Below the pieces are notes generated by a model. That model was given only the letters and a program-made list of their open reading frames with translations. It had not been told where the DNA came from and did not search any database. From Williamsia sp. 1138 (GTDB lineage Bacteria; Actinomycetota; Actinomycetes; Mycobacteriales; Mycobacteriaceae), in contig NZ_MJEJ02000021.1 in assembly GCF_002095435.2 (NCBI RefSeq), forward strand, positions 1 to 50,039: a stretch of 50,039 nucleotides of DNA, in the 5' to 3' direction. A program made the translations under genes and the position numbers. Of this stretch, positions 1 to 50,039 are shown piece by piece (within the stretch, counting starts at the first letter, position 1; every line of letters begins with the position of its first letter).

Positions 1-477
1 GCTGCCGTTGAGCACCCAGGTGTCGCCGTCCTCCTTCGCGCGGGTCTTCATCGACGCCGCATCGGACCCGGCCTCGCGCTCAGAGAGGGCGTACGACGCC
101 ATCGCCTCACCCGAGGCGATCGAGGGAAGCACCTGCTGCTTGAGTTCTTCCGAACCCTTGAGGATCAGGCCCATCGTCCCCAGCTTGTTCACCGCCGGGA
201 TCAGCGACGCTGACGCGTCGACGCGCGCGACTTCCTCGATCACGATGCACGCCGCGACCGAGTCACCGCCCTGACCGTCGTACTCCTCGGGCACGTGGAT
301 CGCGTTGAACCCCGAGGTGGTCAGGGCCGCCAGGGCCTCCTCTGGAAACCGGGAGTTCTCGTCCACGTCGGCCGCGTACGGCTCGATCTCCTTCTCCGAG
401 AGCGCCCGAATCGCAGCACGCAGTTCGTCGTGCTCCTCACCGAGCTTGAACAGATCGAAATCGGGATTGCCGGCCAT
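1..477 (-). CDS. fadE25: Acyl-CoA dehydrogenase, FadE25-like (N-terminal 159 residues, cut by window edge)
   Basis: This frame reads leftward from an ATG at 477 and stays open to base 1, so only the N-terminal alpha-helical domain and the start of the middle domain are present. The translation begins MAGNPDFDLFKLGEEHDELR and contains FNAIHVPEEYDGQGGDS, IEEVARVDASASLIPAVNK and YALSEREAGSDAASMKT. The last block is the acyl-CoA dehydrogenase signature that contacts FAD and substrate. The enzyme should carry out FAD-dependent alpha,beta-dehydrogenation of acyl-CoAs and pass electrons to ETF. Resemblance to mycobacterial FadE25 is from memory and strong. The catalytic glutamate lies outside the window. 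The 87 bases between it and the ligase stop hold no gene. Confidence 0.85.
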   Translation of the reverse strand, partial: MAGNPDFDLFKLGEEHDELRAAIRALSEKEIEPYAADVDENSRFPEEALAALTTSGFNAIHVPEEYDGQGGDSVAACIVIEEVARVDASASLIPAVNKLGTMGLILKGSEELKQQVLPSIASGEAMASYALSEREAGSDAASMKTRAKEDGDTWVLNGS

Positions 478-564
478 GGTTTATATGTTCTTTCGTGTAC
501 TCGCTGGGACGGGAAGTTGCGCAGGGCTAAATGTTTCGGCCGGTGATGCAGAACGGCCGATCAG

Positions 565-2055
565 TCAGTTGGAACTTGGAGGGTGAACCTCGCGCCGGAG
601 TATTTTGCCGGTCGGACCCTTGGGTAGGGAGTCGACGAGCCAGATTTCGCGCGGATACTTGTATGCGGCAATTCGATCTCGTACGAATGACTTGAGTTCA
701 TGAGATGCCGCTTGAACTCCGGGTTTCAGTGCAACGGCGGCACCAACTTCTTCGCCGAGTTCTCGGTGTTTGATGCCAACAACTGCTGCCTCGGCAACCG
801 CGGGATGTTGGTAGAGAACCTCTTCGACTTCGCGTGGGTAAACGTTGTATCCACCGCGGATGATCAGGTCCTTCTTCCGGTCGACGATGGTGTAGTAGCC
901 GTCGGTATCGCGCGTAGCGATGTCGCCCGTGCGGAACCAGCCGTCTGGTATTGCCTCAGCGGTCGCCTCGGGTCGGTTCCAGTACCCATTCATGACGTTT
1001 TCGCCTTGGATGGCGATCTCTCCCGCGGCGCCGTCAGGAACGTCAGTGCCGGCGTCGTCAACTATCCGTAGGTGACATCCGCGCACGGGCACTCCGATGG
1101 TGCCGGGTCGGCGTTCAAGGCCTGGCTGATTGAAGCAGGCGATGGGTGCTGTCTCGGACAGCCCGTACCCCTCGTAAATCTCGCAGGCAAACGTTCGCTC
1201 GAAATTTTTCAGGACCTCAACGGGCATGGCCGCGCCACCGGTGATGCACGTACGCAGTGAAGACATGTCCGCATTGTCGGCTTCAATGGAATGCAGCATC
1301 GCGGCATACATGGTGGGCACCCCCTCAAAGACCGTGACGTTGTCGCGAGCGACAACATTGAGCGCTTGGACTGCGTCGAAGCGGGGAATGAGCGTAAGCA
1401 GAGCGGCCGCCCTGACCGCCGCGTTGAGTCCGCAGGTGAGCCCGAAGACATGGAACAAAGGAAGGCACCCCATGATCACGTCCTCGGGGCCGATCTCGAT
1501 CAAGGTATCTACAGTGGTCGCCGCGTTTGTTGACATATTGCGGTGAGTGAGTTCGGCCCCTTTCGGTTTGCCAGTGGTCCCCGAGGTGTACAGGATGACG
1601 GCAGTGTCATCGTCGGCTCGGTCTGTGGCGGCAAGCAGCGGTCTTCCGGACAGGCCCTCGGGTCCCAAGTGCGGAACGAGTACTGCTGGAATACCGACCG
1701 TTGATGCTGCTGACAAGACGGTGTCCTCGTCGCCGGACAGCCCGTAGATGAGCGCCATGCCGCAATCGGTGAGGTAGTACTCGACTTCGCGTGCCTTGAG
1801 TAAGGGATTCATAGGGACTGCGACCGCGCCGGCCAACAGTATTCCGTAAAAGAGCACCGGAAAAGCAGGAACGTTCGGTAGCACGAGACCCACCCGGTCA
1901 CCGGGTTGAACCCCCCGCGCGCGCAAATCACCCGCTACCGCCCCTGCACGGTGAAGGAGTTGGTCATAACTGAGCACATATTCATCCAGCTGTACTGCTG
2001 GTCGATTGCCGTGCTTTTCCGCGGATGCGATCAAATTGTCGGCGAGACTGGACAT
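565..2055 (-). CDS. Acyl-CoA synthetase (AMP-forming fatty-acid/aryl-CoA ligase)
   Basis: A 496-residue ANL-superfamily adenylate-forming enzyme that activates a carboxylic acid to acyl-AMP and then acyl-CoA. Visible motifs, in order: the phosphate-binding loop [16 protein letters not shown], the adenine-binding GYGLSETAP, the hinge block [20 protein letters not shown] followed by [20 protein letters not shown], and the C-terminal [12 protein letters not shown] with the catalytic lysine. The ATG at 2055 is preferred over the longer open frame because AGGAG lies 7 bases upstream and the normal N-terminus starts there. It is divergent from the TetR regulator, and its presumed promoter at 2195-2223 carries the palindrome shared by four other units here. 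The acid substrate cannot be told from sequence. Confidence 0.9.
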
Positions 2056-2194
2056 AACCGGCTCCTGGTAATAATTGTTCGGCCAATTTCTCGTGGCGTG
2101 CGAGTGACATCGAGCGATGGTGAACGCCGTCTGTACCGACCTAGTCGGATCGCGCGACAGCACTGGTCCGGCGACGTGGTGGATGGCTATCTCC

Positions 2195-2225
2195 AAGATG
2201 GACTGTCTGTCCGCTATTGTCAACA
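2195..2225 (-). promoter_or_regulatory. Promoter with shared 18-bp palindrome (site A), for acyl-CoA ligase
   Basis: Read on the minus strand, TGTTGAC-AATA-GCGGACA covers 2225-2208. The -35 TTGACA is 2223-2218, then 17 bases, then a -10-like CATCTT at 2200-2195. The same layout recurs at four more promoters (6853-6883, 7013-7043, 9429-9459, 9528-9558). The 345-base gap 2056-2400 holds this element and no other gene I can support; the transcript would have a leader of roughly 130 bases. Confidence 0.6.
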
Positions 2226-2400
2226 CAATGTTGAAACTGAGTCATGCGACGGTTCGGCCCTGGTTGAGCGAGATGCTGGGGGTCGGACCGACCTCCACGG
2301 ATACTGCGTGTATCGACGCAGCAACAGGCCCTGGTCGAGCACCCATCACATCTGCTTTGTGTCACACGCTCCGCACGTGCTCGTGTCCTACCATGTACCC

Positions 2401-3063
2401 ATGGTGCCTACATCCTTGAACGGCCTTGGCTCGTCGGAAGCGAAGGTTGGCCGGCGCAATTCCAAAGGAGATATGCGCGAGCAGGCGATCCTTGAGGGTG
2501 CCTACGAACTACTGCGTACGGTGTCGATGCGAAGCATCTCGATAGATGATCTGGCCAAACGGGCCGGGCTGTCCCGGTCGTCGTTCTACTTCTATTACGA
2601 GTCCAAATGGCAGGTACTGTCCGCCTTGCTGTCACGGGTGACGTCTGATGTCTACAGTGCCTCACAGCTGATTTTCGAGCGGCCGGCCGGAATGTCGCCC
2701 GAGGCTGCGATCGAGCACGCAGTATCGGAAGTAATTCAAGTGTGGGAACAGCATGGCCACGTTCTTCGTGAAGTGGGAGATGCCGCTGCGGGTGAAGCGG
2801 AATTGCAGGCGCAATGGGACACCATTCTTGGCCGCTTCATAGACGCCGCTGCGGCAGGAATCGACCGCGATAGGGCTACTGGTGTGGCTATCGATGGACC
2901 ACCGGCAAGATCGCTGGCCGCTGCCTTGATGTGGATGGGCGAACGTAATCTGGCTTTGATGAGTGCACGCAGTGCCAACGCAATCCCTCTGGAAGACATG
3001 GTCGAAACCGTGACAACAGTCTGGTTGCGCACGGTTTACGGTCTGGAGTGGAAACCTCGCTGA
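2401..3063 (+). CDS. TetR-family transcriptional regulator, EthR-like
   Basis: A 220-residue one-component regulator. The N-terminal helix-turn-helix is around residues 45-75 (ISIDDLAKRAGLSRSSFYFY), followed by an all-helical ligand domain ending in TTVWLRTVYGLEW. Overall layout, including a basic GRR stretch before the HTH and a WxxxxYG C-terminus, resembles EthR, the repressor of the EthA monooxygenase in M. tuberculosis. The ATG at 2401 has no clear Shine-Dalgarno. An ATG at 2473 has AAAGGAG only 2 bases away and is a possible shorter start. The longer start is kept because EthR proteins carry this N-terminal extension. It is divergent from the acyl-CoA ligase and is the obvious candidate to bind the shared palindrome, which is inference. 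Confidence 0.85.
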   Translation: MVPTSLNGLGSSEAKVGRRNSKGDMREQAILEGAYELLRTVSMRSISIDDLAKRAGLSRSSFYFYYESKWQVLSALLSRVTSDVYSASQLIFERPAGMSPEAAIEHAVSEVIQVWEQHGHVLREVGDAAAGEAELQAQWDTILGRFIDAAAAGIDRDRATGVAIDGPPARSLAAALMWMGERNLALMSARSANAIPLEDMVETVTTVWLRTVYGLEWKPR

Positions 3064-3086
3064 GCAGCGTACGTCAGGGACCGAAA

Positions 3087-3176
3087 GGTGGTGTCATCGC
3101 TCGTAGTTCGAGCAATGACACCACCGTGCCCGAGGGCAGATGTCCTCGGGCACCCACCGAGGCCTGAAACCTCGGT
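3087..3176. terminator. Three consecutive hairpins between convergent genes
   Basis: Hairpin 1 (3087-3125) pairs GGTGGTGTCAT with ATGACACCACC and has an inner GCTCG/CGAGC stem. Hairpin 2 (3126-3153) pairs GTGCCCGAGG with CCTCGGGCAC. Hairpin 3 (3156-3176) pairs ACCGAGG with CCTCGGT and ends 1 base from the SDR stop codon. None has a long T-run, as is common for actinobacterial terminators. They fill nearly the whole gap between the tetR and SDR stops. Confidence 0.75.
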
Positions 3177-3177
3177 T

Positions 3178-4047
3178 CTAGGGGTTGTCGGCAGCAACCT
3201 TGGTCATGTTCAGTCCCGGCATGAGCATGTGTCCGCCTTCGACCAGCATCTCCAGACCGGTTGTCCATTGAGATTCGTCGGATGCGAGCCACAGGACAGC
3301 CTCGCTCATGGCGCGTGGCGGCAACAGGCCCACGTCACGAAGGGCCGACCAGTACTTCGCTCCCTGCAAGTCCTCTTTGGTGCCCTGGCCTGGGCCCTTG
3401 CCGGCGCACAGGTCGTAGCCGCCCTGCCAATCCAAGGCGGGGGTATCGGTAGGCCCGGGAAGAAGGGAGTTGACCCGGATACCGTACTGGCCGAACTCCA
3501 GCGCGGCCCCCTTCGCCAGCCCGAGGACGCCGTGTTTCGATGCGACGTAGTGGACGTAGTGAGGAGATCCCTCGACGCCATTGCCGGACGAGGTGATGAT
3601 CACCGACCCGCCACCACGCGCCTTCATCGCGGGAGTCACAGCCTTCAGGGTGCGCCATACGCCCATGATGTTGACGTTCAGCACGTCGGCGAACTCGTCT
3701 TCGGGAATGTCTGCGAACGGATGCACAGTCCAGATGCCGGCGTTGGCCACTGCAACGTCGACGCCGCCGAAAACGCGGACGCCCTCGGCAACCAAGTTGT
3801 CGAGTGGCGCTTGCTCGCGGACATCACCTTCGTGGGCGATGATCCGTCGGCCAAGAGCCTCAACCTCTTTCACCGTGATCTTCAGTTCGTCAGACGTGGC
3901 TACGGGATACGGCACCCTGCCATCGGCCGGGCAGTCGAACGCAAGTATGTCTGCGCCCTCTTCTGCGAGGCGGATGGCGTGCGCTCGTCCCTGCCCTCGT
4001 GCCGCGCCGGTGACCAGCGCGACCTTGCCTTCCATTCGTTGTCCCAT
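3178..4047 (-). CDS. Mycofactocin-type short-chain dehydrogenase (carveol-dehydrogenase-like)
   Basis: A 289-residue classical SDR. The nucleotide-binding TGAARGQGRAHAIRLAEEGA is at residues 13-32, NAGIW follows at 102-106, and the catalytic set is S154, Y167 and K171 (YVASK). The wording around the glycine motif, the DCP after beta-2 and the extra segment SDELKITVKEVEALGRRI are typical of the SDR subfamily whose nicotinamide is non-exchangeable and is re-oxidised by mycofactocin. The start at 4047 has GGAGGAG about 6 bases upstream. It follows the VOC gene after 171 bases, so it may be the operon end or have its own promoter; those bases hold only a weak GGGCC/GGCCC hairpin at 4199-4212. The substrate is probably a secondary or cyclic alcohol, by family analogy only. 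Confidence 0.85.
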   Translation of the reverse strand: MGQRMEGKVALVTGAARGQGRAHAIRLAEEGADILAFDCPADGRVPYPVATSDELKITVKEVEALGRRIIAHEGDVREQAPLDNLVAEGVRVFGGVDVAVANAGIWTVHPFADIPEDEFADVLNVNIMGVWRTLKAVTPAMKARGGGSVIITSSGNGVEGSPHYVHYVASKHGVLGLAKGAALEFGQYGIRVNSLLPGPTDTPALDWQGGYDLCAGKGPGQGTKEDLQGAKYWSALRDVGLLPPRAMSEAVLWLASDESQWTTGLEMLVEGGHMLMPGLNMTKVAADNP

Positions 4048-4218
4048 GACTACTCCTCCTTGAGTGATTTACTTGGGGTATGGGTCTAGAGGCCCGCCAA
4101 CTCGGCAGGAATTACTATTTTGTGAAGAATCCCGCGACCGCCGGATGAATGGATCTCTCCGCAGTGTGCGGGTGGCGGTGTGGGGCTGGGTGATCAGTGG
4201 GCCTGACGGCCCGCGACT

Positions 4219-4659
4219 TCAGACGCCGGGTCTGATCAGCTGGAGCAGAACATCGATTCCAGGGGGTTCAGTCCAGACATGTGCCGATTCACCGATAGTT
4301 ATGGGCGCTGCGATGGGGTCACGGCGACCGGGACCCCGAATGCCGCATCCGACGAGTTCAGGTCCGTTTGCGCGGTGCAGTCGGAGGGCTATGTGATCGA
4401 GTTTTGATGTCGCGTCTCCGAGAGCTTCGTCGAGAGCAGACAGATCCTCAACGGTGTACAGCTCGATCTGTGCGCCGCCGGTGTTGAGGAATACCGAAAC
4501 GATATTCATCGCGGGAGCACTGAAAGTCCTGGCGACCTTGACGTCAAACCTCTTGGTCCAGTGGGTGATAGCTGCGTCGAGATCGCGAACGAGTACCCCG
4601 ATATGGTCGAGCCAGGGGAGGTCGTCAATGGCCTCTGCTGCTGGGTTCTGCGGGTCCAT
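4219..4659 (-). CDS. VOC-superfamily protein (glyoxalase / methylmalonyl-CoA epimerase-like)
   Basis: A 146-residue vicinal-oxygen-chelate protein with two beta-alpha-beta-beta-beta modules. Candidate metal ligands are the histidine in WLDHIGVLVRDLD, the glutamate in AQIELYTVE and the histidine in KLDHIALRL. This arrangement is like methylmalonyl-CoA epimerases and related isomerases. The ATG at 4659 has AAGGA upstream and begins only 19 bases after the aldehyde dehydrogenase stop, so the two are co-transcribed. A longer open frame that overlaps the upstream gene is rejected because its extra residues are low-complexity and unlike the family. The exact reaction is unknown; pairing with an MmsA-type enzyme makes an acyl-CoA or semialdehyde substrate plausible. 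Confidence 0.75.
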   Translation of the reverse strand: MDPQNPAAEAIDDLPWLDHIGVLVRDLDAAITHWTKRFDVKVARTFSAPAMNIVSVFLNTGGAQIELYTVEDLSALDEALGDATSKLDHIALRLHRANGPELVGCGIRGPGRRDPIAAPITIGESAHVWTEPPGIDVLLQLIRPGV

Positions 4660-4678
4660 CGCTGATCCTTCTGTTCGG

Positions 4679-6184
4679 CTACTGGTTACCGGCAGCGACG
4701 AAGTGGGGAGCCAGGCCCTGAGTAGGTTCGATCCATCGCTGTGTGACGACCTTGGACCTGGTGTAGAAGCGGTATGCGTCGTAGTTGAGGCCGTCGTCTC
4801 CGAAACGGGAGTCTCCCCAGCCACCGAATCCAAACCACGAAATAGGCACGGGAATGGGGACATTGATTCCGACGCTGCCGGCCAAGACCCCCCGCGTGAA
4901 CCGACGCGCAGCGGGCCCGCTGGTGGTGAAAATGGTCGCGCCGTTGCCGTATGGATTGTCGTTCACAATCCGTAGGGCCTCCTCGAGACTGGAGGCGCGG
5001 ACAACTCCGAGGACTGGCCCGAACACTTCCTGGCGATAGAGGTCGCTTTTTACGCTCACGTTGTCGACCAGGCTCGGTCCGATGAAGTATCCGTCACCGG
5101 GTGCGGATCGTTCGCGTCCGTCTACGACCAGCTTTCCCCCGTCTTCGACGGAACGCTCGAGTGCTCCGCGAACGCGGTTGATCGCAACCTGTGAGATGAG
5201 AGGCCCCATGTCGATCTCCGTCTCGGCGCCGGGTCCGACTTTGAATGCGCGCGCGCGTTCGGCGGTTTTCTCGACGAGTGCTTCTGCGGCGTCGCCAACG
5301 GCCACCGCGATGGTCACAGCCATACACCGCTGCCCTGCAGCGCCATAGGCCGCCGACACCAGAGCATCAGCCGCTGCGTCGAGGTCAGCGTCCGGCATCA
5401 CCACCAGATGATTCTTGGCACCTCCGAGAGCTTGAACCTTCTTGCCCGTTTGGGCTGATCGCCGGTAGATCTCCCGGGCCACGGGCGTGGAACCCACAAA
5501 AGACACGGCTGCTACGTCTGGATGATCCAGCAGTGCCTCGGCTGTCTCGGTACCGCCCTGGACGACGTTGAGGACACCGTCGGGTAGTCCAGCTTCACTC
5601 ATCATCTGCGCCAGGCGAACTGCTGCCGATGGGACGCGGTCACTGGGCTTGAGTACGAATGCATTGCCGCAGGCAATGGCGGCCGCGAACATAGAAACCG
5701 GAACCATGATCGGAAAATTGAACGGCGTGATGCCAACGCACACACCGAGCGGCTGACGGAAGGAGTACGTGTCCACCCCGTTGGCCACCTGATCGGCGTA
5801 CTCACCTTTGAGCTGCTGGACAGCCGACAGCGATACATCGATTGCTTCGACCGACCGTGCTACCTCGCCTCGCGCATCTGGCAGTGTCTTGCCCTGCTCT
5901 GATGTGATGATCGACGCGAGCTCTTCGGTGTGTTCGACTACCAGTGACCGAAATCGGTGGAGTACCGAAGCACGTGCGGGGACGGGGGTATCGGCCCAGG
6001 CGTCCGCAGCCCTTCTCGAGTCGTTCACAGCGTCGTTGACCGTTTCGGCACTCCCCTGGAGGACCGATCGCAACACACGTCCGGTGGCAGGGTCGTGGAT
6101 GTCGGTTCGTGGGCCGTCTGAGGATTCAACGGCTGCGCCGCCGATCCAGTGCGGCACGGCGTCAAGATATACGTCGATAGTCAC
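4679..6184 (-). CDS. mmsA: CoA-acylating (methyl)malonate-semialdehyde dehydrogenase
   Basis: A 501-residue aldehyde dehydrogenase. It has the oxyanion-region motif FNFP (155-158), the GGAKNH signature (254-259) that marks the CoA-dependent MMSDH branch, and the nucleophilic cysteine C287 in GQRCMA. FGGWGDSRFGDDGLNYD near the C-terminus is also typical. The known family reaction converts methylmalonate or malonate semialdehyde plus NAD+ and CoA to propionyl- or acetyl-CoA and CO2. The start is GTG 6184 with GGAGC a few bases upstream. It lies 47 bases after the cupin and 19 before the VOC gene, forming an operon. The symbol names the family; the physiological substrate here could differ. Confidence 0.85.
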   Translation of the reverse strand: MTIDVYLDAVPHWIGGAAVESSDGPRTDIHDPATGRVLRSVLQGSAETVNDAVNDSRRAADAWADTPVPARASVLHRFRSLVVEHTEELASIITSEQGKTLPDARGEVARSVEAIDVSLSAVQQLKGEYADQVANGVDTYSFRQPLGVCVGITPFNFPIMVPVSMFAAAIACGNAFVLKPSDRVPSAAVRLAQMMSEAGLPDGVLNVVQGGTETAEALLDHPDVAAVSFVGSTPVAREIYRRSAQTGKKVQALGGAKNHLVVMPDADLDAAADALVSAAYGAAGQRCMAVTIAVAVGDAAEALVEKTAERARAFKVGPGAETEIDMGPLISQVAINRVRGALERSVEDGGKLVVDGRERSAPGDGYFIGPSLVDNVSVKSDLYRQEVFGPVLGVVRASSLEEALRIVNDNPYGNGATIFTTSGPAARRFTRGVLAGSVGINVPIPVPISWFGFGGWGDSRFGDDGLNYDAYRFYTRSKVVTQRWIEPTQGLAPHFVAAGNQ

Positions 6185-6231
6185 TACTGCTCCATGTCTG
6201 ATGTACTCGACTTGATCGAATGCACTGGCAC

Positions 6232-6795
6232 TCAGGCCTTCTGCTCGCGCGGGTGGGGCAGCTCGGGGAACATTTCGAGGCCATAGTTGACCTTGAGGTT
6301 TTCGACCTCTGCCTGGACCTGCTCGGGCGTGCGGAGCTCGCGATCCCGTGCCTCGTAGAAGTACTTGTCGATTCCGGTATTGGGTTCGAAACCCGCACGA
6401 TCAGGTCCGGGCACAAACATCACGAGGATCCGAGCTTCCTCGCCGACGACCTCGTATGTATGCCTCTGGTCCTTGCGTCCCCAGACGAACTGGCCCTTCT
6501 TCGCGTTGTAGGAACCGGCTTCGGTGTGGATTTTGATCTCCCCATCCATGACGAAGAAACCTTCTTCCTCGCGGTGATGGATGTGCCAGACCGGTTCGGT
6601 GCCGCGGACCCAGTTGGTCTCGATGATGATGAGCTGGCCGTTGGTTGTCTCGCCGGTCGCGTGAATCCAGAAATCAACACCGGTCATGAAATCCCCGGTC
6701 ATGTTGAAGTGGATCTGGTCGCGGTGTGAAACGTAGCTTTCGCCGTCGCGCGAGGTCGAGGGCTGAATCTGGTCTACATCCGAATTGATGGTCAT
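6232..6795 (-). CDS. Cupin-domain protein
   Basis: A 187-residue single-cupin protein. Motif 1 is at residues 70-85 (WHIHHREEEGFFVMDG), giving H71, H73 and a glutamate as metal ligands. Motif 2 spans about 105-116 (GRKDQRHTYEV) with H112. Cupins of this size include dioxygenases, isomerases and sugar or lactone enzymes, so no reaction can be named. The ATG at 6795 has AAAGGA upstream. It is the first gene of the cupin-mmsA-VOC operon and sits about 50 bases downstream of the -10 of shared-palindrome promoter B. Confidence 0.75.
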   Translation of the reverse strand: MTINSDVDQIQPSTSRDGESYVSHRDQIHFNMTGDFMTGVDFWIHATGETTNGQLIIIETNWVRGTEPVWHIHHREEEGFFVMDGEIKIHTEAGSYNAKKGQFVWGRKDQRHTYEVVGEEARILVMFVPGPDRAGFEPNTGIDKYFYEARDRELRTPEQVQAEVENLKVNYGLEMFPELPHPREQKA

Positions 6796-6852
6796 GACAA
6801 TCCTTTCGTGTCGAGGTGCCGTTCGCCGGACGGGAAGCGGCAACTGAAAGTG

Positions 6853-6883
6853 AGAGTAGACTCACAGTTGGTGATAGTCAACA
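6853..6883 (-). promoter_or_regulatory. Promoter with shared palindrome (site B), for cupin-mmsA operon
   Basis: On the minus strand TGTTGAC-TATC-ACCAACT spans 6883-6866. The -35 TTGACT is 6881-6876, the spacer is 17 bases and the -10 TACTCT is 6858-6853, the best -10 of the five related promoters. It shares the 307-base gap 6796-7102 with the oppositely facing site C, and the two palindrome centres are 147 bases apart. I see no gene in that gap. Confidence 0.65.
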
Positions 6884-7012
6884 GTGTGTCGACTTCGGTG
6901 ATGAGACGTGAGCGTCCGCCAGGCCGCGGCGGGGCCGGGCCGCTGTTTGCTGAAACTGTTTGAAGGGAGGGAGGTTTCGTGGCAGAAGGCGCGGCCGGAA
7001 AAATCGACTTAG

Positions 7013-7043
7013 TGTTGACTATTGTCGACCGTTAGTTCATTCT
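7013..7043 (+). promoter_or_regulatory. Promoter with shared palindrome (site C), for DUF3237 remnant-esterase unit
   Basis: TGTTGAC-TATT-GTCGACC occupies 7013-7030, the copy in which left and right half-sites are both well formed. The -35 TTGACT is 7015-7020, the spacer is 17 bases and the -10-like CATTCT is 7038-7043. Transcription would start near 7050, leaving a leader of about 50 bases before the ATG at 7103. Confidence 0.65.
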
Positions 7044-7102
7044 CGGTGGTGGAAGCGCGCCACGCGCGTGTGTTGCCCGCATAAGACGGAGAAGGTTGGT
7101 CT

Positions 7103-7249
7103 ATGAGACTCGAGCCTGAGTTCACTTGTACTGCTGAGCTTGCTGCACCCCAGGTTGTCGGGCCTGGGCCCTACGGGTCACGTCGGGTTCTCGCTGCCAC
7201 TGAGGGCACTGTCTCTGGTGAGGTCCGAGTCGTTCGAGTCGTCCCATGA
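7103..7249 (+). pseudogene. Truncated DUF3237 copy (48 codons), coupled to esterase
   Basis: The frame from ATG 7103 encodes 48 residues. The first 38 or so match the intact DUF3237 protein at 10091 closely: RLEPEFTCTAELAAPQVVG against KLEPEFTYTAELAAPQIVG, then GPGPYG and a GTVSGE/GTVTGD block. It then ends VVRVVP, like the intact C-terminus VFRVVA. An in-frame deletion of roughly 100 codons from a former full copy explains this. DNA similarity to the intact gene is also obvious. Its TGA overlaps the esterase start (ATGA, 7246-7249), so its translation probably feeds ribosomes to the esterase. It may be inactive as a protein yet kept as a coupling leader. Confidence 0.75.
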
Positions 7250-8181
7250 CCGCGCTCGATCCTCAAGTGGCGCAGCTGTTGAACGACCTCGCGGCTAGAC
7301 CGCGAGCCCAGCCGGGGGACGTGTCGATCGCGGACTATCGGCAAGCTGGTGAAAGTCTCGTCGCCTTGGCGGGGCCGCTCAACAAACATTGCGCGGTGGA
7401 CGACATCATCATTCCGGTTCGCGAAGGGTCGGTCGCTGCACGGCGATATCGGCCGTCGGGCAGCACCACTCAACGGCTACCCGGGGTCATGTACACCCAC
7501 GGAGGCGGATTCGTTCGCGGTAGCCTGGATTCTCACGACCGACTCTGCCGGGAACTGTGTGTTCAGGGTGGCCTCATTGTCGTCTCGGTCGCGTATCACC
7601 TGGCTCCGGAGAATCAGTTTCCGCGAGCGCACAATGACGCCCTCGACACCTTCGCATGGTTGACCGACCATGCCATCGAGCTAGGCATCGACGCAGACTC
7701 ACTCGCCGTTGCAGGAGACTCCTCTGGGGCTTCGTTGGCTGTGGCTGTCGCGAATGCCCGTCGAAGCCAGGGTGTGCCCGTGAAGGCGCAGGGCCTTCTG
7801 TGTCCAGCGCTCGATGCCACCATGGGCAGTGACTCGATCGAGCGGTATGGCGAGGGCCCGTTCCTCACCCGCAAGGTTCTGCAGTGGTCGTACGACCTTT
7901 ACGTGCCCAACGCGGGCGACCGCCAGTCGCCACTCGCGTCGCCGGTGCTGGCACGGAGTCTGGAAGGGTCGCCGCCGGCGGTCATCATCAGTGCGCAGGT
8001 TGATCCTGTGGCCGACGACGCCCGCCGTTACAGTGCGAAACTGACCGCGGCAGGAGTGAGTGTTCACAGCGAGGAGTATCCGGGGATGCCGCACAGTTTT
8101 GTTTTGCTCGCAGGCGTTCTGGACAAAGGTGAACACGCCATAGCATCTTTCGCCTCTGGGCTGGCCGGCCTACTCCGGTAG
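7246..8181 (+). CDS. Alpha/beta hydrolase, hormone-sensitive-lipase (GDXG) family esterase
   Basis: A 311-residue hydrolase. It has the oxyanion-hole motif HGGG (85-88), the nucleophile S159 in GDSSG, the acid D253 in QVDPVADD and the base H283 in MPHSF, so a complete catalytic triad is visible. This family includes short-chain esterases and monoterpene lactone hydrolases. The start overlaps the stop of the DUF3237 remnant by ATGA, and its promoter would be site C. A role in opening an ester or lactone in the island's pathway is plausible but not shown. The 122 bases after it, before the convergent reductase, contain a 10-base direct repeat (CGCCTAGACG, twice) and nothing else. Confidence 0.88.
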   Translation: MTALDPQVAQLLNDLAARPRAQPGDVSIADYRQAGESLVALAGPLNKHCAVDDIIIPVREGSVAARRYRPSGSTTQRLPGVMYTHGGGFVRGSLDSHDRLCRELCVQGGLIVVSVAYHLAPENQFPRAHNDALDTFAWLTDHAIELGIDADSLAVAGDSSGASLAVAVANARRSQGVPVKAQGLLCPALDATMGSDSIERYGEGPFLTRKVLQWSYDLYVPNAGDRQSPLASPVLARSLEGSPPAVIISAQVDPVADDARRYSAKLTAAGVSVHSEEYPGMPHSFVLLAGVLDKGEHAIASFASGLAGLLR

Positions 8182-8303
8182 GAACGAGTGTGCGAGACCA
8201 GCTCGGTACCGCAACCGGCGGTAGCCGTCGGAGGATCTCCCGCACAGTTCTCATCGAATCGAACCGCCTAGACGACAGCGCCTAGACGGCCGATCGATGC
8301 GCG

Positions 8304-9338
8304 TTACAGGTCAGCGACTTTGACCACTACCTTGCCTTGAGTGTTGCCGGACAGCGCGCTGTTGAGCGTCTCGCGGGCATGCTCTAGACCATCGACGATG
8401 GTTTCGGCATACTGGAGCGCGCCGCCACCCAGTGCCTTGGCGAGTTCTCCGATGATTTCGCCATATCGATCGACATGGTCGGTGACGATGAACCCCCGGA
8501 GGGTCACTCGTTGCATGAGTAACTGGCTGACATTCTGCAGACCCGGACGGGCACCTTGGTCACTGTAATCGTTGTACTCAGATATTAAACCGCACAGGGT
8601 GATTCGTGCGCCTACATTCAACCTGTCGAGGACGTAGTCCATGATCGGCCCCCCGGCATTCTCGAAGTCGACATCAATGCCTTCAGGAGTTGCGTCGTCG
8701 AGTCGTTCGCGCCAGTCATCGGAATGACGATCGACGCACGCATCAAACCCGATCTCCTCAACCAGATACTCACACTTTGCGGCGCCGCCGGCGATACCAA
8801 CGACTCGGGCACCGCGCTGTTTTGCCAACTGCCCGGCAATGGAACCTACTGCCCCCGCAGCGGCCGAGACAACGAAGGTCTCCCCGGGCTGGGGGTCGCC
8901 GAGCTCCACACCGAGGAAGGCTGAGATGCCGGTATGACCAAGCACTCCCAAGAACGCGGGAAGTGGTGCCGGCAGTGGTTGTGGAAGTATCGTGAAGGGA
9001 ATTTCGAGAGTCGAGTCGTCCGCGATGCAGTATTCCTGCCATCCCGTGAAACCGACCACGAACGCGCCGACCGGAAGGTCTGCCCGCCGACTCGCAACGA
9101 CTTGTCCGACGCCGAGCCCCCGCATGACGGACCCCAATTCGACCGGTGCGATATACGAGCGAATCTGGCTCATCCAGACCCTGTTGGTTGGATCCAGTGA
9201 CAAATAGAGGGTCCGAACCAACGCCTGCCCCTCCTTGATGTCGGCAAGCGGCTCTTCGAGCCACTCCAAGTCATGCTCGGTGACCTCGCCTGTCGGTCGG
9301 CTACGCAGACGGAACTGACGATTGATGGATGTAGTCAT
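8304..9338 (-). CDS. NADP-dependent oxidoreductase, zinc-free MDR family (CurA/PTGR-like)
   Basis: A 344-residue medium-chain reductase. The N-terminal segment has LSLDPTNRVWM, typical of the leukotriene-B4-dehydrogenase/curcumin-reductase branch, and the Rossmann motif AAAGAVGSIAGQLAKQ is near residue 160. The structural and catalytic zinc cysteines of alcohol dehydrogenases are absent. The family reduces alpha,beta-unsaturated ketones or aldehydes with NADPH. The ATG at 9338 has AGGAG 7 bases upstream. It is divergent from the NTF2/DUF3237 operon, and its promoter (site D) carries the shared palindrome. Confidence 0.85.
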   Translation of the reverse strand: MTTSINRQFRLRSRPTGEVTEHDLEWLEEPLADIKEGQALVRTLYLSLDPTNRVWMSQIRSYIAPVELGSVMRGLGVGQVVASRRADLPVGAFVVGFTGWQEYCIADDSTLEIPFTILPQPLPAPLPAFLGVLGHTGISAFLGVELGDPQPGETFVVSAAAGAVGSIAGQLAKQRGARVVGIAGGAAKCEYLVEEIGFDACVDRHSDDWRERLDDATPEGIDVDFENAGGPIMDYVLDRLNVGARITLCGLISEYNDYSDQGARPGLQNVSQLLMQRVTLRGFIVTDHVDRYGEIIGELAKALGGGALQYAETIVDGLEHARETLNSALSGNTQGKVVVKVADL

Positions 9339-9428
9339 GACAACTCCTGAGAGTCAGGGGGATAGAGGAAGGCGAGAGTCGCCACTAGCGATCCCGTACA
9401 CGCTGTATGCGAGGGGACCGACAGAATC

Positions 9429-9459
9429 AGTCTAAACGTGGTGTTGATTATTGTCCACA
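9429..9459 (-). promoter_or_regulatory. Promoter with shared palindrome (site D), for the MDR reductase
   Basis: On the minus strand TGTGGAC-AATA-ATCAACA spans 9459-9442. The -35 TGGACA is 9457-9452, the spacer is 17 bases and the -10 TAGACT is 9434-9429. Half-sites match in 6 of 7 paired positions, the most symmetric of the five copies. Confidence 0.65.
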
Positions 9460-9527
9460 GCATGTCGGCTATTTGTTGAACTCCGTGTTAGGTCTCTGCG
9501 TAGCAACCATTTTCATTATCGACAGGG

Positions 9528-9558
9528 TGTTGACTATTAACGACAGATGGTGCATGTT
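9528..9558 (+). promoter_or_regulatory. Promoter with shared palindrome (site E), for NTF2-DUF3237 operon
   Basis: TGTTGAC-TATT-AACGACA occupies 9528-9545. The -35 TTGACT is 9530-9535, the spacer is 17 bases and the -10-like CATGTT is 9553-9558. It lies back to back with site D, palindrome centres 86 bases apart, in the 273-base divergent gap 9339-9611. Confidence 0.65.
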
Positions 9559-9611
9559 CGACTGACGGGTGGTTGTGTCACAGCCGCCGGAAGCGAACAT
9601 TGGAGGCGCGA

Positions 9612-10094
9612 ATGAATGCACAATCTGACAACCGCCGGGTGGTGGAACAGTTCTGGGGGGCCCTGGATGATGGACCGCCGAGCGGATCGGCTTTGGAGGC
9701 GTGGAAGAAGTTCTTTGCACATGACGCTGTCTGGGAAATGCCGTTCGCGCCCGAGCCCCTGGTGCAAGCAGTTCCGGGCGGCGAACTCATCGGTCACTTC
9801 ATCGATTGGTTCTTTGAGTCGGTGCCGGACCTGCGCATCGATTCGCTGACGATCCACGACACAGCGGACCCCGAGCTGTTCATCCTGGAGCTGCATGGAA
9901 CGGCGACTGTCTCCCAGACCGGCAAGATCTATGCCAACACCTACTGCACGCACATGCGGATTCACGATGGCCAAATCGTTCTTCTGCGTGAGTATTTCAA
10001 TCCCGAGGTTGTAGTCGAGGCCTTCGGACGTGATGAGATAGCAAAGGGAATGTCGACAGTGATGGCTGCTGCCGGAGTGGGGGTTGGTCAGTGA
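9612..10094 (+). CDS. NTF2-fold protein, SnoaL/PhzA-PhzB-like
   Basis: A 160-residue protein of the nuclear-transport-factor-2 fold. WKKFFAHDAVWEMPF, a helix with HFIDWFFESVPDLRIDSL, and a final strand HDGQIVLLREYFNPEVVVEAFG are typical of SnoaL/PhzB-type proteins. Members are ketosteroid-isomerase-like isomerases, cyclases or epoxide hydrolases. The catalytic Asp-Arg-Asp set of limonene-epoxide hydrolase is not evident. The ATG at 9612 is preferred over an upstream open frame because GGAGG precedes it. Its TGA overlaps the GTG of the DUF3237 gene (GTGA, 10091-10094), so the two are translationally coupled. Confidence 0.75.
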   Translation: MNAQSDNRRVVEQFWGALDDGPPSGSALEAWKKFFAHDAVWEMPFAPEPLVQAVPGGELIGHFIDWFFESVPDLRIDSLTIHDTADPELFILELHGTATVSQTGKIYANTYCTHMRIHDGQIVLLREYFNPEVVVEAFGRDEIAKGMSTVMAAAGVGVGQ

Positions 10095-10549
10095 AACTCG
10101 AACCTGAATTCACCTATACTGCGGAGCTTGCTGCACCTCAAATTGTCGGGCCGGGGCCCTACGGGTTGCGTCAGGTTCTCGCCGTCACCGGTGGCACTGT
10201 CACTGGTGACCGCATCAGCGGAAAAGCCGCGCCTGGTGGTGGTGATTGGCTGTTGGCCGGCGATGATGGTTTTGGTCGCCTGGATGTGCGGGCGCAGTTC
10301 TATACCGATGACGGAGCGGTCATCTACATGAACTACCTGGGTTTGGTGGAGGTCACCGAAGCTGCTGCCGGCGCGCTCGGTGGCGGGGATACCGGTACCG
10401 ACTTCGGCGATCACTATTTCGTTACCACACCGCGTCTGGAGTGTGGCGACGCCAAGTACACCTGGGTCAATCAGAGCATTTTCGTCGGCCAAGGACGTGT
10501 CCGACCCGGGCCCGTCGTCGAATTCCAAGTGTTCCGGGTCGTCGCATAG
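10091..10549 (+). CDS. DUF3237 family protein (intact copy)
   Basis: A 152-residue protein starting at a GTG coupled to the preceding stop. It shows the DUF3237 pattern: an N-terminal strand KLEPEFTYTAELAAPQ, IVGPGPYGLRQVLAV with GGTVTGDRISG, a central GGDWLL...DGFGRLDVRAQF, and a late TTPRLECGDAKYTWVNQSIFVGQGR-type strand (about 113-137). The family forms a small beta-barrel of unknown enzymatic role, often found beside hydrolases and oxidoreductases in catabolic clusters. The truncated relative at 7103 shows the gene was duplicated within this island. It is followed by a terminator-like hairpin at 10621. Confidence 0.8.
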   Translation: MKLEPEFTYTAELAAPQIVGPGPYGLRQVLAVTGGTVTGDRISGKAAPGGGDWLLAGDDGFGRLDVRAQFYTDDGAVIYMNYLGLVEVTEAAAGALGGGDTGTDFGDHYFVTTPRLECGDAKYTWVNQSIFVGQGRVRPGPVVEFQVFRVVA

Positions 10550-10620
10550 ATCGGTGTATTGCAAGGTGAGGAATCTGTAGTTCGGTCTGCAATTCGTGCA
10601 GTAGGCGTCATCTTGCAGTC

Positions 10621-10654
10621 TGGGCCGCCGACCAGGTAGTAGGTCGGCGGCCCA
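10621..10654 (+). terminator. Hairpin terminator after the DUF3237 gene
   Basis: A perfect 13-bp stem pairs TGGGCCGCCGACC with GGTCGGCGGCCCA around the 8-base loop AGGTAGTA. No T-run follows. It is 71 bases after the DUF3237 stop. The rest of the 288-base gap before the aminotransferase shows no gene. Confidence 0.65.
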
Positions 10655-10837
10655 GCGACTCGTAACCCTCGCGAAGGAGTAACACCATCATCACCAGCAG
10701 CCTCCTGGCCGTGCCCGGTATGGGCTTGAGAGGTGTTCCGAGACAGTGGATTGGCACCCGTTCGCCCGCGAACACGACGAGACAAACGGTGAATAGAAGT
10801 GCGCACAGTTTCACGCTCGGGTTGCTACGGTCCACCT

Positions 10838-12094
10838 ATGACCACCCGCGCCACGTCTGAACTCTCGGCTGATTTCGGACCGATAGATCCTCCTGTCCGC
10901 CTGTTGATGGGGCCCGGCCCGATCACGGCATATCCGCGGGTGCTGCAGGCGATGTCTGCTCAGCTGGTCGGTCAGTACGACCCGTTCATGACCACGACCA
11001 TGAACGAAGTGCAGGCCCTGTACCGCGAGGTGTTTGTCACCTCCAACGATGCGACGCTGGTCGTCGACGGCACCGCACGGGCCGGCATCGAGGCCGCGCT
11101 GGTCTCGTTGATCACCCCTGGCGACCGGGTCCTGGTGCCGAGGTTCGGCCGCTTCGGCCAACTGCTGGTCGAGATCGCTGAACGCTGTGGGGCGCAGGTT
11201 CACGCCATCGATGTCGAGTGGGGCCGCGCCTTCGACGCCGAAACAATCGAGGCCGCAATCAAAGCCGTGCGCCCGAAGCTGCTCGCCATCGTCCACGGCG
11301 ATACCTCGACGACGATCGCTCAGCCGCTCGACGAGCTCGGAGCGATTTGTCGCGAGTACGACGTGCTGTTCTATTGCGATGTCACCGCCAGCATTGCGGG
11401 CAACCGTCTGTTGACCGATGAGTGGGGCATCGACGCTGTGTCGGCCGGTTTGCAGAAGTGTCTCGGCGGCCCGTCGGGTAGCGCGCCAGTGACTCTGTCT
11501 CCCAGGGCTGTTGAGGTGATCGAGTCACGCAAGAGCATCGAGGCCGGTATTCGTGACCCTGACAGCGTGGTCCGCGAGAACCGGGTCCAATCCAACTACT
11601 TCGACCTGGGTCAGATTCTGGATTACTGGGGACCGAAGCGGCTGAACCATCACACCGAAGCGACGACCATGCTCTACGGTGCGCGCGAATGCGCACGCGT
11701 GCTACTCGACGAGGGGCTGGACAACTGCTTGTCGCGGCACCGCGTGCACGGCGAAGCGATGCTCGCCGGAGTTCAAGGACTGGAGTTGAGCGCGTTCGGC
11801 GACCTGCGGTACAAGATGACGAACGTTGTCGGAGTGCAGATTCCGGAAGGGGTGCACGGCGAGGCGGTACGCGCCGACCTGCTCACTGACTACGGCATCG
11901 AGATCGGTACGTCGTTCGGGCCTCTCCACGGACGGATCTGGCGGATCGGAACAATGGGTTACAACGCTCGTCGCGACGCGGTCCTGACCACGCTGACGTC
12001 CCTGGAGTCGGTGCTCCGCCGCCACGGGGTCAAGGTCCCCGTTGGTGGCGGCAGCGATGCAGCCATCCATCACTACATATCTGCGAAGCCTTGA
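10838..12094 (+). CDS. Class V aminotransferase, alanine/serine-glyoxylate or ureidoglycine-glyoxylate type
   Basis: A 418-residue PLP enzyme of the AGT/PucG group. The N-terminal LLMGPGPITAYPRVL, the VVDGTARAGIEAAL region, IVHGDTSTT, FYCDVTASIAGN with the PLP-ring aspartate, and SAGLQKCLGGPSGSAP with the Schiff-base lysine are all visible. Family members move an amino group from alanine, serine or ureidoglycine to glyoxylate; the donor here is not determined. The ATG at 10838 matches the family N-terminus better than an upstream in-frame start. It is a single gene with no operon partners, bounded by hairpins on both sides. No purine-catabolic neighbours support the ureidoglycine option. Confidence 0.85.
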   Translation: MTTRATSELSADFGPIDPPVRLLMGPGPITAYPRVLQAMSAQLVGQYDPFMTTTMNEVQALYREVFVTSNDATLVVDGTARAGIEAALVSLITPGDRVLVPRFGRFGQLLVEIAERCGAQVHAIDVEWGRAFDAETIEAAIKAVRPKLLAIVHGDTSTTIAQPLDELGAICREYDVLFYCDVTASIAGNRLLTDEWGIDAVSAGLQKCLGGPSGSAPVTLSPRAVEVIESRKSIEAGIRDPDSVVRENRVQSNYFDLGQILDYWGPKRLNHHTEATTMLYGARECARVLLDEGLDNCLSRHRVHGEAMLAGVQGLELSAFGDLRYKMTNVVGVQIPEGVHGEAVRADLLTDYGIEIGTSFGPLHGRIWRIGTMGYNARRDAVLTTLTSLESVLRRHGVKVPVGGGSDAAIHHYISAKP

Positions 12095-12200
12095 TCTGTA
12101 TCCCTGGACATCTTGTATCCGGACGTCTACTTGCAGAAGCAGTCGGCGCCAACTCGATTTCGTTGTATCGGAAAAGGGCTCCCACCTGTATCCGATGACC

Positions 12201-12265
12201 CCGAAAATGGTGGGTTCTGGTGAGGCCCACCTGGGGTTTTCCTCGCCAAAACCCACCATTTTCGG
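12201..12265. terminator. Long two-part hairpin between convergent aminotransferase and glpF
   Basis: CCGAAAATGGTGGGTT (12201-12216) pairs perfectly with AACCCACCATTTTCGG (12250-12265). Past a mismatch the stem continues as GGTGAGG with CCTCGCC, one G-T wobble included. A T-rich loop TTTT ends the apex at 12237-12240. It should terminate both converging transcripts. Confidence 0.8.
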
Positions 12266-12274
12266 TGTCGGGGG

Positions 12275-13021
12275 TCAGACGTTCTTGGTCACGGCGAACA
12301 GTAATCCGGCCAGGATGCCGCCGATCACCGGACCGACGACCGGGACCCACGAGTAGTTCCACTCGCGGCTGCCCTTGCCCTTGATCGGCATCAGGGCGTA
12401 CGCGATGCGCGGTGCCAGATCGCGCGCCGGATTGATCGCGTACCCGGTGGGGCCACCGAGGCTGTTGCCGATGACGAGGACGACGAATGCCACACCGGCG
12501 TAACCGAGTCCGGAGTTGCCGAGGTCGAGTGTGTCACCACTTCCCGAGATCGCGGGTGATTGCAGGATCCAGAACACGAGGACGAAAGTTCCGATCACCT
12601 CGGTGACCACGTTCCAGAAGTAGTTCTTCACCTGCGGTCCGGTACAGAAGATCCCGCGGGTGTCCTCAGGATGCGGTTCGACGTCGAAGTTCTTCTTGAA
12701 TGCCAGGTAGCACAACATCGCCCCGATGAAGGCGCCGATGAACTGCGCGCAGATGTAGATCGGAACCTGCGACCACTCGGTCTTGTCGGCGACCGCCAGC
12801 CCCAACGTGACCGCAGGGTTGAGGTGGGCGCCGGACTTCCAGGCAATCGAAGCACCGGCGAACACTGCGAAGCCCCAGCCGATGTTGATCATCAACGGGC
12901 CACCTTTGTGGACCGTCGATTTGAGCAACTGGTTACCGGCGACGACGCCTGCACCGAGCAGGATCAGGACCGCGGTACCGACGATCTCCCAGAGCCAGAT
13001 CTGAGCATCGGTGGGAGTCAT
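12275..13021 (-). CDS. glpF: Glycerol uptake facilitator (aquaglyceroporin)
   Basis: A 248-residue MIP-family channel with six membrane helices and two half-helix NPA loops: HLNPAVTLGLA in the first half and YAINPARDLAPR in the second. The aspartate after the second NPAR is the mark of glycerol facilitators rather than water-only aquaporins. The start overlaps the glpD stop by ATGA (13018-13021), so the two are translationally coupled. It is the last gene of the glpK-glpD-glpF operon and should let glycerol diffuse in for trapping by the kinase. Confidence 0.93.
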   Translation of the reverse strand: MTPTDAQIWLWEIVGTAVLILLGAGVVAGNQLLKSTVHKGGPLMINIGWGFAVFAGASIAWKSGAHLNPAVTLGLAVADKTEWSQVPIYICAQFIGAFIGAMLCYLAFKKNFDVEPHPEDTRGIFCTGPQVKNYFWNVVTEVIGTFVLVFWILQSPAISGSGDTLDLGNSGLGYAGVAFVVLVIGNSLGGPTGYAINPARDLAPRIAYALMPIKGKGSREWNYSWVPVVGPVIGGILAGLLFAVTKNV

Positions 13022-14754
13022 GCCGATACGTCCGCGACGTCCGCCGATCCACGAACGCCGGGTGCGCCCATGCGAGCCGCATCCGCAGTCTGGTCATCGG
13101 GCTGCCGCTGGGACTCGATCTCGGCATCGACACGGGCGCAGTAGTTCTCGATCTCGCGCTGCCGCTGCGCGTCGTCCCATCCGAGGGTTGCCGCAACGAT
13201 GTCCGCGACCTCGACCGCGGCGCTCTTGCCCCGGTCGGCCGTCTCGATGGAGACGCGGGTGCGGCGCGCCAGGATGTCGACGAGGTGCAGGGCACCTTCA
13301 TGGGTGACCGCATAAAGGATCTCGGCGCCGAGGTAGCGGTCGTCGGTGGTGGCCAGCGGCTTTCCCAGCTCCGGGTCGGAAGCGATGATCTCGAAGATCT
13401 CGTTGATCGCACTGCCGTAGCGGCGCAGGAGGTGCGCGATCGTCTTCACCGGCAGGCGGTGCTCGTTGGCCAAGCGCACCCGTGCCTCCCACAGGTCGTC
13501 GAAGCCATCTGCGCCGACGAGCGGGACGCTTGCCGTACGTGAGGGTTCCACGCCGCGCACACCGTCGACCGCGGCGTCGATGGCGTCTTCCGCCATCACC
13601 CGGTAGGTGGTGTACTTGCCACCGGCGATCACGGTCAGACCCGGCGCGGCCGAGACGACGGCGTGTTCGCGCGACAGCTTGCTGGTCTGATCTGACTCGC
13701 CGGCCAGGAGCGGGCGCAGCCCGGCATAGACGCCGACGATGTCATCGCGCACAAGGGGTTTCTCGAGCATGACGTTGACCTCGGCAAGGATGTAGTCGAG
13801 GTCGGCACTGCTCGCCGCAGGGTGGGCCAGGTCGAGATTCCATTCGGTGTCGGTGGTGCCGATGATCCAGAAGTCCTCGCTCCACGGGCACGGGATGACG
13901 AACAGCAGGCTCTTCTCGGTCTCCGTGATGAGCCCGACCGCGGAGTCGATGCGGTCGCGGGGGACGACGATGTGGACGCCCTTCGATGCCTTGACGCGCA
14001 TCTTGCCCTTCTCGCCGAGGATCTCTTGCAGCTCGTCGGTCCACACACCTGCGGCGTTGACCACGTGCTTGGCGCGGACGTCCACGTGTTCACCGGATTC
14101 CAGGTCCTCTATGCGGGCACCGACGACGCGGTCGCCTTCGCGCAGGTAGCGGGACACCCGGGCACTCGAGGCGCACAGTGCTCCGTAGCTCGCCGCGGTC
14201 CGCGCGAGCATCATCGTGTGCCGGGCATCGTCGACCTGTCCCTCGTAGAACAGGACGCCGCCGCGGATCTTGCCACGCTTGGCGCCGGGGAAGATGTCGA
14301 AGGTCCGGCGCTTGCCGATGTGCCGAAGGTGGTGGGGAACACCGCGACCTGCGCCCAGCAGGTCGTAGAAACCGATACCTGCACCGGCGTAGGCGCGGTC
14401 GTAGGCAGGCGTGACGAGGGGGAAGATGAACTCCACCGGCCGCACCAGATGCGGGGCGATGGTGTTCAGCATCAACTTCCGCTCTCGCAGCGCCTCGAAG
14501 ACGAGTGAGAAGTTCAATTGTTTGAGGTAGCGCAGTCCGCCGTGAAAGAGCTTCGACGACCGGCTCGATGTACCGGCCGCGTAGTCGATGGCTTCCACCA
14601 TGCCGACGCGCAACCCGCGGGTGGCGGCGTCGAGGGCGGCTCCGGCGCCGACCACACCTGCGCCGATGACCAGCACGTCGAGCTCGCCTTCGGTCATGGA
14701 TTCCAGTGCGGCGCGCCGCGATTCGGGGCTGATCGCGAGTGGTTGCAATGTCAT
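13018..14754 (-). CDS. glpD: Aerobic glycerol-3-phosphate dehydrogenase
   Basis: A 578-residue FAD enzyme that oxidises sn-glycerol-3-phosphate to dihydroxyacetone phosphate and reduces the quinone pool at the membrane. The dinucleotide motif VLVIGAGVVGAGAALDAATR is at residues 28-47, the GlpD signature SSRSSKLFHGGLRYL follows, and AGLRPLLAG and IAGGKYTTYR lie in the C-terminal half. The C-terminal extra domain is complete. The ATG at 14754 has GAGGAGAA upstream; a longer in-frame extension overlapping glpK is rejected as low complexity. It lies 49 bases after glpK1 and overlaps glpF. Confidence 0.93.
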   Translation of the reverse strand: MTLQPLAISPESRRAALESMTEGELDVLVIGAGVVGAGAALDAATRGLRVGMVEAIDYAAGTSSRSSKLFHGGLRYLKQLNFSLVFEALRERKLMLNTIAPHLVRPVEFIFPLVTPAYDRAYAGAGIGFYDLLGAGRGVPHHLRHIGKRRTFDIFPGAKRGKIRGGVLFYEGQVDDARHTMMLARTAASYGALCASSARVSRYLREGDRVVGARIEDLESGEHVDVRAKHVVNAAGVWTDELQEILGEKGKMRVKASKGVHIVVPRDRIDSAVGLITETEKSLLFVIPCPWSEDFWIIGTTDTEWNLDLAHPAASSADLDYILAEVNVMLEKPLVRDDIVGVYAGLRPLLAGESDQTSKLSREHAVVSAAPGLTVIAGGKYTTYRVMAEDAIDAAVDGVRGVEPSRTASVPLVGADGFDDLWEARVRLANEHRLPVKTIAHLLRRYGSAINEIFEIIASDPELGKPLATTDDRYLGAEILYAVTHEGALHLVDILARRTRVSIETADRGKSAAVEVADIVAATLGWDDAQRQREIENYCARVDAEIESQRQPDDQTADAARMGAPGVRGSADVADVSA

Positions 14755-14803
14755 GAGGTTCTCCTCGAGTTCGAAAGGGATGGAACGAGTTCGGGGCGGC
14801 CGG

Positions 14804-16318
14804 TCACACGTCGACCCAGTCGAGCGTGCGGGTGACGGCTTTCTGCCAGAGTCCGTACTTCTCGGCCCGCACTTCTTCGGACCACTCGGGCTCCCACCGG
14901 CGATCTTCCTTCCAGTGGGTTTCCAGCTCCTCGGTCGATTCCCAGAACCCGATGGAGAGCCCGGCCGCGTAGGCAGCGCCCAGCGCCGTGGTCTCGGCAA
15001 CGACCGGCCTGCTGACCGGGATGCCCAGGACGTCGGACTGGATCTGCATGCACAGGGAGTTGGCGGTGACCCCACCGTCGACGCGTAAGACCTCCAGCTT
15101 CACTCCGGAGTCCTTCTCCATCGCATCGGCGACGTCGCGGCTCTGGTAACAGATCGACTCCAATGTCGCCCGCGCGATGTGAGCGTTGTTGTTGAAGCGG
15201 GACAAGCCGACGATCGCTCCGCGGGCGTCCGACCGCCAGTACGGGGCGAACAGGCCGGAGAACGCCGGGACGAAATAGACTCCGCCGTTGTCTGCGACCT
15301 CTTTCGCCAGTGACTCGCTCTGTGCCGCACCAGAGATGATGCCGAGCTGATCGCGCAACCACTGCACCGCCGAGCCGGTCACGGCGATCGATCCTTCCAG
15401 CGCGTAGACCGGTGCCTGCGAACCGAATTGGTAGCAGACGGTGGTGAGCAGGCCGTTGTCCGAGCGGACCAGCTTCTCGCCGGTGTTGAGCAGCAAGAAG
15501 TTTCCGGTGCCGTAGGTGTTCTTGGCCTGCCCGGCCGAGAAGCAGACCTGGCCGACCATCGCGGCCTGCTGGTCACCGAGCGCACTCGCGATCGGTACCT
15601 CCCCGGCGAGCGGGCCGGTCGTGGTGGTGTGACCGTAGGGTTCCGTGGGCGACGATGGCGCGATCGTGGGGAGCATCTGCCTGGGGATGCCGAAGAGTGC
15701 GATGAGCTCGTCGTCCCAGTCCAGGGTCTCGAGATCCATCAGCATGGTGCGGCTCGCGTTGGTGACGTCGGTGACGTGCACACCACCATTGACGCCGCCG
15801 GTCAGATTCCAGATCACCCAGGTGTCGATTGTGCCGAACAGGGCGTCACCGTTCTCGGCGTCGGCCCGCACGCCGTCGACGTTCTCCAGGATCCATTGCG
15901 CCTTGCCGGCTGCGAAGTAGGTGGCGGGCGGGATGCCTGCCTTGGTGCGGATGGTGTCGCCGGCGCCGGAGCGCTCGAGCGCTGACGCGATCTTGTCGGT
16001 GCGGGTGTCCTGCCAGACGATCGCGTTGTAGTACGGCCTACCGGTGTGCTTGTTCCAGACCACAGTGGTCTCACGCTGGTTGGTGATCCCGAGCGCTGCG
16101 AGGTCGCCGGCCTTCAGGTTCTTCTTGCGGAGACCGTTCTGCAGCACCGAGGATGTGCGCTCCCAGATCTCGATCGGATCGTGTTCCACCCAGCCTGCCT
16201 GCGGCATGATCTGCTCGTGTTCGAGCTGGTGGCGGGCGACCTCGTTGCCCGCGTGGTCGAAGATCATGAACCGGGTACTGGTGGTTCCCTGATCGATGGC
16301 ACCGATGTATTTCGTCAT
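14804..16318 (-). CDS. glpK: Glycerol kinase (copy 1)
   Basis: A 504-residue FGGY-family kinase that converts glycerol and ATP to glycerol-3-phosphate. The phosphate-binding [15 protein letters not shown] is at residues 7-21. The glycerol-contacting R82 and E83 lie in [12 protein letters not shown], and the catalytic aspartate D249 is in [12 protein letters not shown]. The C-terminal [19 protein letters not shown] and [11 protein letters not shown] are the family signatures. It is the first gene of the minus-strand glp operon, divergent from the IclR regulator, with the 19-bp palindrome 92 bases upstream of its start. Confidence 0.93.
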
Positions 16319-16409
16319 GTATCCCTGCTTCGTCGAAGGGTCCTGAGGGTGATGCGTATCTCATCCGCAATCCACGTTATGCATGCAGCCAACCGCTGAG
16401 GAGGGCGTC

Positions 16410-16428
16410 CGTTCGACAATGTCGAACG
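16410..16428. promoter_or_regulatory. Perfect 19-bp palindrome, probable IclR/GylR operator
   Basis: CGTTCGACA-A-TGTCGAACG is an exact inverted repeat around one central base, 31 bases before the regulator GTG and 92 before glpK1. IclR-family operators are often TTCGA...TCGAA-type palindromes, which fits. It probably controls both divergent units. Confidence 0.75.
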
Positions 16429-16459
16429 CACCGATCGCAGTGGGAGTAGCGTCCGAAGA

Positions 16460-17233
16460 GTGCCAGGTCTGATCCAGTCGGTAGAGCGCGCGACCGCGGT
16501 GTTGCATCTGCTGGCGACTCGGTCCGAGCCCGTGGGTCTGGCAGAGATCGCATCGACACTCGGCCTGGCCAAGACGACGGCGCATGGACTGGTGCGCACC
16601 CTGGTCGCTGTCGGCGCCGTCGAGCAGACGCCGGATACCGCCGGATACTGGCTTGCCGACGACCCCTTCGGGGCGCGGAAGAACCGCTGGGATCTCAACG
16701 AGGTTCGCGCCCGGGCTATGAATTGGACCGACGCTCTCGCGGCCAGGACAGCGATGGCGACGCAGATCAGCGTGCTCCAAGGCAAGCAGGTGCGGATCGT
16801 GCACGACGTACTGTCGGCGAGCGGCGACGGACTCGCGTCGCTGCGAACCGGTCAGATCGTGCCCGCGCACGCGACGGCGCTGGGCCGAATCCACCTCGCG
16901 TTCGATGTGCGTCTCGCCCGGGAGCTCGTCGCGAGCGGACTCGATCGTCACACGCACCGCACGATCACCGACGGCGCCGAACTGGCTCACGAACTCGCCG
17001 AGGTCCGGGACAGGGGATGGGCGTGCGGCTGTGGTGATCTCGACCCGGAGGTGGCGACGATCGCTGCGCCCGTTCGCGATCAGGGCGGAGTCGTGATGGC
17101 TGCGGTGGGTGTCTCGGGTGCGATCGACGAGCTGTGTGGACGGGGCGGCGTACCGCGTGCACCCCTGTTGGACAACATCATCGGATCGGCGCGCTCGATC
17201 TCCCGTGCGATGGGTCACGGGCAGCTGTCATGA
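16460..17233 (+). CDS. IclR-family regulator, GylR-like
   Basis: A 257-residue regulator. The N-terminal winged helix (about residues 4-65) includes LAEIASTLGLAKTTAHGLVR, and the C-terminal ligand domain has IVHDVLSASGDG, VPAHATALGRI and a GCGDLDPEVATIAAPV block. GylR of Streptomyces, from the same family, represses glycerol genes and responds to glycerol-3-phosphate; the surrounding genes make the same role likely. The GTG at 16460 is the first start in the family frame. Its TGA overlaps the ATG of the second glycerol kinase (ATGA, 17230-17233), so regulator and kinase are co-translated. Confidence 0.88.
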   Translation: MPGLIQSVERATAVLHLLATRSEPVGLAEIASTLGLAKTTAHGLVRTLVAVGAVEQTPDTAGYWLADDPFGARKNRWDLNEVRARAMNWTDALAARTAMATQISVLQGKQVRIVHDVLSASGDGLASLRTGQIVPAHATALGRIHLAFDVRLARELVASGLDRHTHRTITDGAELAHELAEVRDRGWACGCGDLDPEVATIAAPVRDQGGVVMAAVGVSGAIDELCGRGGVPRAPLLDNIIGSARSISRAMGHGQLS

Positions 17234-18747
17234 CCACCAGGTACGTTGCGGCAATCGATCAGGGAACGAGTTCGACGCGGTGCATCATCTACGACCGCGG
17301 GGGCGTCATGGTGTCGATGGCCCAGCGCAAGCACACACAGCATTTTCCCGAGCCCGGCTGGGTCGAGCACGACGCGCTCGAGATCTGGAATCTGGTGGAG
17401 CGGTTGATCCCGGAGGCCCTGGCCTCGGGCGGTATCGACGCGAGCCAGCTGGTGGGGTTGGGTATCACCAATCAGCGTGAGACCACGGTGATCTGGGACC
17501 GAACGACCGGCATCCCGCTACATCGGGCGATCGTGTGGCAGGACACCCGGACCACCGAGATGGTCGAGTCGCTGCGGGCACAGGGGATCGGGGCCGACGT
17601 CGAGCACCGGACCGGGGCACCGCTCTCCAATTATTTCAGCGCGCCGCGCCTGAGCTGGCTACTCGACGCATGCCCCGGATCTCGCGCGGCGGCCGCCCAG
17701 GGCACTGTCCTGTTCGGGACGATGGACAGCTGGCTCGTGTGGAACCTCACCGGCGGGGTGGACGGAGGGCTCCACCTCACCGATCCCACCAACGCGAGCC
17801 GCACCATGCTGATGAACATCGAAACCGCGCAGTGGGATCCGCACCTGCTCGAGATGTTCGACATTCCCGCCGAGATCCTGCCCGAGATCAGGCCGTCGTT
17901 GAGCAAGGTGGGGGCAACGGTGTCCCCGGTCCCAGGAATTCCGATCAGCGCGATGATCGGAGACCAGCAGGCTGCCCTGGTGGGACAGACGGCGTTGAAG
18001 GCCGGTGAGTCCAAATACACGCTCGGCACCGGAGGGTTCCTGCTCTTCAACACCGGTACGACTCTGGTCCGATCCAGACACGGTCTGATCACCACCGTGG
18101 CCTTCCAGATGGACGGCCAACCGATCCGCTACGCACTGGAGGGATCGAATCCGACGGCCGGTGCACTGGTCGAGTGGATCAGGGAAAATCTCGGCATCAT
18201 CGGCACCCCGGCCGAGATCGAGACCCTGGCGTCGACCGTCGATGACAACGGTGGCTGCTACATTGTCCCGGCATTCTCGGGATTGCATGCGCCGCACTGG
18301 GTGTCCGCGAGCCGAGGACTCATCGTGGGTCTGACGTCGTACATCACGCGGGGTCATCTGGCGCGGGCAGCGCTCGAAACCAACGCTTTTGCCGCCAGGT
18401 CGATGGTCGCGGCGCTCAATGACGACCTGGCTGCGGCAGGCGTAGAGATGTCGTTGACCGAAGTTGTGGTCGACGGCGGCATGACGGCCAACAACACCTT
18501 GATGCAGACCATCGCCGACATCTGCGATGTGACGGTCAAGCGTCCGCAGATGGCCGAGGCCGTCGCGCTCGGGGCCGCGTACGCCGCCGGTTTCAGTGTG
18601 GGTCTGTGGACCGATGAGCAACAGTTGCGTCGCAATTGGCACACCGGCGCGGTCTGGCAGCCGAGCATCGACCCTGCCGATCGCGAACGCCGGGTCGCGA
18701 ACTGGTCCATGGCCGTCGAGCTGGCGTCGCAGTGGGACCCGGCCTGA
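17230..18747 (+). CDS. Glycerol kinase (copy 2)
   Basis: A 505-residue second FGGY kinase, clearly related to copy 1 but diverged. [27 protein letters not shown] (Arg-Glu pair), MIGDQQAALVGQ (catalytic Asp) and VVVDGGMTANNTLMQ are all intact, so it should be active. The ATG at 17230 overlaps the regulator stop. Being coupled to the regulator rather than to glpD-glpF suggests a different expression level or substrate, such as another polyol; that is inference. A flavoprotein gene follows after 28 bases. Confidence 0.9.
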   Translation: MTTRYVAAIDQGTSSTRCIIYDRGGVMVSMAQRKHTQHFPEPGWVEHDALEIWNLVERLIPEALASGGIDASQLVGLGITNQRETTVIWDRTTGIPLHRAIVWQDTRTTEMVESLRAQGIGADVEHRTGAPLSNYFSAPRLSWLLDACPGSRAAAAQGTVLFGTMDSWLVWNLTGGVDGGLHLTDPTNASRTMLMNIETAQWDPHLLEMFDIPAEILPEIRPSLSKVGATVSPVPGIPISAMIGDQQAALVGQTALKAGESKYTLGTGGFLLFNTGTTLVRSRHGLITTVAFQMDGQPIRYALEGSNPTAGALVEWIRENLGIIGTPAEIETLASTVDDNGGCYIVPAFSGLHAPHWVSASRGLIVGLTSYITRGHLARAALETNAFAARSMVAALNDDLAAAGVEMSLTEVVVDGGMTANNTLMQTIADICDVTVKRPQMAEAVALGAAYAAGFSVGLWTDEQQLRRNWHTGAVWQPSIDPADRERRVANWSMAVELASQWDPA

Positions 18748-18775
18748 GCGGGGACGAGCGTAAAGGGGTGGACGG

Positions 18776-20200
18776 ATGACGAACGCAGTGGTCGTGGGTA
18801 GCGGTCCCAACGGGCTTTCGGCCGCGGTAACCCTGGCGGCCGCCGGCGTGCGGGTCCGGGTCCTCGAGGCGGCTCCGGTCATCGGTGGTGGCGCCCGCAG
18901 CGGCGACTACACCGACACCGGCGTGCTGCACGACGAGTGCTCGTTCGCGCACCCGCTTGCCCTCGACAATGCCTTCACGCGCAGCGTTGACCTCAGCCGT
19001 CACGGGTTGACGTGGAGATCGCCCGACATCGAGTATTCACATCCCCTCGACGGCGGACGTGGGGTCGGGGCGTATCGCTCGGCGTCGCGCACCGCCGATG
19101 AGCTGGGCGCCGCCGGGCCTGCGTGGAACCGGGTGTTCGGCGCGGTGTCGGATCGATTCGCGGACATCAGCACCGACTTCACCAAGCCGATCCTTCATGT
19201 TCCCGCGCATCCGATCAAACTGGCCCGGTTCGGTGCATTCGCCGCCATGCCTGCATCCCTGCTGGCCCGGCTGTTTCCCACCGAGGAAGCCCGAGCGCTC
19301 TTCGGCGGTGTTGCCGCCCATGCGTTTCGACCGTTCGGAACAGTGGGGTCTGCGGCCATCGGAGTGGCGCTCGGTTCCGCCGCGCACACCTATGGCTGGG
19401 CAGTGGCAGAGGGAGGATCGGGAGCCATCTCCACAGCGATGGCGGCAGCGCTGGTCGACCTGGGCGGAAGTATCGAGACCGGTGTGCAGGTGCGGTCGCT
19501 GGCGGACCTCGATTCGCCGGATATCGTCATGCTCGACACCGCACCCGGCGCTGCCGCCGAGATCGCGGGTGCTGCCATGCCGAGTCGAATCAGCCGGGCG
19601 TATCGCCGCTTTCGGCACGGACCAGCGGCCTTTCAGATCTCATACGCGGTGCGCGAGGGCATCCCGTGGGCCGACGCCGCGTCGCGGTCGGCAGGCACCG
19701 TGCACGTCGGCGGCAGCTTCGACGACATCGCCGCAGCCGAGCGCGACGTCTACCGTGGGGTCATGCCGAGTCGACCATTCGTGCTGGTCGGCCAGCAGTA
19801 CCTCGCCGATCCCGGGAGATCCAACGGGGATGTCCATCCGATCGATCTGTACGCACACGTGCCGTCGGGATGGACGGGTGACGCCACCGCGGCAATCGAA
19901 GCCCAGATCGAGCGCTTCGCACCAGGTTTCGGTAGCCGTGTCGTTGCGAAACGTGTCCGTTCGGTGGCACGCATCGAGGCGGACAATCAGAACTTTGTCG
20001 GCGGTGACGTGGTGACAGGGGCGAATACACCGTGGCGGCTGGTCTTTCGGCCGCGCCTGGCCTTCAACCCTTACTTCACGGGTATCGACGGTGTGTACCT
20101 CTGTTCGGCTGCCACCCCGCCAGGAGCGGGGGCTCACGGACTGTGTGGATTCAACGCCGCGACGTCGGCGCTGAAGGAGCGGGCGAACCTCGACGCATGA
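18776..20200 (+). CDS. FAD-dependent oxidoreductase, phytoene-dehydrogenase-like
   Basis: A 474-residue flavoprotein. The N-terminal FAD motif VVVGSGPNGLSAAVTLAAAG is at residues 5-24, followed by a glycine-rich GGGARSGDYT. The C-terminal PPGAGAHGLCGFNAA is the FAD-closing block of the COG1233 (phytoene desaturase/CrtI-like) superfamily. The substrate is unknown; no carotenoid genes are nearby. It lies 28 bases after the second glycerol kinase, so it probably shares the GylR-type control. It converges with the phosphotransferase gene with only 5 bases between the two stop codons and no visible terminator. Confidence 0.8.
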   Translation: MTNAVVVGSGPNGLSAAVTLAAAGVRVRVLEAAPVIGGGARSGDYTDTGVLHDECSFAHPLALDNAFTRSVDLSRHGLTWRSPDIEYSHPLDGGRGVGAYRSASRTADELGAAGPAWNRVFGAVSDRFADISTDFTKPILHVPAHPIKLARFGAFAAMPASLLARLFPTEEARALFGGVAAHAFRPFGTVGSAAIGVALGSAAHTYGWAVAEGGSGAISTAMAAALVDLGGSIETGVQVRSLADLDSPDIVMLDTAPGAAAEIAGAAMPSRISRAYRRFRHGPAAFQISYAVREGIPWADAASRSAGTVHVGGSFDDIAAAERDVYRGVMPSRPFVLVGQQYLADPGRSNGDVHPIDLYAHVPSGWTGDATAAIEAQIERFAPGFGSRVVAKRVRSVARIEADNQNFVGGDVVTGANTPWRLVFRPRLAFNPYFTGIDGVYLCSAATPPGAGAHGLCGFNAATSALKERANLDA

Positions 20201-20205
20201 CCTGA

Positions 20206-21564
20206 CTACTGAGCCAGATAGCGGGGATTGGCGACCGCCAGGCGATCGGTGACCGATGCCCGGACTGCTGCAGTCATCGCGGGGTCGGTGGCCGCGATCT
20301 TTCCGGTTCGGATGGCCAGCGCCACGTCGGTCTCGGAGCGAAAGCCGAGTGCTTCGAATCGTTCTCGGTCGGCCTGGACTTGACCCTTGCCGATTGTCAG
20401 CTCGCGGCCGACGATGTCCAGCGCGTTGGCAGCAACGCGGGCTTTGAACCCCACCTCGCGGTCGGGGCCGGGCACCACGGAGTCGCGCAGGAACTCGGCG
20501 ACCGCATCGACCAGTTCGGCGGCCGTGGGACGGCCATGCAGATCGGCCTCGTTCTGCGGGAGTGGAGCGGGTGTTTCCGGGTCGGCAGGGTATCCCAGCA
20601 GCAGCAACGCATCGTGTTCCTGTTCGCACACCCGACGTCCGATCGTCGCCAGCTCCACCGAGCGCTCTTTGCCGGAGAGGTGTCGAGCGACCATCTGGGC
20701 GCAGCCGATGCTCCACCACACCGTGCGATAGAGCTGCCACCAGCGCACCGCGTCCACATCCGGCCGATGTCCGGCCACCTCGGCGTACCCGTCCAGGAGC
20801 TCGTCGATGCTGCCGAAACCCCCGGCCTCGGGTTCGGTGCCGAATCGCCAGCACTTCACGAGCAGCCAGCCGAGGTCCTCGCGTGGATCGCCGATATGGG
20901 CGAGCTCCCAGTCGATCACAGCCGCCAGGCCCGATTCGGCGACTATGAGGTTTCCGTTCCGGAAGTCGCCGTGGACCACCGCCTCGGCAACGGGGTCGGG
21001 TTGATGCGCGGTCAGCCAGGCCAGGGCGATCTCGGTGACCGCGGACGGGACGTCGAGTTCGAGATATCGCTCCCGGAGATCCTCGACGCCGCCGGCCGGT
21101 ACGGTCCGCAGCTCCGGCACGGAGTCGGTTGGGATTGCGTGGATCTGGGCGAGGGTTCGGCCGAGCTGCGCGGCCATACCGCGTCGGGCCTGTGCGAATC
21201 GTTCGTCGCGCAGCAACTTTCGCGGAATCGTCTCACCGTCGATGTGTTCGCAGATCAGGTACTGGGCGCCCAGCGTGCTGTCCGCGCTCGCGAAGTCCAC
21301 CAGCTTGGGCACGGCGATGCCTGCTCGCTCGGCTGCCGCGATGACACTGGACTCGCGAGCCATCCCGAGTGGCCCGTTTGGATCACCCGGTTGCCGCCGA
21401 AGTATCAGCCGGCGTGCGCCACCGGCGGTGGTTGCCACGAATGACCAGGTCTCGCTGTTGGCGCCGCCTGTCAGGCGGACGAGGTCGGTGACCTGCGTGT
21501 CGTGTCCGGACACTTCGGTCAGTCGTGCAGCCAGCAGACGGGCCATCTCGCTCTGATCGATCAT
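20206..21564 (-). CDS. APH-type phosphotransferase with C-terminal extension
   Basis: A 452-residue protein. The first 330 or so residues form an aminoglycoside-phosphotransferase-like kinase fold: LTGGANSETWSF near the N-terminus, VVHGDFRNGNLIV for the catalytic loop and AVIDWELAHIGDPREDLGW for the metal-binding block. The last 100 residues form a separate helical domain usually found with this group. Relatives sit beside acyl-CoA dehydrogenases in mycobacteria (the FadE36-linked type). The start ATG lies 2 bases after the dehydrogenase stop, so the two are a tight pair. A much longer frame running into the upstream gene is a shadow. Its substrate is not known. Confidence 0.85.
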   Translation of the reverse strand: MIDQSEMARLLAARLTEVSGHDTQVTDLVRLTGGANSETWSFVATTAGGARRLILRRQPGDPNGPLGMARESSVIAAAERAGIAVPKLVDFASADSTLGAQYLICEHIDGETIPRKLLRDERFAQARRGMAAQLGRTLAQIHAIPTDSVPELRTVPAGGVEDLRERYLELDVPSAVTEIALAWLTAHQPDPVAEAVVHGDFRNGNLIVAESGLAAVIDWELAHIGDPREDLGWLLVKCWRFGTEPEAGGFGSIDELLDGYAEVAGHRPDVDAVRWWQLYRTVWWSIGCAQMVARHLSGKERSVELATIGRRVCEQEHDALLLLGYPADPETPAPLPQNEADLHGRPTAAELVDAVAEFLRDSVVPGPDREVGFKARVAANALDIVGRELTIGKGQVQADRERFEALGFRSETDVALAIRTGKIAATDPAMTAAVRASVTDRLAVANPRYLAQ

Positions 21565-21566
21565 GC

Positions 21567-22853
21567 CTACTGATCGCCCGCGTCGGCGGCGCCGCCCGAG
21601 CGACGCTTGCCCGGTCCGGCGAAGCCGAAGAGGTACCCGGCGATCTTGCGGATCTGTACCTCGTCGGAACCTTCGGTGATGCGGTAGCGGCGGTGGTGGC
21701 GGTAGATGTGTTCGAACGGCATGTGGCGGGTGTATCCCATGCCGCCATGGACCTGGATGGCCTGATCGGCGGCGTCGCACACCAGGCGATTCGCGCGGTA
21801 GTTGCACATGGAGACGCGGTCGCTGATCTGCATGTGGGGGATGCGGTCGAGTTCCCACGCGGTCTTGCGGACCAGGCCGCGGACGAGTTCGGCTTCGGTG
21901 TGCAGTTCGACGAGCGGGAACTGGATTGCCTGCCGGGTCGCCAGTGGCGCGCCGAAAGTGTTTCTGCTTCGGGCATATTCGACGCTCTGGTCGATACAGT
22001 ACTGAGCTGCGCCGACGCCGGAGGCGGCCTGCCGGATCCGGTTCTCGTGCACAAAGGACTGCGCCACCGCGAGACCTTCGCCTTCGGCGCCGAAGATCGC
22101 GGAGTCCGGCACCTCGACGTCGGTGATGGTCACTTCGGCGTGGTCGGTGGGCATGTTGAAGGTCCACCACTGGAAGTCGACGGAGAAGCCGGGTCGATCG
22201 GTGGGCACGAAGAACGCGGTGATGCCGCGGGCGTCGCCGTCGTTACCCGAGGTTCGGGCGAAGACGACATCGTGGGTGGCGTTGTGCATGCCGGAGTTGA
22301 AGCGTTTGCCGCCGTTGATGATCCAGGAATCGCCCACCTTGCGGGCAGTGGTCTCCATCCAGGTGGCGTCGCTGCCGTGGTCTGGTTCGGTGAGTCCGAA
22401 TCCGATCCGTGCCTCCCCGCGGATCATCGGCTCGAGGAACTCGTCCTGTTGTTCGGTGGTGCCGAAGTTCATGAGCATGTGGGCGAAAGGAAAGTTTCCG
22501 ACGATCGAGGACTCGTTCTGTAGGTCGTTGTGCAGACCCAATCCTTTGTGGGCGAGGTGTTCTCGGATGATGGCCATGTCGAAACTCGAACCGTCGCGGC
22601 CGCCGACCTGCGCCGGCAGGCCATAGCGCAGCCAACCGGCCGCATCCGCACGCCTGCGCATCTCACCGAGCAACTCTTCCCAGTCCTGCCGTGGCACGCC
22701 GCCGCCCTCGAAGTCGGTACGCGCCCACTCCCGCCGATGATCGAAGAACCGGTTGTTGTCGTCGGACTCCTGCAGCGGCCGGATTTCGGCGTCGATGAAC
22801 TCGTCGATCTCCCGCAGGATCTCGGTGATGTCCTCGGGCAGGTTGTAGTCCAT
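21567..22853 (-). CDS. Acyl-CoA dehydrogenase
   Basis: A 428-residue acyl-CoA dehydrogenase. FGLTEPDHGSDATWMETTA is the substrate/FAD signature in the middle domain, QVHGGMGYTRHMPFEHIYR is the C-terminal flavin-contact helix, and RITEGSDEVQIRKIAGYLF closes the family frame. The EG pair in ITEGSDE stands where many family members carry the catalytic base region. ATG 22853 has GGAGAGAGG upstream. It is paired with the phosphotransferase and preceded by a TetR-like palindrome. Chain length or branching of the substrate cannot be read. Confidence 0.88.
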   Translation of the reverse strand: MDYNLPEDITEILREIDEFIDAEIRPLQESDDNNRFFDHRREWARTDFEGGGVPRQDWEELLGEMRRRADAAGWLRYGLPAQVGGRDGSSFDMAIIREHLAHKGLGLHNDLQNESSIVGNFPFAHMLMNFGTTEQQDEFLEPMIRGEARIGFGLTEPDHGSDATWMETTARKVGDSWIINGGKRFNSGMHNATHDVVFARTSGNDGDARGITAFFVPTDRPGFSVDFQWWTFNMPTDHAEVTITDVEVPDSAIFGAEGEGLAVAQSFVHENRIRQAASGVGAAQYCIDQSVEYARSRNTFGAPLATRQAIQFPLVELHTEAELVRGLVRKTAWELDRIPHMQISDRVSMCNYRANRLVCDAADQAIQVHGGMGYTRHMPFEHIYRHHRRYRITEGSDEVQIRKIAGYLFGFAGPGKRRSGGAADAGDQ

Positions 22854-22875
22854 CGATGGCCTCTCTCCGGTTGCT

Positions 22876-22891
22876 CTGAACAATCGTTCAG
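22876..22891. promoter_or_regulatory. TetR-type palindrome upstream of the acyl-CoA dehydrogenase
   Basis: CTGAAC-AATC-GTTCAG is a perfect 6+6 inverted repeat 22 bases before the dehydrogenase start. TGAAC...GTTCA palindromes are common TetR-family operators in actinobacteria. No TetR gene adjoins, so the regulator would act from elsewhere. The remaining 103 bases up to the ATL gene hold nothing I can name. Confidence 0.6.
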
Positions 22892-22994
22892 CACGACCGT
22901 ATCCGTTGAGCGACGTCCGATGTGCGAATCGATGAGACCTGTCCGATTGATGACCAACATCCGACGTCCCACCTGTTTGCGAGGCTCTTCGGAC

Positions 22995-23300
22995 TCACAC
23001 CTCATCGAGATCGACGCGCGCGACCTTCATGTCGACGCGACCGTCGAAGACGGGCACTCCTTCGGCCCGGAGATTTTCGAGCTGTGTGGTCCGCAGATGT
23101 GGGGCGGGTTTGCCGCTGACCGCGATCACTCGGTGCCAGGGGAGGTCGGCGGAGTCGGTGCGCATGATCCAGCCGACGATGCGGGCACTCGAGAGTCCCG
23201 CCGCAGCTGCCACATCCCCATACGTGGTCACCGTGCCCACCGGTACCGAGGCGACGATCTCGCGAACCCGTTCGACCTGTTCTTCGGTGATCTGCGCCAT
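22995..23300 (-). CDS. Alkyltransferase-like (ATL) DNA-binding protein
   Basis: A 101-residue protein of the O6-alkylguanine-DNA alkyltransferase fold. The usual active-site PCHRV reads PWHRV here, with W55 replacing the reactive cysteine. The DNA-binding helix SSARIVGWIM with its arginine finger is intact. ATL proteins of this type bind O6-alkylguanine and hand it to nucleotide-excision repair rather than removing the alkyl group themselves. The gene sits 13 bases after the LipV-like hydrolase and next to adnAB, in the same order as Rv3204/Rv3203/Rv3202c. Confidence 0.88.
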   Translation of the reverse strand: MAQITEEQVERVREIVASVPVGTVTTYGDVAAAAGLSSARIVGWIMRTDSADLPWHRVIAVSGKPAPHLRTTQLENLRAEGVPVFDGRVDMKVARVDLDEV

Positions 23301-23313
23301 GATCAGCCCGACT

Positions 23314-24093
23314 TTACTGTCCGGCCAGCGCTTCCGACACGAGTTTCGCCGTGAGTTCTGGCCGGGCGAACGGCACCATGTGACCGCAGTCCTCCTCGAA
23401 GATTGTCAGGAGGTCGCCCTGCTGAGCCGAGAGGGCCGCGCGGAAGTCGGCGGTGACATAGGGCGGCTGCACGTGCATCGCCTGGACGAGATCGACCGGA
23501 AGGTCTGCCGGCGGCAGCACGAATGGGCGACTCAACTCATTCCAGGTGGTCACGACCATTCCCGGGTGGATGCGCCAGTTGACCCGATCGCCGACGTCGA
23601 TCAGGTGATCGGCGATTTCGCGATCCAAGACCTCCGGCGCCAGTTCCGCCCACGATTCGCCGAGTTTGCCCTCCCGTGCCGCCGCCTCGTCGGGGTAGTC
23701 GTAGTGCGACATGTAGCTGGTCGCCACGTCTGCCAGCCACTGTGGTTCGAGGCCGATGGCGGGGTCGAGCAGGATCAGGCGCCGGAAGCGGTCCGGCATC
23801 CGCCGGGACAGGTGCAGCGCGAGTGCGCCGCCGTATGAGTGGGCGACGACCACCACAGGTCCGGCGATGTACTCCTCGACCACGTCCGCGAGCGCGTCGA
23901 CCTGCGCCTCGATGGACCACGGTGGGGTGAACGGCGACCAGCCGTGACCGAGCAGGTCGGGTGCGACGATCCCGGCCTGCGGAAGCGCCGCGGCCAGGTC
24001 TACCCAGCGTTTACCGTGTCCGGTCAGCCCGTGCACTGCAAGCACCGACGGGCCATCTGCCGGTCCGAACACCTCGACGTTCAACGTAGACAT
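23314..24093 (-). CDS. lipV: Alpha/beta hydrolase, LipV-like
   Basis: A 259-residue hydrolase. LAVHGLTGHGKRW provides the oxyanion region, VVVAHSYGGALALHL the nucleophile serine (AHSYG), ILLDPAIGLEP follows, and EEDCGHMVPFARPE carries the catalytic histidine. The position between the ATL gene and adnA matches LipV of M. tuberculosis, an acid-related carboxylesterase as I recall it. The ATG at 24093 is chosen because the longer frame runs through the adnA promoter and coding sequence. Its Shine-Dalgarno is weak. It is divergent from adnA with 118 bases between starts. Confidence 0.8.
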   Translation of the reverse strand: MSTLNVEVFGPADGPSVLAVHGLTGHGKRWVDLAAALPQAGIVAPDLLGHGWSPFTPPWSIEAQVDALADVVEEYIAGPVVVVAHSYGGALALHLSRRMPDRFRRLILLDPAIGLEPQWLADVATSYMSHYDYPDEAAAREGKLGESWAELAPEVLDREIADHLIDVGDRVNWRIHPGMVVTTWNELSRPFVLPPADLPVDLVQAMHVQPPYVTADFRAALSAQQGDLLTIFEEDCGHMVPFARPELTAKLVSEALAGQ

Positions 24094-24211
24094 GACGACA
24101 ATCGTGCCTGACCGCCGGCCGAGCGGCCCTGCCGAGACCGACCCGACGCCGCGCGAACGGCCGTGTCGGTCCTCCGTGACACCATCGTCGTAGCCAAGGA
24201 AAGGAGTGGGT

Positions 24212-27200
24212 GTGCCCGCATTGACGATGCGGCTGGTGTCGGCGCCGGTCGTGCCGGCACCCACACGCAGCTGGCCCCCGGCGGCAGCCCAGCTCATCGA
24301 CGGAGTGACCGAGACGCCTCCAGGGTTCCGCCCTGTCCGGGTACACGGGGCAGCCGGCACCGGCAAGACGTCGCTGATCGTCGACATCGCGGTTGCGCGA
24401 TTGAGCAATCCGGACATCGACCCCGAGTCGATTCTGGTCCTCGCCTCCGGCCGGCGAGCGGCCACCGAACTTCGTGAGCAGATCACGGCCCGGCTGCTCG
24501 CCCAGACACCGGGTGCAACCGGACGCGCTCCGCGGGCGACCCGAGAGCCGATCGTCCGGACGATTCACTCCTATGCCTTTGCTGTCCTGCGGCTGCAGGC
24601 CGCCGCACATGACAACCCGCCGCCTCGGCTGATCACCGGCGCCGAGCAGGACGCCGTCCTGCGCGAGCTGCTCGCGGGCGACATCGAGGACGGAGCCGAG
24701 TACTGGCCGGAGCGATTGCGGCCGGCATTGGGCACCAACGGCTTTGCTCAGGCGCTGCGCGACATGATGATGCGCGCAGCCGAGCGAGGGGTGGGCCCGG
24801 AAGATCTCATCGCGCTGGGGCGCACGCACAAACGCCCCGAGTGGCAGGCCGTCGGCAAGGCCTACCGGCAGTACGAGCAGGGAGGGCTGCTGCGGGGTGC
24901 CGTCGGTTTGGAGGCCCCGCAGGCCACAGCGCCTGCTGTGGATGCCGCCGAACTGGTGGGTTCCGCCCTCACGGCGTTCGCGACCGATCCGGAGTTGCTC
25001 CGCAGTGAGCGCGCCAGGGTGCGTTATCTGCTGGTCGACGACGCTCAGCACCTCGATCCCCAGGCGGCGACGCTGGTCCGCCTGATCGGTGCCGGAGCCG
25101 CGCAGGCGGTCATCGCGGGCGACGGTGATCAATCGATCTACAGCTTCCGTGGCGCGAGCTCCCGATTCCTCGACGACATCGCTGATCCGGATCGGGACGT
25201 TCTCCTGGACAACAATTTTCGTTCGACCAAGCCCATCAGCGATCTCGGGGGATCAATTGCGGCCCGGCTCCCGGGTCCGCGGCGGCGTCGTTCAGAGGCA
25301 GACGCCCCCGACGCTCCTGCGCCGGTTGTCCGTATCTATGGTTCCGCCGCGAAAGAAGCCACCGCCATCGCGGACATGATGCGTCGCGCGCATCTGTACG
25401 ACGACGTGCCGTGGTCGTCGATGGCGGTCATCGTGCGTTCGGTACCGCGGGCGATGGCACCACTGCGGAGGGCGCTGCGCTCGGCGGGGGTCCCCGTCAT
25501 GACCCCGGCGAGCGAGATCCCGCTGGCGCGGCAGCGGTCGGTGGCTGCGATGTTGCTGGCGCTGCGCGCGGTGGACGGACCGCTCGAACCGGCCGAGGTG
25601 CTCGAACTGCTCGCGGGTCCGATCGGTGGCGCCGACCCTGCGGCGCTGCGGCGACTGCGTCGCGGGGTGCGGCGCATCGAGACCGAGACCGGTCGTGACC
25701 GCGACTCCGGCACCGTGATCGCCGACCTGGTGAGCGGATCGGAGACCGCAGAAGCGCCGGATCAGCTCGATGTGACCGACTACCTCGACGGCCTCACCGA
25801 CATCGAGAAGCGACCGCTGACAAGGGTGTTGGCAGTCATCGATGCCGCCCGGACGGCCGATGCCGCGCGCCGCAGCATCGAAGAGATCTTGTGGGAGGCC
25901 TGGCAGGCCACCGGCCTCGGGCAGCGTTGGTCGAATCAGGTGATGCGCCGTGACCACGGCCCCGGCGGCGCGCAGGCCGATCGAGATCTCGATGCGATGG
26001 TCGCTTTGTTCGACGCCGCCGCCAACTTCGCCGACAGTCTGCCCGCGGCCACCCTGGGCGGGTTCGTCGACTACCTCAGCGCACTGCAGATACCCACCGA
26101 ATCGAGGATGGCGCAGTCGACCTCGGATGCGGTGACCGTTCTGTCGGCGCACGCGGCGGCAGGCCGGGAGTGGGAGGTGGTGGCCGTCGCAGGCGTACAG
26201 GACGGGTTGTGGCCGAGTCTGCGCAGTCGTGGAAGCATCCTCGGGACCGGGCAATTGGTGGATCTGCTCGACGGGGTCGACGCCGACGCGCTCGACACGA
26301 TCTCCAGGACCGCGATGGCGTTGGCAGAAGAACGCCGGCTACTGCTCGTCGCGTGCAGCCGGGCCCGGGGCCGGTTGATGGTGAGCGCGGTCGATGACGG
26401 TAGCGGCGATGCGGCTCCGTCACGCTTCGTCGGCGAACTCGCCGCGGTGGTCGGTGGTGACCTCGATGATCCCGACGCCGAGCCCACCGAGCTGGAACTC
26501 CCGATCGAACCAGGGCTGCGGCGGGTGCTGTCGCTGTCCTCACTGGTGGCGGCGTTGCGCGCCGAAGTGTGCGCCTCGCCGGGCGAACCCGGGCCGCGTA
26601 CGCAGGCGGCCGCGGATATGCTCGCCGAACTCGCGGACGCCGGAGTCCCCGGCGCGCACCCCGACGAGTGGTACGGCCTCGCCGGACCGAGCTCCGACAT
26701 TCCGCTGTGGTCGGAATCATCCGGGCCGCTGACTCTTTCGCCATCCAGCGTCGAAGCGCTCGGTGCGTGCTCCCTCCGCTGGATGCTGGAACGGTACGGG
26801 GGCCGCGACGGCGATTCCAAACCCGCCGTCGCCGGCACGCTCGTACACACGCTGGTGCAGGCCGTGGCGGGGAAGATCCCACCCGATGACGTGACGGCCG
26901 CGCTGCGGCGCGTGTGGGATCAGGTCGACGTCGGTGCGCCGTGGTTCTCCCGGCGCGAACTCGAACGCACCGAGGAGATGCTCACCAATTTCCGTCAGTG
27001 GCTCAAACTCTCGCGCAGCGGGCTGACGGAGGTCGGCGTCGAGATGGACGTGGACGCACGTATCGAGGCCGCCCGGGTGGCCGATCCGGAGGGCGAGATC
27101 ATCGACATGCCCGAAGTCCGTCTGCGCGGACGCATCGACCGGCTCGAGAAGGACTCCCAGGGTCGTCCGGTCGTCGTCGACGTCAAAACGGGCAAGAGCA

Positions 27201-27535
27201 CCATCTCGGTGCAGGCCGGTCAGGATCACGCGCAGCTGGCCACCTATCAGCTTGCATTGAGTCTCGGTGGCGTGCCTGAGCTGGGGCCGGTGGAACCGGG
27301 CGGCGGCGCACTCGTCTACGTCAACAACTCGAACGGTAAAACCGGTGCAGCTCAGCGAGATCAGGAACCCTTGGGTCCCGAGCAGGTCGACCAATGGCTC
27401 GCCGTGGTCCGCGCCGCCGCACACCGCAGCATCGGACCGAACTTCGTGGCGACCGTCAACGACGGGTGCGGGCACTGCTCGCTCAAGTCGAGTTGTCCCG
27501 CCCAGCTCGAAGGGCGGACGGTGACCGATGGCTGA
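24212..27535 (+). CDS. adnA: AdnA subunit of the AdnAB ATP-dependent helicase-nuclease
   Basis: A 1107-residue UvrD-like helicase fused to a RecB-type nuclease. Walker A GAAGTGKT is at 46-53. Walker B has the unusual LLVDDAQHLDP, followed by AGDGDQSIYSFRGAS. The nuclease block has GRIDRLE and VVDVKTGK. Cysteines C853, C1086, C1089 and C1095 form the C...CX2CX5C pattern of an AddB-type iron-sulfur nuclease domain. With AdnB it resects double-strand breaks. GTG 24212 is chosen because AAGGAG lies 5 bases upstream; a GTG 6 bases earlier overlaps that site. It overlaps adnB by 8 bases. Confidence 0.92.
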   Translation: MPALTMRLVSAPVVPAPTRSWPPAAAQLIDGVTETPPGFRPVRVHGAAGTGKTSLIVDIAVARLSNPDIDPESILVLASGRRAATELREQITARLLAQTPGATGRAPRATREPIVRTIHSYAFAVLRLQAAAHDNPPPRLITGAEQDAVLRELLAGDIEDGAEYWPERLRPALGTNGFAQALRDMMMRAAERGVGPEDLIALGRTHKRPEWQAVGKAYRQYEQGGLLRGAVGLEAPQATAPAVDAAELVGSALTAFATDPELLRSERARVRYLLVDDAQHLDPQAATLVRLIGAGAAQAVIAGDGDQSIYSFRGASSRFLDDIADPDRDVLLDNNFRSTKPISDLGGSIAARLPGPRRRRSEADAPDAPAPVVRIYGSAAKEATAIADMMRRAHLYDDVPWSSMAVIVRSVPRAMAPLRRALRSAGVPVMTPASEIPLARQRSVAAMLLALRAVDGPLEPAEVLELLAGPIGGADPAALRRLRRGVRRIETETGRDRDSGTVIADLVSGSETAEAPDQLDVTDYLDGLTDIEKRPLTRVLAVIDAARTADAARRSIEEILWEAWQATGLGQRWSNQVMRRDHGPGGAQADRDLDAMVALFDAAANFADSLPAATLGGFVDYLSALQIPTESRMAQSTSDAVTVLSAHAAAGREWEVVAVAGVQDGLWPSLRSRGSILGTGQLVDLLDGVDADALDTISRTAMALAEERRLLLVACSRARGRLMVSAVDDGSGDAAPSRFVGELAAVVGGDLDDPDAEPTELELPIEPGLRRVLSLSSLVAALRAEVCASPGEPGPRTQAAADMLAELADAGVPGAHPDEWYGLAGPSSDIPLWSESSGPLTLSPSSVEALGACSLRWMLERYGGRDGDSKPAVAGTLVHTLVQAVAGKIPPDDVTAALRRVWDQVDVGAPWFSRRELERTEEMLTNFRQWLKLSRSGLTEVGVEMDVDARIEAARVADPEGEIIDMPEVRLRGRIDRLEKDSQGRPVVVDVKTGKSTISVQAGQDHAQLATYQLALSLGGVPELGPVEPGGGALVYVNNSNGKTGAAQRDQEPLGPEQVDQWLAVVRAAAHRSIGPNFVATVNDGCGHCSLKSSCPAQLEGRTVTDG

Positions 27536-30500
27536 CGCGACGACCACCAGGATCTCTGCGCGCGTCCTGGCCGGTGCTCTGGCCCTGCCGCCACCCACCG
27601 ACGAACAGGTCGAGGTCATCGAGGCGCCGATGGAGCCGGTGCTCGTGGTCGCGGGCGCCGGTGCGGGCAAGACCGAGACGATGGCGTCGCGGGTGGTGTG
27701 GCTGGTCGCCAACCGGCTCGTCGAGCCCGACGGCGTCCTGGGGCTGACGTTCACCCGCAAGGCGGCGCAAGAGCTCGCAGCGCGTATCCGTAGACGATTG
27801 TCGATGCTCGCCGGGTCGTCGGCGATGGGTCGCTGGGACCCCGAGGGCACCCTGCGTGCCCAATTGCGGTCCGCCGACCCGCAGGTCAGCACGTACCACG
27901 CATACGCGGGCCGTTTGATCGCCGACTACGGGCTCCTGCTGCCGGTGGAACCCTCGGCGACCCTGCTCAGCGAGACCGAGCTCTGGCAACTTGCCTTCTC
28001 GGTGGTGGCCGGATGGTCGGACGATCTCAACACCCCCAAAACCCCTGGTGGAGTGACCGAATCGGTACTCAAGCTCTACGGGGAACTGTCCGAGCACCTC
28101 GTCGGCCTCGACCAGCTCGCCGCGGCCGGTGACGATCTGTACGAACTCATCAACACCTTGCCGCCCACCGGCAGACAACGTCCCGAGCCTCCTCAGAAAC
28201 TCCGGAGCATTCAAGCCGTCATCGATGAGCGGCGTGAGCTGATCCCGCTGGTCGCCGCGCTCGGTCAGACCATGCGCGACGCCAACGTCCTCGACTTCGG
28301 CAGTCAGATGTCGCTGGCAGCGAAACTCGTTGCGACCCATCCGGAAGTGGCCGAGACCGAACGCGCCGCCATCGGTGCGGTACTGCTCGACGAGTACCAG
28401 GACACCGGGCACTCTCAGCGTGTTCTGCTCTCGCACCTCTTCGGTACGCCGCCAGGGGTTCTCTCGGGCAGCGGCATAGCCGTGACGGCGGTCGGGGACC
28501 CGATCCAGTCGATCTACGGGTGGCGCGGTGCCTCCGCGGCCAACCTGCCTCGTTTCACCACCGACTTCCGGTGCAGCGACGGCACACAGGCGCAGCGACT
28601 CGAACTGCTGACCAGCTGGCGTAATGCCCGCTATGCGCTCGACATGGCCAACGCCGCGTCCGAGGAACTCCGGCGTCGCGGTGTCCCGGTGAGCATCCTG
28701 CGGCCACGTGATGACGCGCCTGCGGGCACCATCGACCTTGCCCTGACCGAGACGGTGGTCCAGGAGCGTGCCTGGATCGTCGACCAGATCGAACGGGAGT
28801 ACAACGCGGCCGGTGACGTCCCGCCCACGGTGGCGATCCTGGTACGCCGCAACGAGGACTCGGCTCCGCTGGCGGCGGAGCTGACCGACCGCGGCATCGC
28901 GGCCGAAGTTGTCGGTATCGGTGGTCTGCTCGGCGTGCCCGAAGTGCAGGACGTGGTCGCCATGTTGCGGCTGATGGCCGATCCGATGGCCGGCACCGCC
29001 GCAGTGCGACTGCTGACCGGGCCGCGCTGGCGGATCGGCGCGCGAGATCTCGCGGCGCTCTGGGCCAGGGCGCGCGACCTCGCGGCCGGGACCAACATCG
29101 TCACCGGTGCGATGACCAGTCTCGAGGAGCTCGACAGTGCACTCGATTCTGCGGTGCCGACGGAGACCGTCGATCAGGCCGGGCTCGGGGACGCACTGGC
29201 CGATCCCGGACCGGCACAGCGGTATTCGCCGGACGGGTATCGCCGGATCAAGTCTTTCGGCCATCAGTTGACGGTCCTGCGGGCGCGGATCGGGCAACCG
29301 TTGCCCGAGCTCGTCGCAGAAGTCGAACGCGTCACCGGCGTCGACGTCGAGGCCCAGATCCGGGCCCGCGACCTGCGTGGAAACATCACCGGGCGGGAAC
29401 ATCTCGACGCATTCGCCGAGTATGTCGCCGACTACACCGAACGGTCCGCGGCCACGCTGCCCGGCCTGCTGGCCTTCCTGGAATCGGCTGCCGACATCGA
29501 GAAGGGGCTCGAACCGGGCAAGGTGGAGATCGCCGAGGACCGCGTGCAGATCCTCACCGTACATGCGGCGAAGGGCCTCGAGTGGGATGTGGTGGTCATC
29601 CCACACCTGTGTGCCAACATCTTTCCCGGAGGCAAGGTCGACGGCACCTGGCTCGGCAGTGCTCGTGAACTACCGCCCGAGTTGCGCGGCGATCTGGCCG
29701 AGCGTGTCGGGGCGGAGGGATTCCCGCCGCTCGATCTCGGGGACCTCGAGAACCGCAAAGAACTCGAGGAGGCGATCGACGGCCACAAGGAAGCCCTGCG
29801 CAACCGCAAGTTGGAGGAGGATCGCCGGCTCCTCTACGTGGCACTGACCAGAACGAAACGGGCGCTGCTCATCTCCGGTCACCACTGGTCTGACAGCGGC
29901 GACAAACCGCGGGGCCCGTCCATCTTCCTGACCGAACTGCACGACATCGCCTGCCGGTTGATCGAGACCTCCTCCGACGGCGCACCCGGGATGACCATCG
30001 CGGGGTGGGCGGACGCACCCGAGGAAGGGGCCGAGAACCCGCTGGCGATGCTGACGACCGGGGTGCCCTGGCCTGCCGATCCGCTCGGAGCCCGTCGCGC
30101 GGGGACCGAACGCGGCGCAGACCTGGTCCGGGCGGCACTGCGGTCGCGGGGTGAGCCGGCTTTGTTCGACATGGGGGAGGACGGCGAGCCGACCTTGCTG
30201 GAAGAAGATCCCCAGGTCCGCGACTGGGCGAACGATCTGGCGGTGCTGCTCGCCGAACGCGCAGGCGAATACGGAACCGAGATCGAGGTGACGATGCCGC
30301 AGCACCTGTCGGTCAGCCAACTCGTCGAACTCGACAAGGACGAAGACGCCTTCGCCCGGCGGCTGCGGCGGCCGTTGCCGTTCAAGCCGAATCCGCTGGC
30401 GCGGCGGGGAACTGCCTTTCACGCCTGGGTCGAGCGCAGGTTCGGCGCCACCCGACTGCTCGACATCGACGAGCTCCCCGGCGCCGCCGATGCCGAGGGC

Positions 30501-30905
30501 GGATCGGACGCCGACCTCGAGGTCTTGCGCGAGCAGTTCCTGCGGTCCGCCTGGGCGTCCAGGAACCCGATCGAGGTCGAGGTGCCGTTCGAGACGGTCA
30601 TCGCCGACACGATCATCCGGGGCCGGATGGATGCGGTGTTCTCCGAACCCGACGGCGGGTACACCGTCGTCGACTGGAAGACGGGCGCCAGGCCCACTGC
30701 TGCACAGGAGCATTCGGTCTTCGTCCAGCTCGCTGCGTACCGGTTGGCCTGGGCGGAGTTGACCGGCACCGAGCTGTCGAAGGTGCGGGCCGCATTCCAC
30801 TACGTCCGGTCCAACACCACGCTGGAACCTGCGAACCTCCCGGATCGTGCCCAGCTGGCTGCCCTGATCCGCCGGGAGAAATGGTCGCAGGTGAACCCGG
30901 GATGA
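27528..30905 (+). CDS. adnB: AdnB subunit of the AdnAB ATP-dependent helicase-nuclease
   Basis: A 1125-residue SF1A helicase-nuclease. Walker A GAGAGKT is at 43-49, motif II DEYQDTGHSQR is near 288, motif III GDPIQSIYGWRGAS follows, and motif [13 protein letters not shown] lies in the second RecA lobe. The C-terminal nuclease has GRMDAVF and YTVVDWKTG, the RecB-type metal-binding and catalytic residues. AdnB is the motor subunit in mycobacteria. The ATG at 27528 lies inside the end of adnA, which ensures equal synthesis. It converges with the spermidine-synthase-like gene, 31 bases between stops. Confidence 0.93.
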   Translation: MADATTTRISARVLAGALALPPPTDEQVEVIEAPMEPVLVVAGAGAGKTETMASRVVWLVANRLVEPDGVLGLTFTRKAAQELAARIRRRLSMLAGSSAMGRWDPEGTLRAQLRSADPQVSTYHAYAGRLIADYGLLLPVEPSATLLSETELWQLAFSVVAGWSDDLNTPKTPGGVTESVLKLYGELSEHLVGLDQLAAAGDDLYELINTLPPTGRQRPEPPQKLRSIQAVIDERRELIPLVAALGQTMRDANVLDFGSQMSLAAKLVATHPEVAETERAAIGAVLLDEYQDTGHSQRVLLSHLFGTPPGVLSGSGIAVTAVGDPIQSIYGWRGASAANLPRFTTDFRCSDGTQAQRLELLTSWRNARYALDMANAASEELRRRGVPVSILRPRDDAPAGTIDLALTETVVQERAWIVDQIEREYNAAGDVPPTVAILVRRNEDSAPLAAELTDRGIAAEVVGIGGLLGVPEVQDVVAMLRLMADPMAGTAAVRLLTGPRWRIGARDLAALWARARDLAAGTNIVTGAMTSLEELDSALDSAVPTETVDQAGLGDALADPGPAQRYSPDGYRRIKSFGHQLTVLRARIGQPLPELVAEVERVTGVDVEAQIRARDLRGNITGREHLDAFAEYVADYTERSAATLPGLLAFLESAADIEKGLEPGKVEIAEDRVQILTVHAAKGLEWDVVVIPHLCANIFPGGKVDGTWLGSARELPPELRGDLAERVGAEGFPPLDLGDLENRKELEEAIDGHKEALRNRKLEEDRRLLYVALTRTKRALLISGHHWSDSGDKPRGPSIFLTELHDIACRLIETSSDGAPGMTIAGWADAPEEGAENPLAMLTTGVPWPADPLGARRAGTERGADLVRAALRSRGEPALFDMGEDGEPTLLEEDPQVRDWANDLAVLLAERAGEYGTEIEVTMPQHLSVSQLVELDKDEDAFARRLRRPLPFKPNPLARRGTAFHAWVERRFGATRLLDIDELPGAADAEGGSDADLEVLREQFLRSAWASRNPIEVEVPFETVIADTIIRGRMDAVFSEPDGGYTVVDWKTGARPTAAQEHSVFVQLAAYRLAWAELTGTELSKVRAAFHYVRSNTTLEPANLPDRAQLAALIRREKWSQVNPG

Positions 30906-30936
30906 CGCGGAATTCGGGGTGACGGGCCAGGCGACG

Positions 30937-32499
30937 TCAGTACGCCGACCACTCTGATTGCGAGTACTCGAGAATTCGCGGTTGCATCAGCGTCGACGCA
31001 GGCATCCGCAGTGGCGGCCGATCAAGCGGAAACGTACGAGCTGCCACCAATTCCTCGGGCGAGAGGAAACGCAGGGGAATTGCCGGGTCGACCTCGACTG
31101 CCGGGGGTCTGTCGCCTGCGGCCCCGAGGAAGAAACCCCAGTCGCCGAACGAGGGCACATCGACGTGGTACGCCTCGGTGGTGATCCCCGCCTCGGCGAT
31201 GGTCTGGCCGATGCACCAGAAGGAACGTGGAGCGAAATACGGTGAGCCGGCCTGCACGACGAGCCTGGCCCCGGGCGCCAGGTGGGCGCGGATGAGGCCG
31301 TAGAACTCGACCGAATACAGCTTGGCCGTAGCTGTTTCATCGGGATCCGGCATGTCGACGATCACGGCGTCGTACATCTCGGCGTTGTGCCGAAGCCATT
31401 TGAACGCGTCCTCGTTCACCACGGACACCCGCTCGTCGGCAAGGGAATTACGGTTGAGCGCGGTCAGTCTCGGGTCGGTGGCCGCCAACTCGGTCATCCG
31501 TGGGTCCAGTTCGACCAGCTGCACGGACCGTACGTCGGTGTACTTCAGCACTTCCCGCAACGCCAGGCCGTCGCCACCACCCAGGATCAGCACCCGCTCC
31601 CGCTTCTCGGCGAGCGCGGGGTGAACGAGGGCTTCGTGATAGCGGTACTCGTCGACGCTGGAGAACTGGAGATCGCCGTTGAGGTAGAGCCTGGTGTCGG
31701 AGCCGTTGCCGGGAAGGGAACGGCTGGTCATCACGATGTCCTGGATCGTGGTCCGGACGGCGAGCACGATCGGGTCCCGATACAGTGCCTGCCTGGCGTT
31801 GACCTCGAAGGTGCTCGCGTAGAACATCGCTGCCACCAGCACCGCTATCACCCCGACAGATCCTGCGCCGACGGCCACCCTCTGCAGGCGCCCGAGGTCG
31901 CGTCCGAACACGACCAGAACCAGCGCTGCCCCCGCGACCGCGTTGATCATCCCGACCACCAACGCGCCCCGGATCTGACCGAGGAAGGGCAGCAGCAGGA
32001 ACGGGAATGCCAGACCGCCCACCAGCGCGCCGACGTAGTCGGCAGCGAACAGGTCGGCGACCGCCGAGCCCGCCGATTGTGCGCGAATGCGCTGCAGCAT
32101 CACCATCAGCAGAGGGATCTCGGCGCCGATCAACAACCCGAGCAGGAACGCCACGACAATCAGCGACTGGGTGTAGAGCGACATGTACGCGAACGCGCCG
32201 TACAGGATCAGCACCGACAGTCCACCGAGCAGCGCGAGAACGAGCTCGATGACGGCGAAACCGACGGCCGCGTGATTCTGGAGCGGTTTGGCGGCCAAGG
32301 ATCCGATGCCCATCGCGAACACCATGACCGACAACACGATTGCGGCCTGCGTGGCCGTGTTGCCGATCAGGTACGAGCCGAGCGTGACCAATGCGAGCTC
32401 GTAGACGAGTCCGCACGCCGCGCAGATGAACACCACTGCGAGCAGCGCAGATCGTGCCGCCCGCCGCAGCGGTGGCATGGGCGTGATGGAGGTGGTCAA
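30937..32499 (-). CDS. Membrane-anchored spermidine-synthase-like (aminopropyltransferase fold) enzyme
   Basis: A 520-residue fusion. Residues about 14-230 form six to seven membrane helices. Residues about 240-490 form a spermidine-synthase fold with QFSSVDEYRYHEALVHPAL, the nucleotide motif LILGGGDGLALREV (307-311 GGGDG) and an acidic VDMPDPD (382-387) where classic enzymes have the catalytic aspartates. The acceptor may not be putrescine. The start is uncertain: TTG 32499 or ATG 32478, neither with a Shine-Dalgarno. TTG follows the DUF350 TAG by three codons in the same reading frame, so translation is probably coupled. It is the last gene of the five-gene DUF operon. Confidence 0.82.
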   Translation of the reverse strand: MTTSITPMPPLRRAARSALLAVVFICAACGLVYELALVTLGSYLIGNTATQAAIVLSVMVFAMGIGSLAAKPLQNHAAVGFAVIELVLALLGGLSVLILYGAFAYMSLYTQSLIVVAFLLGLLIGAEIPLLMVMLQRIRAQSAGSAVADLFAADYVGALVGGLAFPFLLLPFLGQIRGALVVGMINAVAGAALVLVVFGRDLGRLQRVAVGAGSVGVIAVLVAAMFYASTFEVNARQALYRDPIVLAVRTTIQDIVMTSRSLPGNGSDTRLYLNGDLQFSSVDEYRYHEALVHPALAEKRERVLILGGGDGLALREVLKYTDVRSVQLVELDPRMTELAATDPRLTALNRNSLADERVSVVNEDAFKWLRHNAEMYDAVIVDMPDPDETATAKLYSVEFYGLIRAHLAPGARLVVQAGSPYFAPRSFWCIGQTIAEAGITTEAYHVDVPSFGDWGFFLGAAGDRPPAVEVDPAIPLRFLSPEELVAARTFPLDRPPLRMPASTLMQPRILEYSQSEWSAY

Positions 32500-32508
32500 C
32501 TGGCCGAG

Positions 32509-32937
32509 CTACAGCAGCGACGCGGCGATGATCAGACCGGTGCCGACGTGGACGGTGGCCGATACCCACACCGCTGGGTGGGGTTTGTCCTCCATCAGCA
32601 CCTCGCCGAGGTCACCGGGCGAGAGCGCGTCCAGCAACACGAACGTCAGTGCCATGATGAGGATTCCGAGCAGGGTGTATATCGCCGTGTACACCAGTCC
32701 CTCGACGAGACCGCCCTGGCTGGCCGTGATCGCCGCGACGATGATGATCGCCACCGAGAACGCGTTGCTGGCGACCAGGATGCAGGCGTTTCGGTTGCGA
32801 TCGATCCAGACCTGTTGCCGCAGTTTGCCCGGCGTCACCACGTCCACCGCGATGAAGCTCACGAGCATCAACAACACACCGACGCAGCTGTATGCCGCGG
32901 CCGATGCGAAATTGTCCCGCATGATTTCCCACTCCAC
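32509..32937 (-). CDS. DUF350 membrane protein
   Basis: A 142-residue protein with four predicted membrane helices arranged as two repeats. After helix 1 comes VDVVTPGKLRQQVWIDRNRN, and after helix 3 LDALSPGDLGEVLMEDKPHP. These matching D-x-PG-L loops are the DUF350 hallmark. GTG 32937 is chosen because GGGAGG lies 5 bases upstream. DUF350 proteins are known to sit near PspA-type envelope-stress genes and polyamine-type enzymes, but their activity is not established. Its TAG is in frame with the downstream spermidine-synthase-like gene. Confidence 0.85.
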   Translation of the reverse strand: MEWEIMRDNFASAAAYSCVGVLLMLVSFIAVDVVTPGKLRQQVWIDRNRNACILVASNAFSVAIIIVAAITASQGGLVEGLVYTAIYTLLGILIMALTFVLLDALSPGDLGEVLMEDKPHPAVWVSATVHVGTGLIIAASLL

Positions 32938-32964
32938 TGTTGCCTCCCAGCTGTTGTTGAAGCG

Positions 32965-33483
32965 CTATTTTCCGGAACCGCCGCCGCCACCGCGATAGTC
33001 GGAGCCGCCACCGGAGTAGTTCGGACGCGACACCCAGAGAGGGCCGACGTATCCGCTGTAGTGCCGGTAGCCGGATTCGTAATCGTCGCTGAGCATCACG
33101 CGAGTCTTGTTGTCCTCGTACGGGAACAATCCGACGAGGTAGTCCGGATACTGCAAGAACAGTCCGGAGGTGCTGGACCCGGTCGTGGTGTCGGAGGCCG
33201 TACGCCGGTCCACCGGCTGCGCTACCGCGCTGATCTCGTCCGCCACCTGTTCGGGCGTGCCATCGGCGACGTAGGCATCGACGGAGGACTCGTCGAGGCT
33301 CGACTCACGGTTGTAGCTCTGCTGGATGTAGGCGCGGGCATCGGTGGCGCCTGATGTACCAGAGACACAGGAAAAGGCCAGCAGAGCAACGGCGATGAGC
33401 ACGATGACCGCGATGATCCCGTTGCGTATCCGGTTCAGCGGCCGCCGGTCGTAGCCCCCGGCGGAGTGCTGCGAGGCCATCAT
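32965..33483 (-). CDS. DUF4247 family protein
   Basis: A 172-residue protein with one N-terminal membrane segment at about residues 22-42 (IIAVIVLIAVALLAFSC). The cysteine after it resembles a lipobox but the -3 residue is not ideal, so lipidation is uncertain. The external part is polar and ends in a flexible tail with SGGGSDYRGGGGGSGK. The ATG at 33483 shares one base with the DUF2617 stop (TGATG); a GTG at 33486 and ATG at 33480 are alternatives. The function is unknown; it always looks operon-bound with DUF2617 and DUF350 genes in my memory of actinobacterial genomes. Confidence 0.75.
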   Translation of the reverse strand: MMASQHSAGGYDRRPLNRIRNGIIAVIVLIAVALLAFSCVSGTSGATDARAYIQQSYNRESSLDESSVDAYVADGTPEQVADEISAVAQPVDRRTASDTTTGSSTSGLFLQYPDYLVGLFPYEDNKTRVMLSDDYESGYRHYSGYVGPLWVSRPNYSGGGSDYRGGGGGSGK

Positions 33484-33971
33484 CACGCTGCCTCGAACAC
33501 GCTCGAGGTGATGACCACATCACCGGTCTGCGGATACGCATGCCAGGTATCCCACCGCGCCCGGTGCCCGAGGTCGGTGGCGATGATCGCCGTGAAGGCG
33601 TTGGGGTGGCCCGGGTAGTGCCCGATCAACGAATCCGGCCCGGCGGCCCGGCTCGACACCTGTGCGGTCAGCGTGGTGAGCGAGGCGGCATCGTGCCGCT
33701 CGATGCGCGAGCGGAAGGAGATGCTCCCGGTGTCGATGCTCGGAGGCAAGGCCGGGGAGCGCCCTGGGAGACAGGCCAGCGTCTCCACGATCTCGGTGTC
33801 TGCATTCACGACGCTGACCTGGTGGCTCGCACCGAGCAAACGCAGTGTGACACCGACACGTTCGAAGGCGCAGTACACACTGGACAGTGCCGGGAGCAAC
33901 GGCTCGTCGAACGACAGCGAGAGTTGATCGGCCCCGGTGTCTGCGTACGGCACCGCGAGAATGGACTGCAT
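33483..33971 (-). CDS. DUF2617 family protein
   Basis: A 162-residue soluble protein. Recognisable parts are the N-terminal VPYADTGADQLSLSFDEPL, GASHQVSVV and the C-terminal HAYPQTGDVVITSS. There is no signal peptide or membrane segment, so it is cytoplasmic, unlike its neighbours. The ATG at 33971 begins 2 bases after the DUF4178 stop; a longer frame into the upstream gene is rejected. No catalytic motif is evident. Confidence 0.75.
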   Translation of the reverse strand: MQSILAVPYADTGADQLSLSFDEPLLPALSSVYCAFERVGVTLRLLGASHQVSVVNADTEIVETLACLPGRSPALPPSIDTGSISFRSRIERHDAASLTTLTAQVSSRAAGPDSLIGHYPGHPNAFTAIIATDLGHRARWDTWHAYPQTGDVVITSSVFEAA

Positions 33972-33973
33972 GG

Positions 33974-34603
33974 TCAGCTCGGTCCGGTGTCGGCGGGAAA
34001 GATGCGGTACTCGGCGCGAGCGAGTACTTGACCGCGGGCGCACTCCCAGCCGGAGCCGAAGTCTTCGAACGACAGCCGATCATCGCCGGCGGCGTAGTCG
34101 TGATAGGACATGTTCCCCGTCGCCAGCCCGGTGGTGCCGAGAGAACTGAACCGGGCCGACCCGGCCTCGTCAGAGGTGTATCGGCGGCCCTCGACGTCGA
34201 CGGTGTCCGGGCCGGGGGTCGCGGTCACTCCAGAGAGTTCTTCCCAGAGGACGACCTCGAGGTCGGGATCTTCTTCCACCGACACCCATGCCTTACGGCC
34301 GGTTCCGGTGTCCAGGAAGTTCTCGGTCCACGAGAAACCACTCTGCGACAGGGTCAGCGTCCCGCGGACCGCGAACGTCTCACCCCGAACCTCGACCAGG
34401 TCGCCGGGCTTGAGGGTGCGGGGGTCCCCGCGCACCGCGTCGTCGTCGGCCGAGGAAAAGGGGTCACGCGGCGCATAGGCACGGTCCCGCACGCCCTGCA
34501 CCTCGCGTGCCTGGCGCTCACGCCGGTTCGCTATGACGTTGAACACCAGCACCACCGCGATGATCGCGAGAATGGCGATGATGATGATCAGCAGTGCTTC
34601 CAT
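33974..34603 (-). CDS. DUF4178 protein with N-terminal membrane anchor
   Basis: A 209-residue protein. Residues 3-24 are a strongly hydrophobic helix (LLIIIIAILAIIAVVLVFNV), followed by a basic stretch NRRERQAREVQ. From about residue 60 a DUF4178 beta-domain begins with LKPGDLVEVRGETFAVRGTL and includes WVSVEEDPDLEVVLWEEL. It is the first gene of the five-gene operon. A -10-like TAGGTT ends 6 bases before the ATG, with no Shine-Dalgarno, so the mRNA may be leaderless. DUF4178 genes are known neighbours of DUF350 and polyamine-type enzymes; the biochemical role is not known. Confidence 0.8.
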   Translation of the reverse strand: MEALLIIIIAILAIIAVVLVFNVIANRRERQAREVQGVRDRAYAPRDPFSSADDDAVRGDPRTLKPGDLVEVRGETFAVRGTLTLSQSGFSWTENFLDTGTGRKAWVSVEEDPDLEVVLWEELSGVTATPGPDTVDVEGRRYTSDEAGSARFSSLGTTGLATGNMSYHDYAAGDDRLSFEDFGSGWECARGQVLARAEYRIFPADTGPS

Positions 34604-34609
34604 GCGAAG

Positions 34610-34615
34610 AACCTA
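34610..34615 (-). promoter_or_regulatory. -10-like element for the DUF4178 operon
   Basis: On the minus strand GGATAGGTTCTTCGC precedes the ATG at 34603. TAGGTT fits the TAnnnT -10 pattern and would place transcription start at or near the A of the ATG, which implies a leaderless message. No convincing -35 is visible. Confidence 0.4.
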
Positions 34616-34726
34616 TCCAACACGACGCGGCTAGACACGGACGCATGGCCCGAACAACGGACACATGACCCGGCGCGTGCGCTGCCGACCTTCGCGTGCA
34701 GCAGCGCAGAGGCCGGAATCGACCGG

Positions 34727-35128
34727 CTACGCCTTCCAGACCTTCCAGCCGGCCCAGATCATCGGGAACTGCAGGGGCAGACGCCCCCAGGCGGCGATGC
34801 GGAAGGGCAGCGGCTTGTCCTTGAACATCCGGACCATGTTGATGTTGCCGGGGTAGACGCCGATGAACAGCAGGACCGACGCGAGGCCGGCATACCGGCG
34901 AGTGCTCGGCGCGAGCATCGCCGCCCCGACGGCGACTTCCGCCACCCCGGATCCATACGTGTAGGCGCGCGGCGAACCGGGGAGTTCTGGCGGAATGATC
35001 CCGTCGAACGGTGCGGGCGCCACGAAATGCAACACCCCCATGCCGACCAGCGCCGCCCCCATCCGCTCGGCCAGCTTGTTCTCGCCGGGAAATACCAACT
35101 GCCGCAACTTGTGCTCACGCTTGCTCAT
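34727..35128 (-). CDS. DoxX-family membrane protein
   Basis: A 133-residue protein with about four membrane helices: the ALVGMGVLHFVAP region, GVAEVAVGAAMLAP, ASVLLFIGVYPGNI and a final LPLQFPMIWAGWKVW. This matches the DoxX/DoxD-like family, small quinone-linked or redox-associated membrane proteins. The ATG at 35128 has AAGGTG upstream. It is divergent from the K+ channel gene and separated from the DUF operon by 123 bases, so it is probably its own unit. Confidence 0.75.
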   Translation of the reverse strand: MSKREHKLRQLVFPGENKLAERMGAALVGMGVLHFVAPAPFDGIIPPELPGSPRAYTYGSGVAEVAVGAAMLAPSTRRYAGLASVLLFIGVYPGNINMVRMFKDKPLPFRIAAWGRLPLQFPMIWAGWKVWKA

Positions 35129-35241
35129 GGGTACACCTTGCACGATCACCTCGCCCGCCGCTGCCGAAAAGGGCTACAGTCGCCAACTGTGCGACAGCAA
35201 ATACTGCGGCTCCACCTCGGTGGCCGTGCGGGGAGGCATTG

Positions 35242-36312
35242 ATGGCGGGCGGGCGGCTACGCCGGCGCTTCAAGGACGATGAACTGACGGATATGCCCGA
35301 CCACGCATTGGTCGGGGTCGTGCGCATCCCATCGATGCAGGAGAGCCCTGGACGCGCGATCAGCAAGCGCGTCATCTACGCGCTCATCGCATTGTTCGCC
35401 GCAGTGTTCATCGTCTATCTCGACCGTGACGGATATCGGGACGTGCAGGACAATGAGCTGTCGTTTCTCGACTGCCTCTACTACGCGACGGTGTCGCTCT
35501 CGACGACCGGATACGGTGACATCACGCCGTACACGCCGTCGGCCCGGCTGATCAACGTGCTCGTGATCACGCCACTGCGGGTGATGTTCCTGATCGTCTT
35601 GGTCGGTACCACCCTCGAGGTACTGACCGAGCGTTCGCGGCAGGCACTCAAGATCCAGCGTTGGAGGAGCAAAGTGCGTAACCACACTGTGGTGATCGGT
35701 TATGGAACCAAAGGCAAGACCGCGGTGAAGGCGATGATCGCCGACGGCCAGAAGCCCTCGGAAATCGTTGTCGTCGACGGCGATCAGACGGTCCTCGACA
35801 ACGCGGCCGCCAAGGGGCTGGTGACGGTTCGCGGCGACGCGACCCGCTCGGACGTACTTCGCCTGGCCGGCACCCAGCACGCGTCGGCCATCGTGGTCGC
35901 CACCAACCGCGACGACACGGCGGTGCTGGCGACGCTGACAGCGCGGGAACTGGCACCCAAGGCGAAGATCGTGGCCTCCATCCGAGAGGCAGAGAACACC
36001 CACCTGATCCGGCAATCCGGCGCCGACTCCGTGGTCGTCAGCTCCGAAACCGCGGGCCGCCTGCTCGGACTGGCCACCAGCACACCCACTGTCGTGCAGG
36101 TGATCGAGGACCTGCTGACACCCGACGAGGGATTCGCCATCGCCGAACGGGACGTCGAACCCGAAGAGGTCGGCGGTTCGCCTCGGCATCTGCCTGAAAT
36201 CGTCCTCGGCGTGGTACGCGACGGCAAGCTGCACCGCGTCGACGACAGCAAGGTCGACGCCATCGAGAACGGTGACCGATTGCTGTACGTTCGGCAAGGC
36301 CCGCCGGACTAG
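35242..36312 (+). CDS. Two-helix potassium channel with RCK (TrkA-N) domain
   Basis: A 356-residue channel subunit. TM1 is about 43-60, the pore loop carries the selectivity filter TTGYGD at 88-93, and TM2 is about 103-127. From residue 148 a Rossmann-type RCK domain starts with HTVVIGYGTKGKTAVKAM, and a second RCK part extends to the C-terminus. The layout is like MthK: a ligand-gated K+ channel. ATG 35242 has GGAGG 5-9 bases upstream. It matches Rv3200c by position and precedes nudC by 43 bases. Confidence 0.9.
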   Translation: MAGGRLRRRFKDDELTDMPDHALVGVVRIPSMQESPGRAISKRVIYALIALFAAVFIVYLDRDGYRDVQDNELSFLDCLYYATVSLSTTGYGDITPYTPSARLINVLVITPLRVMFLIVLVGTTLEVLTERSRQALKIQRWRSKVRNHTVVIGYGTKGKTAVKAMIADGQKPSEIVVVDGDQTVLDNAAAKGLVTVRGDATRSDVLRLAGTQHASAIVVATNRDDTAVLATLTARELAPKAKIVASIREAENTHLIRQSGADSVVVSSETAGRLLGLATSTPTVVQVIEDLLTPDEGFAIAERDVEPEEVGGSPRHLPEIVLGVVRDGKLHRVDDSKVDAIENGDRLLYVRQGPPD

Positions 36313-36355
36313 TCCCCACCGCTCCATCTGCCGCGCACCATCAGGAGGAAACCGA

Positions 36356-37315
36356 TTGCCGCGCTTTGAGTTCGAGATGCCACCGATGTTGTCGCGGGCC
36401 GTGTACGACCGTGCCGACGAGATCAGGCACGACGAGCAGCGGCTGAAGGCCAAGTGGCCTGATGCGCTACTGCTCCAGATCGATCCGTCCGGCCGCTATC
36501 CGGTGGGGGAGGACGGCCTCGGCTGGATCATGGCCCTGGACGCCGCCGACGAACCGCCGCCGGAAGCGGTGTTCCTCGGTCTGCACCCCGAAGAGGGGCG
36601 CGATATGTGGGCGATGCGCTTCGACATCATCGACGGACCGAAGGACGACCCGCGCCGCGGTGCGCAACTCCTCGGCGCGAACGAAGCGGGCATTCTCTCG
36701 ACGGCGCTCGGCGTCCTCAATTGGCATGACAACGCCCGGTTCTCACCGGTCGACGGGGCGCGCACCGAGCCGGCCAAGGGCGGATGGGTCCGGCGTAACA
36801 CGATCAGCGGCAAAGAAGAGTTCCCGCGCACGGACCCGGCGATCATCACCGTCGTCCATGACGGCGCCGACCGCATCTTGCTCGGCAGGCAGGCGCAATG
36901 GCCCGATCGCTGGTTCTCGACACTGGCCGGATTCGTCGAGCCGGGGGAGTCTCTCGAGCAGTGCGTGTTGCGTGAGGTGCACGAAGAGGTCGGGCTCGAC
37001 ACCTGGGATCCGATGTACGTGGGCTCCCAGCCGTGGCCGTTCCCGCGGTCGCTCATGCTCGGCTTCGAGGTGACCGCAGACCCGGATCAACCCCTCGATT
37101 TCATCGACGGCGAGATCGCGGCCGCCGAGTGGTTCGACCGCGACGAGGTGATCACGGCCATCGAAGCCCAAGAAGAGTGGATGGGTTCGGACGGCAAACC
37201 CATCGTCGACGACGCCCGACTACGTCTGCCCGGGTCCATTTCCATCGCCAGTGCCCTGATCAGGGCCTGGGCCTATACCCCGGCCCCCGATCAGGTCACC
37301 CGAGACCAGGGTTAG
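36356..37315 (+). CDS. nudC: NADH pyrophosphatase / NAD-RNA decapping Nudix hydrolase
   Basis: A 319-residue enzyme that splits NAD(H) to NMN(H) and AMP. The Nudix box is at 192-214 (GFVEPGESLEQCVLREVHEE, then VGL) and the NudC-specific SQPWPFPRS at 224-232. The start is TTG 36356: AGGAGGAA lies 5 bases upstream, and the longer in-frame start would overlap the channel gene. The only cysteine is C203, so the four-cysteine zinc ribbon of E. coli NudC is missing where HDNARFSPVDGARTEPAKGG stands (124-143). The 3' end overlaps mrx1 by 4 bases tail to tail. Confidence 0.9.
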   Translation: MPRFEFEMPPMLSRAVYDRADEIRHDEQRLKAKWPDALLLQIDPSGRYPVGEDGLGWIMALDAADEPPPEAVFLGLHPEEGRDMWAMRFDIIDGPKDDPRRGAQLLGANEAGILSTALGVLNWHDNARFSPVDGARTEPAKGGWVRRNTISGKEEFPRTDPAIITVVHDGADRILLGRQAQWPDRWFSTLAGFVEPGESLEQCVLREVHEEVGLDTWDPMYVGSQPWPFPRSLMLGFEVTADPDQPLDFIDGEIAAAEWFDRDEVITAIEAQEEWMGSDGKPIVDDARLRLPGSISIASALIRAWAYTPAPDQVTRDQG

Positions 37316-37563
37316 ACACCCAGCTTCTTGCGCACGTCCGCGACGGTGGGGTTGGTCGCCGTGCTGCCATCGGCGAACTTGACGGTGGGGACCACATGGT
37401 TGCCACCGTTCACGCTGCCGACGAAATCCGCGGCGGCGGGATCCTGCTCGATGTCGATCTCCACCCACTCGATGCCCTGGCCTTTGAGGCCCATCTTGAG
37501 GCGCTTGCAGTAGCCGCACCAGGTGGTGGTGTACATGGTCAAAGTCGCGTTCTCCGTAGTCAC
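37312..37563 (-). CDS. mrx1: Mycoredoxin (Mrx1-like glutaredoxin-fold protein)
   Basis: An 83-residue thioredoxin-fold protein with the active site WCGYC at residues 15-19, then KRLKMGLKGQGIEW and a cis-proline segment NHVVPTVKFADGS. Mycoredoxins reduce mycothiol mixed disulfides in actinobacteria. The start is GTG 37563; its Shine-Dalgarno is weak. It corresponds to Rv3198A, between nudC and uvrD2. Its stop TAA shares bases with the nudC TAG. Confidence 0.9.
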   Translation of the reverse strand: MTTENATLTMYTTTWCGYCKRLKMGLKGQGIEWVEIDIEQDPAAADFVGSVNGGNHVVPTVKFADGSTATNPTVADVRKKLGV

Positions 37564-37599
37564 GCTTACATAACACCACGGTGGGGTCAGGTGTTCCTG

Positions 37600-37725
37600 A
37601 TGGAGTTGTCGAGCGGGCCTTTGCGTGCGTCGAGCGGGCTCTTGTGGAGGTCGAGCGTGCCTTTACGTGCGCTGAGCGTGCCTTTGCGTGCGCTGAGCGT
37701 GCTCTTGTGTGCGTCGAGCGTGCTC
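37600..37725. repeat. Tandem 21-bp repeat, six units
   Basis: Units begin at 37600, 37621, 37642, 37663, 37684 and 37705 and follow the pattern TTGCGTGCGTCGAGCGTGCCT with few changes; the first unit matches only in its second half. The 21-base period keeps both strands open and yields heptad-like peptides (VERAFAC-type on +, SAHAKAR-type on -), but no credible start or homology supports translation. It lies in the 468-base gap 37564-38031 between mrx1 and uvrD2. Confidence 0.85.
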
Positions 37726-37791
37726 TTGCTGTGGGCAGGTTTGTTGTTTGCCTCGCCGGCTGTGTTGTCTCGCTCCGCTTCGCTACGCGGG

Positions 37792-37880
37792 GCGTGCGGC
37801 CCTTTATCGCGTGCTCTTCCTCAGTCGGCTCAGTCGCTGCGCTCCCTCGCTCCCTCGTCCAGAACACGCGGGCCGCACGC
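37792..37880. repeat. Interrupted inverted repeat before uvrD2
   Basis: GCGTGCGGCCC (37792-37802) is the exact reverse complement of GGGCCGCACGC (37870-37880), enclosing 67 bases that contain a CT-rich tract. It could be a large hairpin or a small non-autonomous element. No transposase or target-site duplication is visible. The remaining bases to the uvrD2 start at 38032 show nothing I can name. Confidence 0.55.
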
Positions 37881-38031
37881 GGGCGGGGCGAGTTCGCTCT
37901 GCTCACCGTCCCTTGGTGGCCTGCTGTTCAGCGTGGCAATTATGCCGCCGAGCGGGCCGTAAATGGCGTCTTGTGTGCGGCGCTTGACCCGCCGGGTCAG
38001 CTCTGTCGGCAGCCGTTGGAATACTGGTGCC

Positions 38032-40107
38032 ATGAACGCCTCACTGGACCCTCAACAGCAGGCCGCCGTGCTGGCGCCCCGCGGACCGGTCTGCGTGCTG
38101 GCCGGCGCGGGAACCGGTAAGACCCGCACGATCACCCGTCGCATCGCCCATCTGGTGGGCGACGGTCATGTCCGCGCGAGTCAGGTCCTCGCGGTGACGT
38201 TCACCGCCCGCGCCGCCGGTGAGATGCGCACTCGACTGCGTTCCCTCGGAATCTCGGGCCAGGGAAATGCGGTGCAGGCTTTGACGTTCCATGCTGCTGC
38301 GCTGCGGCAACTCCGTTACTTCTGGCCGCAGGCCATCGGTGAGAACCAGTGGGAACTGCTCGACAACAAGTTCCCCGTGGTCTCGCGCGCCGCCAGATCT
38401 GCGGGCGCACCGACCACCACGGATACGCTGCGTGACCTGATCTCGGAGATCGAATGGGCCAAGGGTTCGCTCATCGGGCCCGCCGAGTATCCGGCGATGG
38501 TCGCCAAATCGCGCAGGGAAGCGCCTTTGCCCGCCGAGCAGGTCGCTGCCGTGTACGAGCGATACGAGCAACTCAAGGTGTCCTCGTCGGGAGATCAGCT
38601 CCTCGATTTCGACGATCTGCTCTTGATGACCCGTGCGATTCTCGACGATCACCCGGTGCTCGCGGAGGAGTTCCGCGACCGCTATCGGTGCTTTGTCGTC
38701 GACGAATACCAAGACGTCACACCCGCCCAGCAAGCCTTGCTCAACGCCTGGGTCGGGGAGCGGGACGACCTGACCGTCGTCGGCGACGCCAATCAGACGA
38801 TCTACTCGTTCACCGGCGCCACCCCGAGCTACCTCCTCGACTTCTCCCGGCGCTTTCCCGAGGCCATGGTGGTGCGCCTCGAGCGTGACTACCGGTCCAC
38901 CCCGGAGGTCGTGAGCCTGGCCAACCGGGTCATCGGCGCGGCGCACGGCAGAATCGCGGGCACCCGTCTGCAACTCATCGGGCAACGCCCCAGCGGGCCC
39001 GAGCCGGATTTCGCCGAGTACGCGGATGAGCCCGCCGAGGCCACCGCGGTCGCCAGGTCGATCAAACGGCTGATGGCGCAGGGAGTTCCGGGCTCGGAGA
39101 TCGCCATCCTCTACCGGATCAACGCCCAGTCCGAAGCCCATGAGCAGGCGCTGACCGCCGCGGGAATCCCGTACCAGGTGCGTGGTGGCGAGGCGTTCTT
39201 CTCGCGGGCTGAGATCCGGCAGGCCATGCGGTCGATCAACCAGACCGCAGCACGCGACGATCTGCCCGCCGACGCCGACACGGTGACCCTCCTGCGCGCG
39301 ATCCTGGTGCCACTGGGGCTCACCGACGAACCGCCCGCAGGTGCACAGGCGCGGGAGCGGTGGGAGTCGCTGCTGGCTTTGCAGAAGATGACCGAAGACA
39401 TGCTGACCGAGGACGCGGAACTGACCCTGACCGAGGTCGCGCGCGAGCTGTCCGCGCGATCGGAGGCTCGGCACCCACCGACCGTGCAGGGTGTGACGCT
39501 CTCGTCGCTGCACGCCGCGAAGGGGCTCGAGTGGGATGCGGTGTTCCTCGTCGGGCTCGTCGACGGATCACTGCCGATCAACCAGGCCGTCAAGGCAGGC
39601 GATGACGCGATCGAGGAGGAACGCAGGCTGCTCTACGTCGGCGTCACACGCGCTCGCGAACACTTGCAGATGTCCTGGGCTCTGTCACGCAACGAGGGTG
39701 GCCGGGCGTCTCGGCGGCGCTCGCGGTTCCTGGTCGATCTGGTTCCGGAGAACTCGCCGGCGTCCCGGATCGCGGAACCGAAACGCAAGAAGTCAGGACC
39801 GCGGTGCCGGGTCTGCGGCAAGCCGTTGCTCGGCAAGACCGCGTCCCTGCTCGGCCGGTGCGAGGGTTGCCCCTCCGACCTGGACGAAGGTCTGTTGGTT
39901 GCGCTCAAGGAATGGCGCTCCGGTCGCGCAAAGGAACAGAAGGTCCCGGCGTACGTGGTCTTCTCGGACAACACCCTGATCGCGATCGCCGAGCAACAGC
40001 CCGGCGATGTGCCTGCACTGGTGGCGATTCCGGGCATCGGGGCGAAGAAACTCGACCAGTACGGTGAAGACGTCCTCGCGCTCGTCCGGGACATCGGGAC
40101 GGGATAG
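38032..40107 (+). CDS. uvrD2: UvrD2 superfamily 1 DNA helicase
   Basis: A 691-residue 3'-5' helicase. Walker A AGAGTGKT is at 24-31, motif [15 protein letters not shown] is near 225, motif [16 protein letters not shown] follows, and [12 protein letters not shown] and [14 protein letters not shown] lie in the second lobe. At about 590-610 it has the tetracysteine [10 protein letters not shown]...CEGC typical of UvrD2, then an HRDC domain (about 620-690) ending [23 protein letters not shown] 38032 fits the family N-terminus. The whiB7 promoter begins about 50 bases after its stop. Confidence 0.93.
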
Positions 40108-40156
40108 CTCGACGCCGGATGGATCGGCGACCGAGGAATCCGAGAAACTGCAGGTC

Positions 40157-40195
40157 AAAAATAGGTTGTGCGATCTGGACGCCCACGTTTACTGT
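40157..40195 (+). promoter_or_regulatory. whiB7 promoter with WhiB7-type A/T motif
   Basis: AAAAATA (40157-40163) lies 2 bases before a -35 TTGTGC (40166-40171), followed by 18 bases and a -10 TACTGT (40190-40195). An A/T-rich stretch abutting the -35 is the known recognition feature of WhiB7-SigA autoregulated promoters. Start of transcription would be near 40202, giving a leader of about 460 bases. Confidence 0.8.
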
Positions 40196-40296
40196 GGACA
40201 ACAAGACGGCGGGGGTCGCATCGATCTGCTCGATCGGCCCACCAGCCACACCACGCACTGAATGTGCACGCGATTGCAAGGAAGGGGAGAGGCCCG

Positions 40297-40509
40297 ATGA
40301 ACGATTTGTTCACCACCGCCGAGAGCGCTGTCGAACATGCCGGCATGGCATGCGGTTCGTGGCATCGGACGCTGCCCCTCGCCCAGCGCCCCCGAACCGG
40401 ACAAGCGCATCATCGCGCAGTCGCCGTGAAGCCGGAATTTCTGGCTCCCAAACCAGCGATTTCGGCGGTAAACCGCTCAGCGTTCCCCGTGGACAGAGTG
40501 TTGATCTGA
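40297..40509 (+). CDS. Leader ORF (uORF) of whiB7, 70 codons
   Basis: ATG 40297 has GGAAGGGGAG about 8 bases upstream, and the frame runs to a TGA at 40507-40509. The peptide starts MNDLFTTAESAVEHAGMACG and has a basic, low-hydrophobic middle. whiB7 genes are known to be preceded by a translated leader ORF whose ribosome stalling by antibiotics prevents attenuation; this ORF is in exactly that place, with its stop 20 bases before the terminator stem. Its length, rather than its sequence, looks conserved in type. It is probably not a functional protein. Confidence 0.75.
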   Translation: MNDLFTTAESAVEHAGMACGSWHRTLPLAQRPRTGQAHHRAVAVKPEFLAPKPAISAVNRSAFPVDRVLI

Positions 40510-40528
40510 CCTAATTCAGACTCCATTC

Positions 40529-40570
40529 GAGGCCACGGCGAATCGCGACAGCGAACCCGTGGCCTCTTTT
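40529..40570 (+). terminator. Intrinsic attenuator in the whiB7 leader
   Basis: GAGGCCACGG (40529-40538) pairs perfectly with CCGTGGCCTC (40557-40566) around an 18-base loop and is followed at once by TTTT. A second CCGTGG, inside the end of the leader ORF at 40487-40492, could pair with the CCACGG of the 5' arm and so act as an antiterminator when ribosomes stall upstream. Confidence 0.85.
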
Positions 40571-40665
40571 GTGTTCTAGGAACATCTGTCCGTTCCACCA
40601 CCACTGAAGTGCCCGGGTCTCAAACACAACATCCGACAAGCACATTCGACAGTGGAGGAATACTG

Positions 40666-40956
40666 ATGACCGAGTTACTCGAGTCGTGTATCGGCGGCGG
40701 TCTCGCACTGGACATCGCCAAAATGGAACTTCCGTGCCAGTTCGCGGACGCAGACCTGTGGTTTTCGGAGAACCCAGGTGACCTCGAGCAGGCAAAGGCG
40801 CTGTGCGTCGACTGCCCGCTGCGACGGGAATGCCTCGCCGAGGCGCTCGACCGACGCGAACCGTGGGGCGTGTGGGGTGGCGAGATCTTCGACCAAGGTG
40901 TCGTGATCGCCCGCAAGCGTCCTCGTGGCCGGCCGCGGAAGAACCAGGCTGCATGA
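40666..40956 (+). CDS. whiB7: WhiB7 redox-sensing transcription factor
   Basis: A 96-residue WhiB-family [4Fe-4S] protein that binds SigA and activates intrinsic antibiotic-resistance genes. Cluster ligands are C24 (LPC), C47, C50 and C56 (LCVDCPLRREC). The GVWGG turn is in EPWGVWGGEIFDQG, and the AT-hook RGRP is at 87-90 in KRPRGRPRK, the mark of WhiB7 among WhiB proteins. ATG 40666 has GGAGG 7 bases upstream; an earlier in-frame start lacks one. It is preceded by a full attenuation leader and followed by a strong terminator. Confidence 0.96.
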   Translation: MTELLESCIGGGLALDIAKMELPCQFADADLWFSENPGDLEQAKALCVDCPLRRECLAEALDRREPWGVWGGEIFDQGVVIARKRPRGRPRKNQAA

Positions 40957-40978
40957 CAGCGACCGTAGGGATACGAAA

Positions 40979-41012
40979 CGGGCGGATACGAGAGAAGTCT
41001 CGTATCCGCCCG
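40979..41012. terminator. Perfect 15-bp hairpin after whiB7
   Basis: CGGGCGGATACGAGA (40979-40993) pairs without mismatch with TCTCGTATCCGCCCG (40998-41012) around the loop GAAG. It sits between the convergent whiB7 and ABC1-kinase stops, 23 and 23 bases away, so it should serve both directions. Only a short T-containing tail follows. Confidence 0.88.
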
Positions 41013-41035
41013 CTTGTATCGGTGTGAGAGCCGGA

Positions 41036-42352
41036 TCACTCTGCGAGGCCGGTGACCCACCGTTCCATGATCGCCCGGTAGGGCGCCTCGGCATCGAGTT
41101 GTGCGGCGATCCCCACGCAGCCTCCGAGGACTCGGAAGACCATCACATATTCTTTGGGGCAGTTCAGGTTTCGTGAGGTCTTGTAGACATCACCGCGAGG
41201 GTCCGATGCTGCTCCTGCCGCCCTCTGCAACCACTTGCGGGTGAAGTGGAACGACTCGCTGTAGAGCGGATCGACGTAGGGCCGCAGATACGCCTCGAGA
41301 TCTTGCGGAGTCACCTTGTCCTGGTGCGAGCGCTGGATGAAGTTGGCTCGCACCATCTCTTCTTTGAGCTGGTCGTACTTCTTGTCCCGGCACAGTCGCA
41401 GAATCGGTCCGGTGGCCGCGGGGAGGCCGTCGGGATAGTGGCCGACGGCGCCGAAGTCGAGGATGGCCATCCGGCCGTCGGCCTGGAACTGGAAGTTCCC
41501 CGGGTGCGGATCTCCGTGTACGAGACCGACCCGGCTCGGCGAGCTCACCTCGAACTCGGTCATCTTGGCGGCCGCGGCGTTACGTTCCTCGACCGTGCCC
41601 TCTCTGATCACCTTCGACATCGGGATGCCGGTGATCCATTCGGAGACAACCACTTTGGGCGCCGACGCGACCACCTTCGGTACCACGAAATCGGGATCGT
41701 CCGCGAACGCCTTGGCGAAGGCCCGTTGGTTGTTGGCCTCCTTGGTGTAGTTCAGTTCGTCCTCGGTGCGTTCGATCAGCTCGTCCATCATGGACTTGAC
41801 GTCAGTTCCCGGGGAAAGGCGTTTGAGCAGGCCGGTCATCCGGGACATGGTCTTGAGATCGGCCTTCAGAGCGTGGTCGGCGCCCGGGTACTGCACCTTC
41901 ACCGCCACCTCGCGGCCGTCGTGCCACAGTGCCTTGTGCACCTGACCGATGGACGCCGACGCTGCCGGTTCGTCGGAGAACTCCTTGAACCGTTCGCGCC
42001 ACTTGGTCCCGAGCTGGTTGTCGAGCACGCCGTGAACCTTGGCTGCGGGCAGCGGCGGTGCTTCCGCCTGCAGCTTCGTCAATGCATCGCGGAACGGTTC
42101 TCCGAACTCTTCCGGGATCGCGGCTTCCATGATCGAGAGCGCCTGCCCGACCTTCATCGCGCCGCCCTTGAGTTCGCCGAGAACGGCGAACAGCTGTTCC
42201 GCGGTCTTCTCCATCATGTCGGCGGCTATCTCGTCTCGGTCCCCACCCGCGAGTCTCTTACCGAAGCCGGAGGCCGCCCTTCCGGCCACCCCGAGCGGAA
42301 GCGAAGCGAGTTTCGCATTTCTGCGTGCCCCACCTCGTGTGATCTCAGCCAT
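41036..42352 (-). CDS. ABC1/UbiB-family (ADCK) atypical kinase
   Basis: A 438-residue protein of the UbiB protein-kinase-like family. The family-specific KxGQ motif is MKVGQALS (67-70), the alanine-rich loop AASASIGQVH is at 130-139, the lysine lies in VAVKVQYPG, the catalytic loop is HGDPHPGNFQ and the metal aspartate is in ILDFGAVGH. ADCK/UbiB proteins are ATPases that support isoprenoid-lipid and quinone metabolism. ATG 42352 has AAAGGGGAA upstream. It matches Rv3197, next to whiB7; as a neighbour it may be co-regulated, but it is on the opposite strand here. Confidence 0.88.
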   Translation of the reverse strand: MAEITRGGARRNAKLASLPLGVAGRAASGFGKRLAGGDRDEIAADMMEKTAEQLFAVLGELKGGAMKVGQALSIMEAAIPEEFGEPFRDALTKLQAEAPPLPAAKVHGVLDNQLGTKWRERFKEFSDEPAASASIGQVHKALWHDGREVAVKVQYPGADHALKADLKTMSRMTGLLKRLSPGTDVKSMMDELIERTEDELNYTKEANNQRAFAKAFADDPDFVVPKVVASAPKVVVSEWITGIPMSKVIREGTVEERNAAAAKMTEFEVSSPSRVGLVHGDPHPGNFQFQADGRMAILDFGAVGHYPDGLPAATGPILRLCRDKKYDQLKEEMVRANFIQRSHQDKVTPQDLEAYLRPYVDPLYSESFHFTRKWLQRAAGAASDPRGDVYKTSRNLNCPKEYVMVFRVLGGCVGIAAQLDAEAPYRAIMERWVTGLAE

Positions 42353-42385
42353 TGAGTTTCCCCTTTCCAATGTCCCGAGCTTAGT

Positions 42386-43285
42386 TCACCAGGCTGACCG
42401 GCAGCCGCAAAGCGGATGCGGTGGCCAGTGCCGTACCACCATCGATGACGGGTTTGCCCGGAATTCGATCGTGGTGTTCAGGGTCGATGGCGGGGGCGGG
42501 TCCACCTGGCCCGAGCGAGAAAGCGCGGCGATTTGTTCGATTTGCGCTGTCGCGACGGCGACGGTCCCGGCGATGGTGGCAGAGCCGGCCCACCCACAGG
42601 TTCCCAGCAGTTGCGCGCTGACGGTCGGCCAGTCGCGATCCTGGTCGGTGCGGTGATGATCGGCGCAGTGCAGGCAGCTCGTCAGGCCGGGCAGCACCAG
42701 CGGACCGATGACCCCCACGCCGTCACGCAGTCGCACCATGAGGTGAGGAATGCGATGACGCATGAGGCTCGACACCAGCCACGGGTCGTGCGTGAGGTAG
42801 TCGGTCAGCATCACCAGGTCTGTCGCCCAGGCCGACACCCGGTCCTGATGGACCATTGGATCGTGGTCCTCGGTGTCGATGAGTGAAGGTCTGCGCACTG
42901 ATCGCGCGAGGTCGACTCCGGCTCCGTCTAGAGCGCCTGAGATCGCGATTGCCAGCGGCCCCGAGCCGTGGACCCGCACCCGTAGCCGGGTGGACGATCC
43001 GGCGCACTCCCGATGCGCCACGCCGGCGACGACGAGGTTGTCGAGCAGCTCAGCCAGCTCGGGCCCGGACAGACCTGCTTCGGTGGCCGCGACCTCGACC
43101 TCCGTCGGTGGTCGCCCGCTCGTCATCGATCGCAGCAGCCTCGCGAGCCGGGCGGAGTTCACGCGCTCGGACGGTTCGACGATGATCGCCGTGTCCGGGT
43201 CGCAGCCCACCTGGATGCGTCCACCGGGCCTGACGAGGACTGCGACGCCGGGACGGAGCACAGGGAAGGAGGTGGTGACGGCCAT
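42386..43285 (-). CDS. Rv3196-like protein, E1/TOMM cyclodehydratase-type partner
   Basis: A 299-residue protein. N-terminal half: a winged-helix-like region with VNSARLARLLRSMTSGRPP. C-terminal half: a ThiF/E1-like part with GLTSCLHCADHHR and a final HPLCGC, giving a CxxC and a CxC pair that probably bind zinc. This pattern matches the leader-peptide-binding and E1-like proteins of TOMM (thiazole/oxazole) systems, but no YcaO cyclase or precursor peptide is nearby. ATG 43285 is chosen over a TTG 12 bases upstream. It lies 33 bases before the ABC1 kinase gene and is probably co-transcribed with it. Confidence 0.65.
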   Translation of the reverse strand: MAVTTSFPVLRPGVAVLVRPGGRIQVGCDPDTAIIVEPSERVNSARLARLLRSMTSGRPPTEVEVAATEAGLSGPELAELLDNLVVAGVAHRECAGSSTRLRVRVHGSGPLAIAISGALDGAGVDLARSVRRPSLIDTEDHDPMVHQDRVSAWATDLVMLTDYLTHDPWLVSSLMRHRIPHLMVRLRDGVGVIGPLVLPGLTSCLHCADHHRTDQDRDWPTVSAQLLGTCGWAGSATIAGTVAVATAQIEQIAALSRSGQVDPPPPSTLNTTIEFRANPSSMVVRHWPPHPLCGCRSAW

Positions 43286-43389
43286 GACGTCACCCAATCA
43301 GGGCGCAATCCCGTGCCGCGCACATCGCACCGTGGTTATCCACAGCCCGCATCGGCACTGAGCTGCGAAGACCGGCGGCTACCGAGAAA

Positions 43390-44760
43390 TCAGGCGGTCG
43401 GCTTCCCGCCCTCGTCGTCACCGGTGTTTCCCGGCTTTTCCCCGCGTTTCTCCGCTTCGTCGGCGATGGTCTTCTCGAGCTGGGCGATCGGGTCGTCGAA
43501 AGGATCGACGCCGCCGCCTATGACTCGGTCGATGAACGCCGCAGGATGGTCGAGATCGTCGGCGTCGGGGACGAGATCGGGGTGAGCCCACACGCCGTCG
43601 CGGGTCTCGATATCCGACGACTCGAGGAGTTTGGACCACAGGTCGGCGGCCTCGCGCAGCTTGCGGGGACGCAGCTCCAACCCGATCAGCGTGGCGAACG
43701 TCTCTTCTGCCGGACCGCCGGTGGCGCGGCGTCGGCGCATCGTCTCCGTGAGCGCACCCACGGAGGGGATCCGGTCCGAGAGCGCCTGGGAAACAACGGT
43801 TTCCACCCAGCCCTCGATCAGGGCCAGGATTGTTTCCAGACGGGCGAGGGCGTGTTCCTGAGCGGGGGAGGTTTTCGGTTCGAACGCTGCGCCACCGGCC
43901 ATGAGGTCTTGGAGCTTGCTCGGATCCGACAGCAGCGCGGTCGGGTCGATGCCGGCGGCAGCGTCCTGGATCCCCGAGAAGTCGATGCTGATGCCGCGCG
44001 CGTACTCCTCGACCGTGGAGAGCAATCGTTGCTTCAGCCACGGAACGTGGGTGAACAGGCGCACGTGCGCGGCTTCTCTGGCGGCGAGGAAGACGATGAT
44101 CTCCTGGCTCGGCTGCTCGAGCCCGTCGCTGAAGGCAGCAACGGCCTCGGGCAGCAACACGGCCATGCCGGAGGGGGCCAGCGGAAGGCCGATGTCGGTG
44201 GAGGTCAACACCTCTTTGGCGAGCTGACCGAGCCCCTGACCGAGTTGGGTGCCGAAGGCCATGCTCCCCATCTGGCTGACCATCCCCATCATGGGTCCGG
44301 CGAGTTCTCGCGCCTCTTCGGGGAGATTCTTGGTCCAGGTTCCGGCGATTTGTTCGGCCACCGGATTGCACAGCGTCTTCCAGACCGGAAGCGTCTTCTC
44401 CAGCCATTCCACGGAGGTCCATGCCTCGGTCGCGCTGACGCCGGCGGGCAGCGTCGTGACATTGTCGAGCCAGACCTCGGCCAAACGCACCGAGTCGGTG
44501 ACCGCAGAGGTCTCCCGGTCGCTGACGGGACTGTGCTTACCGATCTGCTGGCGCGCCAGTTGGGTGGCCACCTGGTAGTTCACCGGTTCGCCCCCGGCCC
44601 CGGTGCCCATTCCGGCGCCCATGCCGGAGAGCATCTGACCGAGTTGCGACAGCATCTGACCCAGCTGGTTGGGGTCGAAGTCGCCGGGCTTCTTGCCGGA
44701 CGAGTCACCGTCCCCGTCATCACCGGAAGCGGCCGAGAATCCGAAAGGCAAGTCATTCAT
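43390..44760 (-). CDS. DUF2342 zinc-metalloprotease-like protein
   Basis: A 456-residue protein corresponding to Rv3195, sometimes called coenzyme-F420-biosynthesis-associated. Residues 1-60 are acidic then Gln/Gly/Met-rich (LGQMLSQLGQMLSGMGAGMG), probably disordered. The folded part contains AAREAAHVRLFTHVPWL around 226-242, with E229, H232 and H238 as a HExxH-like degenerate site. The GxG-poor C-terminal is highly charged. ATG 44760 has GGAGG only 2 bases upstream. True protease activity is not proven for the family. Confidence 0.75.
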   Translation of the reverse strand: MNDLPFGFSAASGDDGDGDSSGKKPGDFDPNQLGQMLSQLGQMLSGMGAGMGTGAGGEPVNYQVATQLARQQIGKHSPVSDRETSAVTDSVRLAEVWLDNVTTLPAGVSATEAWTSVEWLEKTLPVWKTLCNPVAEQIAGTWTKNLPEEARELAGPMMGMVSQMGSMAFGTQLGQGLGQLAKEVLTSTDIGLPLAPSGMAVLLPEAVAAFSDGLEQPSQEIIVFLAAREAAHVRLFTHVPWLKQRLLSTVEEYARGISIDFSGIQDAAAGIDPTALLSDPSKLQDLMAGGAAFEPKTSPAQEHALARLETILALIEGWVETVVSQALSDRIPSVGALTETMRRRRATGGPAEETFATLIGLELRPRKLREAADLWSKLLESSDIETRDGVWAHPDLVPDADDLDHPAAFIDRVIGGGVDPFDDPIAQLEKTIADEAEKRGEKPGNTGDDEGGKPTA

Positions 44761-44887
44761 GACCTCCACGGTACCGGCGGTCGGGTCGCATTTCGGATCG
44801 AACTCATCCGCTCTCCGCGAAAGCCGACCGGCACTGCCGGGGTGAGCGTGAATCGGTCGTCGACGCCGAACCTCTACGCTGGGCGAC

Positions 44888-46012
44888 GTGAAAGAGCAGT
44901 CTGTTGATCCGGGGCCCGAGCACGGGCAGGAATCCACGACACAGGACAGGCCGACTCGCGAGGGTCGTCGCTGGAGGATCGCACCGGGTTATCGGCGTAT
45001 CGCAACGCTGTTCGTCGCGTTGGCCTTCCTCGTCGTGTTCGTGCTCCTCGGCACCCTCGTCCGAGTGCCCTACGTGGCGCTGGGCCCCGGACCGACGGTC
45101 AACACCCTGGGATCGGTCGACGATCGGCAGGTCGTGGCGATCGAAGGTGAACCCACCGACCCGACGACCGGCAATCTCAACCTGACCACCGTCTCGGTGA
45201 CGGACGGTCTGACGCTGTTCCAGGCGATCGGGTTGTGGCTGTCCGGAGACGACGAGCTGCAACCGCGCGATCGGGTGTATCCACCCGGCAAGTCCAACGA
45301 AGAGGTCAGCCAGGAGAACCGTCAGCAGATGACGGGTTCGGAGAACTCGGCGACCATTGCGGCCCTTGCCTTTCTGGGGCGCCCCCTCGACCTGGTCGTG
45401 GCAGGAGTCGACGACAAGGGTCCGTCCGCCGGACAACTGCAGCCCGACGACGACATCACCGCGGTGAACGGGAAACCGGTGGAGACCTCGGTGGCCCTGC
45501 GCGAAGCAGTTGCCGCCCTCGCGCCCGGTACCGAGGTGACCCTCGATGTCCTGCGTGCCGGCGAGCCCGCCACGGCGACGGTCACCTTGGCGCCCAACCC
45601 CGACGACGCACAGAAGGGGTATCTGGGAATCTCGTTGTCGGAGCAGAACGGTGACCCCGATCTCGACATCTCCTTCGACGTCGGCGAGATCGGCGGACCG
45701 TCAGCGGGTCTGATGCTCACGCTGGCAATCATCGACAAACTGAGCCCGGGCGAGCTGAACGGCGGCGAGTTCATCGCCGGTACCGGCACGATCGACTCGT
45801 CAGGCGACGTCGGCGAGATCGGCGGCATCACCCACAAGATGCAGGCAGCCCGGGAGGCCGGGGCCAGCGCATTTCTCGTACCGTCCGGCAACTGCGCCGA
45901 AGCGAAATCCGATACACCCGACGGTCTGACGCTGGTGCGGGTCGACACCCTCGATGACGCCATCGCGGGGCTGGCCGATCTGCGAGAGGGCCGCACCCCG
46001 CCCAGCTGTTGA
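44888..46012 (+). CDS. Membrane-anchored PDZ-Lon-type serine protease (YlbL-like)
   Basis: A 374-residue protein. A single N-terminal membrane helix (about 38-58, ATLFVALAFLVVFVLLGTLV) leads to an external part. A PDZ domain lies around 165-240 (VVAGVDDKGPSAGQLQPDD, ITAVNGKPVET). The Lon-type proteolytic domain has the nucleophile S272 in GGPSAGLML and the general base K317 in ITHKMQA, 45 residues apart as in Lon. It should act outside or at the membrane. The start is GTG 44888. It corresponds to Rv3194c and is divergent from the DUF2342 gene. Confidence 0.88.
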   Translation: MKEQSVDPGPEHGQESTTQDRPTREGRRWRIAPGYRRIATLFVALAFLVVFVLLGTLVRVPYVALGPGPTVNTLGSVDDRQVVAIEGEPTDPTTGNLNLTTVSVTDGLTLFQAIGLWLSGDDELQPRDRVYPPGKSNEEVSQENRQQMTGSENSATIAALAFLGRPLDLVVAGVDDKGPSAGQLQPDDDITAVNGKPVETSVALREAVAALAPGTEVTLDVLRAGEPATATVTLAPNPDDAQKGYLGISLSEQNGDPDLDISFDVGEIGGPSAGLMLTLAIIDKLSPGELNGGEFIAGTGTIDSSGDVGEIGGITHKMQAAREAGASAFLVPSGNCAEAKSDTPDGLTLVRVDTLDDAIAGLADLREGRTPPSC

Positions 46013-46034
46013 GTGGCAGGCCTGCTGACCTGGC

Positions 46035-46658
46035 TCACTCCTCGTCGGGGGTGTTCTCCAGGGTCGCCGCGAGCGCCAGGACGAGATTCGGTGCCATGTT
46101 GGGGTGCGAGAGCAGTTCGATCGGAGCGTCGTCGTCGGCTTCGACGTCGTCGACCCCCGGTGCCAGCTGCAACAGGCTCAGATTGCGCCCATCACGCAGC
46201 ACCGCGGCCGCGAGCCGGGCCTGGCGGCTCTCCGGATGTGCGGCCGCTGCGCTGCGGGCAGCTTGGTCGGCGGAGTCGGGATCGGCCAGCAGCGGACCCA
46301 ACGCGTCGTCGAGATCGTCCTCGGCTTCGGGTGGCAGAACGATGATCTCCTGCACCAACGCGCATCCCGCCACCTCCGCAGGCCAGCTGGTGGTGGCGAG
46401 TACGTGTTCGAGCTCGGCCATGCCGCTGTCGGGGGAGACCGGCAGCGGCGCCTGTTCGATCAGTGTCAGCTCAGAGGTGTCGTGCTCGTCCACCCAGTCG
46501 GGCTGGGTATCAGCCAGGAGGGACGTCGGCACCAGGGCGAACAACTGCGGGGGTTGGCCCCATCCGGCCGCGTCGACGAACTCGACGACCTCGCGGATCG
46601 CGCTGCCCAACGCGTCGGGGGAGAGCACAGGTGGTTGCGATTCGGTCACAACACACAT
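46035..46658 (-). CDS. PPA1309-family protein
   Basis: A 207-residue acidic, probably soluble protein. LGSAIREVVEFVDAAGWGQP, LFALVPTSLLADTQPDW and a late SRQARLAAAVLRDGRNLSLL are the recognisable parts of this actinobacterial family; its function is unknown. The ATG at 46658 lacks a good Shine-Dalgarno, and a GTG three codons later is possible. It converges with the protease gene (22 bases between stops) and is divergent from the UPF0182 gene. Confidence 0.75.
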   Translation of the reverse strand: MCVVTESQPPVLSPDALGSAIREVVEFVDAAGWGQPPQLFALVPTSLLADTQPDWVDEHDTSELTLIEQAPLPVSPDSGMAELEHVLATTSWPAEVAGCALVQEIIVLPPEAEDDLDDALGPLLADPDSADQAARSAAAAHPESRQARLAAAVLRDGRNLSLLQLAPGVDDVEADDDAPIELLSHPNMAPNLVLALAATLENTPDEE

Positions 46659-46918
46659 AGTGGCATCTATCGCGGTGTTTCCGATGTAGCCACCATCTGC
46701 GCAGGCCCCCGGCCCGGATGATCCGGCACAGGCTACACAAGCTGCGGGCGGCTCTCAGGTAGCAATCGGTACTGTTCTAGGCGAATGCGCAAAGTTGTGT
46801 CGAACCTGACTCGTCTGACCGCCTTCGACCGCCCAGCACAGGCTGCGGGGCGCCGCAAAGTAAAGTGTTGGTCAAGTCCGGTTGCGGTGCTCCGGCATAA
46901 AATTATGGAGTAACACTC

Positions 46919-49912
46919 GTGGGTATCCGTGGTCCGGCAGCAATGCCATCGCTGTCGCGGCGCAGTAAGGCGCTGATCGCAACGGCCGTCATCGTTCTCG
47001 TGGTCCTGTTGGTGGGTCCGCGGTTCATCTCGATCTACACCGATTGGCTGTGGTTCGACGACATCGGTTATCGGTCCGTCTTCAGCAAGATCATCTGGAC
47101 GCGGGTCGCGTTGTTCGGCATCTGCGGCGTCGTCGCCGGGCTGATCATCTTCGGCGCGCTGTGGCTGGCCTATCGCAGTCGGCCCGTGTTCGTGCCGACC
47201 AGTGGCCCAGGCGACCCCATCGCGCGCTACCGCACGCTGGTGATGAGCCGCATCCGCTGGTTCACGATCATCCCGACAGTGCTGGTCGGTCTCCTCGCAG
47301 GCCTCGTCGCGCAGGGCTCGTGGTCGACCGTGCAGATGTTCTTGCACGGCGAGAGTTTCGGCATCAAGGACCCCGAGTTCAACCTCGACGTCGGGTTCTA
47401 TGCGTTCGATCTGCCGTTCTACCGCTTCGTGCTGAACTTCCTGTTCGTCGTCGTGGTCATCGCCTTCATCGTCAGCCTGGTGACCCACTACATCTTCGGT
47501 GGGATCAGGCTGGCCGGCCGCGGCGGCACCTTGACCAACGCGGCGCGAATCCAGCTGGCGGTCATCGCGGGCACGTTCCTGTTGCTCAAGGCGGCGGCGT
47601 ACTGGCTCGACAGATACACCTTGCTCTCCAGTACGCGTAAGCAAGAGATCTTCACCGGTGCGAGTTACACCGACATCAATGCGGTGCTGCCGTCGAAACT
47701 GATCCTGATGGCGATCGCCGTGATCTGTGCGGTGGCGTTCTTCGCCGGGATCATCCTGCGGGACCTGCGAATCCCCGCGCTTGCAACAGCCATGATGCTG
47801 CTGTCCGCACTCGTGATCGGCGTCGGCTGGCCGGCCGCGATGGAGCAGTTCTCGGTCAAGCCGAACGCCGCGGAGAAAGAGGCCGAGTTCATCGGCCGCA
47901 ACATCGCGGCCACGAAGCAGGCGTACGGGATCGGGCCCGATCGAGTGACCTACGACGACAACTGGACCGCCGAACCGGTCAACCAGCAGTTGGTCGACGC
48001 GGACGAGCCGACCTTGTCGAACATCCGCATCTTGGACCCCAACATCATCTCGCCGGCGTTCACCCAGGTGCAGCGCCAGCAGAACTTCTACGGATTCCCC
48101 TCGCAGCTCGCCCTCGACCGGTATGAGGTCGATGGCCAGATGCGTGACTTCGTCGTCGCCGCACGTGAGCTCGATCCGAGCCGTTTCGAGGCCAACCAGC
48201 AGAACTGGCTGAACAAGCACACCGTGTACACGCACGGCAACGGTTTCATCGCCGCGCCTGCGAACCAGGTCAACGAAGCTGTGTCGAACGTCGACGACGT
48301 CGCCAGCGGCGGTGGCGAACCGGTGTTCTATGTGAGCGATCTCAGGAATTACGAAAGCGACGATTACAAGGCGAACGCGCCCATCAAGGTGACGCAGCCG
48401 CGTATCTACTTCGGCGAGCTCATCTCCAAGGTGAACCCCGACTACGCGATCGTCGGTTCGGACAACGGGGAGAGCCGCGAGTTCGACACCCCGGATTCGA
48501 CCTACACGTACTCCGGTGAAGCCGGTGTGCCACTGTCCAACTGGTTCAACAAGTTCGCGTACGCGGTGAAGTACACCGAGCGGAACCTGCTGTTGTCGGG
48601 TGCTATCAACAAAGACTCGAAGATCATCTACAACCGCGATCCCCGAGACCGCGTGGAGAAGGCAGCGCCCTGGCTGACCGTCGATTCGAAGACCTATCCG
48701 GCCGTGATGGACGACGGATCGATCAAGTGGATCGTCGACGGCTACACCACGCTTGACGCGTTCCCGTACGCGCAGTCGACGTCGCTGGAAGATGCGACAA
48801 CCGATGCACAGCAACTGAATCAGGGCCAGACCGGCCGAACCCAGGTCAACAAACAGGTGTCGTACGTACGCAACTCCGTGAAGGCGACGGTCGATGCGTA
48901 CTCCGGTGAGGTCAAGCTCTACCAGTTCGACGATCAGGATCCGGTCCTCAAGACCTGGATGAAGGTCTTCCCCGGCAGCGTGGAACCGAAGTCGGAGTTC
49001 GACAAACTCGACGATCTGAAGGAGCACGTCCGGTATCCGGAGGACCTGTTCAAGATCCAGCGCGAGCTGTTGACCAAGTACCACGTCGACAACCCGCAGA
49101 CGTTCTTCCAGGGCGACGCGTTCTGGTCGGTTCCGAGCGATCCGACCGACAGCGCCGCAGTCACGCAGGGACTCGATCAGCCGCCGTACTACTTCGTGGC
49201 ATCTGATCCCGAGACCGGAAGGCCGTCCTTCCAGCTCACCGCAGTGCTGAACGTCTTGAAACAGGAGTTCATGGCGTCTTACCTGACGGTGTCGTCGGAC
49301 CCTGGCAACTACGGCCGGATCACCGTCAAGGACCTGCCGGCGACGCCACAGCGTGAGGGACCGAAACAGGTGTTCAGCGCGATGGAGACCGACGGGCGCG
49401 TGGCCGAGAGTCGAAAGAATCTCGAGAACACGGCGGACGTGACATTCGGTAACCTGCTGACGCTCCCGGTGGGTGACAACGGAATCCTGAACGTGGTGCC
49501 CATGTACGCACAGGCGAAGAGCACCGCGGGCACGTTCCCAAGGCTGTTCCGTGTCATCGTGCGGTACGACGGCAAGATCGGCTATGCGCCGACCGTTGCG
49601 GGTGCTCTGGCCGGGGTGGGGATCGATCCATCACGGGTGACCCAGGTGCCTGGCGCCGAAGGCTCGCCGCCCGAAGGGCAGCAGCCGATTCCGGGTCAAA
49701 CTGAACAGCAGGGGCAAGCTCAACCGCCGGCCAACGGCAACGCTCCCGCGGTTCCCGCATCTCCTGCGCGGGACGCGGCTGTCCAGAAGATGGACGCTGC
49801 GCTGAGTGCGATGCAGGAAGCGTTGCGGACGGGCAACTTCACCGCCTACGGACAGGCCCAGACTGACCTGCAAGCGGCGGTCGAAGAATATGAGGCATTA
49901 CCGACGAGTTAG
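46919..49912 (+). CDS. UPF0182 large membrane protein
   Basis: A 997-residue protein. The first 310 residues carry about seven membrane helices, starting with ALIATAVIVLVVLLVGP and DWLWFDDIGYRSVF. The following 590 residues form a large outside domain with repeated N-P-F/Y and EFDTP-type segments and ending with a KDLPATPQ region. Residues about 905-945 are a Pro/Gln/Gly-rich linker, followed by a short helical tail MDAALSAMQEALRTG. The start is GTG 46919 with GGAG 11 bases upstream; a -10-like TAAAAT lies at 46898. It matches Rv3193c. Role unknown; probably envelope-related. Confidence 0.9.
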   Translation: MGIRGPAAMPSLSRRSKALIATAVIVLVVLLVGPRFISIYTDWLWFDDIGYRSVFSKIIWTRVALFGICGVVAGLIIFGALWLAYRSRPVFVPTSGPGDPIARYRTLVMSRIRWFTIIPTVLVGLLAGLVAQGSWSTVQMFLHGESFGIKDPEFNLDVGFYAFDLPFYRFVLNFLFVVVVIAFIVSLVTHYIFGGIRLAGRGGTLTNAARIQLAVIAGTFLLLKAAAYWLDRYTLLSSTRKQEIFTGASYTDINAVLPSKLILMAIAVICAVAFFAGIILRDLRIPALATAMMLLSALVIGVGWPAAMEQFSVKPNAAEKEAEFIGRNIAATKQAYGIGPDRVTYDDNWTAEPVNQQLVDADEPTLSNIRILDPNIISPAFTQVQRQQNFYGFPSQLALDRYEVDGQMRDFVVAARELDPSRFEANQQNWLNKHTVYTHGNGFIAAPANQVNEAVSNVDDVASGGGEPVFYVSDLRNYESDDYKANAPIKVTQPRIYFGELISKVNPDYAIVGSDNGESREFDTPDSTYTYSGEAGVPLSNWFNKFAYAVKYTERNLLLSGAINKDSKIIYNRDPRDRVEKAAPWLTVDSKTYPAVMDDGSIKWIVDGYTTLDAFPYAQSTSLEDATTDAQQLNQGQTGRTQVNKQVSYVRNSVKATVDAYSGEVKLYQFDDQDPVLKTWMKVFPGSVEPKSEFDKLDDLKEHVRYPEDLFKIQRELLTKYHVDNPQTFFQGDAFWSVPSDPTDSAAVTQGLDQPPYYFVASDPETGRPSFQLTAVLNVLKQEFMASYLTVSSDPGNYGRITVKDLPATPQREGPKQVFSAMETDGRVAESRKNLENTADVTFGNLLTLPVGDNGILNVVPMYAQAKSTAGTFPRLFRVIVRYDGKIGYAPTVAGALAGVGIDPSRVTQVPGAEGSPPEGQQPIPGQTEQQGQAQPPANGNAPAVPASPARDAAVQKMDAALSAMQEALRTGNFTAYGQAQTDLQAAVEEYEALPTS

Positions 49913-49941
49913 CGTTTACGCAGCTCAAGGTAGGTGAGCGG

Positions 49942-49987
49942 CGTTACAGGCGAGCGATTTGCAGATCGGATGCGCCCGCCTGTAACG
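49942..49987. terminator. 11-bp hairpin after the UPF0182 gene
   Basis: CGTTACAGGCG (49942-49952) pairs with CGCCTGTAACG (49977-49987), 29 bases after the UPF0182 stop. It has no T-run. The 3' arm coincides with a possible -10 of the next promoter, so terminator and promoter would overlap. Confidence 0.55.
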
Positions 49988-49988
49988 T
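49959..49988 (+). promoter_or_regulatory. Possible promoter of the initiator tRNA
   Basis: TTGCAG (49959-49964), an 18-base spacer and TAACGT (49983-49988) fit -35 and -10 hexamers and would start transcription about 7 bases before the mature tRNA 5' end at 50001. Confidence 0.45.
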
Positions 49989-50000
49989 TGTGTTCACCGC

Positions 50001-50039
50001 CGCGGGGTGGAGCAGCTCGGTAGCTCGCTGGGCTCATAA
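50001..50039 (+). tRNA. Initiator tRNA-Met (CAT), 5' 39 bases
   Basis: The sequence CGCGGGGTGGAGCAGCTCGG opens with C at position 1, the unpaired base typical of initiator tRNA. The D-arm AGCTCGGTAGCT is followed by the anticodon-stem GGG and loop CTCATAA with anticodon CAT at 50035-50037. Three G in the 5' side of the anticodon stem mark fMet. The gene is cut by the window edge, so the 3' half cannot be checked. Confidence 0.88.

Follow-up and report, generated by a model that had tools for sequence, protein, structure and literature searches.

Five promoters in the window, a stretch of 50,039 nucleotides of Williamsia sp. 1138 DNA analysed as a whole, share an element that is probably (at about 85%, in our estimate) the two-dyad operator of an EthR-like repressor, the TetR-family protein encoded at position 2401 (TetR 2401), a ligand of which would release all five promoters together. 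The genes and elements concerned are listed in Table 1; the assignment of the ALDH, VOC and SDR genes to the cupin unit follows from gene order only.

Table 1. Module genes and predicted operator/promoter elements in the window
Feature	Coordinates	Strand	Basis or unit
AMP-binding acyl-CoA ligase	565..2055	-	profile search; longer frame 565-2226 scanned
Predicted operator/promoter 1	2194..2234	-	ligase unit, ligase-TetR intergenic region; E 2.1e-5
EthR-like TetR-family regulator	2401..3063	+	PF21313 EthR_C, E 2.9e-25; TetR_N
Mycofactocin-coupled SDR oxidoreductase	3178..4047	-	TIGR03971, over cut-off
VOC (glyoxalase-like) protein	4219..4659	-	longer frame 4219-4863 scanned
CoA-acylating methylmalonate-semialdehyde dehydrogenase type ALDH	4679..6184	-	TIGR01722, over cut-off
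Cupin protein	6232..6795	-	longer frame 6232-6843 scanned
Predicted operator/promoter 2	6852..6892	-	cupin-ALDH-VOC-SDR unit; E 6.3e-10
Predicted operator/promoter 3	7004..7044	+	DUF3237 remnant-esterase unit; E 7.3e-8
Alpha/beta hydrolase esterase, LipP1-like	7246..8181	+	below cut-off of the LipP1-type model
MDR-type reductase, curcumin reductase-like	8304..9338	-	below cut-off of that model
Predicted operator/promoter 4	9428..9468	-	MDR reductase unit; E 9.6e-5
Predicted operator/promoter 5	9519..9559	+	SnoaL-DUF3237 unit; E 8.8e-8
SnoaL/NTF2-like protein	9612..10094	+	longer frame 9573-10094 scanned
DUF3237 protein	10091..10549	+	profile search

Architecture of the shared promoter element

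A first-pass annotation had described five copies of a single 18-bp palindrome placed at the -35 of five promoters. The positions and strands of the five copies were confirmed, as was the distance of 17 bp between a TTGAC-like -35 and an nAnnnT -10 at each of them. The sites align without gaps as a single 41-bp element composed of two 15-bp dyads with a centre-to-centre distance of 21 bp, where dyad 1 (TCRACA-N3-TGTYGA) lies over the -35 and dyad 2, a looser copy, over the spacer and the start of the -10; at site 1, for instance, a TCAACA-N3-TGTTGA dyad is accompanied by a degenerate second one. The 41 columns remained gap-free across 56 aligned sites from many genomes, with 11 invariant columns, all within the two dyads and the -10 and including A36 and T40 of the latter. 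Over 87 sites, information drops outside columns 1-41. The degeneracy of dyad 2 is reflected in its 40% of pairs.

The 18-bp palindrome itself is weak: each site pairs at 5 or 6 of 9 positions. Across the 87 sites the strongest symmetry, with 63% of pairs, is centred 10.5 bp upstream of the palindrome's centre, which shows 54% against a mean of 25% across all centres; with the five window sites taken by themselves the gap is small, at 64% and 60%. Consequently, the palindrome was discarded as the unit of binding, as also argued by EthR-clade loci that may hold one 15-bp dyad (at most one mismatch; L072, L075, L078 and L079) and by the constancy of this dyad when the distance between dyads varies from 20 to 21 bp. 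What the first reading had seen survives as the inner half-site pair of a two-dyad element that begins 9 bp further upstream and extends to the -10.

Specificity in the window and in the genome

Many matches upstream of unrelated genes had been named as the result that would speak against a regulon, and the outcome of the genome scan depended on the pattern used, the loose consensus giving many matches and the 41-bp element few. With at most three mismatches the original consensus matched 31 times in the window for 12.3 expected and 1390 + 1372 times in the genome (815 + 804 for the reversed pattern), and it was set aside as too loose for genome scanning. A 41-bp model, in which the five window sites were included, recovered these sites in the 6.08-Mb genome at E values of 6e-10 to 1e-4; the sole further match was site 4 read in the other orientation (+ strand, 9436-9465; E 0.055), with nothing else at E <= 1 among the 150 of 1515 first-look candidates that were scored. 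When the matrix was built from 72 non-Williamsia sites, the same five sites took the top five ranks in the window, at 27.7 to 59.8, followed by site 4 reversed at 17.7, the top score across 20 simulated windows being 10.2.

Conservation of the module, its sites and its regulator

The ten-gene module was found again, in changed order, in five genera, the acyl-CoA ligase gene being kept across the module loci. In 25 such loci (403,910 bases), 85 sites scored at least 20, all of them between genes and none inside a mapped gene; 82 face a mapped module gene and the remaining three head toward a contig end. Neither reversed sequence nor ten column-shuffled matrices gave any site in these loci. Between scores of 12 and 20 there were five weak matches within the MDR gene, and another three that lay neither in a mapped gene nor near a promoter. 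A de novo motif search with no input from the window recovered the motif in three loci (L046, L039 and L026), and in nine module genomes all matches (39/39) fell in module regions. On these controls, together with the genome exclusivity and the simulated windows, a chance likeness of the five sites was rejected.

An orthologue of TetR 2401 was present in 22 of the 25 loci, the other three being cut by contig ends; the twelve window proteins that were looked for in the loci included no other regulator. No site was found adjoining the TetR gene in the module loci of Pseudonocardia and Nocardia, and in the window some 170 bp separate site 1 from the start of the TetR gene, indicating that autoregulation is not conserved.

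Matches were also searched for blindly outside the module, with seven loci fetched and three further matches left out. In three of the seven the pattern adjoins an EthR gene (148-167 bits), with one match at the gene start (L146, L147 and L150). In G030 two sites flank one EthR_C regulator (39 bits), and the matches of G314, G019 (L145), L144, L148 and L151 do not adjoin an EthR_C TetR gene. The reversed pattern gave four matches in the same search.

Relationship of TetR 2401 to EthR and its operators

EthR is described as a TetR-family repressor of ethA in passages of PMC5700317, PMC9210681 and PMC5895659. TetR 2401 resembles it in carrying an EthR_C domain (89.2 bits, curated cut-off 27) and a TetR_N helix-turn-helix (38 bits, curated cut-off 24) with a similar recognition helix, and matches the solved EthR chains at E about 1e-29. 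It nevertheless falls outside the EthR clade proper, in a clade of its own (support 98/97 for the module clade and 100/99 for the EthR clade), at 33-39% identity. All module regulators, together with L139, have the recognition helix SRSSFYFY, against SRPTFYFYF in each of the 14 EthR-clade genes; 10 of 12 genes of a more distant, siteless EthR_C group read TRS(A/G)FYFYF, the exceptions being L084 (TRPA) and L088 (SRSA).

With at most one mismatch the dyad was found at the regulator's start in 13 of 14 EthR-clade loci, L077 having its sole dyad 3' of the gene, and in none of the 13 loci of the distant group. Coding sequence often lies upstream of the regulator in the latter, so that operators could be elsewhere. 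Doubled dyads in the EthR clade are spaced by 20 bp (L066-L068, L074 and L076) or 21 bp (L069-L071 and L073). The target promoters of the window show the same pattern, with TCRACR-N3-TGTYGA dyads of 15 bp repeated at 20-21 bp and dyad 2 degenerate; this definition is drawn from the EthR-clade loci and one passage of PMC9210681. The long direct repeat of the 55-bp EthR operator, given in that passage as TCAACG(T/A)NATGTCGA, differs from the 15-bp dyad by a single base.

The two systems differ in their genes and promoters. A divergent FMO/Baeyer-Villiger-type monooxygenase gene, a neighbour of the regulator in both EthR-clade loci checked (L066 and L073), is absent beside TetR 2401, which is flanked by the CoA ligase and SDR genes. 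The window has five promoters with two dyads each built into the -35 and -10, whereas EthR has one divergent promoter.

KstR, KstR2 and BkaR, named in a survey of mycobacterial TetR proteins (PMC4482099), are TetR-type repressors that control nearby catabolic units through palindromic operators, as is proposed for TetR 2401. TetR 2401 differs from all three in its ligand-domain family (EthR_C), and its sites in their double 15-bp dyad with a 21-bp period, a comparison made with the KstR and BkaR operators left out. With MftR, the mycofactocin TetR regulator, the system shares the proximity of a TetR protein to a mycofactocin-coupled SDR; the identity of TetR 2401 with MftR was rejected (TIGR03968 score of 26.8, cut-off 224.9).

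Proposed mechanism and alternative explanations

The suggestion that TetR 2401 governs a shared regulon is favoured by the conservation of sites and TetR together in five genera, by the exclusivity of the element in the genome and by the recurrence of the dyads at EthR gene starts, EthR being its closest characterised relative. From these computed patterns we infer binding by TetR 2401, repression rather than activation, the stoichiometry and the ligand. Each of the five sites would be an operator of TetR 2401 with two dyads; their centres being 21 bp, or two helical turns, apart, two dimers could fit on the same DNA face. As dyad 1 holds most of the -35 and dyad 2 the spacer and the start of the -10, occupancy should exclude RNA polymerase and would silence all five promoters at once. 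The EthR-type C-terminal pocket probably takes up a pathway-linked compound (the substrate, or an intermediate that is an acid or a CoA-ester), which would free the repressor from DNA, whereupon the ligase, cupin-ALDH-VOC-SDR, esterase, MDR reductase and SnoaL-DUF3237 units (ten genes) would be turned on together.

Class II activators bind close to -40. The centre of dyad 1 lies near -40 of the assumed promoter and four of the five -10 boxes in the window match TATAAT at just three of six bases, as would suit TetR 2401 acting as an activator or dual regulator that recruits RNA polymerase to promoters with a poor -10. We regard this as unlikely, since the position of dyad 2 over the spacer and the -10 start suits exclusion and EthR is described as a repressor in passages of the same three papers.

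It is less probable still that an unlinked regulator binds the sites, TetR 2401 being a mere neighbour. In some genera the TetR gene has no site of its own; against this, strong matches occur in genomes with both module and TetR, several others adjoin EthR_C regulators, the dyad fits the EthR repeat published in PMC9210681, and the TetR gene was missing only from loci cut by a contig end. Finally, a promoter class recognised by one sigma factor, with no operator, would account for TTGAC at the -35, the two invariant -10 bases (A and T) and the fixed 17-bp spacer. This very improbable reading was rejected on the controls on the loci, the genome exclusivity and the window ranking. Promoter recognition has no need of the TCRACA that precedes the -35 or of the AC within the spacer, both among the most conserved columns, and the dyad occurs also at EthR genes, the whole element just five times in the genome.

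Significance

With control by the EthR-like repressor as the preferred reading, the window system is a putative local EthR-type catabolic regulon, of which no description was found in the literature searched. SnoaL-like enzymes act on lignin dimers. The DUF3237 proteins PinX, PhcF and PhcG are presented in part of PMC12607616 as decarboxylases of lignan-type catabolism, PinX as a prediction. In the passages on EthR of the mycobacterial TetR survey (PMC4482099), its physiological role is given as unknown and its motif as having no classical palindrome. We tentatively propose, as a view somewhat short of even odds, that the common operator code of the EthR-type superclade consists of a 15-bp TCRACA-N3-TGTYGA dyad recurring at intervals of 20 or 21 bp, and that the module is an undescribed multi-promoter regulon with promoter and operator fused in 41 bp. 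If true, this suggests that the ancestral role of EthR-type repressors, EthR included, is the sensing of a catabolic intermediate, which in view of the DUF3237 and SnoaL enzymes possibly comes from a lignan- or phenylpropanoid-like compound.

EthR is a much-studied drug-target regulator, and the five conserved operators of a related clade reveal a simple dyad code that helps to predict the targets of related regulators from sequence. Through the link between an EthR-type sensor and a defined enzyme set, the class of natural ligand can be put to the test in environmental bacteria.

Structure of the promoter element

The five copies of a palindrome that the first-pass annotation had placed at the -35 region of five promoters were confirmed at the same positions, with a -35/-10 distance of 17 bp in all of them. 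Ungapped alignment of the five sites revealed an agreement extending well past the 18 bases originally described, the shared letters being, in order, TCRACA, three free bases, TGTTGACWAT, an AC in the spacer, which is part of a CRAC-like half-site, and a GT which runs into the -10. Read as half-sites, this 41-bp element consists of two 15-bp dyads with centres 21 bp apart, the first covering most of the -35 and the second the spacer together with the beginning of the -10. The palindrome is present, but as the inner half-site pair of the two-dyad element and not as the whole unit. Among 87 sites, complementary pairs amounted to 63% at the first dyad's centre, 54% at the palindrome's centre and 40% at the second dyad's centre, with a mean of 25% over all centres; in the window's five sites alone, the palindrome's centre gave 60% versus 64% for the first dyad's centre. 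The observation of five sites stands, with its shape corrected.

Coordinates of the promoter elements and related features
Feature	Sequence	Positions	Strand
Site 1	window	2194..2234	-
Site 2	window	6852..6892	-
Site 3	window	7004..7044	+
Site 4	window	9428..9468	-
Site 5	window	9519..9559	+
EthR-like TetR gene	window	2401..3063	+
DUF3237 remnant	window	7103-7249	+
DUF3237 remnant	L022 (Williamsia)	near 10600-10730	
DUF3237 remnant	L021 (Williamsia)	near 7340-7500	
EthR_C TetR gene	L139 (G030)	1183-2115	
Frame with two EthR_C matches	G000:C6	32418-33395	
Frame with two EthR_C matches	G000:C6	46799-47812	
Frame with two EthR_C matches	G005:C19		
Frame with two EthR_C matches	G029:C18		

Specificity of the element

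As a genome scan, the loose consensus first proposed proved unspecific (1390 + 1372 matches at up to three mismatches versus 815 + 804 in the reversed control). A 41-column model built from 56 sites, the window's five included, recovered these five in the whole 6.08-Mb genome at E 6e-10 to 1e-4 (site 4 also in the other orientation, E 0.055), and no further match at E <= 1 was found among the 150 of 1515 first-look candidates scored. Since this model includes the window's own sites, a separate matrix was made from 72 distinct non-Williamsia sites, themselves originally found by a matrix of window sites; with it the five ranked 1-5 in the window with scores of 27.7 to 59.8, while the best score in 20 simulated windows was 10.2. 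When the search was made de novo, with no input from the window's promoters, the motif emerged again in L046 (Nocardia), L039 (Mycolicibacterium) and L026 (Rhodococcus-type), and in part only in L034 (Pseudonocardia).

Conservation with the gene module

At E <= 1e-40, relatives of the SnoaL gene are present in 10 of 301 genomes of the family, the window's own counted in; scanning named genomes yielded 36 loci that hold a relative, the first 23 at >=66% identity. The module set comprised 25 loci (L021, L022, L025, L026, L032-L052; L030 and L031 were excluded as duplicates of G002 and G003), and 13 loci at 27-39% identity (L053-L065) served as controls. The ten module genes (ligase, TetR, SDR, VOC, ALDH, cupin, esterase, MDR, SnoaL and DUF3237) co-occur in Williamsia, Mycolicibacterium, Pseudonocardia, Nocardia and Rhodococcus (L052, L025, L026) in several gene orders, some genes being absent at contig ends. 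Of the 25 loci, 22 have a TetR orthologue (78-100% identical); in L044, L049 and L052 the contig stops before the gene would be reached. The patchy occurrence of the module, which extends to Pseudonocardia, together with its lower G+C (58-62% over the module, in window 1-12000, versus mostly 64-69% beyond it), suggests horizontal transfer.

At a score >= 20 the window matrix found 85 sites in the 25 loci, none inside a mapped gene; the reversed sequence and ten column-shuffled matrices gave no site at the same cut-off. The nearest mapped gene downstream was SnoaL (25), MDR (21), cupin (15), ligase (9), esterase (6) or DUF3237-esterase (6), and for three sites the contig end was reached first. 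Weaker matches (score 12-15) lay within the MDR gene (five) or elsewhere outside mapped genes (three). The sites move together with the promoters: in Pseudonocardia L032, L034 and L035 the esterase-to-SDR genes follow SnoaL-DUF3237 in one direction and only two sites remain, both in the MDR-SnoaL gap, and L037 and L039 carry five each. No site was found beside the TetR gene in the Pseudonocardia and Nocardia loci, and TetR autoregulation is therefore not conserved across module loci.

All 39 model matches in nine module genomes fell within the module region. No match turned up in the 258,120 bases of the distant SnoaL loci. Among 121 relatives under stricter filters, non-module genomes gave two matches in G030, one in G314 and one in G019. 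Both G030 sites are operator-like elements flanking the L139 EthR_C gene, whose product is 36.6% identical to the window's TetR (39 bits), in a genome with no SnoaL relative at E <= 1e-40; near the G314 match no EthR_C regulator was found.

Of 251 genomes of the family, 17 matched a blind pattern, TCGACA-N3-TGTTGACTAT with at most one mismatch (the reversed control gave four matches), and exact matches were confined to module regions. In three of the seven off-module loci examined (L146, L147, L150) the match lies at the start of a regulator with EthR_C at 148 to 167 bits; in L144, L145, L148 and L151 it does not, and three further off-module matches fell outside this sample.

Relation to EthR

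The TetR at 2401 carries EthR_C and TetR_N domains and matches solved EthR chains at E about 1e-29. The best 30 EthR_C loci, among many more matches, comprised 14 above 130 bits (the EthR clade), 13 lower-scoring ones and three module regulators. In a tree of 50 regulators, rooted at midpoint only and excluding the fragment L095, module proteins form one clade (98/97) and EthR-clade proteins another (100/99), 12 of the 13 lower-scoring proteins stand apart (100/99), and the position of L139, on a long branch, is uncertain. The 15-bp dyad (<=1 mismatch) lies at the regulator's start in 13 of 14 EthR-clade loci. In nine of these it is doubled, at a distance of 20 or 21 bp; only in L077 does the single dyad lie 3' of the gene instead. 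In the lower-scoring group none of 13 has it there, the region upstream often looking coding. Likewise, of the 27 non-module loci only EthR-clade ones have matches of the 41-bp model (E <= 1), nine in total. For the recognition helix, all module regulators and L139 share SRSSFYFY, all 14 EthR-clade genes encode SRPTFYFYF, and 10 of 12 siteless EthR_C regulators have TRS(A/G)FYFYF.

According to a passage of PMC9210681, the 55-bp EthR operator is bound by an octamer and is made up of two long direct repeats, with the sequence TCAACG(T/A)NATGTCGA, plus two inverted repeats. This direct repeat differs from the 15-bp dyad by a single base, and three dyads at 20 bp would span exactly 55 bp. Where EthR-clade loci have two dyads, these recur at 20 bp for L066-L068, L074 and L076 and at 21 bp for L069-L071 and L073, a spacing which may be lineage-specific. 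An FMO/Baeyer-Villiger-type monooxygenase is the neighbour in both EthR-clade loci checked (L066, L073). Separately, several open frames (about 430-570 codons) in which EthR_C matches twice may encode double TetR proteins.

Proposed mode of action and gene roles

The comparison supports the proposal of a shared regulon with the TetR at 2401 as its regulator. Most probably, two TetR dimers would sit two helical turns apart on the same DNA face of each element, blocking the -35, spacer and -10 of the five promoters at once, until a putative pathway-tied effector releases them.

The enzyme set (CoA ligase, CoA-acylating ALDH, mycofactocin-coupled SDR, esterase, enone-reductase-like MDR, cupin, VOC, SnoaL and DUF3237) looks like a peripheral breakdown pathway. 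Because DUF3237 relatives are described, in a passage of PMC12607616, as decarboxylases of lignan-type catabolism, a plant-derived aromatic is a fair first guess at the substrate, and no more. Between site 3 and the esterase, the window also holds an in-frame, 48-codon relic of a second DUF3237 gene, with start and end retained and the middle gone; the other Williamsia remnants differ from it, and six Mycolicibacterium-type loci (L033, L037-L039, L041, L042) have a normal-length gene at this place.

The system belongs to a known kind, as a new member. According to a passage of PMC4482099, the physiological role of EthR itself is unknown, and the system is of moderate interest because it makes the operator code of EthR-type regulators readable.
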